From Frankia sp. R82 (GTDB taxonomy: Bacteria; Actinomycetota; Actinomycetes; Frankiales; Frankiaceae), in assembly GCF_023716925.1 (NCBI RefSeq), contig NZ_JAMQQG010000028.1, positions 1 through 48,162 on the forward strand: DNA of 48,162 nucleotides, written 5' to 3'. Below, one piece after another: positions 1 to 48,162 of the stretch. The position numbers were made by a program, and so were the translations under genes. How positions within the stretch are numbered: the first letter of the stretch is position 1; the number at the start of each line of letters is the position of its first letter. The notes beneath the pieces were generated by a model. It had not been told where the DNA came from. It saw only the letters and a program-made list of their open reading frames with translations, and searched no databases.

Positions 1-1
1 G

Positions 2-589
2 GTCGGGGCCGCCGGCGGACCACCGGCTGTGACCGGCGCCGGCGGCGGTCCGGTGGTGTCCGGCGCAACCAGCGGACCGGGCGCCCCACCCACCGCGGCG
101 ACACCACCGGCCACCGCGACACCACCGGGGACGGCTGTCGAACCGCCGGTCCAGGGCTCGGGAGCGTCCGGGACCTGCCCGACCTCGGCACTGTCACTGC
201 AGGTGGCCGACCCGGAGGGAGCTGCTGGTAGCACCTACGAGCGGCTCGTGCTGACCAACACCGGCGCGGTGACCTGTCTGCTGCGCGGCTTCCCCGGGGT
301 GTCGTACCTCAATGCCGCGGGCGCCCAGGTCGGCGCCGCTGCCACCCACACCGGGGCCGCCGCGACGACGATCGCCCTGGCGCCGGGCACGTCCGTTTCG
401 GCCACGCTGCGCATCGTGCACCCGGGTATCCAGGAGGGGTGCCTCGAGTCCGGGCAGATCGCCGCGGTGACGGCGCTACGGGTCTACCCCCCCGGGTCGC
501 GCACGGCGCTGCGACAGCCGCTGACGGACGCGTCCGCCTGCACGTCGGCGTCCGTCCAGCAGCTGTCCGTCACCGCCGTCACCCACTGA
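2..589 (+). CDS. DUF4232 domain protein, 5'-truncated by window edge
   Basis: The frame is open from base 2 through a GTG at 29 to the TGA at 587-589, so the true start and any signal peptide probably lie upstream of the window. The first 50 visible residues are a Pro/Thr/Ala/Gly linker. From there (beginning GTCPTSALSLQV) the sequence fits DUF4232, a secreted beta-rich domain common in actinomycete exported or lipoproteins. Visible hallmarks are the early Cys, the RLVLTNTGAVTCLLRGFPG segment and further Cys residues (EGCLESG, ASACTSAS) that probably form disulfides. Function is unknown. The neighbouring thiolase runs convergently and ends 4 bases downstream, so the two transcripts meet tail to tail. 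Domain assignment is fairly sure; the 5' extent is not. Confidence 0.75.
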   Translation, partial: VGAAGGPPAVTGAGGGPVVSGATSGPGAPPTAATPPATATPPGTAVEPPVQGSGASGTCPTSALSLQVADPEGAAGSTYERLVLTNTGAVTCLLRGFPGVSYLNAAGAQVGAAATHTGAAATTIALAPGTSVSATLRIVHPGIQEGCLESGQIAAVTALRVYPPGSRTALRQPLTDASACTSASVQQLSVTAVTH

Positions 590-592
590 CGG

Positions 593-1786
593 TCAGAGAC
601 GCTCGATGATGGTGGCGTTGGCCATGCCCCCGCCCTCGCACATCGTCTGCAGGCCGTAGCGCCCGCCGGTGGCCTCCAGATGGTTCACCAGGGTGGTGAG
701 CAGACGGGTGCCCGAGCCGCCGAGGGCATGACCCAGGGCGATGGCGCCACCGCGGGGGTTGAGCCTGGCCGGATCCGCTCCGGTGTCGCGCGCCCAGGCC
801 AGCGGGACCGGCGCGAAGGCCTCGTTCACCTCGTAGGCGTCGATGTCGTCGAGGGACAGCCCGGTGCGGGCGAGGATCTTACGGGTGGCCGGGATGGGGG
901 CGGTGAGCATCAGCAGCGGGTCATCGCCGGCGAGGGCGAAGGCGTGGAAGCGGGCGCGGGGGCGCAGGCCGAGCTCCGCGGCCTTCGACGCACTCATGAT
1001 CAGGACGGCGGACGCGCCGTCGGTCAGCGGAGAGGCGTTGCCCGGGGTGATGTGCCAGCCGATCTCGGGGAACCGCCGCGCCCACGCCTCGGTGTGGAAC
1101 GAGGGCCGCAACGACCCGAGCCGGTCCACCGTGGTGCCGGCCCGCACCGTCTCGTCGGCTGCGTGGGCCACGATGGTGCCGTCGGGCTGCAGGAGCGGGA
1201 TCGGGATGATCTCGCCGGCGAAGTCGCCGGCGGCCGTCGCTGCGGCGGCGAGTGCGTGCGAACGGGCGGCGAAGGTGTCCAGTGCCTCGCGGTCCAGCTT
1301 CCACCGGGCCGCGATCAGCTCTGCGCCGATGCCCTGCGAAGCCAGCCCCTCGGGGTAGCGGGTGCGCAGCCCGGGGCCTTCGGCGTCCTGCCCGGCGACG
1401 GCCGAGCCCATCGGCACCCGGCTCATCGACTCCACGCCGCAGGCGATCACCACGTCATAGGCCCCGGCGATCACCCCCTGCGCGGCGAAGTGGGCGGCCT
1501 GTTGGCTCGAACCGCACTGCCGGTCGACGGTCGTGGCCGGCACCGTCTCGGGGAACCCGGCGGACAGGACGGCCGTGCGAGCGATGTTCGCCGACTGCTC
1601 GCCGATCTGGCTCACACAACCGGCGATGACATCGTCGACCAGCGCCGGATCGAGATCGTTGCGGCTGACCACGGCGCTGAGCACGGTGGCCAACAGCTGG
1701 GCCGGATGCAGCGCCGAGAGCGCCCCACCCGGCTTGCCGCGCCCTGATGCCGTGCGGACCGCGTCGACGATGACTGCGTCTTCCAT
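593..1786 (-). CDS. acetyl-CoA C-acyltransferase (thiolase)
   Basis: A 397-residue thiolase, full length for the family. It would catalyse thiolytic cleavage of 3-ketoacyl-CoA or the reverse condensation. The nucleophilic Cys lies in DRQCGSSQQA near residue 90. The C-terminal half holds VNEAFAPVP, the catalytic His motif GGAIALGHALGGSGTR, and the second active-site Cys in CEGGGMANA close to the C-terminus. The ATG at 1786 gives MEDAVIVDAVRTASGRG, the typical thiolase N-terminus, and is preceded on the coding strand by a GAGGAG Shine-Dalgarno. The frame stays open upstream to 2239 but that part is not thiolase-like. There is no adjacent beta-oxidation gene, so chain-length specificity and direction cannot be told. 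Confidence 0.92.
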   Translation of the reverse strand: MEDAVIVDAVRTASGRGKPGGALSALHPAQLLATVLSAVVSRNDLDPALVDDVIAGCVSQIGEQSANIARTAVLSAGFPETVPATTVDRQCGSSQQAAHFAAQGVIAGAYDVVIACGVESMSRVPMGSAVAGQDAEGPGLRTRYPEGLASQGIGAELIAARWKLDREALDTFAARSHALAAAATAAGDFAGEIIPIPLLQPDGTIVAHAADETVRAGTTVDRLGSLRPSFHTEAWARRFPEIGWHITPGNASPLTDGASAVLIMSASKAAELGLRPRARFHAFALAGDDPLLMLTAPIPATRKILARTGLSLDDIDAYEVNEAFAPVPLAWARDTGADPARLNPRGGAIALGHALGGSGTRLLTTLVNHLEATGGRYGLQTMCEGGGMANATIIERL

Positions 1787-1929
1787 CGGATCTCCTCGGA
1801 TCTCCCGGGCCGCCGGGGACCGGTAGCCCGCCCACCCCCGGTGCTCTCGACTGGTCAACAAGTGCCCGTATGTGAGAATTCCAGTGAGTATGTTCACAGG
1901 ACTGATGTGGCTGCAGTGCCTTTGTGGAA

Positions 1930-2472
1930 TTACCTCACCAGTCGAGGTGGACGCAGCGCAACCGTTGCCGAGGATGGGTCGTCTGCGGGTGCGCCGTTGC
2001 CACCGGGCCGGGAGAGGTCGGTGGCGGTGCTGTCCGTGATCGCGAGGCGACCATCGAGGGCCGCGCGGGCGGTGTGCTCGCACCAGCGCACCAGCCCGGC
2101 GGCATCCACGCCGTGCAGGTGCCCGTCGGCGTAGGGAGTAAGGCCCTCGGCGGCCCGGGCGAGCACGGTGAGCCCGCCCGGGACGTTGCCCCGGGCCAGC
2201 TGGGTCAGCCCCACGGCGAGCTGGGTGAGCGCCCGCCACAGCGCCCGGTCGTCATCGCCGGCGGATTTCCAGGCGGCCTCGAGCACCTCGTGGGCCTGGA
2301 ACGGCAGGCCGGTGTCCAGCAGGTGCTGTGCGGCCGCGAGGGCAGCCGGGGGTGGTAGTGCGGCGGGCAGCTCCAGCGGCGCGACGCCGGCCGTGCCGGG
2401 TGGCAGCGGTCGGCCCAGTGCGTCGCGGGACCGCACGGGGGGCCGCCGGGGCGGCGGTGAGGTGGTCATCAA
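1930..2472 (-). CDS. DUF309 domain protein
   Basis: A 180-residue protein with a Pro/Arg-rich N-terminus followed by a DUF309 helical domain at roughly residues 40-130. The signature is the stretch with FQAHEVLEAAWK, then DDRALWRALTQLAVGLTQLARGN. Known structures of this family are small helical bundles whose conserved His/Glu residues may bind metal; no enzymatic role is established. Two consecutive Met codons (2472 and 2469) are possible starts. The gene is upstream of the thiolase on the same strand, with 143 bases between them, so co-transcription is possible but not evident. Confidence 0.8.
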   Translation of the reverse strand: MMTTSPPPRRPPVRSRDALGRPLPPGTAGVAPLELPAALPPPAALAAAQHLLDTGLPFQAHEVLEAAWKSAGDDDRALWRALTQLAVGLTQLARGNVPGGLTVLARAAEGLTPYADGHLHGVDAAGLVRWCEHTARAALDGRLAITDSTATDLSRPGGNGAPADDPSSATVALRPPRLVR

Positions 2473-3249
2473 GTTCAGTGTGACCAGCTGCTTCGAGCGC
2501 TGTCACCCCCAGTGATCCAGATCCCGATCGGACGGGTGTCCCCGCGTCCGGGGGTCGGTGCCTGGAAGCCGGTGCCTTTGCGTCGGTGCCGGGCATTGGT
2601 TACCGTGAACCCGCCGCGTGGTGGTGACGGCGGGAGGCGTGGGATCATGGTCAGGTCGCTGGTCGCGGTGAGACCGCGGTCCCGGGTGGACCTGGCCCGT
2701 GCGCTCACCCACCGCCGCCATATCGACACCTGTCGGGTGTGCACGGCGGCCTGTCCCCGCTGACCTTCGCGGTTTTCCGGCCCGCTGACCACCACGGCTG
2801 CAGGCCATGCCAGCTGCGGACCGATGTGGCCGTCGGCGGACCACCCCGGCTTCTGGTCATCCCGCCCTCCGGCCATCCGCCCGCGGAGCATCGTGGGCCC
2901 GCGGAGCATCGCGGGCCCGCGGAGCATCGTGGGCCCACGGAGTACCGCCGGCCCGCGGAGCACCGCTGATCCGCGCAGGACTGTCGGTCTGCGGAGCACC
3001 GTCGCGCGGCCTTGTCCGGTCGGCGACCTCGGTCGTCCATCCACCAGCAGGAACGGCGCTGCCTTGTCCGAATCCCGTGCGTCCTCGTCCTCGACTCCCT
3101 CGTCCTCGACTCCCTCGTCGGCGGGCTCTTCGTCCACGGGCCCTGCGTCCACGGGCCCTGCGTCCTCCGGCTCCGCATCGGCGAACCCCGCGTCCACGAG
3201 CGCCGCGGGCTCCTCCCCGTTCGCCCCGGCTGGCCGGTCCGACCGGTCC
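2473..3249. other. intergenic or N-terminal extension with 18-bp tandem repeats
   Basis: No independent gene is convincing here. The amidohydrolase frame is open back to an ATG at 2824, but this stretch would encode Ser/Thr/Pro-rich low-complexity residues. Bases about 2880-2970 hold five to six imperfect 18-bp tandem units (core gcggagcatcg) that read as a six-residue GPRSIV-type repeat. A long minus-strand frame also crosses the region and reads as an acidic repeat; neither is supported by family resemblance. Confidence 0.5.
2881..2970. repeat. 18-bp tandem repeat
   Basis: Direct units of the form cccgcggagcatcgtggg are repeated five to six times with small changes (gtggg/gcggg, catcg/taccg/caccg). 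The period of 18 keeps any reading frame intact. Confidence 0.8.
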
Positions 3250-4791
3250 GTGGTGTCGGACGACACCGACCAGCCGTTGCCGGAGTCGGGCGCCTCCGGT
3301 GAGGTCGACACCGGTTCGGCCGCGGCACCCGTGCGAGCCGGTCGCGCCGGGCAGGCGTTCACGCTGCGCGAGTGCCATGTGCTGGACCGGAGCGGACGGT
3401 TCGGCGAACCCTGTGACGTCGCCGTGCGGAACGGGGTGGTGCAGGCGGTCGGTCCCGCGCTGCCGCTGGATCCCGAGGCGATCGACGTCGACGCGCGGGG
3501 GCTGTTCGTCATGCCCGGGGTGATCGACTGTCACGCGCATGTCACCCAGTCCACCTATGACCCGTTCGAACTGGTCACGGCGCCGCTGTCCACCCGGTTC
3601 CTGCAGACGGCCGAGGCGTTGCGGGCCACGCTGCTCGCCGGGGTCACCTGGCTGCGCGATGCCGGTGGTGCCGATGCCGGAGTGCGGGACGCCCTCGCCG
3701 CCGGAGCCGTCCCCGGCCCGGCGCTCGCGGTGTCGGTGGTGGCGCTGAGTCGCACCGGGCGTCACGGTGACGGCGCTGTCCTCGGACCGGGCCTCGAGTC
3801 CACCCAGGACGTGCTCGGCCCCGCCTATCCGGAGCGCCCGGCCCACAGCACCAGCGTTGCCGGTGATCTGCCCACCGCCGTACGCGGGGTGCTACGGGCC
3901 GGTGCCGACTGGGTGATGATCTACGCCAGTGGTGGGGTGATGTCCACCCGTCCCGGGCACGTCGAAGTGCCGTTCGCCCCGGCGGAGCTGGTCGCGGCCG
4001 TCGCCGAGGCCGGTCGCTTCGGTCGGCCGGTGATGATGCACGCGCTGGGCGAGCGGGCCGTGGAGGCGGCGGTCGCGGCCGGAGCGCGTTCCATCGAGCA
4101 CGGCATCGGACTCGGCGAACGGGCCGCCGCCGCGATGGCGGCCCGCGGGGTGACTCTGGTCCCGACCCTGTCGTCCTACCTGGACCTGGCCGCGCTGGTT
4201 CGCACGGGTGTGCTGCCCGGCTGGGCGGTCGAACGTGCCGAGGCGACCGCCGCCGCGCTCGCCGAGACCATCGCGGTGGCCCGCGCAGCCGGCGTGCGCA
4301 TCGCTCTCGGTAGCGACGCCCGCCACCGCAGCCGGCACGGCGGCAACCTCGCCGAGATCAGCCACCTGCGCCGGGCCGGCCTCACCCCGCCGGAGGCCCT
4401 GCTCGCCGCGACCGCGAACGGCGCCGCGCTGTGCGCCCCGGGGCACGGCCGTACGGACGACACCACCCCGCATCGCGGCGCGCCTGGTTCCGGAACCGGA
4501 ACCGGTCCTGGCGTGGCGGGACGTCGGCGCGGACGGCTCGCGCCCGGCTACGTGTTCGACGCCATTGTGCTGGACACGGATCCGGGTGACCTGAGTCTGT
4601 TCGAACGCCGGGACGTCGTGCGCGGCGTCTTCACCGCGGGACGAGCGGTGCTCGCCCATCCTCGCCTGCCACCGGTGCTGGCCCGTGGTGCCTGGGCGTT
4701 CGCCGGCCCCACCCCGGCCGGCGACGAGACGGTGATCGGGTCGGCCCACAGTCCGTTCACCGGGCGGACCGACCCACGTCCGACCACCTGA
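3250..4791 (+). CDS. metal-dependent amidohydrolase family protein
   Basis: An imidazolonepropionase/prolidase-like amidohydrolase. Counting from the GTG at 3250 (514 aa), the beta-sandwich segment is followed by GVIDCHAHVTQS with the metal-binding His95 and His97. Then come WLRDAGG, the MIYASGG segment in the position of the bridging lysine strand, MHALGERAVEAAVAAGARSIEHG with further His ligands, and SDARHRSRHGG with the catalytic Asp. These features define the alpha/beta-barrel amidohydrolase fold; substrate cannot be deduced. The start is uncertain: the frame extends in low-complexity sequence to an ATG at 2824 (655 aa), while family similarity begins only near residue 40 of the version given here. 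A Gly/Thr-rich insertion interrupts the C-terminal part near 4450-4530. A strong terminator follows at 4799. Confidence 0.82.
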   Translation: MVSDDTDQPLPESGASGEVDTGSAAAPVRAGRAGQAFTLRECHVLDRSGRFGEPCDVAVRNGVVQAVGPALPLDPEAIDVDARGLFVMPGVIDCHAHVTQSTYDPFELVTAPLSTRFLQTAEALRATLLAGVTWLRDAGGADAGVRDALAAGAVPGPALAVSVVALSRTGRHGDGAVLGPGLESTQDVLGPAYPERPAHSTSVAGDLPTAVRGVLRAGADWVMIYASGGVMSTRPGHVEVPFAPAELVAAVAEAGRFGRPVMMHALGERAVEAAVAAGARSIEHGIGLGERAAAAMAARGVTLVPTLSSYLDLAALVRTGVLPGWAVERAEATAAALAETIAVARAAGVRIALGSDARHRSRHGGNLAEISHLRRAGLTPPEALLAATANGAALCAPGHGRTDDTTPHRGAPGSGTGTGPGVAGRRRGRLAPGYVFDAIVLDTDPGDLSLFERRDVVRGVFTAGRAVLAHPRLPPVLARGAWAFAGPTPAGDETVIGSAHSPFTGRTDPRPTT

Positions 4792-4798
4792 TCCGCGC

Positions 4799-4862
4799 AG
4801 TGGTCCGCGGTATCCGACGAGCCGGGTTCCGGGTTTCGGATCGTCGGATACCGCCACTTTTC
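4799..4862. terminator. hairpin terminator after the amidohydrolase
   Basis: The right arm tcgtcggataccgccact (4841-4858) pairs fully with agtgg plus cggtatccgacga on the left (4799-4820), leaving a 4-base bulge, and is followed by four T. The 18-bp stem lies 7 bases past the amidohydrolase stop codon, so it most likely ends that transcript and insulates the copper protein gene. Confidence 0.8.
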
Positions 4863-5007
4863 TGTCGGTCGCGACGGTGCCGGTAATGTCGGCAGCCCGG
4901 GATGCAGATTCGTTGACCAGAGCTATCGTCAGGGATGCCAGAACACCCGCCGGCGGCGGGTTTCCGAGGCGGTTCCAGCGTTGCCGCCCACATATCGGAG
5001 GTGTCCC

Positions 5008-5364
5008 ATGAAGCATGCCGAGAAAATCAGCGAGACCATGCGCAGGGCAATCGACGAGTGCATGTCCTGCTCGATTCTGTGCGAAGAGACGATCTCGTAC
5101 TGTATGGATATGCCCGGCTCGATGATGGACGCTGCGGACCTGCGCCTGATGATGGACTGTGCGGCCATCACCCGGACCTGCGCCGACATGATGTGCCGCA
5201 TGTCGCCGCTGCGCGCCGACATGTGCGCGATGTGCGCGCGCATCTGCGGTGCCACCGCCGAGATGTGCGAGAAGATGCCCCGTGACGCCCAGCTCACGCG
5301 GCTTGCGCAGGCCTGCCGGTCGTGCCTGGAAAGCTGCACCGCCATGGCTGGTGCCGCAGCCTGA
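5008..5364 (+). CDS. four-helix bundle copper-binding protein (Csp-like, DUF326)
   Basis: A 118-residue Cys/Met-rich protein of the copper storage protein family. Cys residues line helices in repeated C-x(2-3)-C spacing: ECMSCSILCEE, SYCMD, DCAAITRTCADMMC, DMCAMCARICG, EMCE, and RSCLESC at the end. Known Csp proteins are tetrameric four-helix bundles that store many Cu(I) ions inside the bundle. No signal peptide is seen, so a cytosolic Csp3-type role is likely. The ATG at 5008 is chosen because a perfect GGAGG lies at 4997-5001; the upstream in-frame Met at 4981 lacks one. The gene is monocistronic, with terminators on both sides (4799 and 5402). No copper regulator is adjacent. Confidence 0.9.
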   Translation: MKHAEKISETMRRAIDECMSCSILCEETISYCMDMPGSMMDAADLRLMMDCAAITRTCADMMCRMSPLRADMCAMCARICGATAEMCEKMPRDAQLTRLAQACRSCLESCTAMAGAAA

Positions 5365-5401
5365 TCGGTAGCACTCCAGCCGGTCGTTCCTGATACCGGT
5401 G

Positions 5402-5446
5402 GCGGCCCGCGGTCCGAGGAACTCTCGGCCCGCGGGCCGCTTTTTG
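5402..5446 (+). terminator. rho-independent terminator after csp
   Basis: Perfect 11-bp arms gcggcccgcgg (5402-5412) and ccgcgggccgc (5430-5440) are followed directly by ttttt. This is a textbook intrinsic terminator 38 bases past the copper protein stop codon. Confidence 0.9.
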
Positions 5447-5563
5447 TTGTTGACCCGTGGGGTGGCGTGGGATGGCGTCGGGGCAGCCCGGCGGCGGGGT
5501 CCCTCCTGGGGAACGATCTGCCCGGGCGGCTCGTCGAGGCGGTCCGGGTCGCCGGCGAGGGCA

Positions 5564-5596
5564 GCCCGGGATACGCGCGTCACGCGTATCCCGGGC
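5564..5596. repeat. perfect 14-bp palindromic hairpin, no T-run
   Basis: gcccgggatacgcg (5564-5577) is the exact reverse complement of cgcgtatcccgggc (5583-5596) around a 5-base loop. Outer flanking sequence pairs partly again (gccggc on each side), extending the palindrome to about 60 bases. There is no poly-T tail, so it is not a standard terminator. The rest of 5447-5836 shows no gene. Confidence 0.75.
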
Positions 5597-5836
5597 CCGC
5601 TCTGCCGGCGGGATCGGGTCCAGGCGGTGGCGCACGCCCATGGGTGCGGCCCTGCCCGCCCACGCGGCGCCGATCCGCCGTGCCGGCCCGATTCGCCGTG
5701 CCGGACAGTCACCTGACGGACTATTTCGGGTGCGCTGAGCGATGTGTCGCCGGGATCTATTCCCGATTGTCGTTGTATCGCAGCTCTCTGCACGCATCGT
5801 CACGGCGAGGTGGCCGGATTCGGGCCGAACTGGTAC

Positions 5837-5866
5837 TTGTCACTACCCTGAGTAGTTCGCTACGGT
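5837..5866 (+). promoter_or_regulatory. promoter for the riboswitch transcript
   Basis: TTGTCA (5837-5842) and TACGGT (5861-5866) are separated by 18 bases and match actinobacterial housekeeping promoter elements. Transcription would start near 5873, just before the riboswitch aptamer. Confidence 0.55.
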
Positions 5867-5891
5867 GGCGGAGCACCACAGACGCTTCGAG

Positions 5892-6065
5892 TCGACGCCG
5901 AGTTCTGCCCACGGCTCGAAGTCCCCTCCAGATGTCCAGGGCAGAAGCGGGGGAACCACGTTCCTCCGGGTGGTCTGTTGCAGGCCACCCTCGGGGTTAA
6001 GTCATCCGTACGCGGATGACCGGGCTTCCCGGTCCGCACCCGACAGCTAACTCCGCAGGCGTACG
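5892..6065 (+). ncRNA. ydaO/yuaA riboswitch (c-di-AMP)
   Basis: Conserved blocks of the ydaO aptamer appear in the right order: gccgagttctgccc, then gcgggggaacca, ctcggggttaa, and cgacagctaact...gcaggcg at the 3' end. The closing helix can form between gacgcc near 5894 and ggcgt near 6058. This class binds c-di-AMP and, in actinobacteria, is typically found before genes for cell-wall hydrolases and resuscitation-promoting factors. The next convincing gene is just such a protein at 6725, but the spacing of about 660 bases is long. No T-run terminator is obvious directly after the aptamer, so the expression platform is unresolved. Confidence 0.88.
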
Positions 6066-6724
6066 GGAAGGATCAGACGTGTCCGAACGTCAGGATGTCG
6101 CATCGTCACCGCGGCCGGGCCGACGCGTGCGGGACCGGCCATGACGCCGCCGTGCGCCCCGGGTGAACCCGCGACGGGTCGGTGTCCGCGCCAGTCACAT
6201 CGGCCGGGCCGGAACCGGACTTCGTTCCGCGCGGGTCTGGCTCCCGCCGGGAGCCGTTCGTTCTGACCGGCCGTGCGCCACTGCGTACGGACACCTTGTC
6301 GTCGCGTGGCCGGGGCGTGGTTCGCCGACGGGACCTGTCGGGTCAACAGCCTGCTGCGTGACCGGTGTCGCCGTGCCGTACGCCGGTCGCGCCCACCTGC
6401 CCGGACGGACCGGTCGGCGACGCCTGCGCCGGCGGGCCGACGCGAACCGGCCCTCGCCGGATCCAGTCGGTAACCGCGGCGGCCAGTACGTCCGAACCGC
6501 GTTTCCTCGGCGTTGACCGGCGTTGACCGGCGTTGCTCGGTGGTTTTCCGCCACCTCTTAATCCGGTCTCGGGCGGCTTCCCAGGTGTTCCTGATCGGGA
6601 ACCTGGTAATCCGGTATTCAGTGCTGCCCATTTTAGATTAAAAAGTCGTCCGACTGGCTTCCCCTGGAAGTCGACACCCATTTCCATCACCGTGCTCCAC
6701 GACACCGAAACGAGATGTCAGAGA
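6066..6724 (+). other. long leader between riboswitch and cell-wall enzyme
   Basis: No reading frame here resembles a known protein, and codon bias is poor in all frames. Near 6508-6540 the unit ccggcgttga is repeated two to three times in tandem. An AT-richer patch (6600-6720) precedes the downstream start codon and may hold a second promoter. The stretch is either a long 5' leader or an intergenic gap after a short regulatory transcript. Confidence 0.4.
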
Positions 6725-7474
6725 ATGGCCAAGGGAAAGCATCGGAAGGCTTCGAGTCGGCGTCGCGGCGCCACCGTGGCGACGCTCGGTCTGCTTGGCG
6801 CGGGCGTGGGCATCTTCGCCTCGACGAGCCCGGCCAGCGCCGCGACCAGCACGGTCTCGGATGTGCAGATCGCCCAGGTGGCGGCGAACGCGGGTCTGGC
6901 GGGCTGCGGGGGGGCGTCGCTGTCGACCTGGGTCGCGGTGGCGCTCGCGGAGTCCGGCGGCAACCCCTATGCTCACGCGACCGTCGGTGAGGACTCCCGC
7001 GGTCTGTGGCAGATCAACATGCGGGCCCACGGTGGCTGGGTCGGCGGGCGGAACCTGTACGACCCGACCACCAACGCCTGGGCGGCCCGCACGGTCTGTG
7101 TCAACCAGGGCATACGGGCGTGGAGCACGTACACCAACGGCATGTACGCCCGGTTCCAGGCCCGGGGGGCGTCGGCCGTGGCGGCGGTGTCCGGTGGCCT
7201 GAGCGTGCGCACGATCGCGTACACGGCCACGCCGAAGGCGGCGGCGTCCGTGCCCGCGGCGCCCACCGGCTATCCGTCACTGGCCAGTGGGCGGGGCTTC
7301 CGCCTGGATGTGCGGCAGATCCAGCAGCGGCTGGCAGACCTCGGCTATCCGATCGCCGTGGACGGCCAGTTCGGCTACCAGACCAATCACATGGTCAAGG
7401 ACTACCAGCTCAAGCACGCCCTGGTCGCCGACGGCATGGTGGGTCCGCAGACCCGGGCCCGGCTCGGGCTCTGA
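6725..7474 (+). CDS. secreted lysozyme/transglycosylase-like protein with C-terminal peptidoglycan-binding domain
   Basis: A 249-residue exported cell-wall enzyme. Residues 1-39 form a signal peptide: a basic n-region (KGKHRKASSRRR), a hydrophobic core and a cleavage site at SPASA-A. The catalytic region around residues 45-150 has VALAESGGNPYAHAT, with Glu76 as the expected general acid, then SRGLWQIN, typical of lysozyme-like SLT/Rpf folds. Cys61 and the Cys in RTVCVNQG may form a disulfide. After a linker, residues about 195-249 (IQQRLADLGYPIAVDGQFGYQT...GPQTRARLGL) form a PG_binding_1 domain. The ATG at 6725 is chosen because it gives a proper signal peptide; upstream in-frame sequence to 6533 is not protein-like. 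Regulation by the upstream c-di-AMP riboswitch is inferred. Confidence 0.88.
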   Translation: MAKGKHRKASSRRRGATVATLGLLGAGVGIFASTSPASAATSTVSDVQIAQVAANAGLAGCGGASLSTWVAVALAESGGNPYAHATVGEDSRGLWQINMRAHGGWVGGRNLYDPTTNAWAARTVCVNQGIRAWSTYTNGMYARFQARGASAVAAVSGGLSVRTIAYTATPKAAASVPAAPTGYPSLASGRGFRLDVRQIQQRLADLGYPIAVDGQFGYQTNHMVKDYQLKHALVADGMVGPQTRARLGL

Positions 7475-7674
7475 TCCGGCGCGGGCTCTGATCCGGCACG
7501 ACCGCCGGCGTCCCGGTCAGTACTGCCGGTGATGGACTACCCCATGCCGAGGCGGGGTATTCCCTGGACCGGCCCAGCGGGGCCGCCGGTCCCCGGGCGA
7601 TGGCGCGATACCGGGGTCCGTCTGGTGAGGATCGTCCGTTTGCGGAGGATCTCCGACCGACGAGGATCATCATC

Positions 7675-8736
7675 ATGGACGACGGTGGCAGGTGGGGGTC
7701 GGGCAGCAGCCCGGCGCCCACGAGCAGCCCGGCGCGCAGAGGCAGTCCGGCGCCGCGGAACGGACCCGCGTCCCGTGGCGGGCGGGACACCGGCCCCGGT
7801 GTCCGATCCGGTGATCGGGCCGAGAGCCGGGCCGATCACCGGGGCGACGAGCGGACCGATGGCCGGGGCGACGCGCGGGCCGGGGTGCTGTTCGCCGCGC
7901 TCGGGCCCCTGGAGGTGTGGCGGGCATCCGGCGAGCGGATCCGCATCGACCAACAGAAGAAGCGGGTCCTGCTGCTGGCCATGCTGGTGCGGCCGGGACG
8001 GTGGACGTCCGTCGAACAGCTGCGCCTGGCCCTGTGGCAGGACGCGCCACCCCGCTCGGCGTTGGGCAACATCAAGACCTACCTCTCCGAGCTGCGGCAC
8101 ACCCTGCCGCCACCCGCGGGTGCGCCGGTCGAACGGACGGCGGTCACGGTGGTCGGGCCGCGGGCCTCGGTGCTGCGTCGCCCGGTCGGGCCGGGCCGGA
8201 TCGAAAGCCGGCCGGGGGAGTACCGGCTGCTCGTCGACCCGGACGAGTTCGACGTGCTGCGCTTCAACCACGCCGTCGCGGCCGGCCGGGAGGCCGCCCG
8301 GGCCGGCCGGTGGCGCCCGGCCGCGGACCTGTTCGAACAGGCCCTCGGCTGGTGGCGCGGCAACGCCTTCGACGAGCTGCCGGCCGAGGTCGGCGGTGCT
8401 GAAAGTCTGCGCCTGGACGAGGCGCGCTGGGCGGCCCGCGAGGAGCTCATCGACGCGCGGCTCGCCCTCGGCGAGACCGATGCGGTGCTGCCGGCGCTGC
8501 GGGCGCTCACCGTCGAGTTTCCGACCCGTGAACGGCTGTGGGCGCAGCTGCTGACCGCGCTGGAACGTACCGGGCGACGGGCCGAAGCCCTGCACGAGTA
8601 CCGCGAGCTGTACCAGCGCCTGGTTACCGAGCTCGGCATCGAACCCGGGGCGGAACTGCGCCGCGTCCATCGGCAGGTGCTCGAGGCGGTCCCGTCCACC
8701 GACGCGGCGTCGGTCGCCTCGGTGAACCGGCGCTGA
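7675..8736 (+). CDS. SARP/BTAD-family transcriptional regulator of the lasso locus
   Basis: A 353-residue regulator. After a disordered N-terminus, a winged-helix OmpR-like DNA-binding domain starts near LFAALGPLEVWRASG and includes KKRVLLLAMLVRPGRWTS and SALGNIKTYLSELRHTL. A bacterial transcriptional activation (BTAD) helical-repeat domain follows, from about EYRLLVDPDEFDVLRF to the C-terminus, with the typical LWAQLLTALERTGRRAEALHEY and LVTELGIEPGAELR segments. Such SARP proteins activate neighbouring natural-product clusters. The gene lies 63 bases upstream of the lasso precursor on the same strand, so a pathway-specific role is likely. The ATG at 7675 has GAGGA 8 bases upstream; an in-frame ATG at 7600 without a good ribosome site is the alternative. 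Confidence 0.88.
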   Translation: MDDGGRWGSGSSPAPTSSPARRGSPAPRNGPASRGGRDTGPGVRSGDRAESRADHRGDERTDGRGDARAGVLFAALGPLEVWRASGERIRIDQQKKRVLLLAMLVRPGRWTSVEQLRLALWQDAPPRSALGNIKTYLSELRHTLPPPAGAPVERTAVTVVGPRASVLRRPVGPGRIESRPGEYRLLVDPDEFDVLRFNHAVAAGREAARAGRWRPAADLFEQALGWWRGNAFDELPAEVGGAESLRLDEARWAAREELIDARLALGETDAVLPALRALTVEFPTRERLWAQLLTALERTGRRAEALHEYRELYQRLVTELGIEPGAELRRVHRQVLEAVPSTDAASVASVNRR

Positions 8737-8799
8737 ACCCGTCCGGGGTATCCCGCTGCGTGGGACACGGGAAAACACGCACGGGAAGGGGCTACGGAC

Positions 8800-9018
8800 A
8801 TGACTGCAATGCGCGAGCAATCCTATGAGCGCCCGCAGCTGTCGACCGCCGGTCGGTTCATCGATGTCACTCGGGGCCGTTGGGGCTGGGGGCACGACTA
8901 TTTCTACCGTCGTTTCGGCTACTCCTATGGCTGTGACGGTGGCTGTGACGGCGGCGGTGGTTTCGGCGGCGCGGGATTCGGCGGTGGCGGATTCGTCGCC
9001 GGCGGGTTCTTCTTCTGA
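8800..9018 (+). CDS. lasso peptide precursor with extended Gly/Phe-rich core
   Basis: A 72-residue precursor. The leader holds the canonical lasso motif Y-x2-P-x-L-x3-G-x-F-x3-T at residues 9-24 (YERPQLSTAGRFIDVT), read by the RRE protein and peptidase. Thr24 at -2 predicts cleavage after Arg25. The core then begins GRWGWGHD: Gly1 and Asp8 would form an eight-residue macrolactam ring. The tail has bulky residues (YFYRRFGYSYG) suited to act as plugs. It then runs into CDGGCDGGGG and a Gly/Phe/Ala repeat ending in FFF. The post-cleavage region is 47 residues, against about 15-25 in known lasso peptides. GGAAGGG lies 9 bases before the ATG; a second Met at residue 4 is the alternative start. The cyclase begins 17 bases downstream. 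Confidence 0.88.
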   Translation: MTAMREQSYERPQLSTAGRFIDVTRGRWGWGHDYFYRRFGYSYGCDGGCDGGGGFGGAGFGGGGFVAGGFFF

Positions 9019-9035
9019 GCGCGGCGGAGGCCGAG

Positions 9036-11012
9036 GTGACGACATCCACGTTGCGGCACCGTCCGGCCTGCTGGTTCGTCGTCCTGCCCGACCGTGAGCA
9101 GGTGGCGGTGCCGGCGGGGGGGCGTCAGGTGGTGCGCCACCGGTCGGGCCGGCCCTGGATCGTCGGCGACTGGCCGGCGGCGGCGATGGTCAGTGCGACG
9201 GCCGGGCGCCGTCAGATCGCGCTGGTCGGCTGCGCGGCCGTCCGGCCCGGCCGGCTGTTGGGACTGCTGGTGGCCGCGCACGACGTGCACACTCTCGACC
9301 TCGGCCGCGAGGTGGCCGGCGACTATCACCTGATCGCCGAGATCGACGGTCAGGCGCGGATCCAGGGCACGGCGACCGGTACCCGGCGGATCTTCACCGC
9401 CCGGGTGGGCGGGCACCTGCTGGCCGCCGACCGCGCCGACATTCTCGCCGGCCTGTGCGGCGCCCGACTCGACCGCACGGCGCTGGCGCTGGCGCTGCTG
9501 GACCCGTCCCCGCCGCATCCGCTCGATGACCTGGTGCCCTTCACGTCCGTGACGGCCGTCCCGCCCGAGGACTACCTGTTCGTCGACCGCGACGAACAGT
9601 CGCGCACGATTCGCCGGTGGCGGGCACCGGCAGCGGTGCGGTCGCGCTCCGAGGGAGCGGCGGTGCTGCGCGCGGCGCTGGCCGAGGCGGTGGCCGTGCG
9701 GGTGGCTGGCGGGCGGACCGTCAGCGCCGACCTGTCCGGCGGCCTCGACTCGAGCGCCGTGTGCTGCCTGGCCGCCCGGGGGCCGGCCGACGTCGTCGCC
9801 CTCACCGGCCTTGCCCGCGATCCCGGCGACGACGACGCCTACTGGGCTGGTCGGCTCGCCGCGTCGCTGCCGAGCCTCACCCGGGAGACCCTGGCCGCAG
9901 CCGACCTGCCGCTGGTCTACGACCGCATCGACGAGCCGGGCCCGACGACGGACCGCCCGTTCGTCGGCGTCGTCGACCGGGCCAAGCTGCTGGCCGGGCT
10001 TGACCATCTGGCGCTCTACGCCCCGCGGTTGCACCTGACCGGCTTCGGCGGTGACGAGCTCGTCGGCGGCGCCCCGAACCACCTGCCGTCCCTGATCCGC
10101 CGCCGCCCGGTGATGGCCCTGCGGCACCTGCGCGGCTATCGGGCCCAGGAGGGCTGGCCGTGGGCGGCGAGCCTGCGAATGATGCGCTCCCGCGACTACC
10201 GGGACTGCCTACGGGACATGGCCCGGGTCCTGGCCGTCGCCCGGGACGCCCGCACCGGCGGCACCCGGGCCACCCGGGGCGTCCGGGTGGGATACCCGGG
10301 ACGCCCCGGACGGTCCGCTCGCATGCTTCGGACGGTCGGCCGGCGAACCCGGCCGTATGTGACGGCGCTGGACTGGACGCCGCCGCCGGTGGTGCCCGGC
10401 TGGCTCACCGACGATGCCCTCGACCTCGTTGCGGAGGCCTTTGCGGTCGCGGCGGAGCAGGCGCTGCCGCTCGCCGAGACCCGTGCGGGCCACACCGACC
10501 TGTTCACCCTGCGGGCCGGCGCCGCGGCGTTCCGCGGATTCGACCAGATCGCCGACCCCCTGGGTCCGCCGCTGTCCGCGCCGTTCTACGACGAGCGGGT
10601 CGTGCGAGCGGCACTGGCCGTGCGGCCCGAGCTGCGCGCCTCGCCCTGGGAGTACAAACCGCTGCTCAAGGAGGCGATGCAGTCGGTGGTGCCGGCGGAG
10701 TGCCTGGGTCGGCGGACCAAGGCCGACGCGTCCACCGAGGAGGACCAGGGACTGCGGGCCAACCGCGAGATGCTGGTGAAGCTGTGTGACGCGTCGCCGC
10801 TGGCCGAGCTCGGGCTGATCGAGCCCGACCTGCTGCGCCAGGCCTGCCGGACGGGTGCCGTCCCCGACCATCGCGCCGAGGCGTTGCAGCCCACTATCGC
10901 CACCGACGCCTGGCTGCGTGCCCTGACCGGCACCGTCCTGACCAGCCCCGTTCTGACCCGCGGCGAGCTGACCACCAGCGAGCTGACCACCAGCGACCGG
11001 GGGGAGTTGTGA
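9036..11012 (+). CDS. lasC: lasso peptide cyclase, asparagine synthetase-like (LasC / C protein)
   Basis: A 658-residue lasso macrolactam synthetase homologous to asparagine synthetase B. It would adenylate the ring-closing Asp of the precursor core so the free N-terminal Gly can attack. Residues 1 to about 200 are a degenerate glutamine-amidotransferase-like domain without an N-terminal catalytic Cys, as usual in lasso cyclases. The PP-loop SGGLDSS is at residues 234-240. Later conserved parts include LTGFGGDELVGGAPNHL and, near the C-terminal third, YDERVVRAAL and EYKPLLKEAM followed by RRTKADAS. The GTG start at 9036 has GGCGGAGG upstream. The stop codon overlaps the start of the next gene, indicating translational coupling. 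Confidence 0.93.
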   Translation: MTTSTLRHRPACWFVVLPDREQVAVPAGGRQVVRHRSGRPWIVGDWPAAAMVSATAGRRQIALVGCAAVRPGRLLGLLVAAHDVHTLDLGREVAGDYHLIAEIDGQARIQGTATGTRRIFTARVGGHLLAADRADILAGLCGARLDRTALALALLDPSPPHPLDDLVPFTSVTAVPPEDYLFVDRDEQSRTIRRWRAPAAVRSRSEGAAVLRAALAEAVAVRVAGGRTVSADLSGGLDSSAVCCLAARGPADVVALTGLARDPGDDDAYWAGRLAASLPSLTRETLAAADLPLVYDRIDEPGPTTDRPFVGVVDRAKLLAGLDHLALYAPRLHLTGFGGDELVGGAPNHLPSLIRRRPVMALRHLRGYRAQEGWPWAASLRMMRSRDYRDCLRDMARVLAVARDARTGGTRATRGVRVGYPGRPGRSARMLRTVGRRTRPYVTALDWTPPPVVPGWLTDDALDLVAEAFAVAAEQALPLAETRAGHTDLFTLRAGAAAFRGFDQIADPLGPPLSAPFYDERVVRAALAVRPELRASPWEYKPLLKEAMQSVVPAECLGRRTKADASTEEDQGLRANREMLVKLCDASPLAELGLIEPDLLRQACRTGAVPDHRAEALQPTIATDAWLRALTGTVLTSPVLTRGELTTSELTTSDRGEL

Positions 11013-11482
11013 TGGTGACGTTGCGATCCGATGTGGTGCGGGCGCCGACCGAGTACGGCGCGGTGCTGCTGCACACCCACAACGGGCGGTACTGGACGCT
11101 CAACCCGTCCGGTGATCTGGTCCTGGGGGTGCTGCTCGCCGGCGGTGACGTGGCGGCGGCGACCGGCGAACTGTGCACCGTCAGCGACGTCGACCCCGAC
11201 ACCGCCCGTCGGGACGTGGAGGGCCTGCTCGCGCAGCTCACCGACGTCGGCCTGATCGACCCCACCGGCGAGGCGGGCGGCGAGGCGTCCGGCCAGGCGT
11301 CCGGCGGTGCCTTCGGCCACCCGAGGGCGGACAGTCCTCCTTCCACCCGGTCCGCGACGGACCCCGCCGGCCGCTCGCCTCGGCATCGTCCGGGCCGGAC
11401 GTCGCGGCCTGACGCCGACCGGTCGCGCACCGGAACGGGCCCGGGCGCCGGGCTGCGTTCGCGGCTACGGCGGCGCCGATGA
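11009..11482 (+). CDS. lasso peptide RRE protein (B1, PqqD family) with Arg-rich extension
   Basis: Residues 1 to about 85 form a PqqD-like RiPP recognition element: TEYGAVLLHTHNGRYWTLNPSGDLVLGVLL, then a helical part ending in LLAQLTDVGLID. This domain binds the precursor leader and delivers it to the peptidase. Stand-alone lasso B1 proteins are usually about 80-100 residues; this one continues to 157 residues with a Gly/Ser/Arg-rich, probably disordered tail ending RLRRRR. Both GTG (11009) and ATG (11012) can start it. It overlaps the cyclase by 4 bases and the peptidase start by 4 bases, so it is part of the same operon. Confidence 0.9.
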   Translation: MMVTLRSDVVRAPTEYGAVLLHTHNGRYWTLNPSGDLVLGVLLAGGDVAAATGELCTVSDVDPDTARRDVEGLLAQLTDVGLIDPTGEAGGEASGQASGGAFGHPRADSPPSTRSATDPAGRSPRHRPGRTSRPDADRSRTGTGPGAGLRSRLRRRR

Positions 11483-11928
11483 CCACGCCGATGACCCTCG
11501 AACGGCCGGAGGTGACCCTGGGCCCGATCCGGTGGCTCTGCGCGACGATCGCCGTCGCCGCGGCCCGGCTGCTGGCCACCCAGCAGCCGGCCCGGATCCA
11601 CCAGGTGCTCGACCGGCTGGCCCACGGCGCCCGACCGGCCGACTACGACCATGCCCTCGCCGCCCGCCAGGCGGTGATGGCGGTGAGCCTGACCTGCCGC
11701 GGAGCCCGCGGCTGCGTGCCTCGTTCGATCGCCACGATGCTGCTGTGTCGCCTTGGCGGTGCCGTGCCGACCTGGTGCGTGGGCGTGCGTTCGCTTGCCC
11801 CGTTCGCTGCGCATGCCTGGGTCGAGGTGGACGGCGTGATGGTCGGCGAGTCGGTCCCCCCGGACTACCTGCGGACCCTGCTCAGAGTCGGCCGCGAGGA
11901 CCTGCCGATGCGCGCTGGGGTGAGCTGA
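11479..11928 (+). CDS. lasso peptide leader peptidase (B2, transglutaminase-like)
   Basis: A 149-residue transglutaminase-like cysteine peptidase of the lasso B2 family. The catalytic Cys79 sits in CRGARGCVPRSIA, His112 in AHAWVEVDG, and the expected acidic partner is Asp118. An N-terminal hydrophobic helix (WLCATIAVAAARLL) is common in this family. It removes the leader after Arg25 of the precursor, once the RRE protein has bound it. The reading frame starts with ATG overlapping the end of the RRE gene (ATGA) and its TGA overlaps the ATG of the exporter (TGATG), so the genes are translationally coupled. Length is normal. Confidence 0.92.
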   Translation: MTTPMTLERPEVTLGPIRWLCATIAVAAARLLATQQPARIHQVLDRLAHGARPADYDHALAARQAVMAVSLTCRGARGCVPRSIATMLLCRLGGAVPTWCVGVRSLAPFAAHAWVEVDGVMVGESVPPDYLRTLLRVGREDLPMRAGVS

Positions 11929-13847
11929 TGCTCCGCGGGCTGGGAGAGCTGTGGGTGTTGCTGCGTGGGCGTCGCCGGCCGGTCGGGGTGGCCACGGCGC
12001 TCACGATCGTCGGCACCGGGATCGGGGTGCTGCAGCCCCTGCTGGTGATGCGGGTGATCGACGACGCGCAGGCCGGCGGCATTCCGCTGTGGGTCGTCGG
12101 CGCCCTGCTCGGCCTGTTCGTCGGGCAGGCCATCGCCGACACCGCCGGGCACTACCTGCTGGAACGCACCGGCCAGTCGATCCTGCTCAGCCTGCGCCGA
12201 CGCCTGATCGACCAGGTGCTGCGGCTGCGGATCAGGGTGCTCGACACCCACCGGATGGGGGACCTGATCTCCCGGGCGAACACCGACACGACCGTGGTGC
12301 GCGAGGCGGTCGCCTTCAGTTTTACCGCGCTCGTCACCAGCCTGATCGGCGTCATCGGCGCGATCGCGCTGATGGTCTGGCTGAACCCGTGGCTGTTCCT
12401 GCTGGTCCTCGCGGTGGTGCTGGTTGCCGGGACGGTCGTGCTCGCCGCCCTGTCGCGGATCCGGTCGGTGTCCGAACGCGGCCAGGCCAGCGTCGGCGCG
12501 ATGACCGCCGACCTCGAACGTGCCCTGACGGCCGTGCGCACCGTTCGGGCGAACCGGGCGGAGTCCCGTGAGGCCGAGCGCATCGGTGCGCACGCCGACG
12601 CCGCCTATCAGGCCGGCCTGCGGATGGCCACCCTCGACTCGATCATCGCGCCGGCCATGCAACTCGCCGTGCAGGGCAGCGTGCTCGTCGTTCTGCTCGT
12701 CGGCGGGGTGCTGGTGGCCCGGGGCAGCGCCACCCTCGGCAGTCTGGTCGCCTTCCTGCTGTACGCGACCTACCTGGTGATGCCGCTGGGCCAGCTGGTC
12801 GAGTCCGCCGCGACCATCCAGCGTGGGCTCGGTGCGCTCGGCCGGGTGAACGCCGTGTTCACCCTGCCCCGGGAGACCGACGAGGTCACCGCGATCGGCC
12901 CGCTGCATACGATCACCCTGCGCCCGTCCATCCCCTTCCCCCCGTCCACCCCCCTCACCCCGTCCCCGCCCACCTCGATGCCGGGACTGTCATCCGCGCC
13001 GGCGCTGGGGCCGTCATCCGCGCCGGCGCTGGAGCTGCGGGACGTGTGGTTCGCCTACGGCCTGCAGCCGGTGCTGCGCGGTGTGACCTTCCAGGTACCG
13101 CGGTGCGGACAGGTCGCCCTCGTGGGACCGTCCGGGGCGGGCAAGTCGACCATTCTCGAGCTCGTCGAACGGTTCTACGAGCCCGACGGTGGCCAGCTCC
13201 TCGTGGATGGCCAGGACGTGCGTACGATTGCGCGCCACCGCGCCCGTGCCCGGGTGAACCTGGTCGAACAGAGCACCCCGGTGCTGCACGGCACCCTGCG
13301 GGACAACATCGTCTACGCCGCACCGGAGGCCACCGAGGCGGACATCGACCAGGTCGTCACCGCCGCCGGCCTGCGTGACCTGGTGGACCGGCTGCCCGAC
13401 GGCCTGGCCACCCCCGTCGGTGATCACGGTGTGCTGCTCTCCGGCGGTGAGCGGCAGCGGGTGGCCATCGCCCGCGCGCTGCTGCCCCGTCCCGCGGTGC
13501 TGCTACTGGACGAGCCGACCTCCCAGCTCGACGCCGTCAACGAACGGGCGTTGACACGGGTGATGCGCCGGATCGCCGCCGAACGGGCCCTGCTGGTGAT
13601 TGCCCACCGTATCTCCACGGTCCGGGCCGCCGACCACATCGTCGTGCTCGACGCCGGACGGGTACGGGCCCAGGGCTCCCACGACGAACTCCTGGCGACC
13701 AGCGCCTTCTACCGCCGCCTCGCCGCCCCCGGCCCCAGCCCCGCCTCACCCAGCCCCGCCTCACCCAGCTCCGCATCGCCTGGTTTCGCGTCGCCTGATC
13801 TCGCAGCGCCCGGCCTTGCGCCGCCCGGTCCCGGCCGGGTCGCCTGA
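11928..13847 (+). CDS. lasso peptide ABC exporter (D protein)
   Basis: A 639-residue fused membrane/ATPase half-transporter. Residues 1 to about 310 are a six-helix ABC exporter domain. After a Pro/Ser linker, the ATPase shows Walker A GPSGAGKST near residue 400, Q-loop VNLVEQST, signature LLSGGERQRVAIARALL, Walker B AVLLLDEPTSQLDA and switch His in LLVIAHRIST. It would export the mature lasso peptide and may give self-immunity. The ATG at 11928 is chosen because it overlaps the peptidase stop codon; the frame is open far upstream but that part overlaps other genes. Odd points are a 20-base direct repeat (gtcatccgcgccggcgctgg) in the linker near 12990-13035 and a C-terminal PASPSPASPS-type repeat. 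Confidence 0.93.
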   Translation: MLRGLGELWVLLRGRRRPVGVATALTIVGTGIGVLQPLLVMRVIDDAQAGGIPLWVVGALLGLFVGQAIADTAGHYLLERTGQSILLSLRRRLIDQVLRLRIRVLDTHRMGDLISRANTDTTVVREAVAFSFTALVTSLIGVIGAIALMVWLNPWLFLLVLAVVLVAGTVVLAALSRIRSVSERGQASVGAMTADLERALTAVRTVRANRAESREAERIGAHADAAYQAGLRMATLDSIIAPAMQLAVQGSVLVVLLVGGVLVARGSATLGSLVAFLLYATYLVMPLGQLVESAATIQRGLGALGRVNAVFTLPRETDEVTAIGPLHTITLRPSIPFPPSTPLTPSPPTSMPGLSSAPALGPSSAPALELRDVWFAYGLQPVLRGVTFQVPRCGQVALVGPSGAGKSTILELVERFYEPDGGQLLVDGQDVRTIARHRARARVNLVEQSTPVLHGTLRDNIVYAAPEATEADIDQVVTAAGLRDLVDRLPDGLATPVGDHGVLLSGGERQRVAIARALLPRPAVLLLDEPTSQLDAVNERALTRVMRRIAAERALLVIAHRISTVRAADHIVVLDAGRVRAQGSHDELLATSAFYRRLAAPGPSPASPSPASPSSASPGFASPDLAAPGLAPPGPGRVA

Positions 13848-13956
13848 CCTCCCGGGTGCCGTCTGAGCCCGAGCCGTCCATGGCGGTGTCGATGTCGCCG
13901 GGGCGGCGTCGCGTCATCCGGGTGGACGTCGCGGCCGGCCCGGCGTCAGGGGCGGT

Positions 13957-15441
13957 TCAGGCGGTGGGGGGTGGGGCCAAAGCCGACTTGCGAACCTTGC
14001 CGATCGCGTTGCGGGGCAGCTCCGTAACGAAGTGGATCTCCCGCGGGCGCTTGTGCACGGACAGCTCGCGTGCGACGAAGTCAACGAGCTCGGCGCGCTC
14101 AGGGGCGGCCTCGGTCGTGACGACGAAGGCGGCGATGCGCTGGCCGAGATCGGTGTCGGGCAGGCCGACCACCGCCGCCTCCCGGACCGCCGGATGCGAC
14201 AGCAACGCCGCCTCGACCTCGCCGGCGCCGATTCGGTACCCCCCCGACTTGATCAGGTCGGTGGAGCGCCGTCCGACGATCCGATGGTTGCCGTCGGCGT
14301 CGATCACGGCGGCGTCCCCGGTGCGGAACCAGCCGTCCGCACTGAAGGACCCGGCGGTGGCGTCCGGGCGGCCGAGGTAGCCGCCGAACAGGGTCGGGCC
14401 CTGGATCTGCAGTTCACCGATGCTGTGCGCATCGTGGGGCAGCGGCTCGCCCGTCTCGTCGTCGACGAGCCTGGTCCGCACACCGGGCAGTGCCGTACCG
14501 ACCCAGCCGGGCCGGCGCTCGACGCCCACCCGCCCGCTCGTGGTGATCAGTGTCTCGGTCATCCCGTACCGCTCGATCGGCGCCTGACCGGTGAGCTCCC
14601 GCATCCGTTCGATCACCGGTACCGGCAGCGGCGCGCTGCCCGAGACGAGCAGCCTGGCCGACCGCAGCGCCCGCGCGCTCGCCGGATCCTCGCAGATCCT
14701 CGACCACACGGTTGGCACCCCGAAGTACAGGCTGCCCCCCGCCGCCGCGTACGCCGACGGCGTCGGACGCACCGTGTGGATGAGCCGGCTCCCGATCCGC
14801 AGCGGGCCGAACACCCCGAGCACCAGCCCGTGGATGTGGAAGATCGGCAACCCGTGGACGAGCGTGTCCTGCGGCGTCCACGCCCAGGCCTCGGCGAGCG
14901 CATCAAGATCGGCGGCGATCGCCGACGCGGGCACCATGACCCCCTTGGGGGCTCCGGTCGTCCCCGAGGTGTAAAGGATCAGCGCCGGTGGAGGCGCAGA
15001 GCCGGTGCCACCGGTGGGAGTGGGCGTGGTGCCGCCGGTAGGAGTAGGCGTGGTGCCGCCGGTCGGGGCAGGCGCCGGTGGGGCGATGTCCGCGCGGTCG
15101 CGCACGTCCACGGGGATCACGGGCAGGGACAGGTCGTCCCATGGCGGGCTGCCCAGCATCAGCGCGGCGCCGCTGTCGCCCAGGAAGTGCTCTCGTTCCC
15201 GCGGCCCCGAATCCGGTGGGATCGGGACCGCCGGCACCCCGGCCAGCAGACAGCCGACGACGGCCACGATCGTCGCGGCCGACGCCTCCCCGTACACCGC
15301 CGCCGCTGGCGCACCGGCGACCCGGCGGGCCACCGCTGCGGCGGCGCCGAACAGGTCGGTGCGGGACAGCACAACATCGCCCACCTGTACCGACGGAGCA
15401 TCTTGATCGACGTCGAGTGGTGGAAAGAGACTCAGGCTCAC
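13957..15441 (-). CDS. matB: malonyl-CoA synthetase-like acyl-CoA ligase
   Basis: A 494-residue AMP-forming ligase of the ANL superfamily. The phosphate-binding motif is LILYTSGTTGAPKGVM. Resemblance to MatB-type malonyl-CoA synthetases is strong in GLPIFHIHGLVLG, IERYGMTETLITTS, GWFRTGDAAV, RIVGRRSTDLIKSGGYRIG and the C-terminal catalytic-lysine segment PRNAIGKVRKSAL. It would load malonate or a related acid onto CoA as polyketide or fatty-acid extender supply. The GTG start at 15441 is preceded by GAGG. A Pro/Thr/Gly insertion (PTGGTTPTPTGG) encoded by 24-base direct repeats lies just before the P-loop. The gene runs convergent to the lasso exporter, so it is probably not part of that operon. 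Exact acid specificity is inferred. Confidence 0.85.
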   Translation of the reverse strand: MSLSLFPPLDVDQDAPSVQVGDVVLSRTDLFGAAAAVARRVAGAPAAAVYGEASAATIVAVVGCLLAGVPAVPIPPDSGPREREHFLGDSGAALMLGSPPWDDLSLPVIPVDVRDRADIAPPAPAPTGGTTPTPTGGTTPTPTGGTGSAPPPALILYTSGTTGAPKGVMVPASAIAADLDALAEAWAWTPQDTLVHGLPIFHIHGLVLGVFGPLRIGSRLIHTVRPTPSAYAAAGGSLYFGVPTVWSRICEDPASARALRSARLLVSGSAPLPVPVIERMRELTGQAPIERYGMTETLITTSGRVGVERRPGWVGTALPGVRTRLVDDETGEPLPHDAHSIGELQIQGPTLFGGYLGRPDATAGSFSADGWFRTGDAAVIDADGNHRIVGRRSTDLIKSGGYRIGAGEVEAALLSHPAVREAAVVGLPDTDLGQRIAAFVVTTEAAPERAELVDFVARELSVHKRPREIHFVTELPRNAIGKVRKSALAPPPTA

Positions 15442-16352
15442 CTGGGTATCCTCTCGAAAGTGGCCCCCCGCGGCCTGCCGTTTCGCCGTCACATCCGGCC
15501 ACCACACCTTGTCACCGCGAAACCGCCAGACGTGTACTGGGTGGCGCTGCTGCCGCCAGGCCGGGAGCAACCCTCGAACCGTGGTTGCTCGGCCCGATTT
15601 TCACCGTGTCCAGCGACCGCGCCTCGCCCATCGACCGCAGCAGCCCCTGGTTCACGGAAATCGGCCTGAACGGCCACGCTCCGCATCCGAAGCACACCTC
15701 ACTCGCGCAGACAGCAACACCACCCCGTCTCTGCCGCCCCCCCGCACCCCGCACCATCATGGAAAGTGGCCATGGTCGATGGACGGCCCGGTGTCGCCCG
15801 AACAAGCCAGCGGAATCGTCGCGGTCGGCAACACGACCACGACCACGCATGTGCATCCCGCACACCCGCGCCGGTGCCTCCGCGTCCGCCTTGGCCGGCG
15901 ACCCTTCCGCCAAGTCACGGGTTCTTGCCGAGGCGGAGTGAAGGTTCCGGCCCGCCGATCCTTCACTAAGCCTCGGCAAGAACAGATCATGGCTTTCGGT
16001 CGCCCGCGAGCGAGCCGGTTTCGTCGCGAGAAGTGGTGTGGATGGCACAGAAAGTGTCGGTTGGCGGGCGTCGGAGAAGGATGGGCGTGAGGGTGTTCTG
16101 GTGGAACGTTCACCGATCCGGGATGGTCACTCTCCGACATGTCTGCGCGGAATGTGATGGCATGCCTACATCTCGACAGCCAGGACCACCGATGGCCGAC
16201 GCCGGATCTGCGGATCGTGGGGTTGCCACGGTCGACGTACGCGGCAGAAGGCACGCCGGAGCACGGACAGACCCCAACGTTCACGGCCCCTTGTTACGGA
16301 GGGTTGCGAAAAGGGCCGGTTGCTGTCCGACGTGGACGATCGTGGAGGTTGG
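15442..16352. other. intergenic region without a convincing gene
   Basis: Several open frames cross this 0.9 kb stretch, but none has sustained codon bias or family resemblance. It contains the long inverted repeat at 15921-15983 and should hold the promoters of the ligase (leftward) and of cobL (rightward). No cobalamin riboswitch landmarks were recognised before cobL. Confidence 0.4.
15921..15983. repeat. long inverted repeat, 24-base arms
   Basis: gttcttgccgaggc then gg then agtgaagg (15921-15944) pairs with ccttcact then aa then gcctcggcaagaac (15960-15983) around a 15-base loop. That gives 22 of 24 pairs with one 2-base internal mismatch. There is no T-run. Confidence 0.85.
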
Positions 16353-17858
16353 GTGGCCCGGCTAATGTGGCGTGCTGTGCCACAACAACCACAACCGCCG
16401 CCACCACCACAACAACCACCGCGGTCGGACGCGCCGGGATTCGTGACTGTCGTCGGAATCGGAGCGGACGGGTGGGAGGGGCTGTCGTCGCAGGCGCGAG
16501 CGGTGGTGCGGGCGGCGGCGGTCGTGTTCGGGTCCCGTCGTCAGCTTGCCGAGTTGCCCACGTCCGGCCATGGCGCGGGCGGCGATGATGGCGCAGGCGC
16601 AGGCGCAGGCGCAGGCGCAGGCGCAGGCGCAGGCGCAGGCGCAGGCGGTGGGGGTGACGGCGGCGAGGGGGATGGTGGGTGGGCGCCTGGGGCTCGACGG
16701 GTCGAGTGGCCGTCGCCGCTGGTTCCGGCGCTGCCAGGGCTGTTGGCCGAGCACAGGGACGCCGTGGCCGGCGGTGAGGTGTGCGTGCTGGCCAGTGGCG
16801 ATCCGATGTTCTACGGCATCGGGGTGACCCTGGTGCGGCTGCTGGGTGCGCAGCGGGTGCGGATCGTGCCGCAGCCGTCTTCGGTGAGCCTGGCATGTGC
16901 GCGGCTGGGCTGGGCGGTGCAGGACGTCGAGGTGGTCAGTGTGGTCGGTCGATCGCTGGAGCGGGTGCGTCTCGTCCTGGCTCCGCAGCGGCGGGTGCTG
17001 GTGCTCAGCGCTGACCGGTCCACGCCCGGCGCGGTGGCGGCGCTGCTGGTCGAGGACGGGTACGGGGCCAGCGTGATGACGGTGCTGTCGCGGCTCGGCG
17101 CGTCGGAGGAGTCCCGGCGGACGGCCGGCGCGCGGCAGTGGGCCGGCGCGGATCCCGCGGGCGTGGCGGATCTCAACATCATCGCGGTGGAGGCGCGGCT
17201 GGAGCCGGGCGGCGTGCATTACCCGCGGGTGCCGGGCCTGCCCGATGACGCCTTCGAGCACGACGGACAGATCACCAAGCGGGAGATCCGTGCCCTGACC
17301 CTGGCCCGGCTCGCGCCGGCACCGGGCGAGCTGCTGTGGGATGTGGGCGCTGGCAGTGGCAGCGTCGCGATCGAGTGGCTGCGCACCCATGAGTCCGCGC
17401 GGGCGGTGGCGATCGAGCCGAGACCGGAGCGGGCCGAGCGCATCCGGCGCAACGCGGCCCGGCTCGGTGTTCCGCACCTGCAGGTGGTGGACGGACGTGC
17501 CCCGCGGGACCTGGCCGCTCTGCCCACCCCGGACGCGATCTTCGTCGGTGGCGGGGTGAGCGCCCCCGGTGTGCTGGAGGCCTGTTGGGCGGCCCTGCGC
17601 GACGACGAGGCCGATCATCCGGACAGTGGTGGCGGTGACCGGCGTGAGCGTCGCCGGCTTGTCGTCAACGCGGTGACCCTCGAGTCGGAGACCGTGCTCG
17701 CCGGGTGGTACGCGAGATGCGGGGGTGAGCTGGTCCGCCTGGCGGTCAGCCGGGCCTCGCCGGTGGGTGGCTTCACCGGCTGGCGGCCGGCGATGCCCGT
17801 CACCCAGTGGACGGTCTGGCCCACCCTCGACCGCCCCGCCGACCGCCCCGCCGACTGA
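16353..17858 (+). CDS. cobL: precorrin-6Y C5,15-methyltransferase, decarboxylating (CbiE-CbiT fusion)
   Basis: A cobalamin biosynthesis enzyme that methylates precorrin-6Y at C5 and C15 and decarboxylates it. The N-terminal CbiE half shows VTVVGIGADGWEGLS, VCVLASGDPMFYGIG and PQPSSVSLACARLGW, typical of tetrapyrrole methylases. The CbiT half begins near DGQITKREIRALTLARL and carries the SAM-binding DVGAGSGSVAIEW, then AVAIEPRPERAERI and AIFVGGGVS. An Ala-Gly dipeptide run encoded by a hexanucleotide repeat (16591-16647) is inserted in the CbiE half. The start is uncertain: GTG 16353 has GGAGG 4 bases upstream; ATG 16365 is an alternative. No other cob genes are in the window. Confidence 0.93.
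   Translation: MARLMWRAVPQQPQPPPPPQQPPRSDAPGFVTVVGIGADGWEGLSSQARAVVRAAAVVFGSRRQLAELPTSGHGAGGDDGAGAGAGAGAGAGAGAGAGGGGDGGEGDGGWAPGARRVEWPSPLVPALPGLLAEHRDAVAGGEVCVLASGDPMFYGIGVTLVRLLGAQRVRIVPQPSSVSLACARLGWAVQDVEVVSVVGRSLERVRLVLAPQRRVLVLSADRSTPGAVAALLVEDGYGASVMTVLSRLGASEESRRTAGARQWAGADPAGVADLNIIAVEARLEPGGVHYPRVPGLPDDAFEHDGQITKREIRALTLARLAPAPGELLWDVGAGSGSVAIEWLRTHESARAVAIEPRPERAERIRRNAARLGVPHLQVVDGRAPRDLAALPTPDAIFVGGGVSAPGVLEACWAALRDDEADHPDSGGGDRRERRRLVVNAVTLESETVLAGWYARCGGELVRLAVSRASPVGGFTGWRPAMPVTQWTVWPTLDRPADRPAD
16591..16647. repeat. (GCGCAG)n hexanucleotide microsatellite
   Basis: About nine perfect tandem copies of gcgcag inside cobL encode alternating Ala-Gly. Copy-number changes would alter linker length but not frame. 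Confidence 0.95.
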
Positions 17859-17920
17859 CCCGTACGCAGCGTCCGGTGCCTGGTCCGGCCCGATCTGGCC
17901 CGGTGCTGGGCGGCTGGGCG

Positions 17921-18757
17921 TCAGCCGAGGAGGTCGAGCACGCAGGTGTCGGCGGGCCCGCCGGGGACGGCGTGCTGCGGGGCCGCGAGGTGGGCACGCC
18001 AGTGGTCGGCTGCGGCTGTGGCGTCACCGGCCTCGATCAGCTCGATGAGCCGGGCGTGCATGGCCCGGGTGGCGTGGGCGGGCGGCGCGGGATCGGCGGG
18101 GCGGGCGGCCTGCTGGGTGTTGGCGGCTTCCACCAGGTGCTGCAGCATGTCGGTGACCAGGGCCAGCGACCGGTTGCCGGTGAGTTGGACCACGGCGAGA
18201 TGGAAGGCGGCCTGGGCGGCGGCAAGGGCGTCGCAGTCAACGGCCGCGTCGGCCTCCTGGGCCAGCCGTAGGCGCAGCTCGGCCACGTCCGCAGGGCTGC
18301 GGCGCCTGGCGAGCTGGGCGGCGCACGGCGGCTCGAGGACGCTGCTGGCCTGGTGGACGTCGCCAAGGGTGGCACCTCGATGCTCGAGGACGAGCCCGGC
18401 GTACCGGGCCGCGACCGCCGGGCTCGGCGTGTGCACGCGCGCCCCACCATGTGCACCTCGGCGCACGGAGATCAGCGCCTCCGCCTCAAGGACCCGGAAG
18501 GCCTCGCGCAGCGTTGGCCGGGAGACCCCGAACTGGGCCATCAGCGTCGGCTCGGGAGGGAGCGCGTCACCTTCGGTCAGCTCACCCCGGATGATCCGGC
18601 GCCGCAGCTGACCTGCGACGAGCTCGGCCGTCTTCGGAACCCGGACCCGCCGCCCGATTGCCGAGGAGCCCACCGGCAACGGCGGGGCCAGCGGTGCGCT
18701 GCCCTGGCGGGCAGTGGCGACGGACGGCCGCGCGGCAAGCGGGCGGGTATCGACCAT
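17921..18757 (-). CDS. GntR-family transcriptional regulator (FadR/FCD subfamily)
   Basis: A 278-residue regulator. After a 40-residue flexible N-terminus, the winged helix-turn-helix has AELVAGQLRRRIIRGELTEGDALPPE, then LMAQFGVSRPTLREAFRVLEAEALI and VRRGAHGGARV, the classic GntR pattern. The C-terminal FCD helical domain (about residues 120-265) contains the His-bearing segments FHLAVVQLTGN and the final HARLIELIEAGDATAAADHWRAHL, which in this subfamily bind metal and a carboxylate effector. The ATG at 18757 has AGGAGG upstream, and a -10 element TATAGT on its strand lies at 18805-18810. It ends convergent to cobL with 62 bases between. Ligand and targets are unknown. Confidence 0.9.
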   Translation of the reverse strand: MVDTRPLAARPSVATARQGSAPLAPPLPVGSSAIGRRVRVPKTAELVAGQLRRRIIRGELTEGDALPPEPTLMAQFGVSRPTLREAFRVLEAEALISVRRGAHGGARVHTPSPAVAARYAGLVLEHRGATLGDVHQASSVLEPPCAAQLARRRSPADVAELRLRLAQEADAAVDCDALAAAQAAFHLAVVQLTGNRSLALVTDMLQHLVEAANTQQAARPADPAPPAHATRAMHARLIELIEAGDATAAADHWRAHLAAPQHAVPGGPADTCVLDLLG

Positions 18758-18804
18758 GAGCGGTCCTCCTGCAACGGCGCGCGACGATCGTTCCGACGAA
18801 GATC

Positions 18805-18810
18805 ACTATA
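18805..18810 (-). promoter_or_regulatory. -10 element of the GntR gene
   Basis: TATAGT on the minus strand, about 47 bases upstream of the GntR ATG, is a near-consensus -10 hexamer in GC-rich surroundings. A matching -35 is not clear. Confidence 0.45.
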
Positions 18811-18939
18811 ACGGTGGACCCTGCGGGCTGTTTATGCTAACAGGAGCGTTTCGCACCGGAATGGTCGGGTGGCTATGGCGTCGAAACCTGTCTGTGACGT
18901 GCGGCGATGGCCATTCGGCCGCGAAACCGCGCACTTTGC

Positions 18940-18953
18940 GTGATATATATCAC
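18940..18953. promoter_or_regulatory. CRP/GlxR-like palindromic operator
   Basis: gtgatatatatcac is a perfect 14-base palindrome. It fits the CRP-family core GTGA-N6-TCAC and the actinobacterial GlxR pattern with central TA. It lies between the GntR gene and the membrane protein gene, 230 bases before the latter's start. Confidence 0.5.
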
Positions 18954-19182
18954 TCCCCGGCGGCTCATGGATACCGTCTTTTTCCGATGTCGGCCCGGTC
19001 GTCCGTCGTGCTCGCCTGCTCGGTTCGTCCGCCCCGTACGCGGGGCCAGCCTGTCGGCACCGCCGGTAGCCTCGCTCACCGACCGCGGCCGGACCGCCTT
19101 CTACCTGGTGGTTTGGCCAGGTCAGGCGGGGCACGCTGCTGATGTGGCGGAGGTTACGGCCACTGCAGGGAGGGAGCGGGCA

Positions 19183-19926
19183 ATGGCAGCACCGGTCGTC
19201 GATGCGAACACGCGAGGCCTGGGTACCTGGCGCATCCCGCGCAGTCGTGGAGCGCTCACCGGACTGTTACTGATGCTGCTCGGCATCTGGGGGGCGCTGA
19301 TCCCGTTCATCGGTCCAGCCTTCGACTTCGGCTTCACCCAGGACGCCGCCTGGACCTGGAGCTCGGCCCGCTTCTGGCTGGAGACGCTGCCGGGTATCGC
19401 GGCGTTCGTCGGCGGACTGCTGCTGGTCATGAGCGCCAACCGTGCCACCGCGGCGCTGGGAGCATGGCTCGCGATCGCGGCTGGCGCCTGGTTCGTTCTC
19501 GGCCCGAGCCTCACCGGCCTCTGGCACCTGGGTTCGCTCGGCCTGCCACGTGGCGGCTCGGCCCGACAGACCCTGGAGTGGCTCAGCTTCTTCTACGGCC
19601 TCGGTGCAGTGATCGTCTTTCTCGGCGCGACCGCCTGGGGACGCCTCAGCGTGCGCGGTGTCCGTGATGTCGCCGCCGCCCGCCAGCACCGCGAACGCCG
19701 CCTACGGCAGCGCACCCAGCCCGCTGCCCAGGGCTACGGCAACCAGGGCTACGGCAACCAGGGCTACAACCCGCAGGAGTCCGGCGCGCAGAGCTATCCC
19801 GGGAGCGTTCCGCCTGCCCTTGATGAACCGCAGGTCTACCCGAGTGACCGTCCGGCCGCTCCGGCGGAGGGCGAGCAGACCGGTGTCTTCGGCCGTCATC
19901 GTCATCGCCATCGCGCTTCTCACTGA
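19183..19926 (+). CDS. four-helix membrane protein with GYGNQ-repeat tail
   Basis: A 247-residue membrane protein of unknown function. Four hydrophobic segments are visible: ALTGLLLMLLGIWGALIPFIG, TLPGIAAFVGGLLLVMSA, ALGAWLAIAAGAWFVLG, and FFYGLGAVIVFLGATAW. The loop between helices one and two contains FDFGFTQDAAWTWSSARFWLE. A hydrophilic C-terminal tail follows, with a GYGNQ repeat (three copies) and a His/Arg-rich end. The ATG at 19183 is chosen for the AGGGAGG 8 bases upstream and because it starts at the membrane domain; the frame extends upstream to 18907 without support. The gene is divergent from the GntR regulator, which may control it. Confidence 0.8.
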   Translation: MAAPVVDANTRGLGTWRIPRSRGALTGLLLMLLGIWGALIPFIGPAFDFGFTQDAAWTWSSARFWLETLPGIAAFVGGLLLVMSANRATAALGAWLAIAAGAWFVLGPSLTGLWHLGSLGLPRGGSARQTLEWLSFFYGLGAVIVFLGATAWGRLSVRGVRDVAAARQHRERRLRQRTQPAAQGYGNQGYGNQGYNPQESGAQSYPGSVPPALDEPQVYPSDRPAAPAEGEQTGVFGRHRHRHRASH

Positions 19927-19962
19927 CGCCGCACCGCCTACACCGCCTCCGCTGCATGGGTC

Positions 19963-21711
19963 TCAGAGCTGGGGGCGGTGAGGGCGTAGTCGGATGTGCT
20001 GGCCGGGGCGGCACTGGGCCGCCACAGAAAGGTCGCCGGGGGCGAGCACACCCACCACGGGGTAACCACCGGTGACCGGGTGGTCGGCGAGGAAGACGAC
20101 CGGCTGACCGTCCGGGGGGATCTGGATGCCGCCGGCGACCATTCCCTCGGAGGGCAGCTCACCGGCGATCCGCCGGGTCAGCGCGGGGCCGCGCAGGCGT
20201 ATGCCGATCCGGTCGCTGTCGGCCCCGACCTCGTAGCTGGACGTCCACAGGGTGGCCAGGGCATCCGGGGTGAACCAGTCGTCGCGCGGTCCGAGGATCA
20301 CGCGCAGAACCGGTTCGGCCAGGTAACGGGCCTGCGGTGCCAGATCGACCAGCGGCGCCGCGGCCTGCGGACGGCCCAGGGGGAGTACGTCACCGGCGGT
20401 GAGCGGTGCCGGTCCAAGACCGGCGAGGGTGTCCCGGGAGCAGGAGCCGAGCACGGACGGGACGTCCAGACCACCGCGGATCGCCAGATAGGTGCGCACT
20501 CCCGCCGCGTGCGGACCAGTCGAACCCGCAGTCCACGGCCCCTGCCCGGGCGAACCGACGCGCAGCCGGGCGCCGGCCCGCACCTCGACGGGGGCGTACA
20601 TGCCGATCGCCCGTCCCGCGAGCTCCAGCGGGCAGGGCGCCCCGGTGACGGCGATCAGACCGGGTGCGTCGAAGGTGACGTCCAGCCCCCCGTAGGTGGC
20701 CTCGATGCCGGCCGCCGACTCCTGGTTGCCGACCAGCCGGTTGGCCAGGCGCAGGCTGCGCCGGTCGAGGGCGCCCGCGCCGGTGATGCCGAGATGCGCG
20801 AGGCCCGTCCGTCCGAGGTCCTGGATGGTGGCCAGCGGCCCGGGTGAGACAACGGTGATCGTCGCCTGCCGCACCCCGGCCGTGGCGAGGCGTCCCGCGG
20901 AACCCCCGTCCGCAGGCGCAGGCGCAGGTGCAGGCGCGGGCGCAGACGCCGGCGCACGGGTTGTCCGTGCGACAGCGGCGCTGTTCACGTCGATGGGTGT
21001 GGGTGCGTCGATGGCGACGAAGCGGACGGGAGTGCCGGGGGGGAGCAGTGCGGGTGGGTCTCGGTCCAGGTCGAAGACGGGCAGATCGGTCCGTCCGATC
21101 AGATGCCAGCCACCGGGGGAGGCCCGCGGGTAGACGCCGGTGAACTGGTCGGCGATCGCGACCGCCCCGGTGGGGACGCGGGTGCGCGGCGAGTCGCGCC
21201 GTGGCAGGTGCAGGACGGGGTCGAGCCCCGAGACATAGGCGAACCCGGGGGCGAAACCGCAGAACGCCACCCGGTGCGTGCCGCGGGTGTGCCGCTCGAC
21301 GACCTGCGCGGGGGTCAGCCCGGTGCGGCGCGCGACCTCAGCGAGGTCCGGCCCGTCGTAGTGGACGGGCACCGTGACCGTCGGCAGGTCTCTCGACGCG
21401 TCCGATGCGGCGTCCGACGGCGTTGAGGTATCGGACGGAACCGGGATGTCAGGGAGGTCCGGGGAGGAAAGGGGCGAGCCGTCCGGGTCTGTGTCCGGGC
21501 GGGCCGGGGTCAGGGTCGTAAGGTGACGGCGCAGGTGGGGGAGGTCGGTGCGGGCCGGGTCGAAGCGGACCAGGACGGTGCGGGCGGCCGGGACGAGGGC
21601 GACGACGCCCGGCGGGGTGGCCCGCCGCAGCCGGGAGTACAGCCGACCGGCCGCGGCCAGGTCGGCGACCTCGACGAGCAGCGCGTCGACGCCGCAGGCC
21701 AGCACCCGCAT
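19963..21711 (-). CDS. pxpBC: 5-oxoprolinase subunits B and C, fused (PxpBC)
   Basis: A 582-residue fusion of the KipI- and KipA-type subunits of prokaryotic 5-oxoprolinase, which with PxpA opens 5-oxoproline to glutamate using ATP. The N-terminal PxpB half shows HRVAFCGFAPGFAYVSGLD and SPGGWHLIGRTD. After an Ala-Pro dipeptide linker (PAPAPAPAPA), the PxpC half has ATIQDLGRTGLAHLGI, DRRSLRLANRLVGN, YLAIRGGLDVP and SDRIGIRLRGP. Two further low-complexity expansions (SDTSTPSDAASDASRD and the Ala-Pro run) sit at linkers. The ATG at 21711 is the natural PxpB start. The gene follows pxpA by 44 bases on the same strand, so they form an operon. Fused pxpBC is known in other bacteria. Confidence 0.93.
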   Translation of the reverse strand: MRVLACGVDALLVEVADLAAAGRLYSRLRRATPPGVVALVPAARTVLVRFDPARTDLPHLRRHLTTLTPARPDTDPDGSPLSSPDLPDIPVPSDTSTPSDAASDASRDLPTVTVPVHYDGPDLAEVARRTGLTPAQVVERHTRGTHRVAFCGFAPGFAYVSGLDPVLHLPRRDSPRTRVPTGAVAIADQFTGVYPRASPGGWHLIGRTDLPVFDLDRDPPALLPPGTPVRFVAIDAPTPIDVNSAAVARTTRAPASAPAPAPAPAPADGGSAGRLATAGVRQATITVVSPGPLATIQDLGRTGLAHLGITGAGALDRRSLRLANRLVGNQESAAGIEATYGGLDVTFDAPGLIAVTGAPCPLELAGRAIGMYAPVEVRAGARLRVGSPGQGPWTAGSTGPHAAGVRTYLAIRGGLDVPSVLGSCSRDTLAGLGPAPLTAGDVLPLGRPQAAAPLVDLAPQARYLAEPVLRVILGPRDDWFTPDALATLWTSSYEVGADSDRIGIRLRGPALTRRIAGELPSEGMVAGGIQIPPDGQPVVFLADHPVTGGYPVVGVLAPGDLSVAAQCRPGQHIRLRPHRPQL

Positions 21712-21755
21712 CAGACCACCTTCCGACGACGGTGCGGCTCGGTCAGCAGGCTCGG

Positions 21756-22565
21756 TCAACAGAACGGCATCACCGGAACTCCGACGTCGTCCAGTGCCGC
21801 ACGCAGGCGCCGGATCAGGTCGACGGCACCGGGAGTGTCGCCGTGCACGCAGACCGATCTGGCCGCCACCCGCACCGGCGTGCCGTGCGCCGAGGTCAGG
21901 ATGCCGGTGGTCGCCAGTCGCACCGTCCGGCCGATCACCGCCTCGGGATCGTGCAGGACGGCGCCGGGTTCGCGCCGGGAGACGAGGGTGCCGACATCGG
22001 TGTAGGCGCGGTCGGCGAACGCCTCGCCGACGCCGGTGAGCCCGGCCACCGTGGCCTGACGCAGCAGTACCGATCCGGGCAGGCCGAGCACGGGCAGGGT
22101 CGGGTCGTAGCGACGGACCGCCTCGACGACCGCCGCGGCCTGTTCCTCGTCGGTGACCACCCGGTTGTACAGCGCGCCGTGCGGTTTGACGTAGCGCACC
22201 CGGTCGCCGGCGATGCGGGCGAACGCGTCCAGTGCGCCGAGCTGGTAGGTGAGGTCGTCGCGCAGCTCGTCCGGATCCATGTCGATGGCCCGGCGTCCGA
22301 AGCCGGCCAGATCGTGGTAACCGACCTGCGCGCCGATGCGCACCCCATGTTCGACGGCCCGCTCGCACACCCGCCGCATCGTCGAGGGATCCCCGGCGTG
22401 GAACCCGCAGGCCACGTTCGCGCTGGTGACCAGCGGGAGCAGCGCATCGTCCTCGGTGAGCCGCCACACCCCGAACCCCTCGCCAAGATCGGCATTGAGA
22501 TCCCACGCCGGCGCCGCAGCGCCCGCCGCGTCCGTAGCCGTCGCAGGGTCATCTTCGGAGCTCAT
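21756..22565 (-). CDS. pxpA: 5-oxoprolinase subunit A (LamB/YcsF family)
   Basis: A 269-residue PxpA protein. The N-terminal DLNADLGEGFGVWRL and SANVACGFHAGDPSTM, then GYHDLAGFGRR, VRYVKPHGALYN and SVCVHGDTPGA, are the conserved family segments with the metal/substrate His and Asp residues. Length is a little above the usual 250 because of an Ala-rich N-terminus. The ATG at 22565 gives the standard start. It is the first gene of the pxpA-pxpBC operon and converts 5-oxoproline, a damaged form of glutamate/glutamine, back to glutamate with the partner subunits. Its upstream region holds the GACGGCC repeats. Confidence 0.94.
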   Translation of the reverse strand: MSSEDDPATATDAAGAAAPAWDLNADLGEGFGVWRLTEDDALLPLVTSANVACGFHAGDPSTMRRVCERAVEHGVRIGAQVGYHDLAGFGRRAIDMDPDELRDDLTYQLGALDAFARIAGDRVRYVKPHGALYNRVVTDEEQAAAVVEAVRRYDPTLPVLGLPGSVLLRQATVAGLTGVGEAFADRAYTDVGTLVSRREPGAVLHDPEAVIGRTVRLATTGILTSAHGTPVRVAARSVCVHGDTPGAVDLIRRLRAALDDVGVPVMPFC

Positions 22566-22572
22566 ACTTCCG

Positions 22573-22672
22573 ATTCTCTCCCACCCCGACGGCCCGGACG
22601 GCGTCCAGTTCTCTCCCACCCCGACGGCCCCGACGGCCCCGACGGCCCCGACGGCCCGGACGGCGTCCAGCC
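22573..22672. repeat. direct repeats upstream of pxpA
   Basis: The block ttctctcccaccccgacggc occurs twice (near 22574 and 22611). Both copies run into (ccgacggcc)n units and end with gacggcgtccag. The second copy has expanded the 9-base unit several times. Confidence 0.8.
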
Positions 22673-22936
22673 CGTTCTCGACGACGTCCGCCGGGCCTAC
22701 GCGCACCTCGTCGCGGCCGGCCACGTGGCCGGTAAAACGGACATGAACGCGACCGCGACGACCTGTGTCGTGCTTCCTCGCCCGGCCATCGGACAAAAGT
22801 GGCGAAAAACTGCTACCGAGCAGCCACGGATGGCCGGTGCTGGTGGTCGGGGTGCAGGTGATGGCGAGTGCCGGTAGCGCCAGACGCTGGGTCGCTGGCG
22901 GGGGTCGGGCCGTCGGCGGGCGGCATAATTGCCGGT

Positions 22937-23647
22937 GTGAAGCTGGTTCCTGGACGTTCCTCCGGCACAGCTGGCACAGCTGGCACAGCCGGCACGGCCG
23001 GTGCAGCGGGTACGGCCGGCGCGAACGGCGTGGCTGGCATCGACGGTGCGCTCGGCTCGGCCGGGAGTGTCGGTGCGAGCGGGCCGGGCGCGGTGGTCGT
23101 CGCCGTGGACACCGAGCCGTGTCGGCATACGTACGGGCCGGCGGACGCGCCGATCCTGGTGGTGGAGTACGGGGACTTCCAGTGTCCGTACTGTGCGCAG
23201 GCTGCGCCGGTGCTGCGGGAGCTGGTGGACACCTCCGACGGACAGGTGCGGCTGGTGTTCCGGCATTTTCCCGTGTACGACGTCCATCCGTACGCGCTGA
23301 CGGCGGCGCTGGCCGCGGAGGCCGCCGGCGCCCAGGGCCAGTTCTGGGAGATGCACGACCGGTTGTTCGCCGGGCAGGACCGACTGGCCGACAAGTTCCT
23401 GCGGGCCTACGCGGGGGCGCTCGGGGTGGACGGAGACCTGGTGATCGGGGATGCGGCGCAGCCCTATGGCGATGCCGTCGAGGCGGACTACACCCTTGCC
23501 ATCGAGCAGGGGGTGCGGGGGACGCCGAGCATCTTCCTGGGTGGCTCGCCATACCGGGGGCGGGCGGAGATCGCCCCGCTGCGCAAGGCGATGGCCCTGT
23601 CGCTGCGCCGCGCGCCGTCAGGTCGCCGTTGGTGGCGTCGAGGATAG
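22937..23647 (+). CDS. DsbA-like thioredoxin-fold protein
   Basis: A 236-residue thiol-disulfide oxidoreductase of the DsbA/Thioredoxin_4 type. A Gly/Thr/Ala repeat (GTAGTAGTAG...) fills the N-terminus. The thioredoxin fold starts near residue 60, the redox motif CPYC begins at residue 83 (YGDFQCPYCAQAAPVL), and the cis-Pro loop is GVRGTPSIFLGG. No clear signal peptide or membrane helix is present, so location is uncertain. The GTG at 22937 is preceded by a -10-like CATAAT ending 7 bases before it, suggesting a leaderless mRNA; an upstream GTG at 22868 is the alternative. The gene is convergent with nhaA and overlaps its 3' end by 30 bases. Related domains are fused to NhaA in some actinobacteria. 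Confidence 0.82.
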   Translation: MKLVPGRSSGTAGTAGTAGTAGAAGTAGANGVAGIDGALGSAGSVGASGPGAVVVAVDTEPCRHTYGPADAPILVVEYGDFQCPYCAQAAPVLRELVDTSDGQVRLVFRHFPVYDVHPYALTAALAAEAAGAQGQFWEMHDRLFAGQDRLADKFLRAYAGALGVDGDLVIGDAAQPYGDAVEADYTLAIEQGVRGTPSIFLGGSPYRGRAEIAPLRKAMALSLRRAPSGRRWWRRG

Positions 23648-25072
23648 GGGCGGCGGCAGCGGCGGGAGGAAGGGTGTCGGCGGGCGCCAGGGGCGTGGCG
23701 GGAGCGTCGGTACCGGCTCGTCGGTCAGCGGTGAGCACAGGGGCATCCGTTCGCCGAGCGTGCGCAACAGGATGGTGCCGAGTACGGCGGCGCTGAACGA
23801 GCCGGCCAGGATGCCGATCTTCGCCTGGTCGCGCAGGTCGGCGTCGGTGAACGCGAGCTCGGTGATGAACAGCGAGATCGTGAAGCCGATTCCGGCCAGG
23901 GTGGCCGCGCCGACCAGATGGCCGTAGCGGACCTGCCCGGGCAGCTGGCCCATGCCGGTGCGCATCGCCGCCAGGCTCGCCACGGTGATCCCGAAGGCGT
24001 TGCCGAGCAGCAGCGCGAGGGCCACCCCCCAGGTCACCGAGGACGATGCCGCCGCCCGCAGGGTCGGGCCGTCCAGGTGCACCCCGGCGTTGGCCAGGCC
24101 GAACAGCGGAACCACGACGAACGCGCTGAACGGATGCAACATCCGTTGCAGCCGTTCGTTCGCCGACACGGTGGCCTTCGCCGCGACCACGGCGAGGCTC
24201 GCCCGGGCGGCGTTCGACTCCTCGGCCAGCGCCCGCACGTACACCGGGACCTGCGCCGCCTGGTCGGGTCGGGGCGGGACGGCGGGGATCAGCAGCCCGG
24301 TGATCACTCCGGCGAGGGTGGCGTGCACCCCGGAAGCGTGGATCGCGCCCCAGAGCACGACGGCGACCAGCGCGTACGGCAGCAGTCGCCACACGCCGAG
24401 CCAGCGCAGCACCAGCATGGCCAGCACCAGCCCACCGGCGAGGGCGAGCGCACCGAACCGCACGTGCTCGGTGTAGAAGATCCCGACGACGGTGATGGCG
24501 CCGATGTCGTCGACGATGGCGAGGGTGAGCAGGAACAGCCGCAGCCGGTCCGGGCAGGCGGGTCCGAACAGCGCCAGGATACCGATCACGAACGCCGTGT
24601 CGGTGGACATCGGGATGCCCCACCCGTGCGCGGCCGGCCCCGAGGAGTTGAACAGCAGGTAGATGACCGCGGGCAGGGTCAGCCCGCCGATCGCACCGAG
24701 GGCGGGGACGGCGGCGATGCGTCGGTCGCGCAGCTCACCGGCGGTGAACTCGCGGCTGATCTCCAGGCCGACGACGGTGAAGAACAGCGCCATCGCCCCG
24801 TCGTTGACCCAGTGGTGCAGGCTCAGGCTCAGGTCGGCGTCGCCCAGGCGCACCTGCGCGGTCGTCGTCCACAGTGATTCGTAGCCGTGTGACCAGGGGG
24901 AGTTCGCCCAGACCAGCGCGATGACGGCCGCGACCAGCAGCAGCACCGCCCCGCCGGCCTCGGTGGCGAGGAACTCCCGCATGGACGGCGCGACCTGCGG
25001 CAGCCGGATGCGCAGCGCCGGCCCGGGCCGAGGTGGCGCAGTCGGCGAGGTCGGCGAGGCGGGGGTGGTCAC
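23618..25072 (-). CDS. nhaA: Na+/H+ antiporter NhaA
   Basis: A 484-residue NhaA antiporter exporting sodium in exchange for protons at the cytoplasmic membrane. Recognisable parts are EAGGAVLLLVAAVIALVWANS near the N-terminus, the HHWVNDGAMALFFTVVGLEI segment, WGIPMSTDTAFVIGIL, and LAIVDDIGAI with the two adjacent Asp residues that bind the cation. HATLAGVITGLLIP, PLFGLANAGV and GIGFTISLFITELAF follow. The C-terminus ends in a Pro-rich tail. The GTG start at 25072 overlaps the pheA stop (GTGA), so the two are translationally coupled. The frame continues upstream inside pheA but without NhaA similarity. Confidence 0.95.
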   Translation of the reverse strand: MTTPASPTSPTAPPRPGPALRIRLPQVAPSMREFLATEAGGAVLLLVAAVIALVWANSPWSHGYESLWTTTAQVRLGDADLSLSLHHWVNDGAMALFFTVVGLEISREFTAGELRDRRIAAVPALGAIGGLTLPAVIYLLFNSSGPAAHGWGIPMSTDTAFVIGILALFGPACPDRLRLFLLTLAIVDDIGAITVVGIFYTEHVRFGALALAGGLVLAMLVLRWLGVWRLLPYALVAVVLWGAIHASGVHATLAGVITGLLIPAVPPRPDQAAQVPVYVRALAEESNAARASLAVVAAKATVSANERLQRMLHPFSAFVVVPLFGLANAGVHLDGPTLRAAASSSVTWGVALALLLGNAFGITVASLAAMRTGMGQLPGQVRYGHLVGAATLAGIGFTISLFITELAFTDADLRDQAKIGILAGSFSAAVLGTILLRTLGERMPLCSPLTDEPVPTLPPRPWRPPTPFLPPLPPPLSSTPPTAT

Positions 25073-25968
25073 CGCGGTGTGGTGGGGTGGTCCAGGGTTT
25101 CGCGGGCGGGTTCGAGCGCTGCGAACTGCTGCCGCTCCCGGTAGCGGCTCGCCCGGTACACCCCGAGGATGCGATGGTCGGCGTAGAACGACAGCTCCTC
25201 GAAGGCGCGGGCGACCGCGGGATCCTCCGGGCTGCCCTCGATGTCGGCGAGGAACTGGGTGGCGACGAAGTGCCCACCCACCATGTAGCTCTCCAGCTTC
25301 GTCATGTTGACACCGCCGGTGGCGAAGCCGCCGAGTGCCTTGTAGAGCGCGGACGGCCGGTTGTGCACGTTGAACACGAACGTGGTCACCAGTGGCCCGA
25401 TACCGGCCGCGGCGCGCAGGTTCTCGGTGGACAGGATGAGGAACCGGGTGGTGTTGTGCTCCTCGTCCTCCAGGTCCGCGCGTAGCACCTCGAGCCCGTA
25501 CGCCTCGGCGGCCAGCCGGGAGGCGATCGCGGCCCGGCTCGGGTCGCCCGCCTCGGCGATCTCCCGGGCCGCCCCGGCGGTGTCGGCCGCGGCGACGGCG
25601 ACCAGGCCCAGTGCCCGCAGCCCCACCCGGCACTGCGCGAGCGCCTGCGGATGGCTGTGCACCGTCTTGATGTCGTCCAGGGTGGCGCCGGCGAGGCCGA
25701 GCAGCTGGTGGCGGATCGGCAGGAAGTACTCGCCGATGATGTGCACGGCGGTGTGCAGCAGCAGCAGGTGGATGTCGGCCACCCGGCCGGCGGTGGAGTT
25801 CTCCACCGGAATCATCGCGAGCTCCACCGTGCCCTCCTCGAGGGCCGAGAAGCACTCGTCGAAGGTCGGGTAGGGAACCGCGTCGAAGTCGGGGTACACG
25901 TCCCGGCAGGCGATGTGCGAGTTCGCGCCCCGCTCGCCCTGGAACGCGATCCGCTGGCGTGCCGTCAT
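25069..25968 (-). CDS. pheA: prephenate dehydratase
   Basis: A 299-residue stand-alone prephenate dehydratase converting prephenate to phenylpyruvate for phenylalanine synthesis. The N-terminal IAFQGERGANSHIACRDVYP, then VELAMIPVENSTAGRVADIH, VHSHPQALAQCR, and NTTRFLIL with the catalytic Thr-Arg-Phe motif define the two catalytic lobes. A C-terminal ACT domain (FVFNVHNRPSALYKALGGF, VNMTKLESYMVGG) should bind phenylalanine for feedback control. The ATG at 25968 is standard. The gene lies directly upstream of nhaA with a 4-base overlap and 18 bases downstream of the acyl-CoA synthetase-like gene, so all three may be one operon. Confidence 0.95.
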   Translation of the reverse strand: MTARQRIAFQGERGANSHIACRDVYPDFDAVPYPTFDECFSALEEGTVELAMIPVENSTAGRVADIHLLLLHTAVHIIGEYFLPIRHQLLGLAGATLDDIKTVHSHPQALAQCRVGLRALGLVAVAAADTAGAAREIAEAGDPSRAAIASRLAAEAYGLEVLRADLEDEEHNTTRFLILSTENLRAAAGIGPLVTTFVFNVHNRPSALYKALGGFATGGVNMTKLESYMVGGHFVATQFLADIEGSPEDPAVARAFEELSFYADHRILGVYRASRYRERQQFAALEPARETLDHPTTPR

Positions 25969-25986
25969 GCAGACGAACGTACCGGG

Positions 25987-28143
25987 CTAACGCGCCGCCT
26001 CGACGCCGGTGGTGCTCTCGGTATCACCACCAGCACCGCCAGTGGTGGTACCAGCAACAGCGGCGGCGGCGGCCGGTGGCGGCGCCAGCCGGATGCCGGC
26101 ATGTAGCACCACCACGCCACGGCGACCGACGAGTACCGGGTCGAGCAGGATCTCGGTGATCTGCGGCACCTCCTCGGCCAGGCGGGTAACGCGGTGCAGC
26201 AGGTCGGCGAGGGCGTCGGTGTCGGCGGCGGGTGCGCCGGAACCACCGAGCAGCAGCACGCTGCCGCGGACGGTGGCGATGAGGTCGGCGGCGTCGGTGT
26301 CGGTCAGCGGCAGGGTGCGGGCCACCGGGTCGGCGAGCAGGTCGGCGACCGCACCGCCCAGGCGCAGGGACACCAGTGGGCCGACCCGGGGGTCCTGGTG
26401 CATCCGCACGACGGTGGAGACCCCACTCGGCGCCATCGGCTGGACGAGCATGTCGCCGGGCCCGACGGCGGCGCGCACCGCCTCCCAGGCGGTGGCGAGC
26501 TCGGCGGCGTCGCCCACCCCGAGCTGGACGGCGCCGACATCCAACCGGCTACGGAACCGTTCATCGGCGATCTTGATGGCGACCGGCCAGCCGCCGCGAC
26601 GCGCCGCGGCGAGCGCGGCGTCGGCGTCGGCCACCCGGGTGCTCGGCCAGACCTGCAGGCCGACGTCGGCAAGCAGCGCGTGCACCACCGGTTCCGGCAG
26701 CCAGGTGCCGGCGGGCACGACCTGGTCGGCCGCGACGCGCACAGCCAGTGCACGGGCGTGGTCGGCGGCGACACCGTCGAGCGCCGGCACCCGGCCCTGT
26801 TCCCGGGCCCGCCAGGCGGCATGGTCGGCGGCCCGGGACAGCGCCAGCGCCGCGGACTCCGGCGACGAGTAGGACGGTACCGAGCCGCGTCCGGGGGAAC
26901 CGGCCGCGTCAGGGACGGCCAACGGCGCCGGCACTCCGTCATGTCCCAGGTAGGAGGCGAGCACCGGCAGGGCGTATGCACGGGAGACCGCCAGTACGGC
27001 GGCGCCGAGCCGGTCGACCTCGGCGTGCGGGGTGACCAGGGCGAGCAGCGCGTCGACCGCACCGCTGCCGGCCATCAGACGCAGCGCCGCCTCGAACCGG
27101 TCGGGGTCGGCGAGCGGGCCGAGATCGACGGGGTTGCCGGTGTCGCCGGTGTCGCCGTGGCCGATGATCTCGGCGAGCACCTCGCGGGTCGGCGCGGACA
27201 GGGTCGGCACCTGGAGCCCGTAGCTGTGACAGGCGTCGATGGCCAGCGCCGCCAGGGCACTGGACGTCCCCACCACGCCGACCCGACGCCCGGCCGGCAG
27301 CGGCTGATGGGCCAGCAGCGCCGCGGTGTCGAACAGCTGGTTGAGGGTGTCGACGCGGATCACCCCGGTGCCGGCGAACAACGCGTCGGCGGCGCCGCTG
27401 GAGAAGTCCTGGCCGCTTTTGAGCACCACCACCGGCTTGGTCCGCCCGAGCCGGCGGGTGATCCGGGCGAATCGTCGCGGATTACCGAAGCTCTGCAGGT
27501 GCAGCAGGACGACCTCGGTGCGCGGGTCGGTCTGCCAGTACTCGAGCAGGTCGTTCGTCGACACGTCGGAGCGGTCGCCGGCGGAGACGAACGTGGATAT
27601 TCCGACCGCACGCCGCGCCGCGTCGGTGAGGAAGGTCCCCGCCAGCGCCCCGGACTGGGTGAGCGCGCCGACCCGCCCGGGCAGCGGGGTACCCACGGCG
27701 AAGGTCGCGTGCAGACGGGAGGTGGGCGCGGTGTTGATGACACCCATCGCGTTCGGGCCGAGCAGGCGGATGCCGGCCTCCCGGGCGATCTGGATCACCT
27801 CGGCGAGGCGGGCCTGCCCGGCCGGGCCCCCGTCGGCGAAACCGGAGGACAGGACGATCGCCGTGGGCACACCCTGGGCCACGCAGGTGCGCAGCACCGC
27901 CGCGACGCCCGGCGCCGGCACGGCGATGACCGCGAGATCCACCCGATCGGGTACGTCGGCGAGATCCTGGTAGGCGTACACGGACGCGACGTGGCGCGCC
28001 GCGGCGTTGACCGGGTGGACCGTGCCGGTGAAGCCGCTCGCCAGCAACCGGCGGAACACTTCGTGGCCGACCGTGCCCGGTTCGCGGCTCGCCCCGACGA
28101 CGGCGACGACTCGTGGATGCAGCAGGCGATCGATACCGCGCAC
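25987..28143 (-). CDS. ADP-forming acyl-CoA synthetase-like protein, probably catalytically degenerate
   Basis: A 718-residue protein with the domain order of ADP-forming acetyl-CoA synthetases: CoA-binding Rossmann domain (residues 5-130, VVAVVGASREPGTVG), two succinyl-CoA-ligase-like domains, and a C-terminal ATP-grasp domain (about 480-710). In active enzymes a phospho-His lies in a SHTGALAGS-type segment after KSGR. Here VVVLKSGQDFSSG runs straight into AADALFAGTGVIRV, so about 15 residues including that His are missing. The ATP-grasp motif usually written HKSDVGGV reads RSRLDVGAV. Similar degenerate domains act as regulatory parts of Pat-type protein acetyltransferases, but no GNAT domain is present here. 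The GTG start at 28143 has AGGAGG 8 bases upstream. pheA follows closely. Confidence 0.8.
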   Translation of the reverse strand: MRGIDRLLHPRVVAVVGASREPGTVGHEVFRRLLASGFTGTVHPVNAAARHVASVYAYQDLADVPDRVDLAVIAVPAPGVAAVLRTCVAQGVPTAIVLSSGFADGGPAGQARLAEVIQIAREAGIRLLGPNAMGVINTAPTSRLHATFAVGTPLPGRVGALTQSGALAGTFLTDAARRAVGISTFVSAGDRSDVSTNDLLEYWQTDPRTEVVLLHLQSFGNPRRFARITRRLGRTKPVVVLKSGQDFSSGAADALFAGTGVIRVDTLNQLFDTAALLAHQPLPAGRRVGVVGTSSALAALAIDACHSYGLQVPTLSAPTREVLAEIIGHGDTGDTGNPVDLGPLADPDRFEAALRLMAGSGAVDALLALVTPHAEVDRLGAAVLAVSRAYALPVLASYLGHDGVPAPLAVPDAAGSPGRGSVPSYSSPESAALALSRAADHAAWRAREQGRVPALDGVAADHARALAVRVAADQVVPAGTWLPEPVVHALLADVGLQVWPSTRVADADAALAAARRGGWPVAIKIADERFRSRLDVGAVQLGVGDAAELATAWEAVRAAVGPGDMLVQPMAPSGVSTVVRMHQDPRVGPLVSLRLGGAVADLLADPVARTLPLTDTDAADLIATVRGSVLLLGGSGAPAADTDALADLLHRVTRLAEEVPQITEILLDPVLVGRRGVVVLHAGIRLAPPPAAAAAVAGTTTGGAGGDTESTTGVEAAR

Positions 28144-28526
28144 GCCGTGCCTCCTGTAGCGACCTTTGCGCCCATCGTAATACCGCTCGGTCTCTGCGCG
28201 TTACATACCTTTTCGGGTGTATCTGGTGGTAATTGGAACGGCCTGGGCGGTGGTTCGAGAGTGGATTGTGGCGAGAGCCACAGACATTTCCTGCCGTTGC
28301 TTCCGGGGTCCGTCTGGCTAGGAACACCCGATGGAAGTGGCCCGATCGGAGGATGTCGGCGCTGGACGGCTGATCTACTCGGACTGGCCCAAAGGTGCCA
28401 GTCATCCGGGCTGCGTGGTCACGGCACCGTCCGGACGGACCCTGGGTACGTCCCTCGGGGCGCCGATGACAGTCTCTAGCCGGGTCGCGCCCGGCGACCC
28501 GCACGGGGCGGGACGGGGACGGTGCG
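28144..28526. other. divergent intergenic region
   Basis: No gene is supported. Bases about 28165-28245 are AT-richer than the surroundings and should contain the leftward promoter of the acyl-CoA synthetase-like gene (TATTAC on the minus strand is a candidate -10). The rightward start of the nuclease-helicase is at 28527. Confidence 0.4.
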
Positions 28527-31500
28527 GTGTACAGGCTGGACGGCCGGTGGGTCATCTCCGCGGGCGACCTTGTCGACGTCGTCGAATGTGGGCACCGTAC
28601 GGCGCTCACCCAGGCAGTGGCGGATGGCCGGGTGAACGTCGGGGTAGACCAGGCGGCCCCGGGGGGTGGCGGGGTGGTTCCGCTGAGCCCGCCCGACCGC
28701 ACCGCTGTGCGCCACGGTGAGGCACACGAACGGCGCTGGCTCGCCCATCTGCGCCGGACGTTCGGCGCCGACGGGGTGGTGGAGATCCCCCGTCCGGAGC
28801 CGACGGTGGATGGCCTGGCCGGCGCGCGGGCCCATACCCGGGAGGCACTCGCCCGGGGCGTTCCGGTCGTCTACCAGGGGGTGCTGTTCGACGGTGGCTT
28901 CCAGGGCCGGCCCGACTTCCTGATCGCCGCCCACCTGGACCCGTCCACCGGCGCGGCCCGCGGGCCGGCCGTGCCCGGGCACTACGAGCCGGTCGACGCC
29001 AAGCTGGCCCGCGCGGCCAGGCCCGCCGCGGTGCTGCAGCTGGCCGCGTACGCACTCGCGCTGCCCTCGGTCGCCGTGCCCGTCCCGCGTCTGATGCACC
29101 TCGTTCACCCCGCTGTTCACCCCGCTGTCCAGCCCGGTTCGGGGGCGTCGGTGGGGCTGGTGCGATCGTTTCGGGTGGACGACTTCGCGCCGCTGGTGAC
29201 CCATGCGCGGGCCCGGCTCGCCGCCCACCTGGCCCGGCCGGCGAAGCTGCCCGAACCGACCTGGGCGCAGGCCCGTCCGCAGTGCGCGAGCTGTGCCTTC
29301 ACCGAGCACTGCGCCACGGGTCGGGTGCAGGCCCGGGACCTGTCGCTGGTCGCGGGCCTGCGCGGGCAGCAGCAGCGGGCACTGCGCGGCGCGGGCATCA
29401 CCACCGTCGAACAGCTCGCCGTCGCCCCGGACGAGCAGCGCCCGGTCGAGATCTCCACCACCGCCTTCGCGGGGCTGCGCCTGCAGGCGGAGCTGCAGGC
29501 CGCCCAGGACGCGTCGCGCAGCACGGAGGATCCGGTCGGAACGGTGAGCGTGCGGATGGTCGACGCGGCCGGTCTGGCGATGCTGCCGCAGCCCGATCCG
29601 GGCGACATCTACTTCGACATGGAAGGTGATCCGTACGCGTTGGAGGCATCCGGCCTGGAGTACCTCTTCGGAGCCGTCACCCTCACCCGCCCCCCGGACG
29701 GGACGGACCTGCCGGGGGAGGAGTTCCGGACGTTCTGGGCGCACGACCGGGCCGGGGAGCGGCGGGCCCTCGAGGAGTTCGTCGACTGGACGACGGCGCG
29801 GCTGCGTGATCACCCGCGGGCCCACGTCTACCACTACGCGCCCTACGAACCGAACGCGCTGCGCCGCCTGGCCGCCCGGCACGGTACCCGGGAACGCCAG
29901 GTGGACGACCTGCTGCGGGCCCACCGTCTGGTCGACCTGCACACGGTGGTCCGGCGCAGTCTGCGGGTGTCGCAGCCGTCCTACTCGATCAAGTACCTGG
30001 AACCGCTGTTCTATCCGGGGGCGCGCACCGCGGCGGTCACCACCGCCGCCGACAGCATCGTCGCCTACGAGACCGTGCTGGAACACCGGGCCGCGGGCGA
30101 GACGGCGCAGGCCGAGCGGCTGCTCGCCGAGATCGCCGACTACAACCGGGTCGACTGCGTGTCCACCCACCGGCTGCACCGCTGGTTGCTGGCGCAGCGC
30201 CGGGCGGCGGGCGTGCCCGCCCACCTGGACGACCCGACCGACCAGCTCGCCACCGGCCCCGAGGCCGTCGATCCCGCCGACGCGCAACTGCCGGGGCAGG
30301 CCACCCTCGACGGGGACGGCGAGCCCGACGCCGTGGTGCACGCCCTGCTCGCGGGCCTGCCTGCGGACCAGGCAACCTGGTCGCCCGACGAACGGGCCCG
30401 GGCGCTGCTCGCCGCCGCGGTCGGCTACCACCGGCGGGAGAACAAGCCGGCCTGGTGGACGTACTTCGCCGCGTTGCAGGCCGACCGGGAGACCCTGGAA
30501 TCCGCCGACGACTGCGCCGTGCCGGTCCGCTGGCAGGTGAGCGCGGACTGGGACGAGCCGTCCGGGCGGCGTCGCAATGCTCGCCGCCAGCTGCGGGCCC
30601 GCGTCGACCCGCGCCGTCCGCACCCGTTCGAGCGGGGCGAGACGGTGCGCCTGCTCTACCCGGGCCCACCCGGCGCGGTGGGCGTGACCAGCGATGCCAC
30701 CGTCGAACAGGCCGCCCCGGACGAACTGCTCCTGCTCGAGAACGCCCCGCCCGATCGGGCCACCCGGGCGCTGCCCATGGCGGTGCTGCCCGGTGAACCG
30801 GTGTCGCCGAAACCGAAGCCCGCGGCCGTGCACCTGCTGGCCGAACGGGTCGCTGCCGCCCTGCCCGCCCTGCCCGCCGAGGCCGGCCTGGACCTGCTGC
30901 GCCGGGTGCCGCCGCGTCGCCGGGACCGGATCGGTCCGCTGCCGGACGCCGCCGACCACGGCGACGACCAGGTGGCCGCGGTCATCGCCGCGGTCAGCGA
31001 GCTCGAGGCGTCCTACCTGGCCGTGCAGGGGCCGCCCGGGGCCGGCAAGACCTACCTGGCCGGCCGCCTGATCCGCCATCTGGTCGGGCAGGGCGCGTCG
31101 GTGGGAATCTGCTCGACCAGCCACAAGGCCATCGAGAACGCCATGCACGCGGCCCTCGACGACACGGACGCCGTGATCGGCCCGGATGGTCCGCCCGGGC
31201 GGGGCGGGCGCCGCCTGGCCGCGGCCAAGAAGGCGAAACGCTCCAGGTCGCGGGCGGACGGGCCGTCCGCCGCAGCGGACGCACCGCCGTGGGACACCCC
31301 GCGCGACCTCAAGGCCCTGGTGGCCTGGCGCCGTGAGCATCCGGAGGGCCACCTGGTCGGCGACACGGCCTGGGCGTTCGCCAACCCGCAGCTGGCAGCC
31401 GACCCGTTCGACGTGCTGATCATCGACGAGGCCGGCCAGTTCGCCCTGGCCGACACCCTCGCCGTCGCCGGTGCGGCCCGCAACCTGGTGCTGCTCGGCG

Positions 31501-32330
31501 ACCCGCAACAGCTCCCGCAGGTGGTCGCGGGCATCCATCCCGACGGCGCCGACGCCTCGGCGCTGTCCCACCTGCTTGGCCGCGACGACGACGGACTCGG
31601 TGAGAACGAGGTCCTTCCTGCGGCGTTCGGCTACTTCCTCGACCGCACCCGCCGGCTGCATCCCGCGGTGTGCGCGCCGGTGTCGGCGTTGGCCTACGGC
31701 GGACGCCTGCACGCCCATCCGGTGGCCGCCGCCCGGGCGGTGCACGGGGTCGTCCCGGGCCTGCACCTGGTCGATGTGGCCCACGAGGGAGCCACCACCC
31801 GCTGCGACGCCGAGGTCGACGCGGTCTGCGCGCTGGTGGCCGGCCTGGTCGGGCGCACCTTCGTCGACGGCCTCCGGCAGCGGCCGCTGACGCCCGCGGA
31901 TGTGTTGGTCGTCGCCCCGTACAACCGGCAGGTGCGGGCGATCGGGCAGGCCCTGCGGACGGCCGGGATCGCCGGCGTGCGGGTCGGCACGGTCGACCGG
32001 TTCCAGGGCCAGGAGGCGCCGGTGGTGATCACCTCCCTGACCACGTCCAGCGCTGCCGAAGCACCCCGTGGGCTGGACTTTCTGCTCTCGCGCAACCGGC
32101 TCAACGTGGCGCTGTCGCGGGCCCAGGTGATGGCGGTGCTGGTGATGTCGCCGGCCCTGCTCGACAGTGCGCCGCGCAGCATCGCCGAGCTTCGTCTGCT
32201 CGCGGGTCTGGCCCGGCTGCGCGCGATGTCGATCACCGGCGCGCCGCCGCCGCCGTCGGCCGAGTCGGGCCCCGAACTCCGGCCCGCCGCGGGCACCGAC
32301 CCGATCCCCGCCACCCCTGTCCGCACCTGA
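28527..32330 (+). CDS. TM0106-type Fe-S RecB-like nuclease fused to DEDD exonuclease-like and SF1 helicase domains
   Basis: A 1267-residue multi-domain DNA-processing protein. The N-terminal PD-(D/E)XK nuclease (1-265) shows GRPDFLIA near residue 127, YEPVDAKLAR near 155 and QLAAYA near 170. Cys21 plus CASCAFTEHC near 253 give the C...C-x2-C-x5-C pattern of Fe-S nucleases such as Cas4 and AddB. An RNase H-fold exonuclease-like region follows, with IYFDMEGDPY (about 363), VYHYAPYEPNALRRL and YNRVDCVST (about 538). The C-terminal SF1 helicase has Walker A QGPPGAGKT (about 834), DEAGQ (about 965), GDPQQLPQV, and VGTVDRFQGQEAPVV with LSRNRLNVALSRA. GTG 28527 is the start. The architecture resembles Dna2. 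A repair role is likely and a phage-defence role is possible. Confidence 0.9.
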   Translation: MYRLDGRWVISAGDLVDVVECGHRTALTQAVADGRVNVGVDQAAPGGGGVVPLSPPDRTAVRHGEAHERRWLAHLRRTFGADGVVEIPRPEPTVDGLAGARAHTREALARGVPVVYQGVLFDGGFQGRPDFLIAAHLDPSTGAARGPAVPGHYEPVDAKLARAARPAAVLQLAAYALALPSVAVPVPRLMHLVHPAVHPAVQPGSGASVGLVRSFRVDDFAPLVTHARARLAAHLARPAKLPEPTWAQARPQCASCAFTEHCATGRVQARDLSLVAGLRGQQQRALRGAGITTVEQLAVAPDEQRPVEISTTAFAGLRLQAELQAAQDASRSTEDPVGTVSVRMVDAAGLAMLPQPDPGDIYFDMEGDPYALEASGLEYLFGAVTLTRPPDGTDLPGEEFRTFWAHDRAGERRALEEFVDWTTARLRDHPRAHVYHYAPYEPNALRRLAARHGTRERQVDDLLRAHRLVDLHTVVRRSLRVSQPSYSIKYLEPLFYPGARTAAVTTAADSIVAYETVLEHRAAGETAQAERLLAEIADYNRVDCVSTHRLHRWLLAQRRAAGVPAHLDDPTDQLATGPEAVDPADAQLPGQATLDGDGEPDAVVHALLAGLPADQATWSPDERARALLAAAVGYHRRENKPAWWTYFAALQADRETLESADDCAVPVRWQVSADWDEPSGRRRNARRQLRARVDPRRPHPFERGETVRLLYPGPPGAVGVTSDATVEQAAPDELLLLENAPPDRATRALPMAVLPGEPVSPKPKPAAVHLLAERVAAALPALPAEAGLDLLRRVPPRRRDRIGPLPDAADHGDDQVAAVIAAVSELEASYLAVQGPPGAGKTYLAGRLIRHLVGQGASVGICSTSHKAIENAMHAALDDTDAVIGPDGPPGRGGRRLAAAKKAKRSRSRADGPSAAADAPPWDTPRDLKALVAWRREHPEGHLVGDTAWAFANPQLAADPFDVLIIDEAGQFALADTLAVAGAARNLVLLGDPQQLPQVVAGIHPDGADASALSHLLGRDDDGLGENEVLPAAFGYFLDRTRRLHPAVCAPVSALAYGGRLHAHPVAAARAVHGVVPGLHLVDVAHEGATTRCDAEVDAVCALVAGLVGRTFVDGLRQRPLTPADVLVVAPYNRQVRAIGQALRTAGIAGVRVGTVDRFQGQEAPVVITSLTTSSAAEAPRGLDFLLSRNRLNVALSRAQVMAVLVMSPALLDSAPRSIAELRLLAGLARLRAMSITGAPPPPSAESGPELRPAAGTDPIPATPVRT

Positions 32331-32643
32331 CCCCGAACCCCTGTCCGCGGCTGGCCCCGAACCTGTCCTCGACCCCGGCTCCGGACCCCTGCCCGAACCC
32401 GGGTCCGGGTCGTTGTGCAAGCCTGGGTCCGCACCGGAAGCCGAGGCCCGGCCGCGGCCCTCGGGTCGGTCCGCAGCCCTCGGACGATGATCTGACCGCC
32501 CGATCGCGGGGGCCGTTACGCGCCCGTCGTCCAGCTCCCTCGGGCGAGTTTTGCCGGCATGCCGTATGTGCACTTATCTGTGCTTAACGTAAAACGGGTG
32601 CTACGATTCCCTCGATCTAACCAAGTCGGGGAAGGGGACGCTC
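32331..32643. other. intergenic, Pro/Gly-type low-complexity DNA then AT-rich promoter zone
   Basis: The first 140 bases repeat variants of ccccgaacccctgtccg. From about 32560 the base composition turns AT-rich (acttatctgtgcttaacgta) with TACGAT as a candidate -10 for the following LuxR-type gene. No gene is seen. Confidence 0.4.
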
Positions 32644-33543
32644 GTGACAGTGGACGTGTCGGCCCCAAGTCGCGTGCAGACGGTCCTGCCGCGGGCACTC
32701 GCCCGGCTGCGCGCTTCATCGGGAGCTCATCTCACATTCGGTGGAATAGTTGCACCGCATTCCGGCCGATTGACCGTCACCAACGTGGACGGACCAGCAC
32801 CGAGCGGTCTGCTCGGCGCCTCTGTTCCACCGGGGACGGGAATCGGCGGTCAGGTGGTGCGGCACAGCCGCCCGGTCGTCATCAACGACCCGGCGGCAAC
32901 GAGAAGAGTTCTTCGCTCGACTGCCGTTCCGTTTGAGGGCAGTGAGTTCGGAGCAATTCTCGCGGTACCGGTCAGCATGGGCGGCGCGGTCGTGGCCGTG
33001 CTCTATGGAGCCATGCGGACAGAGGTGCCGTTCACCGAGGCCGCCGTACGTGCGGCCATTGCGACGGCTCGTCTGATGGAACGTGAGCTGGGCGTAGCTG
33101 CCACACACGGAGATTCGCTGGCGCAGTCGATGCCACCAGGGCACCGTCCGCTCAGCGCCGCACGCCCGGTGGGCGCGGTACCGCTGCCGCGCTCGCCCGG
33201 TCAGCCGCAGGAAAGTCTGCGTCTGGCCTACCGGGAGCTCCAGGAGGTCACCGAGCACGTGGCCGACCCGCTGCTGCGGGGTCGGATCGGGGGCGTGTCG
33301 GAACTGCTGCGTGGCCTGCTCGACCAGGACACGAAGGTCGGCGGCCGGCTCGCGCTCACCCCACGTGAGCTCGAGGTGTTGGCACAGGTCGCGCTTGGCC
33401 TGTCCAACGTCGAGACCGCCCGGCGGTTGACGGTCTCACCGGAGACGGTGAAGGCCTATCTCCGCAGCATCATGCGCAAGCTGGGCGTACGCAATCGCAC
33501 GGCAGCCGTGCACGCCGCGCGTCAGCTCGGCATGCTGCCCTGA
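32644..33543 (+). CDS. GAF domain LuxR-family transcriptional regulator
   Basis: A 299-residue regulator. Residues about 15-150 form a GAF-like sensor (GTGIGGQVVRHSRPVVINDP, then FGAILAVPVSMGGAVVAVLYGA, FTEAAVRAAIATARLME). A helical linker (RLAYRELQEVTEHVADPLLRGRI) leads to a C-terminal LuxR/GerE helix-turn-helix: LTPRELEVLAQVALGLSNVETARRL, then SPETVKAYLRSIMRKLGVRNRTAAV. The ligand is unknown. The GTG start at 32644 has AAGGGGA upstream. The linker and DNA-binding part are closely similar to the shorter regulator at 43281-43769, so the two are paralogues that may recognise the same sites. The gene appears monocistronic. Confidence 0.9.
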   Translation: MTVDVSAPSRVQTVLPRALARLRASSGAHLTFGGIVAPHSGRLTVTNVDGPAPSGLLGASVPPGTGIGGQVVRHSRPVVINDPAATRRVLRSTAVPFEGSEFGAILAVPVSMGGAVVAVLYGAMRTEVPFTEAAVRAAIATARLMERELGVAATHGDSLAQSMPPGHRPLSAARPVGAVPLPRSPGQPQESLRLAYRELQEVTEHVADPLLRGRIGGVSELLRGLLDQDTKVGGRLALTPRELEVLAQVALGLSNVETARRLTVSPETVKAYLRSIMRKLGVRNRTAAVHAARQLGMLP

Positions 33544-33665
33544 GTACGGCCCGGCCGCAGCTGGGCGGGCCAGCCCTGACGGGCTGATCTGCCGGAACGG
33601 ACCGTCACCAGCCGTGATCGACGGGATGGTCGGCGGTTGGTGGGGAGCGGACGCACCGGTGTGGA

Positions 33666-33748
33666 GCCGGCGGGGCGCGCCCCGCGCATTCGGATGCCGG
33701 ACCAAGGCTGTTCCGACATCCGAACGCGCGGGTTCGAGTCACGCCGGC
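33666..33748. other. tRNA-like fold or degenerate tRNA remnant
   Basis: gccggcg (33666-33672) and cgccggc (33742-33748) form a perfect 7-bp acceptor-like helix enclosing 69 bases. Just inside the 3' arm is gcgggttcgagtcacgc, resembling a T-arm with its TTCGA loop. The middle folds into a perfect 8-bp stem (ttcggatg/catccgaa). There is no normal D-loop or seven-base anticodon loop, so it is not called a functional tRNA. Confidence 0.35.
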
Positions 33749-34481
33749 CACCCGCCTGCGCCCGAGGCCTGATCTCGTCCGACACCGGACTCCGTACGTA
33801 CTCGCCTTCGCGCACCGCCTGACACCGCTGACACCGCCGCACCGCAGCTGCCCCGCGAGCCACCTGCGCCTGCGCTCTCACCTGGTCCTGCCGGGTAGGG
33901 CACCCGAGTTTGCGGGGTCGGGGCTGGGTTGCGGGCCAGTCTGTGGCTGTGCTGGGATGCCAGCCGCGTTCATGGGGCCGGTCGGCCCACGGTGCGCCAA
34001 GGCGTCCGACTCGTTCGACCTGATCGCAACGACAGCCATGACGTGCCGTCCGCGGTGGCGGCGCACCGGGCGGCGACCAGCCGCAGCCGGTGGGGCGGAC
34101 AAGGGCCCGGGGTACCGCGGACGGTGGCCGTTACGCCCCCGGCACAGGCGAGCGTGGGGTCGGTGCGGCCCGCTCCGCCGCACCGACCCCCGCCGTTCTC
34201 CCCCCGCCGCGGCGCCCATCGGGCCGCGGCAGGGGGACGTCCAGTCCGTCGGCCGGAAGCTGCGATGTTCCTGCACCGACGGCTTTCCGGATGTTCCCGT
34301 GGGATTTCCGGCCGGATTCAACCGGGTCGTTCGCCGGACCACAAACGAGACCTTTGACATCTGGTGCACGCAGGAACCGGCCCGAGGAAAGCCGTACTTC
34401 CTGCCGGTCATCATGCGTCCGAGCGAACTGCCGGCCCATGGTCGGTGGTACCGTAACGCCGGCCACATCCTCGAGCGGTAC

Positions 34482-34527
34482 GCGTACCCGGGCCGCCGGC
34501 CAAGTGCGGCCGGCCCGCGCGGTACGC
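34482..34527. repeat. GC-rich hairpin
   Basis: gcgtacc (34482-34488) pairs with ggtacgc (34521-34527), and inside it the following cgggccgccggcc pairs largely with ggccggcccg. No T-run follows. Confidence 0.55.
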
Positions 34528-34863
34528 GGCGGCCGGGCATTGCCGTACCACCTTCGAGATTGCCTTGCCGGTATTACCTCCCGCCAGTGATACGCCGGTC
34601 GGCCCGGCCCCCCTCGGTCGTCCTCCCCGTTGCCGGGGGATTTCCGGGCACGGAATGCCCTGAACCCGCGCCCCCCACTTGTTACCTCCCTCGAACGGGG
34701 GTATTTCGGGTTCGGGCTGGTCGTGTGGGTCTAGCGTCGAAATGGCGACCCGGGATGTTTCACGCAGCGCCGTGCAGCCATGCTGGCGCTGTGATCCCGA
34801 CGGTGTCACCAACGCGCCGTCCACGCGGACATCCACGGAGGCGGGCAGCTCGAAGGGAGCGTC

Positions 34864-37800
34864 ATGCCGTTGTTCGCCGATTCCGCGCCGCAACGCGAAC
34901 CCCGTCCCGACCGGGAGGCCGCCGAGGGGAAGATGTCCGCGGAGTCGACGCGCGGGCCCGGCGCGGGCGGCGGACAGCACGCCCACCTGCCCGCCCAGGC
35001 CGAGCCGTCGGGGCGGACCGTCCCGGTGAAGCGGTTGGACCAGACCGGACGCCGCGGACGCAGCGCACGGACCGGCCGAGCTGGCCGGGGAGCGCCGGCG
35101 GGGCGGGGTGGCCGGGCGGCGGCGCCGCGGGTGATGGCCACCATGGCCACGATGGCTGGTGTGCCGGTGTCGCGGCGCTCCATGTTCACCATGGCCGCGG
35201 ACATCGCCGTCCTGCACCGCGGCCGGCTGCTGGCCGCCGCCTGCCTGCTCGTCGTGGTCCTGCTGCCGTGGAACGCGGGTGTCTACCATCAGCTGGCCAC
35301 CGGCGGCTTCTATGCGAAGTCGGACCCGTCCACCCGCGCCGAGCAGCTGCTCGACGAGGAGTTCCCGGACGCACCGCCGAACATCGGCATCCTGCTCACC
35401 GCGGAGGAGGGCGAGGAGGGCATCGACGGCCCGACGCCGGTCCACCTCGGGCGGGAACTCACCGGGCAGATCGCCGCCGAGCAGGGTGTCACGTCGGTCG
35501 CCTCCTACTGGTCGGGCAACGGGATCTCCGGTAACCCGCTGCTGCGCTCCAGGAACGGACGGTCGGCGCTCATCGTGTTCCGGCTCACCGGCACCGAGGA
35601 CCACATCCAGGACCGGCTCGACGAGCTGCACAAGCGCTACGCCCACACCGGCCCCGGCGTCCAGGTGCGTTTCGGCGGTGCTCCTGCCGTCATGCGGGAC
35701 GTCACCGAACACAGCCGGGCCGATCTCGAACGTGGCGAACTGTCCGCGGCACCGCTGGTGTTCCTGGTCCTGCTCTATGCCTTCGGCACGGTCGCGGCCG
35801 CGCTGCTGCCGGTGCTCGTCGGCGTGGTCGCCGTGGTGTCCAGCCTCGCCCTGCTGCGCCTGGCGGGCACCTTCACCGACATCTCGGTGTTCTCGGTGAA
35901 CCTGACGACGGCCCTGGGCTTCGGGCTCGCCGTCGACTACAGCCTGTTCATCCTGAGACGGTTTCGTGAGGAACAGGCCAGAGGTCTGTTCCCCGGTGCG
36001 GCGTTGCGGCGCACCCTGGAGACCGCCGGGCGCACGGTGTTCTTCTCCGGCATGACGGTGGCGTTGTCGCTGACCGCCGCCCTCGCGTTCCCACTGGACT
36101 ACCTGCGGTCGTTCGCCTTCGCCGGCGGCATCGTGGTGATCACCTCCGAGGTCGCGGCGCTGCTGGTGCTGCCGGCGGCGCTCATGGTGCTCGGCGATCG
36201 GCTCGACCGCGGCGACCTGCGGGCGATGTTCGCCCGCTCCCGCCTCGGCCGGCGCCGCCAGGCCCGCCTGCAGTCGCGAGCCCTGGGCCGCCATGCCGAC
36301 GGGACGGCGGTGATCTCCGGGGCTGGCCGTGGCTGGACGGCGCTGGCTCGCCGGGTGCTGTCCCGGCCGGTGCTGTTCGGCGGCGCGGCGGTGGTCGTCC
36401 TGCTGCTGTGCGCGCTGCCGCTGCGCGGCCTGAACCTGTCCCTCGCCGACGACACCGTGCTACCGGCCGCGTCGGAATCCCATGTCGTCAACGACGCGAT
36501 GCGCTCCGACTTCGTCGCCTGCCTGCCCTGCCAGATACCGATCGTCGTACCGGGCCTGGACGCCCGCGACCCGAACAATGCCGCAAAACTCTCCGACTAT
36601 GCCCGGCGGCTGTCCGCGTTGCCCGGGGTGGCCCGCATCGACACGGTCACCGGTGCGTTCATGCAGGGCCGGATGGTCACGGCCGCGGCGCCCACCGCCC
36701 AGGTGGGCTACGTCGGTGTGCACGGTGGGGCCTGGCTGTCGGTGTGGCAGACCGACACGTCACCGGTGTCCGAGGGGGCCCGGGAACTCGTGCGCAGCAT
36801 CCAGGCGACTCCCGCCCCCTTCGCGACCCTGATGGGTGGCCTCGCGCCGCACTTCCTGGACACCTCACGCACGATCCTGCGCAGCCTGCCCGTCGCGTTC
36901 GCCATCGTGATGGTCACGACCTTCGTGCTGTTGTTCCTGTTCACCGGCAGCCTGCTGCTCCCGCTCAAGGCGATGCTGCTCAACACGCTGAACCTGGCGG
37001 CGACCATCGGCCTGTTGACGTTCATCTTCCAGGACGGCCATCTGCGCGGTCTCGTCGGCGACTTCCAGGTCTCCGGCTCGCTGGAGATGACCAGCCCGGT
37101 GCTGATGTTCTTCATCGCGTTCGGCCTGAGCATGGACTACGAGATCTTCCTGCTCGCCCGGATCCGGGAGGAGTACAAACGCACCGACGACAACAACGAG
37201 GCGGTCGCCGTCGGCCTGGGCGCCACCGGTCCGTTGATCACCAGCGTCGCGCTGGCCCTGGTCGTGGTGATGGTGGCCCTGTCCACCTCGCACATCAGCA
37301 TGATCAAACTGGTCGGGGTGGGCCTCACCATCGCGATCACCCTGGACGTGACCGTCGTACGCGCCATTCTGGTACCGGCGTTCATGGCCCTGGCCGGCAC
37401 GTACAACTGGTGGGCCCCCGCCCCGCTGCGCCGCCTGCACGACCGCTTCGGCCTGAGCGAGGACGACGACGAACCGCGGGGCCGCCCCTACGACACCCCG
37501 GCTCCGACGGCCGGCCCCTATGGCCACCCCGCCGCCCACGGGATGGCCGGAGCTCCCGCGGGCACCGGTCCGGTGGGGAGCGGCATCGCCCCGCCCCCCA
37601 CCGGTGTTCGGCCCCGGGGCGGCACGCGCCGACGAGCTCCCTACGGACTGCCGGTCGATCTCGTCCGCAGCCACGACCGCGCTGCGGACGAGATCACCCC
37701 ACACTCCTCCGTGATCGCCCTTCCGCCCGCGCCTGGCCCTGCGCCGGTGACCGATCCTGTGCCGGTGACCGGCTATCCGCCCGTGACCGGTCATCCGTCC

Positions 37801-38496
37801 ACGAGCGGCCATCTGTCCCCGGCGGTGTCTCCCGTGACGGCCATGCCCCCCGCCAGGTTCGCTGATCCCACCTCCACCGCGAACCCGCTGACGTCCGGTG
37901 GCACGGGGGCCTCGTTCATCGGCGAGGCCGCCGGTACCGGGCCTGGGGGCGCTGTCGGCGACGGGCCCGGTACCGGCGTACCCGGCGTCGGGTCGGCCAC
38001 CGGCATCGGTCGGGGTTCCGCCGGTTCGGTGGGCGGAGCCACAGCTGAGAGGGCGGCCGGGACGCGCGGGAAGGGCCGCCCGGACGGTTCGGTCGTGGTC
38101 GGCCGCTGGCCGCGCGGCGATTCCGCGCTCGGTCGCTACGTGGTTGTCGGTGATCCCAGGGCAGGCCGCCATCAGGTCCACGGCGGTGCTCGCCCGACCA
38201 TGGAGATCAGCTATCAGCGGCGTCAGCAGTCACCGCCGAGCAGCTCACTCCCGCCCGCGGGTTCCCCCGGTTCCGCCGGCTCGCCCGGCTCCCCGACCTG
38301 GCATTTCCATCCGCGTCCCGGCGACGACGGCGACGACGTCCCACCTGCGGCCGTCGCGGGTGCTCGGGGCTTCATCTTCGAACAGTCCGGCGTCCCGGGT
38401 CACCCCGGTCACGCAGGCATCTCCGGGTGGCCGGACGTCCCCGGTCAGTTCGGCACGAACCCGCGACTCGTCATCGAAGCGGACTCGTACCACTAG
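34864..38496 (+). CDS. MMPL/RND-family membrane transporter with long C-terminal tail
   Basis: A 1210-residue MmpL-type proton-driven exporter, a family that in actinomycetes moves lipids or siderophores across the cytoplasmic membrane. A basic, disordered N-terminus (about 100 residues) precedes the first helix (LLAAACLLVVVLLPW). Two repeats of a large extracytoplasmic domain and a helix bundle follow. Each bundle carries the hallmark Asp-Tyr pair: GFGLAVDYSLFILRRFREE in the first half and FIAFGLSMDYEIFLLARIREEY in the second, which relay protons. From about residue 870 to the end it is a Pro/Gly-rich tail with repeats such as PVTGYPPVTGHPSTSGH. The ATG at 34864 has GAAGGGA upstream. No MmpS partner is adjacent. 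Confidence 0.92.
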   Translation: MPLFADSAPQREPRPDREAAEGKMSAESTRGPGAGGGQHAHLPAQAEPSGRTVPVKRLDQTGRRGRSARTGRAGRGAPAGRGGRAAAPRVMATMATMAGVPVSRRSMFTMAADIAVLHRGRLLAAACLLVVVLLPWNAGVYHQLATGGFYAKSDPSTRAEQLLDEEFPDAPPNIGILLTAEEGEEGIDGPTPVHLGRELTGQIAAEQGVTSVASYWSGNGISGNPLLRSRNGRSALIVFRLTGTEDHIQDRLDELHKRYAHTGPGVQVRFGGAPAVMRDVTEHSRADLERGELSAAPLVFLVLLYAFGTVAAALLPVLVGVVAVVSSLALLRLAGTFTDISVFSVNLTTALGFGLAVDYSLFILRRFREEQARGLFPGAALRRTLETAGRTVFFSGMTVALSLTAALAFPLDYLRSFAFAGGIVVITSEVAALLVLPAALMVLGDRLDRGDLRAMFARSRLGRRRQARLQSRALGRHADGTAVISGAGRGWTALARRVLSRPVLFGGAAVVVLLLCALPLRGLNLSLADDTVLPAASESHVVNDAMRSDFVACLPCQIPIVVPGLDARDPNNAAKLSDYARRLSALPGVARIDTVTGAFMQGRMVTAAAPTAQVGYVGVHGGAWLSVWQTDTSPVSEGARELVRSIQATPAPFATLMGGLAPHFLDTSRTILRSLPVAFAIVMVTTFVLLFLFTGSLLLPLKAMLLNTLNLAATIGLLTFIFQDGHLRGLVGDFQVSGSLEMTSPVLMFFIAFGLSMDYEIFLLARIREEYKRTDDNNEAVAVGLGATGPLITSVALALVVVMVALSTSHISMIKLVGVGLTIAITLDVTVVRAILVPAFMALAGTYNWWAPAPLRRLHDRFGLSEDDDEPRGRPYDTPAPTAGPYGHPAAHGMAGAPAGTGPVGSGIAPPPTGVRPRGGTRRRAPYGLPVDLVRSHDRAADEITPHSSVIALPPAPGPAPVTDPVPVTGYPPVTGHPSTSGHLSPAVSPVTAMPPARFADPTSTANPLTSGGTGASFIGEAAGTGPGGAVGDGPGTGVPGVGSATGIGRGSAGSVGGATAERAAGTRGKGRPDGSVVVGRWPRGDSALGRYVVVGDPRAGRHQVHGGARPTMEISYQRRQQSPPSSSLPPAGSPGSAGSPGSPTWHFHPRPGDDGDDVPPAAVAGARGFIFEQSGVPGHPGHAGISGWPDVPGQFGTNPRLVIEADSYH

Positions 38497-38758
38497 TCGG
38501 CCTTTTGTGGATCAGCGGCCGGCACGGTCAGGGTCCGATGGCTGCTCGCCGGGAACGGCGGGAGCCGGGCTGGGCGACCACGGTTCGCAGTGCTGCCGGC
38601 ATGGCAACGGCAGGTCCGCAACCTGCGCGTGAAGGTGTCACCTTCGATGGTGGACGCCGTCGTGGAGGCAACCGAGGATGCTCGAGTGTCGCTACTTAGA
38701 GTGATCTACATCTGACGTAACGTGCCTACTTTCCGTCCTGTGGCTCGGAGGGTGTGCC
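38497..38758. other. intergenic with a short palindrome
   Basis: gaaggtgtcaccttc near 38633-38647 is a perfect 15-base palindrome (odd centre) that could be an operator for the amidase gene. The downstream part (ctacttagagtgatctacatctgacgt) is AT-richer and promoter-like. Confidence 0.4.
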
Positions 38759-39790
38759 GTGGTCGATCTGCCCGTTTTTCCGAACCGCTCCGTGCTGAAC
38801 CGTCGGGCCGCTCTGCGCCTGGCCGGCGCCGGAGCTGGCGGGATGCTCGCCGACATGCTCGGGCTGATGTCCCCCGCCCGGGCCGAGACGGCGACGCCCG
38901 GGGGAGTGCCGGGAGCTGCCGCGCTGCCACCGCCAGCCGTGCCGCCAGCACCAGCCGTGGTACCAGCACCAGCCGTGGTACCAGCACCAGCCGTGGTACC
39001 AGGATCGGCCGTGCCGCCAGCACCAGCCGTGCCGCCAGCACCGGGATCCCTGCCACTGCTGGGAGTGCGCTATGTCCCGCGGGCCGGGTGGGGGGCCGAC
39101 GAGTCATGGCGGATCAATCCGCGCACCGGCAGGCCGTGGTCGGTGACGTTCTCACCGGGACAGGTGATCACCGTCCATCACACCGCCATGCAGGTGGACG
39201 ACGCCGACCCGGCCGCGTCGGTGCGGGCCATCTACCGCGGGCACACGAAGGACCGCGGCTGGGCCGACATCGGCTACCACCTGCTCATCGACAATGCGGG
39301 TGCGGTGTACGAGGGCCGCGCCTCGGGTGCCGACACCATCCCGGTGTACCGCGAGGACGGTGAGGCGGTCACCGGCGCGCACGTCGGTGGGAACAACGCC
39401 GGCAACATCGGCGTGGCGCTGATGGGCGATCTGCGTACCCGCCCACCGACGCCGGCCGCACGCCGTTCCCTGGCGCTGGTGCTGCTGGTGCTTGCCGGCC
39501 GGCATCAGCTCGACCCGACCGGCATGGCCACCTACGTCAACCCGCTCAGCGGTGCCCGCCGACAGGTACCGACGATCAGCGGGCACCGGGACTGGATGGC
39601 AACGGAGTGCCCCGGCGGCGCGCTGTACGCACTGCTGCCCGGCCTACGCCGGGATGTCGCCGCCGGCCTCGGCCGCCCGGTCTCTCCGGCACCGGTGCCA
39701 GCGGGTCCGCCGGGTGCGGCGGGGCTGTTCGGGCTGGCGGCCGGAAACGGCCACGGTGTCGCAGCGGATCAGGCGCGCCAGCCGGCGTAG
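38759..39790 (+). CDS. Tat-exported N-acetylmuramoyl-L-alanine amidase (PGRP/Amidase_2 family)
   Basis: A 343-residue exported peptidoglycan amidase. The N-terminus has a twin-arginine signal (NRRAALRLAGAGAGG) ending near SPARAETA. A Pro/Ala/Val repeat linker follows, encoded by 18-base tandem units (core ccagcaccagccgtggta). The amidase domain runs from RAGWGADES to about residue 300. Zinc and catalytic residues are visible in ITVHHTAMQ, GWADIGYHLLID, GNIGVALMGD and SGHRDWMATECPG. PGRP-type domains cleave the stem peptide from muramic acid. The GTG start at 38759 is preceded by GGAGGG. Its last 22 bases overlap the end of the convergent methyltransferase gene. Confidence 0.9.
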   Translation: MVDLPVFPNRSVLNRRAALRLAGAGAGGMLADMLGLMSPARAETATPGGVPGAAALPPPAVPPAPAVVPAPAVVPAPAVVPGSAVPPAPAVPPAPGSLPLLGVRYVPRAGWGADESWRINPRTGRPWSVTFSPGQVITVHHTAMQVDDADPAASVRAIYRGHTKDRGWADIGYHLLIDNAGAVYEGRASGADTIPVYREDGEAVTGAHVGGNNAGNIGVALMGDLRTRPPTPAARRSLALVLLVLAGRHQLDPTGMATYVNPLSGARRQVPTISGHRDWMATECPGGALYALLPGLRRDVAAGLGRPVSPAPVPAGPPGAAGLFGLAAGNGHGVAADQARQPA

Positions 39791-40530
39791 ACGGCGAACC
39801 GGCCGTCGCGTGCCACGCAGTCGACGGGGGTGAACCCGGCGTCCGCGAGCCAGTCGAGCTGGTCGGCGAGCGGTGCGCACCGGTCGAAGGCCATCCGGCC
39901 CAGGGCTGCCTGCCATTCGGCGTCGTCCGAGCCGGACGCCCGGGCATGGCGCTCGTGCCGGTCCTCCTAGAGCCGGGTGAGCGCGGCCACGGGCCCGTCA
40001 ACCTGCTCGAGGTTGGCGAACAGCCCGCCCGGACGTAGCACGCCGGCGATCCGGCGGAACAGGGCCTTCTTGCCGGCGTCGTCGAGGTGGTGGATGGCCA
40101 GACCCGACACGACCGCGTCGAACGGACCGGCCGGGAGATCACCGGTGAGGTCGGACACCGTCAGCCCCGCGACGCGGTCGGCCGGCAGCCGGGTGCGGGC
40201 CTGCGCAAGCATCGGTGCCGCGCCGTCGAACAGGTGCAGTCGGGCGGTGGGCACCGCCTCAAGGACCGCGGCGGCCAGCAGCCCGGTGCCGCAGCCGAGG
40301 TCCAGCACCACCGGACCGGACATACCGCGAACCCCGCCGCGGACGGCCTCCTGGTCCCCACCGCGAGCCTCGTCCGGAAGCTCGGCGCGGACCTCGTCGA
40401 TGCGGGCCACCAGGTCGCCGACCGTGCCGTAGAGCAGGTCGAAGGACGGGACGAGGTGGCGGCGCTGCGCGTCGTAGGTGGCGGGATCCCAGATCGGCGT
40501 CTCGGAATATGAGATTTCCGTCTCACTCAT
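39769..40530 (-). pseudogene. class I SAM methyltransferase interrupted by an in-frame TAG
   Basis: The frame from ATG 40530 encodes a SAM methyltransferase (VVLDLGCGTGLLAAAVLEAVP, LHLFDGAAPMLAQAR, FDAVVSGLAIHHLDDAGKK, RRIAGVLRPGGLFANLEQVDGP). A TAG at 39967-39969 stops it at codon 188. The same frame continues after the TAG with sequence that looks like the normal C-terminus: EDRHERHARASGSDDAEW, then RMAFDRCAPLADQLDWL and FAVYAGWRA, ending TGA at 39769. The full frame is 253 codons including the TAG, a normal length. A single base change (for example CAG or TGG to TAG) would explain it; a sequencing error or readthrough are alternatives. TATACT lies 6 bases before the ATG, suggesting a leaderless mRNA. 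Confidence 0.8.
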
Positions 40531-40536
40531 TGGACA

Positions 40537-40542
40537 AGTATA
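40537..40542 (-). promoter_or_regulatory. -10 of a leaderless promoter for the methyltransferase
   Basis: TATACT on the minus strand is separated from the ATG by only 6 bases, so transcription should begin at or next to the start codon. No Shine-Dalgarno is present. Confidence 0.6.
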
Positions 40543-40633
40543 GGTCGCGCGGCATCGTCACTCGACCGGTTTTCCGACGAGCGGTGGTGCCGCGCGGCCC
40601 TGGTATCCGGCCCGGTGCAGGCCGGACGGCGGG

Positions 40634-41128
40634 TCAGTGGACCTCGGTCAGGGTGCCCTTCTCGACCGAGTAGACGAAGCCGCGGACCTTGTCCCGGTGT
40701 GGGACGAAGGGGCTGGTGGTGATCCGGGCGATCGACTGGCGCACGTCGTCCTCAAGGTTGGTGAAGGTCTCGACGGACCAGGTCGGGCGGATGCCGGTGT
40801 CCGCGGTGATCTGCGCCTTGAACTGCTCGTCGGTAAAGGTCAGCATGCCGCAGTCGGTGTGGTGGATCAGGATGATCTCCCGGGTGCCGAGCAGCCGCTG
40901 GCTGATCGCCAGCGACCGGATCTCGTCGTCGGTCACCACCCCGCCGGCGTTGCGGATGACGTGTGCGTCCCCCTCGGCGAGGCCGAGCAGGCCATAGACG
41001 TTGAGCCGCGCGTCCATGCAGGCCACGACCGCAACACCGAGCTTCGGGGGGAGCGGCAGCTCGCCGGCGGCGAACGTCTGCGCATAGCGGGTGGCGTTGT
41101 CGAGCAGGGCGTCGGTGCTGGTGGTCAT
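40634..41128 (-). CDS. beta-class carbonic anhydrase family protein (possible COS hydrolase)
   Basis: A 164-residue beta-carbonic anhydrase. Zinc ligands are visible as Cys37 (VACMDAR, with the Asp39/Arg41 dyad), His90 and Cys93 (LIHHTDCGM). NAGGVVTDDEIRSL is also characteristic. The length and spacing match the short clade-D enzymes such as mycobacterial Rv1284, a clade that also includes carbonyl sulfide hydrolases. It would interconvert CO2 and bicarbonate, or hydrolyse COS to CO2 and sulfide. The sulfur-type leader peptide 277 bases upstream on the same strand favours considering the second possibility, but this is inference. The ATG at 41128 is the normal start. The gap 41129-41404 shows no other gene. 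Confidence 0.92.
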   Translation of the reverse strand: MTTSTDALLDNATRYAQTFAAGELPLPPKLGVAVVACMDARLNVYGLLGLAEGDAHVIRNAGGVVTDDEIRSLAISQRLLGTREIILIHHTDCGMLTFTDEQFKAQITADTGIRPTWSVETFTNLEDDVRQSIARITTSPFVPHRDKVRGFVYSVEKGTLTEVH

Positions 41129-41404
41129 CTCGCCTCCAGGCGGGACGGGCTGCCGGCATGCCAGGACGCGACGCGGCGGCAGCGTTCGAAGGACGGGGTC
41201 TGTGCGGAGAGGGGTTACCCGAAGCAGGCGTGCCGGACGACGTCGACCGCCGCCAGCACAGGCGCGTTGACTGCGCGAACCGGACAGTGGCCCGCGGAGA
41301 CGCCGGCCCCGGAGGCGTTCTGGGATGTGGGGTACCAGGGTGCAGGGCCGGTCGGGGTGCAGGGCCGGTCGGGTGCAGGGAGGTGCCGGGTGGAGTCGCG
41401 GGCC

Positions 41405-41506
41405 TCAGTGGCCGATGGGGCCGGGATGCCCGCCGGGACACAGTGCGCCCGCGATCAGCAGCAGATCGATGTGGCGTCGCTGGACGAGCGGCGGCGGAGC
41501 CGGCAT
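41405..41506 (-). CDS. putative regulatory leader peptide (RRHIDLLL...ALC type)
   Basis: A 33-residue frame, too short for routine calling. It contains LVQRRHIDLLLIAGALC, closely matching the actinobacterial leader-peptide family whose core is RR-H-(V/I)-D-L...R-(V/I)-A-x-A-L-C and which is typically found before sulfur-assimilation genes. The ATG at 41506 is used here; an in-frame GTG just upstream would add more Cys codons. No Shine-Dalgarno was found. It is on the strand of, and upstream of, the carbonic anhydrase gene, and divergent from the second leader at 41701. Confidence 0.55.
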   Translation of the reverse strand: MPAPPPLVQRRHIDLLLIAGALCPGGHPGPIGH

Positions 41507-41608
41507 GCACGAACCGAAACACGTTGGCACCCACGCCGCCAACCGGCGATCGAAGTGGTACATCTCACATCTCGGTGCGCCATGGGTGACTTCCCCGCGG
41601 GTCGTGAG

Positions 41609-41640
41609 GGGGTATCCAGCGCGCATCCCCCGATATCCCC
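41609..41640. promoter_or_regulatory. imperfect inverted repeat between the two leader peptides
   Basis: gggggtatc and gatatcccc (8 of 9 paired) flank a short spacer, about 25 bases upstream of the -35 of the rightward leader promoter. A regulator site shared by the two divergent units is possible. Confidence 0.35.
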
Positions 41641-41665
41641 GTGTTGCAGCTCACATATAGCGGGG

Positions 41666-41694
41666 TTGACCGGCTCTGGGTGGCCTCGCAGAGT
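41666..41694 (+). promoter_or_regulatory. leaderless promoter of the rightward leader peptide
   Basis: TTGACC (41666-41671), a 17-base spacer, then CAGAGT (41689-41694). The expected transcription start is at about 41701, exactly the GTG of the leader peptide. Confidence 0.6.
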
Positions 41695-41700
41695 CGAAGG

Positions 41701-41775
41701 GTGCGCGCCTCCGCCGTTCTGACGTGCCGCCGTTGCATCGACTACTGCCGAACCTCCACCAGCCGCTGTCGCTGA
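41701..41775 (+). CDS. Cys-rich attenuator leader peptide upstream of the flavin monooxygenase
   Basis: A 24-residue frame starting GTG and ending TGA, with Cys at positions 9, 12, 16 and 23. Its middle, LTCRRCIDYCRTSTSRCR, aligns with the LTxRRxHxDLCRxASxxCR pattern of actinobacterial sulfur leader peptides. In mycobacteria, leaderless Cys-rich short ORFs sense cysteine supply through ribosome stalling and control the downstream gene. Here the promoter places the transcript start on the GTG, so it too would be leaderless. The stop is 59 bases before the monooxygenase ATG, and the spacer contains a 20-base imperfect direct repeat (gctgtcgc.gagtttgc). Confidence 0.72.
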   Translation: MRASAVLTCRRCIDYCRTSTSRCR

Positions 41776-41834
41776 GTTTGCGCTGTCGCCGAGTTTGCGC
41801 TGCCACGGACATCGACGCTGTCACGGAGGACCTC

Positions 41835-43181
41835 ATGAGCCGACCGACCAAGCAGATCCACCTGGCGGCGCACTTCCCCGGGGTGAACAACACGACGGTG
41901 TGGAGCGATCCCGCTGCCGGCAGTCACATCGAGTTCGACTCGTTCGTGCACCTGGCCCGTACCGCCGAGCGGGCCCGCTTCGACTTCTTCTTCCTCGCCG
42001 AGGGCCTGCGGCTGCGCGAGCAGAACGGGCGCATCCACGATCTGGACGTCGTCGGCCGGCCGGACACGTTCACCGTGCTCGCCGCGCTCGCCGCCGTCAC
42101 CGAGCGGCTCGGGCTCGCCGGCACCATCAACTCGACGTTCAACGAGCCGTACGAGGTCGCCCGCCAGTTCGCCAGCCTCGACCATCTGTCCGCCGGTCGG
42201 GCGGCGTGGAACGTCGTCACGTCCTGGGACGCCTTCACCGGTGAGAACTTCCGCCGGGGCGGCTACCTGGCGGAGTCCGACCGGTACGAACGGGCCCGCA
42301 GCTTCCTGACCACCGCGCTCGAGCTGTTCGACTCGTGGCGGCGCGACGAGGTGCTCGCCGACGCCGCCGCGGGCCGGTTCCTGCGTGAGCCCGGTCCGGG
42401 CACCTTCGTCCACCACGACCAGTTCTTCGACATCGAGGGGCACTTCAACGTTCCGCGCAGCCCCCAGGGCCGGCCGGTGATCTTCCAGGCGGGCGACTCC
42501 GAGGCCGGGCGTGAGTTCGCCGCCGCGAGCGCCGATGCGATCTTCAGCCGACACAGCGCCTTCGACGCGGGCCAGGCGTTCTACGCCGACATCAAGGGCC
42601 GGTTGGCCAAGTACGGGCGTGCGCCGCACGAGCTGGTCGTGCTGCCGGCGGCGACCTTCGTCCTGGCCGACACCGACGCCGAGGCCCGGGAGCTGGCCGT
42701 GCTCATCCGCCGCCAGCAGGTCAGCGGCGCCACCGCGATCCAGTTCGCCGAGCAGCTCTGGAACCGCGACCTGACCAGCTTCGATCCGGACGGCCCCGTG
42801 CCGGATGTCGACCCGCTGCCCGGGGAGAACACCGTCTCCCGCGGGCGGGCGAGCGTGCGGATGTTCGACGACCGGATCGCAACCGTGCGGGCGTGGCGGG
42901 AGCTGGCCGAGGCCAAGAAGCTGTCGCTGCGCGAGGTGGTGATCGAGGTCAGCGGTCGCCAGCAGTTCATCGGGTCGGCGCGCACGATCGCGGAGACGAT
43001 CAACCACTTCGTCCAGTCCGACGCCAGTGACGGCTTCATCCTCGTCCCGCACATCACCCCCGGCGGCCTGGACGAGTTCGCGGACACGGTCGTGCCGCTG
43101 CTGCAGGAGTGGGGGGTCTTCCGCGCCGAGTACGCCGGCACGACGCTGCGTGACCACCTCGGCCTCACGCCCCTCGACTAG
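41835..43181 (+). CDS. NtaA/SnaA/DszA-family FMN-dependent monooxygenase
   Basis: A 448-residue luciferase-like monooxygenase. Family landmarks are KQIHLAAHFPGVNNTTVW at the start, then FDFFFLAEGLRLRE, LAGTINSTFNEPYEVARQFASLDHLS, RAAWNVVTSWDAFTGENFRRGG, PVIFQAGDSEAGREFAA, and near the end FVQSDASDGFILVPHI with LLQEWGVF. These enzymes use reduced FMN from a separate reductase to oxidise substrates such as nitrilotriacetate, pristinamycin or dibenzothiophene sulfone. Many act in sulfur scavenging. The ATG at 41835 has GGAGG 5 bases upstream. The Cys-rich leader peptide just upstream points to control by sulfur or cysteine supply. Substrate is unknown and no reductase gene is adjacent. Confidence 0.93.
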   Translation: MSRPTKQIHLAAHFPGVNNTTVWSDPAAGSHIEFDSFVHLARTAERARFDFFFLAEGLRLREQNGRIHDLDVVGRPDTFTVLAALAAVTERLGLAGTINSTFNEPYEVARQFASLDHLSAGRAAWNVVTSWDAFTGENFRRGGYLAESDRYERARSFLTTALELFDSWRRDEVLADAAAGRFLREPGPGTFVHHDQFFDIEGHFNVPRSPQGRPVIFQAGDSEAGREFAAASADAIFSRHSAFDAGQAFYADIKGRLAKYGRAPHELVVLPAATFVLADTDAEARELAVLIRRQQVSGATAIQFAEQLWNRDLTSFDPDGPVPDVDPLPGENTVSRGRASVRMFDDRIATVRAWRELAEAKKLSLREVVIEVSGRQQFIGSARTIAETINHFVQSDASDGFILVPHITPGGLDEFADTVVPLLQEWGVFRAEYAGTTLRDHLGLTPLD

Positions 43182-43280
43182 CAGGGCGTGAGGCCGGAGG
43201 TCCGGCAGGGTCCGGTGGTCGGGCAAGGACGGCCGTTCCGGCCTGGAGGGAGTGCCGGAACGTGCGTCTTCAGGTGATGC

Positions 43281-43769
43281 TCAGTCGAGCAGTCCGATCT
43301 GACGGGCAGTGTGCACCGCCGCGGTCCGGTTCCGCACGCCCATCTTGCGCATGATGCTGCGCATGTAGGTCTTCACGGTCTCGGCCTGGATGGTGAGTTG
43401 CTCGGCGGCCTCGCCGTTGGAACAGCCCGTCGCCACCAGCGTGAGCACTTCCATCTCCCGCAGGGTGAGTCGGAAGGGCGGGGGCTTGGCGGGAGTCGGT
43501 GCGGTCGGTTCGCTGCGCAGCAGCGAGTAGATGCGCAGGATCCGGCGCCGCAGGTGCGGGGTGGTGAGCTGGGCGCTGAGCTCGAGCAGCTCGATCTGGG
43601 CCAGCCGGACCCGCTCCTTCTGGGTCCGCGCGTCGGTTGGCAGGTCGTCGGCGGTAAGGGGACCCGACGCTCGGTCGAAGCCGGCGGCGCTCATCGCCCG
43701 CGGTGGGCGGGCGTGCATCGTTGCCGGATCCGATACCACTGGGGCCATCGTGCTCCTCTCCCTGTCCAC
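43281..43769 (-). CDS. LuxR-family DNA-binding regulator without sensor domain
   Basis: A 162-residue regulator. A variable N-terminus leads to a helical segment (RVRLAQIELLELSAQLTTPHL, RRRILRIYSLLRS) and a C-terminal LuxR/GerE helix-turn-helix: LTLREMEVLTLVATGCSNGEAAEQL, then AETVKTYMRSIMRKMGVRNRTAAVH. Both helical and DNA-binding parts align with the GAF-containing regulator at 32644-33543. This protein lacks a sensory domain, so it may be controlled by expression level or by partner binding. ATG 43769 is the first start; a second Met lies at residue 8. It is convergent to the monooxygenase gene. Confidence 0.87.
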   Translation of the reverse strand: MDRERSTMAPVVSDPATMHARPPRAMSAAGFDRASGPLTADDLPTDARTQKERVRLAQIELLELSAQLTTPHLRRRILRIYSLLRSEPTAPTPAKPPPFRLTLREMEVLTLVATGCSNGEAAEQLTIQAETVKTYMRSIMRKMGVRNRTAAVHTARQIGLLD

Positions 43770-45533
43770 TCCGGAGTGCCCGGCCCCTTCGGCCTCCTGC
43801 CGTCGGCAGACCGTCGTAGCCCTGCCGGCAGATTCGTCCGAGGACCGGACTTAAGATCAGCCGTACACCACCTTTGTGGGTGACCGCGGCTGGTCCGGCC
43901 CGCCGGAGAAGTGGGCGTGCCGCCACTCCCGCTCCTTCCGGTTGTGCATGCTCGCCGGTCCACCGCGGTCGGCTACATCGAAAAGGTTATCCCGCGCTGT
44001 GGCCGTTTCGTCAATGGCCGGTACGTCGATGTGCGAAAACAGACGCCGACTGTCGATGAACCGTGGGATCCTGGCCCCAGCGGCGACTCCCGAGCGGCCG
44101 CCCAGATGTGCAGGCCGGACGGTGCCACCATCGGACGAGCGATTGTCTGCGGTGCGGAACTGGATTGTAATCCGCTGCGCGAGAGAATCGGCGGACGGCA
44201 GATGCGCATTCATTTGGGTGCCGGCAGACGCCCGGTCATCTGCACGGGCGTCCGGCCCCGGTCGGAGCCTTTGCCCCCGCTCCCCGCCTTCCGTCCACCG
44301 CCTGCTGCGTCCTGTCCGCCGGGCCCTGACGCCGCACCCCTGGTCCGGGTCCCCGGCTTCCGGGCCGGGATCCGAGGCGTCGCACCCGCATCTCTGGTGC
44401 GGGCTCCTGGCCGAGCTCCCGGGCCCGGGCTGACTGTGCATCCCGGACGTGCCAGAATGCCGGCCAGGCATGGCCAGAGGGACACCGCGTCAGGCCTGAA
44501 CGGGCACGCTGCGGCACTCCTGGGCCACCTGGCTGGCTCGACGCGGCCCGGTCGGCCGCGGTCCGGCTCGACGCAGTCCGGCTCGACGCAGCTCGTTCCG
44601 ACCCGGCTGGCACGGGGTGGGGCTGGCACGGTGCAGTCGGCGCAGGGCTCCGGCCGTATTACCCGGTCGCGGTGGAGGATGCCGGCACGCCTGGATACAC
44701 GTGCTCTGCCTGCCGTATCAGGTTGCCGTGTTCCGGCGAAGCCGGTTGCTCATGGACGGCCTGCCGCCGACGGTGGGAAGTTCCTGTTGGCGGACCGCCA
44801 GAATAGTCGGCGCCGACCTGGTGCGACGGACCCGAAGGTATCGGCGAGTCTCGCGGGAAGGTTCCGCCGGCATCGTTCGGACATTATCGTGGACCGTCGA
44901 ACAAGATTTTTCGGTGGGCCTTCGGATCGGTCGATGAAGGCAGATATACCGGCGGTCTGAAGTCATCTGTCGATACGGGAAGGCTGGGCTGTCAGGTCGG
45001 AAGAACTGCTTTTCGCGGATATGTTCGCGTAGCTTTCACTCGGCCGTAGGCCTGCCTGGAAGCACCGGCCGGGCTGCCCGCCCGGACCGGGCTGGAACGC
45101 GTCCTCCCACCCGGCGCCCGGAGGCCCGACGCCACCGATGGAGGTCTGAGCGGCCTGCATAGGTGATCCGTGGGGCTGCGCCGGGCGATGTGCGGATGCG
45201 TGGTGCCTGATGGGCCATGCGTGGTTGGTCATGCGTGGTGCGTAGTGGGTTGCGTGTGGTGCGGGCCGGCTCTGTACGCAGGACCTGGTCCTGGACGCCA
45301 GGTGCTGGGACGCATCCTCGATGCCGGGCCGGGTTGGGCCCGGTCCGGCTCGCTCGGGCCGGTGCGCGTGGCCGTCCGATGGCGAGGGGGAGTGGCTCGG
45401 CAACGGAATCCGCGGTGGACGAATCTGGCCGTTCAGTGGCGACTGGTTCGCTGTGATCTGGCGGGTAAGGGTGATTTATGACCGTGTTCTGGCTAACGGC
45501 GGAAACTGCCCATTATTGTCGGTTTTTCTGGGT
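43770..45533. other. 1.8 kb region without a supported gene
   Basis: Long frames on both strands here have irregular composition and no family resemblance. Around 44530-44600 a unit close to gtccggctcgacgca is repeated three times. Near 44860-44990 and 45440-45520 the DNA is AT-richer than average and may contain promoters or a decayed gene. Around 45195-45260 the word gcgtggt recurs several times. Nothing further can be called. Confidence 0.4.
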
Positions 45534-46040
45534 TTATGCGGTCGGTTGGGAGTGGGCGACGACGCGTCCGGTCATCGTCTCGGGCTGGATACGGACCCAG
45601 TGCGGATGGTCGATCCGGTCTGCCCAGGGGGCGAGTCCGGTGGCTTCGAGCCGGGCCAGCGTCTGGGTGTCCTTGACCTCCACCGCGCGTCCGTTGATCA
45701 GCACACTCCAGCCGGCGCGGACCGCCGCATCGTGTCCGTCCACCTCGAACCCGACCGCGTCCTCGTCCAGGGCCGCAGCGAGCTTCGACCCGGCCGCGGT
45801 GCGGAAGGCGATGGCCTCGCCGTCCAGCACGTAGTTGACCGGCAGGACCAGGATCTCGCCGTTCGCGCGGAACGCCACCCGTCCCACCTGCTCACCGGAC
45901 AGCAGCCACAGGCAGGTTGCCGCGGGTAGCACCCCGCCGCCAGCATGGTCCAGGGTGACGGCCGTGGCGTCCCGGCCGCTCGTGATGATCTCGCCGTTGC
46001 TCGTCGTGGTCCCGCGTCCGCCCACGTTCGCCGATGTCAT
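45534..46040 (-). CDS. pyridoxamine 5'-phosphate oxidase-family (flavin/F420-binding fold) protein
   Basis: A 168-residue split-barrel protein of the Pyridox_ox_2 type. The typical N-terminal part is WLLSGEQVGRVAFRANGEILVLPVNYVLDGEAIAFRTAAGSKLAA, followed by DAVGFEVDGHD, GWSVLINGRAVEVKD, then HWVRIQPETMTGRVV near the end. Such proteins bind FMN or F420 and are found as oxidoreductases or stress proteins; the substrate is unknown. The ATG at 46040 is preceded by AAGGGGA on the coding strand. The frame is open upstream to 46136, but that part is low-complexity CCGCAC-repeat DNA. Confidence 0.88.
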   Translation of the reverse strand: MTSANVGGRGTTTSNGEIITSGRDATAVTLDHAGGGVLPAATCLWLLSGEQVGRVAFRANGEILVLPVNYVLDGEAIAFRTAAGSKLAAALDEDAVGFEVDGHDAAVRAGWSVLINGRAVEVKDTQTLARLEATGLAPWADRIDHPHWVRIQPETMTGRVVAHSQPTA

Positions 46041-46071
46041 CGCGTGTTCCCCTTGTCCGCTGGATGGGCAT

Positions 46072-46145
46072 CCGCACCGCCGCACCGCACTACATCGCGC
46101 CGCACGGCACCGCACGGCAACCGCACTGCGCCGCATCGCCCTGCG
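46072..46145. repeat. imperfect ccgcac-type tandem repeat
   Basis: The words ccgcac, gcaccgc and cgccgca recur about ten times in 70 bases directly upstream of the PNPOx-family gene, between it and mscL. Confidence 0.6.
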
Positions 46146-46215
46146 CCAGAATGGCGGGGTGGTGAGGCCGTTCGACGACGTCCGGTTCGACCGTAGGCCG
46201 GGGCCGGGTGGCCGG

Positions 46216-46761
46216 TCAGGGGTCGATCGTCGTCGCCTCCCTGGGCCGTCCGGCCCGCTCGGGCCCGTCCGGTCGGGCTGGGTGACCGGTGGTGAGCAGG
46301 TCCCGGATCTCGGTGAGCAGGCGCGCCTCGTCGCTGATCACCGGGGCCGCCGCGGGTTCCGGCTTGCCGCGTGTGCGTAGCTTGGCGGCCTTGGTCATCG
46401 GGAGGACGACGATGAAGTACACGGTCGCCGCCACGAACAGGAACGTCACGAGGCTGTTGAGAAACAGTCCGTAGCGGAACCTGCTGTGATGGATCGTGAA
46501 CGACAGGTTGGCGAAGTCCGGCTTCCCGCCGACCGCGGCGATCAGCGGCGTGAGCAGGTCGTCGACCATCGCCTTGACCACCGCGGTGAACGCCGTTCCG
46601 ATGATCACCGCAACGGCGAGGTCGATGACGTTCCCGCGCATCAGGAACTTCCGGAAGCCCGCGAGCCCCGGCCGGATCACCCGGACCGACGGTGCGACGA
46701 CCCCCCGGCCACGATCAACGACCGTGCGCACCCTGACCTCGCGCACCCTGCGCACGCCCAC
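46216..46761 (-). CDS. mscL: large-conductance mechanosensitive channel MscL
   Basis: A 181-residue MscL that opens under membrane tension to release solutes during osmotic downshock. The core starts at GFRKFLMRGNVIDLAVAVIIGTAF, the conserved first helix, then VVKAMVDDLLTPLIAAVGGKPDF. The second helix is FLNSLVTFLFVAATVYFIVVLP, and the C-terminal helix is SDEARLLTEIRDLL. An extra 30 residues at the N-terminus (Arg/Val-rich) precede the usual start, so initiation may be further in. A Pro/Arg tail follows the C-terminal helix. It lies 176 bases upstream of the PNPOx-family gene on the same strand. Confidence 0.94.
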   Translation of the reverse strand: MGVRRVREVRVRTVVDRGRGVVAPSVRVIRPGLAGFRKFLMRGNVIDLAVAVIIGTAFTAVVKAMVDDLLTPLIAAVGGKPDFANLSFTIHHSRFRYGLFLNSLVTFLFVAATVYFIVVLPMTKAAKLRTRGKPEPAAAPVISDEARLLTEIRDLLTTGHPARPDGPERAGRPREATTIDP

Positions 46762-46885
46762 CAGACCATCTCCTCGACCCTGAGGCTCATCGGACGCCGT
46801 CCGTTATGACCGTCAAGAGAGGTTCTAACCCGTTTTGTGACTTGGTGGACGGCCCGTCCGTGCCCCTGCGGTGACATCGGCCCGG

Positions 46886-47467
46886 TCAGCGCTTGCGGGC
46901 GACCGCTCCGTAGATGCTGACCTGGGCGTCGGTCAGCTCGGCCAGGGGGATGGCCGACGTCCGGGCGGCGGAGTTCTCCTCACCGAACGTGACGGCGGAC
47001 GGCGCCGACGTCGACTGCTCGGCGAGATCGGGACGCCAGCGGTGGACGACCTGCAGGCCCGGCTCGACGATCTCCAGGCCGTCGAGGAAGCGCTCGACCT
47101 CGGCCCGGGTGCGCAGGTGCATCGGCATCCCGCGGGAGAGATAGGTGCTCTCGACGTGGCGCATGTCGGGGTCGAAGTCCGCGGTCAGATGCGTCAGTGA
47201 CACGTAGCTTCCCGACGGCAACAGATCGACGAGCTGCGCCAGGATGTCGTGGGGCCGGTCGCTGTCCGGGATGAAGTGGAAGATCGCGATGACGGACAGG
47301 GCGACCGGCCGGGACAGGTCGAGCGTCTCGTGCAGCTCGGGAGCGGCGAGGATGCGGTCGGTGTCGCGCAGGTCGACATCGAGGTAGGCGGTGCGGCCCT
47401 GGCGGGTCCCGGTCAGCAGGGCCCGGGCATGGGTGAGCACGATCGGTACCATCCCTTGGTTGCACAT
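46886..47467 (-). pseudogene. SAM-dependent methyltransferase (DUF574/PF04672-type), N-terminally truncated
   Basis: The 193-residue frame matches the C-terminal two thirds of actinomycete DUF574 methyltransferases: PIVLTHARALLTGTRQGRT, AYLDVDLRDTDRIL, LDLSRPVALSVIAIFHFI, GSYVSLTHLTAD, and LEIVEPGLQVVHRWRPD. In full-length members (about 270 aa) a further 80-100 residues with the glycine-rich SAM-binding loop precede VDNDPIVLTHARALL. Here the similarity stops at VPIVLTHARALL, and the upstream sequence in all frames is unrelated. The 5' end was therefore probably lost by deletion or rearrangement near 47450. Without the SAM loop it is unlikely to be active. A short Met start (47467) may still be used. 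Confidence 0.7.
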
Positions 47468-47880
47468 GGCAAGTGGTGTTCGCGTGCCGGAACTGCCGTG
47501 AGCAACGGTGGGCGCACATATCGGTGTGCTGGGCGCGTAACGACGGTGGTCCTGCTTGGGAGGTTAGGCGGCGGGCGGGCGCCGGGCACGCCTGCGATGA
47601 GGGTGGCGACCGCTGGCGGGACGGGCGGGGCCTCGGCAAGCGTCTCGGCCAGCCAGCGCGCCACCGCGTCGGCGTCTGATTCGGCATTGTGGGCGTTCTG
47701 CGCCCCGGCCGGGCGGGCCTTCGGTCCGTCGGCGTCCGGCACCACTGTGGCGCCGTTCCCACCCGTGTCCTCCGCGGCGGCCTGCGGTGGCCTGTCCTCT
47801 GTTTGCGGTCGATCGTCGCACGAATCGGCGGGTGCAGGACGGCGGACGCGGGACGGACGGACGCGGGACGGATCGACCAC
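47413..47880 (-). CDS. hypothetical protein, possibly chimeric at a rearrangement junction
   Basis: A 155-residue frame from GTG 47880 (AGGTG upstream). Residues about 60-105 (NAESDADAVARWLAETLAEAP, PVPPAVATLIAGVPGARPPP) look like a genuine helical actinomycete protein. The last 45 residues overlap the truncated methyltransferase in another frame and look like out-of-frame sequence. I do not recognise a family. It may be the N-terminal remnant of a gene cut by the same event that removed the methyltransferase 5' end. Confidence 0.35.
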   Translation of the reverse strand: MVDPSRVRPSRVRRPAPADSCDDRPQTEDRPPQAAAEDTGGNGATVVPDADGPKARPAGAQNAHNAESDADAVARWLAETLAEAPPVPPAVATLIAGVPGARPPPNLPSRTTVVTRPAHRYVRPPLLTAVPAREHHLPCATKGWYRSCSPMPGPC

Positions 47881-48162
47881 GGCACCTCACAGAACCGGCG
47901 GCGGAAATGCGGCAAATAAAAGCTAACCGGACTATCCTCTACCGCCAACAGGGCGCGTTCCGTCGACCGCTTCTGCCAGCTCCCACGGTTAGATAGGATG
48001 CCAATTGCGGCATGATTCCTGGCCTGCTTGGGTGGGTGTCAGATACCGGCCGACCTGCATCGATGCGCCCTCTCGGACCTACCCGCTAGTGTCGCGTGAT
48101 TCTGTTCAATTTACTCGGGTAGGTGAGATAAAATGGTCAGGTGGAGTTGACGGCGGATGAGC
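47881..48162. other. AT-richer right edge, possible promoter of a gene leaving the window
   Basis: The last 100 bases are notably AT-rich (ttctgttcaatttactcggg, gagataaaatgg). ctacccg and cgggtag (near 48079 and 48114) form an inverted repeat. A GTG at 48141 opens a frame (VELTADE) that runs off the window and could be a gene start. The inverted repeat gatgcc/ggcatg near 47998-48014 is a further small palindrome. Confidence 0.3.

Follow-up and report, generated by a model that had tools for sequence, protein, structure and literature searches.

A probable lasso peptide precursor with a long glycine-rich extension in Frankia sp. R82 and related operons of the Frankiaceae

The contig of Frankia sp. 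R82 analyzed here (NZ_JAMQQG010000028.1 of assembly GCF_023716925.1, positions 1 to 48,162; the whole 48,162-nucleotide stretch is referred to as the window) encodes a lasso peptide precursor with 47 residues after its leader, and the same long precursor recurs in frame in five other Frankia species. We consider, with a probability of roughly 0.55, that this is a working lasso operon whose precursor joins two selected modules through a flexible Gly-rich linker, the first (N-terminal) being the ring and plug, GRWGWGHD-YFYRRF, and the second (C-terminal) the hydrophobic end, GGFVAGGFFF, and that the tail stays on the product. The RiPP recognition element (RRE, B1) would bind the leader, the B2 peptidase would cleave after Arg25, the cyclase would activate Asp8 and link it to Gly1, closing the ring around the YFYRRF stretch, and the product would be exported by the ABC protein. 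In the parts of the respective papers available, activation of an Asp or Glu at position 7, 8 or 9 by ATP (PMC4979651) and binding of the leader by B1, which B2 needs (PMC5067487), have been described. With the tail retained and without a disulfide, the lasso would have a monoisotopic mass of about 4826.02 Da and carry some 33 residues past Phe14. The setting is that of nitrogen-fixing symbionts; the window genome is a 6.9 Mb draft, and the best match of its cyclase among named relatives is in Candidatus Frankia nodulisporulans (82%).

Precursor gene and operon in the window

The precursor leader carries every residue of the Y-P-L-G-F-T motif that the initial annotation had read in it (Y9, P12, L14, G18, F20 and T24-R25, with Thr at position −2), and it scored 17.3 bits with the NCBIfam profile lasso_leader_L3, just below the cut-off of 19 bits. 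The remainder, GRWGWGHDYFYRRFGYSYGCDGGCDGGGGFGGAGFGGGGFVAGGFFF, begins at G26 and is 47 residues long, and translation thus bears out the Gly1 start, the Asp8 and the length originally proposed for the core. Core positions 7–9 of the window precursor contain no acid other than Asp8, and an Asp is found at position 8 in all six long-tailed Frankia. The window core also contains two Cys, which are not retained in G002 or G006 (genomes are referred to by our own numbers, G000 being that of the window). The strand opposite the precursor gene is also open, and inspection of this reading frame gave nothing in its favor as a gene.

Downstream of the precursor, the set of lasso genes is complete, as had been claimed for the neighborhood, with a cyclase, a PqqD-type RRE, a B2 peptidase and an ABC transporter whose starts overlap or are closely spaced (Table 1). 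Both the RRE (91.9 bits, cut-off 70) and B2 (104.1 bits, cut-off 33) scored above their NCBIfam cut-offs. The operon thus contains an RRE, a transglutaminase-like peptidase and an asparagine-synthetase-like cyclase together, as in lasso systems, and the active-site residues of the two enzymes are conserved. The PP-loop of the cyclase (SGGLDS) aligns with that of beta-lactam synthetase (1jgt), and the best NCBIfam match of the protein was NF033561, the model for albusnodin and ikarugamycin cyclases, at 256 bits and therefore below the 300-bit cut-off. Albusnodin requires an acetyltransferase; the window has none between the SARP regulator and D.

The neighbors compared between loci were an SLT/peptidoglycan-binding protein, SARP, C, B1, B2, D, the AMP-binding enzyme, a tetrapyrrole methylase and the amidohydrolase-family gene. 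Among these compared genes, to which the annotation was confined, no peptidase besides B2 and no dedicated follower peptidase was obvious; the one hydrolase whose substrate is uncertain is that of the amidohydrolase family. The AMP-binding gene is a conserved neighbor that probably does not belong to the lasso pathway. No kinase gene was found in the window operon.

Table 1. Positions of the features discussed in the window, and loci of related peptides elsewhere.
Feature	Positions or loci	Strand	Remarks
Amidohydrolase-family gene, 4 kb upstream of the operon	2824-4788	+	Shared by five of the Frankia loci compared
SARP/BTAD regulator	7600..8736	+	Precedes the operon; syntenic with it in Frankiaceae
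Lasso precursor gene (A)	8800..9018	+	72 aa and stop; translation MTAMREQSYERPQLSTAGRFIDVTRGRWGWGHDYFYRRFGYSYGCDGGCDGGGGFGGAGFGGGGFVAGGFFF
Leader, 25 aa, YxxPxLxxxGxFxxxT-R	8800..8874	+	Translation, motif, leader profile
Ring and loop GRWGWGHDYFYRRF, Gly1 to Phe14	8875..8916	+	pN/pS 0.06 over 6 species
Predicted Gly1-Asp8 ring	8875-8898	+	Asp at core position 8
Gly-rich linker, 23 codons in the window	8917..8985	+	17–24 codons across six species
Conserved C-terminal end GGFVAGGFFF	8986..9015	+	pN/pS 0.16–0.19
Asparagine-synthetase-like lasso cyclase (C), 658 aa	9036..11012	+	PP-loop SGGLDSS intact
PP-loop SGGLDSS codons	9735..9755	+	Asp (238) replaced in G001, G003, G009 and G011
B1, PqqD-type RiPP recognition element	11009..11482	+	Low-complexity C-terminal extension
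B2, transglutaminase-like leader peptidase	11479..11928	+	Cys (RGCVPRS) and His (AHAWVE) present
D, ABC exporter	11928..13847	+	Walker A, signature, Walker B
AMP-binding (acyl-CoA-synthetase-like) gene, conserved neighbor	13957..15570	-	Locus comparison
FAD-dependent oxidoreductase-like gene near Gly-Trp peptides	L171, L172, L174, L176, L178, L179, L184-L188, L190, L191, L194, L196, L197		
Lasso-leader-like peptides of family f19	L117, L143, L144, L146, L148, L150, L155, L157-L159		

Conservation of the precursor and the cyclase

A cyclase was found in all 13 genomes of the genus, and six of these (G000, G002, G006, G007, G008 and G012) encode a long-tailed precursor with 41–48 residues after the leader, each in frame and closed by a stop codon in a conserved neighborhood. 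Because five Frankia species other than that of the window encode the same precursor in frame and with a conserved end, the tail is taken as real and selected; the initial annotation had raised both the conservation of the tail alongside this cyclase and a frameshift within it, and the first was observed, while none of the six long-tailed species shows the second. That the tail arose by chance or through a frameshift was considered and ruled out, as frame and end recur in the six species. The G012 precursor (upstream of the core, L036) has a longer N-terminus than that of the window, in which another YEPN stretch precedes the actual leader motif.

Over the six long-tailed species, pN/pS was 0.06 for the ring and loop and 0.16 for the last ten codons (0.19 with G005), and the leader gave 0.36 with G005 included; these values are simple Nei-Gojobori proportions over species pairs that are not independent, and G005 was counted only for its leader and end. 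Given these ratios and the variation of the linker from 17 to 24 codons, it is the two ends of the core that are constrained, and the linker is a free spacer. Synonymous divergence is low in the last ten codons (pS 0.27), and the conservation of the C-terminal end may come partly from nucleotide constraint or codon bias.

In the seven remaining Frankia, the precursor is changed, broken or missing, or active-site residues of the cyclase are altered. G003 has a core of 15 residues, GRWGWGRDYSWRRFA, without a tail. The precursors of three genomes are acid-less: that of G005 keeps the leader and an end reading FAAGGFFF, with Asp8 and the loop lost, and in G004 and G010 the leader is degraded too. 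Only remnants without a readable leader are present in G001 and G011, the leader too being lost in these damaged genes, and in G009 no precursor was found in the stretch read before the cyclase.

The cyclases were compared at 83 columns that do not vary among 15 sequences from beyond the genus (the L048 row, with a stop in the translated stretch, was left out). All five long-tailed species with a full-length cyclase retain Asp238, Asp340, Glu341, Lys541 and Lys562, each differing at 7–10 other columns, and the G006 cyclase, cut by a contig end, retains both motifs that it covers. In the other genomes these same positions are substituted: K541R and K562R in G005; D340E, K541R and K562R or K562S in G004 and G010; D238A with changes at 340, 541 and 562 in G001, G009 and G011; and D238S, with the PP-loop Asp gone, in G003. 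Where the precursor lacks its acid, is broken or is missing (six genomes), some of the substitutions are conservative; the roles of Asp340, Glu341, Lys541 and Lys562 are presumed from their conservation.

Within the genus, the acceptor acid and these cyclase residues have been lost together. Two genomes speak against a simple match between them, G003 with Asp8 but an altered PP-loop, and G022, from another genus, with an acid-less precursor but intact cyclase motifs. Since Asp8 and the cyclase active site are kept together in the clade of the window, the ring is very likely formed there. The early judgment that this precursor is very likely a real substrate is also well supported here, as the long-tailed genomes with Asp8 keep the cyclase active-site residues and the others have substitutions.

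Long Gly-rich extensions are also encoded elsewhere in the family. In five genomes of genus g7, 34–44 Gly-rich residues with a VIII or AIIIV patch follow GRxGWGRD rings; in the sixth (G034) the precursor runs off the contig end after 20 residues and is therefore uninformative on the length of the tail. The post-leader regions of G022 and G023 are 25 and 30 residues long.

Operons that persist without the ring step

In the six Frankia genomes with an eroded precursor, median pN/pS was 0.42 for the cyclase, 0.17 for B1, 0.25 for B2, 0.25 for D and 0.14 for SARP, compared to 0.42, 0.31, 0.35, 0.38 and 0.37, respectively, in six others (five long-tailed genomes and G003, without G006). Control neighbors also drop in the eroded clade, from 0.40 to 0.27 for the SLT-domain gene and from 0.34 to 0.25 for the AMP-binding enzyme. 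The cyclase is the sole gene of the seven without such a drop, with values well under 1. None of the B1, B2 and D matches contains an internal stop, the Cys and His of B2 are present in 30 of 30 family rows, and the ABC motifs are found in all rows that cover them.

Outside the genus, three further genera contain ten genomes whose operon has no cyclase (G016-G021, G029, G032, G024 and G026). Regulator, RRE and peptidase are kept in all ten, and the exporter is in view in nine, the contig of G020 ending before D. The SARP and RRE matches of six genomes of genus g5 are only 90–149 bases apart, a gap into which neither a precursor nor a cyclase fits. A search for a relative of the cyclase elsewhere in the ten genomes, at E values up to 1e-6, found none in any of them. 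On a tree of B1 and B2 (226 columns, rooted only for drawing, without G006, cut by its contig, and G025, which has a different lasso locus), the absence of the cyclase takes five changes, four of which are forced by well-supported branches. The presence of cyclases in other families points to loss rather than gain, and the ring step looks to have been lost repeatedly elsewhere in the Frankiaceae.

In G032 (L231), leader, ring and cyclase are gone, and the tail-like sequence GGGGVIIIGGGGGGW between SARP and B1 is an apparent relic of a precursor tail. G024 and G026, both cyclase-less, have a linked precursor with a lasso leader (part of the stretch before that of G024 reads N). The precursors of genus g6 (L041/L061, L118/L135, L043/L062 and L233) include three Tyr/Gly/Arg-rich cores beginning GYYGGHRR or GYYGYHRR, with Gly, Asn or Asp at position 9; the core of G024, which begins DCYGDDDYG, is unlike the others.

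A further type of lasso-leader peptide, MKATYEAPALQxQGSFRxxTG followed by Gly-Trp repeats, was found to be encoded outside the operon in searches with the leader profile and with a peptide query. Such peptides are present in at least 24 of the 35 family genomes, a lower bound given that the leader profile was run across the family and the peptide query in the genus only; 20 of these genomes have a complete copy, and all 24 have the operon. Several of the peptides stop at contig ends, so that counts may be low. None was found in G013-G015, which also gave no match for cyclase, B1 or B2 (one of them is 63% complete), nor in eight genomes with such lasso genes or a relative (G006, G007, G022-G026 and G034). 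The 30 complete peptides have 30–52 residues after the leader Thr, without any Asp or Glu in 27 of them, and none has an acid at core position 7–9. The cut-off of NF033521 (lasso_leader_L3) was exceeded by all five Gly-Trp peptides tested and that of DUF5972 (PF19397) by both of two; these matches lie in the leader only. The window precursor narrowly misses the NF033521 cut-off and gave no match to DUF5972.

The window genome itself encodes a lasso-leader peptide of this kind outside the operon (G000:C43, L199:4123-4314; also L120), with a Gly-Trp-rich core beginning HGFVIGFGGGGWGWRRGWGGGG, downstream of an MFS-like transporter gene. At 16 loci in three genera (Table 1), a FAD-dependent oxidoreductase-like gene starts about 105–295 bases downstream of the Gly-Trp peptide on the same strand; it is possibly a tailoring enzyme, or the arrangement may merely reflect shared synteny.

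A reading compatible with the lasso-tail proposal, which we hold tentatively and at somewhat less than even odds, is that the operon is conserved mainly for removing the leaders of Gly-aromatic peptides and exporting them, with the ring optional; the tail would then be a payload, and the lasso ring an added cap or a leftover of a lasso ancestor. It draws on the ten cyclase-less operons, on the replaced PP-loop Asp in four further genomes, on the B2 Cys and His found in every family row and on the wide occurrence of the Gly-Trp peptides. The same reading is favored by G001, G004, G009, G010 and G011, in which the sole B1 and the sole B2 found sit in the operon with the eroded precursor and each of which has a Gly-Trp peptide (in G004 and G010 truncated where the contig stops). 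Most simply, B1 and B2 would act on these peptides in trans. However, such trans processing is putative, and the window tail resembles the Gly-Trp payload in a way that carries little weight in low-complexity sequence. The ring is, moreover, the most conserved part of the precursor in the clade of the window, the cyclases of the eroded clade remain open with a pN/pS of about 0.42 as in other Frankia and are thus not simply neutral, and eight genomes with lasso genes yielded no Gly-Trp peptide, in a survey whose peptide query covered the genus.

For the family as a whole, it is conceivable, if somewhat more doubtful than not, that a lasso operon has turned into a ring-optional secretion route. 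A single RRE, peptidase and exporter would serve several precursors, mostly linear, Gly-Trp-rich and encoded at other sites of the genome; cyclisation would have been lost several times by deletion or active-site decay; and the clade of the window would have kept the ring and fused it to a Gly-aromatic payload, the result being a tail with a lasso cap, of which no example has so far been isolated. If this is true, a RiPP pathway can shed its defining chemistry and keep recognition, cleavage and export for new substrates, and counts of ‘lassopeptide’ clusters by enzyme content can misjudge Frankiaceae genomes.

The closest precedent for the cyclase-less operons is that of the linear polyphosphorylated peptides (LPP; Popov et al., 2026; PMC13381572), described in the part of that paper available as linear, cyclase-less lasso relatives, mostly of Bacillota. 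Both have a lasso-type leader, an RRE and an exporter and no macrolactam cyclase, but the LPP systems use a signal-peptidase-like LppS, an HprK-like kinase and an NTP transferase, whereas the Frankiaceae operons have a canonical B2 peptidase. The window is unlike LPP in having an intact macrolactam cyclase, the absence of which is limited to the ten other Frankiaceae genomes.

Length of the core and fate of the extension

Lasso-type cores near enzymes outside the family were 14–36 residues long (n = 39 sampled) compared to 47 in the window, in a sample that was drawn by motif search on loci cleared of family members with a hand-made list and that includes at least two rows that look like chance ORFs (the 14-residue L053 and the 36-residue L260) and several near-copies. 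A further 29 motif ORFs without a nearby enzyme, of 16–38 residues, were excluded from it. The 15–25 residues initially given for known cores are thus roughly right, and the window core lies outside the known range, length being a typical rather than a defining property of lasso peptides. One sampled relative (L116), whose 15-residue core GFIGWGKDIFGHYGG adjoins a cyclase, has the same GxxGWGxD Gly1-Asp8 ring as the window without the Gly-rich extension. Anantin-type lasso peptides of actinobacteria have an eight-residue ring of this kind.

In a 2026 review (PMC13352647), the longest tail named is that of pandonodin, with 18 of 33 aa in total, and achromonodin-1 (30 aa, with a loop of 20) is named as a record. 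Pandonodin (class IV) is like the window peptide in its exceptional C-terminal tail, and its enzymes accept tail additions; it differs in having 33 aa compared to a 47-aa core, and one tail-tail disulfide. According to the same review, tail additions usually cut the yield strongly and endogenous carboxypeptidases trim tails; C-terminal additions, even fusion proteins, are well tolerated by some lasso systems (PMC13352647).

As the main alternative to a retained tail, the extension could be a follower that helps the precursor to fold, stay soluble or be exported and that is trimmed off once the ring has closed, so that an ordinary lasso of some 14–20 residues remains. Gly1 to Phe14, the ring and plug, is the most constrained part of the precursor and resembles an ordinary short lasso, the variable linker is what would be expected of a discarded spacer, and the 15-residue core of G003 indicates that the tail is not always present. 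The G003 cyclase is without Asp238, however, so that this genome does not exemplify a functional short version. The part of the tail that is conserved is its extreme end and not the site adjoining the plug, and cleavage near YSYG, as suggested in the initial annotation, is not supported, this motif sitting in the variable linker. With no obvious follower peptidase among the compared neighbors, unless the amidohydrolase-family gene encodes one, and with the extreme end conserved, retention of the tail is slightly favored over removal, and we regard a follower as unlikely. Decay of the cluster, with a slippage-prone Gly-rich tail of little function that is tolerated by enzymes reading leader and ring only, might be suspected from the varying linker length and from the 6 of 13 genus genomes that have a precursor without the acid, a broken one or none at all, together with an altered cyclase active site (seen in G003 too), but it is improbable given the conserved ring, end, cyclase and exporter in the clade of the window and the clear purifying selection on SARP, B1, B2 and D (median pN/pS 0.14–0.25) even beside a broken precursor.

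A lasso that is threaded and exported with its tail attached, as proposed for the window, would exceed in length every lasso peptide that the cited papers name, and could serve as a natural model for lasso-tail fusions such as engineers now build. As to any activity of such a product, contact of its C-terminal end with a membrane or surface is a guess from hydrophobicity.

Lasso clusters have been counted in Frankia before, and, as noted above, linear cyclase-less lasso relatives with a different peptidase are already known. In the parts of the sources available, the Frankia clusters are only counted as ‘lassopeptide’ (PMC11323853, PMC9760358, PMC7532629), and Frankia is mentioned for other RiPPs (PMC13001092). 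Among the matches listed from the open-licence literature (titles and abstract openings), there was no description of the precursor, the cyclase-less operons or the Gly-Trp peptides, and the text of PMC8498205 held no relevant match.

In another family (f19), at loci where the short stretches covered contain no enzyme of lasso type (Table 1), there are lasso-leader-like peptides, often paired, that carry the sequence SVRELTL-AASGRGRSDQVQWFRYDNDPGG.
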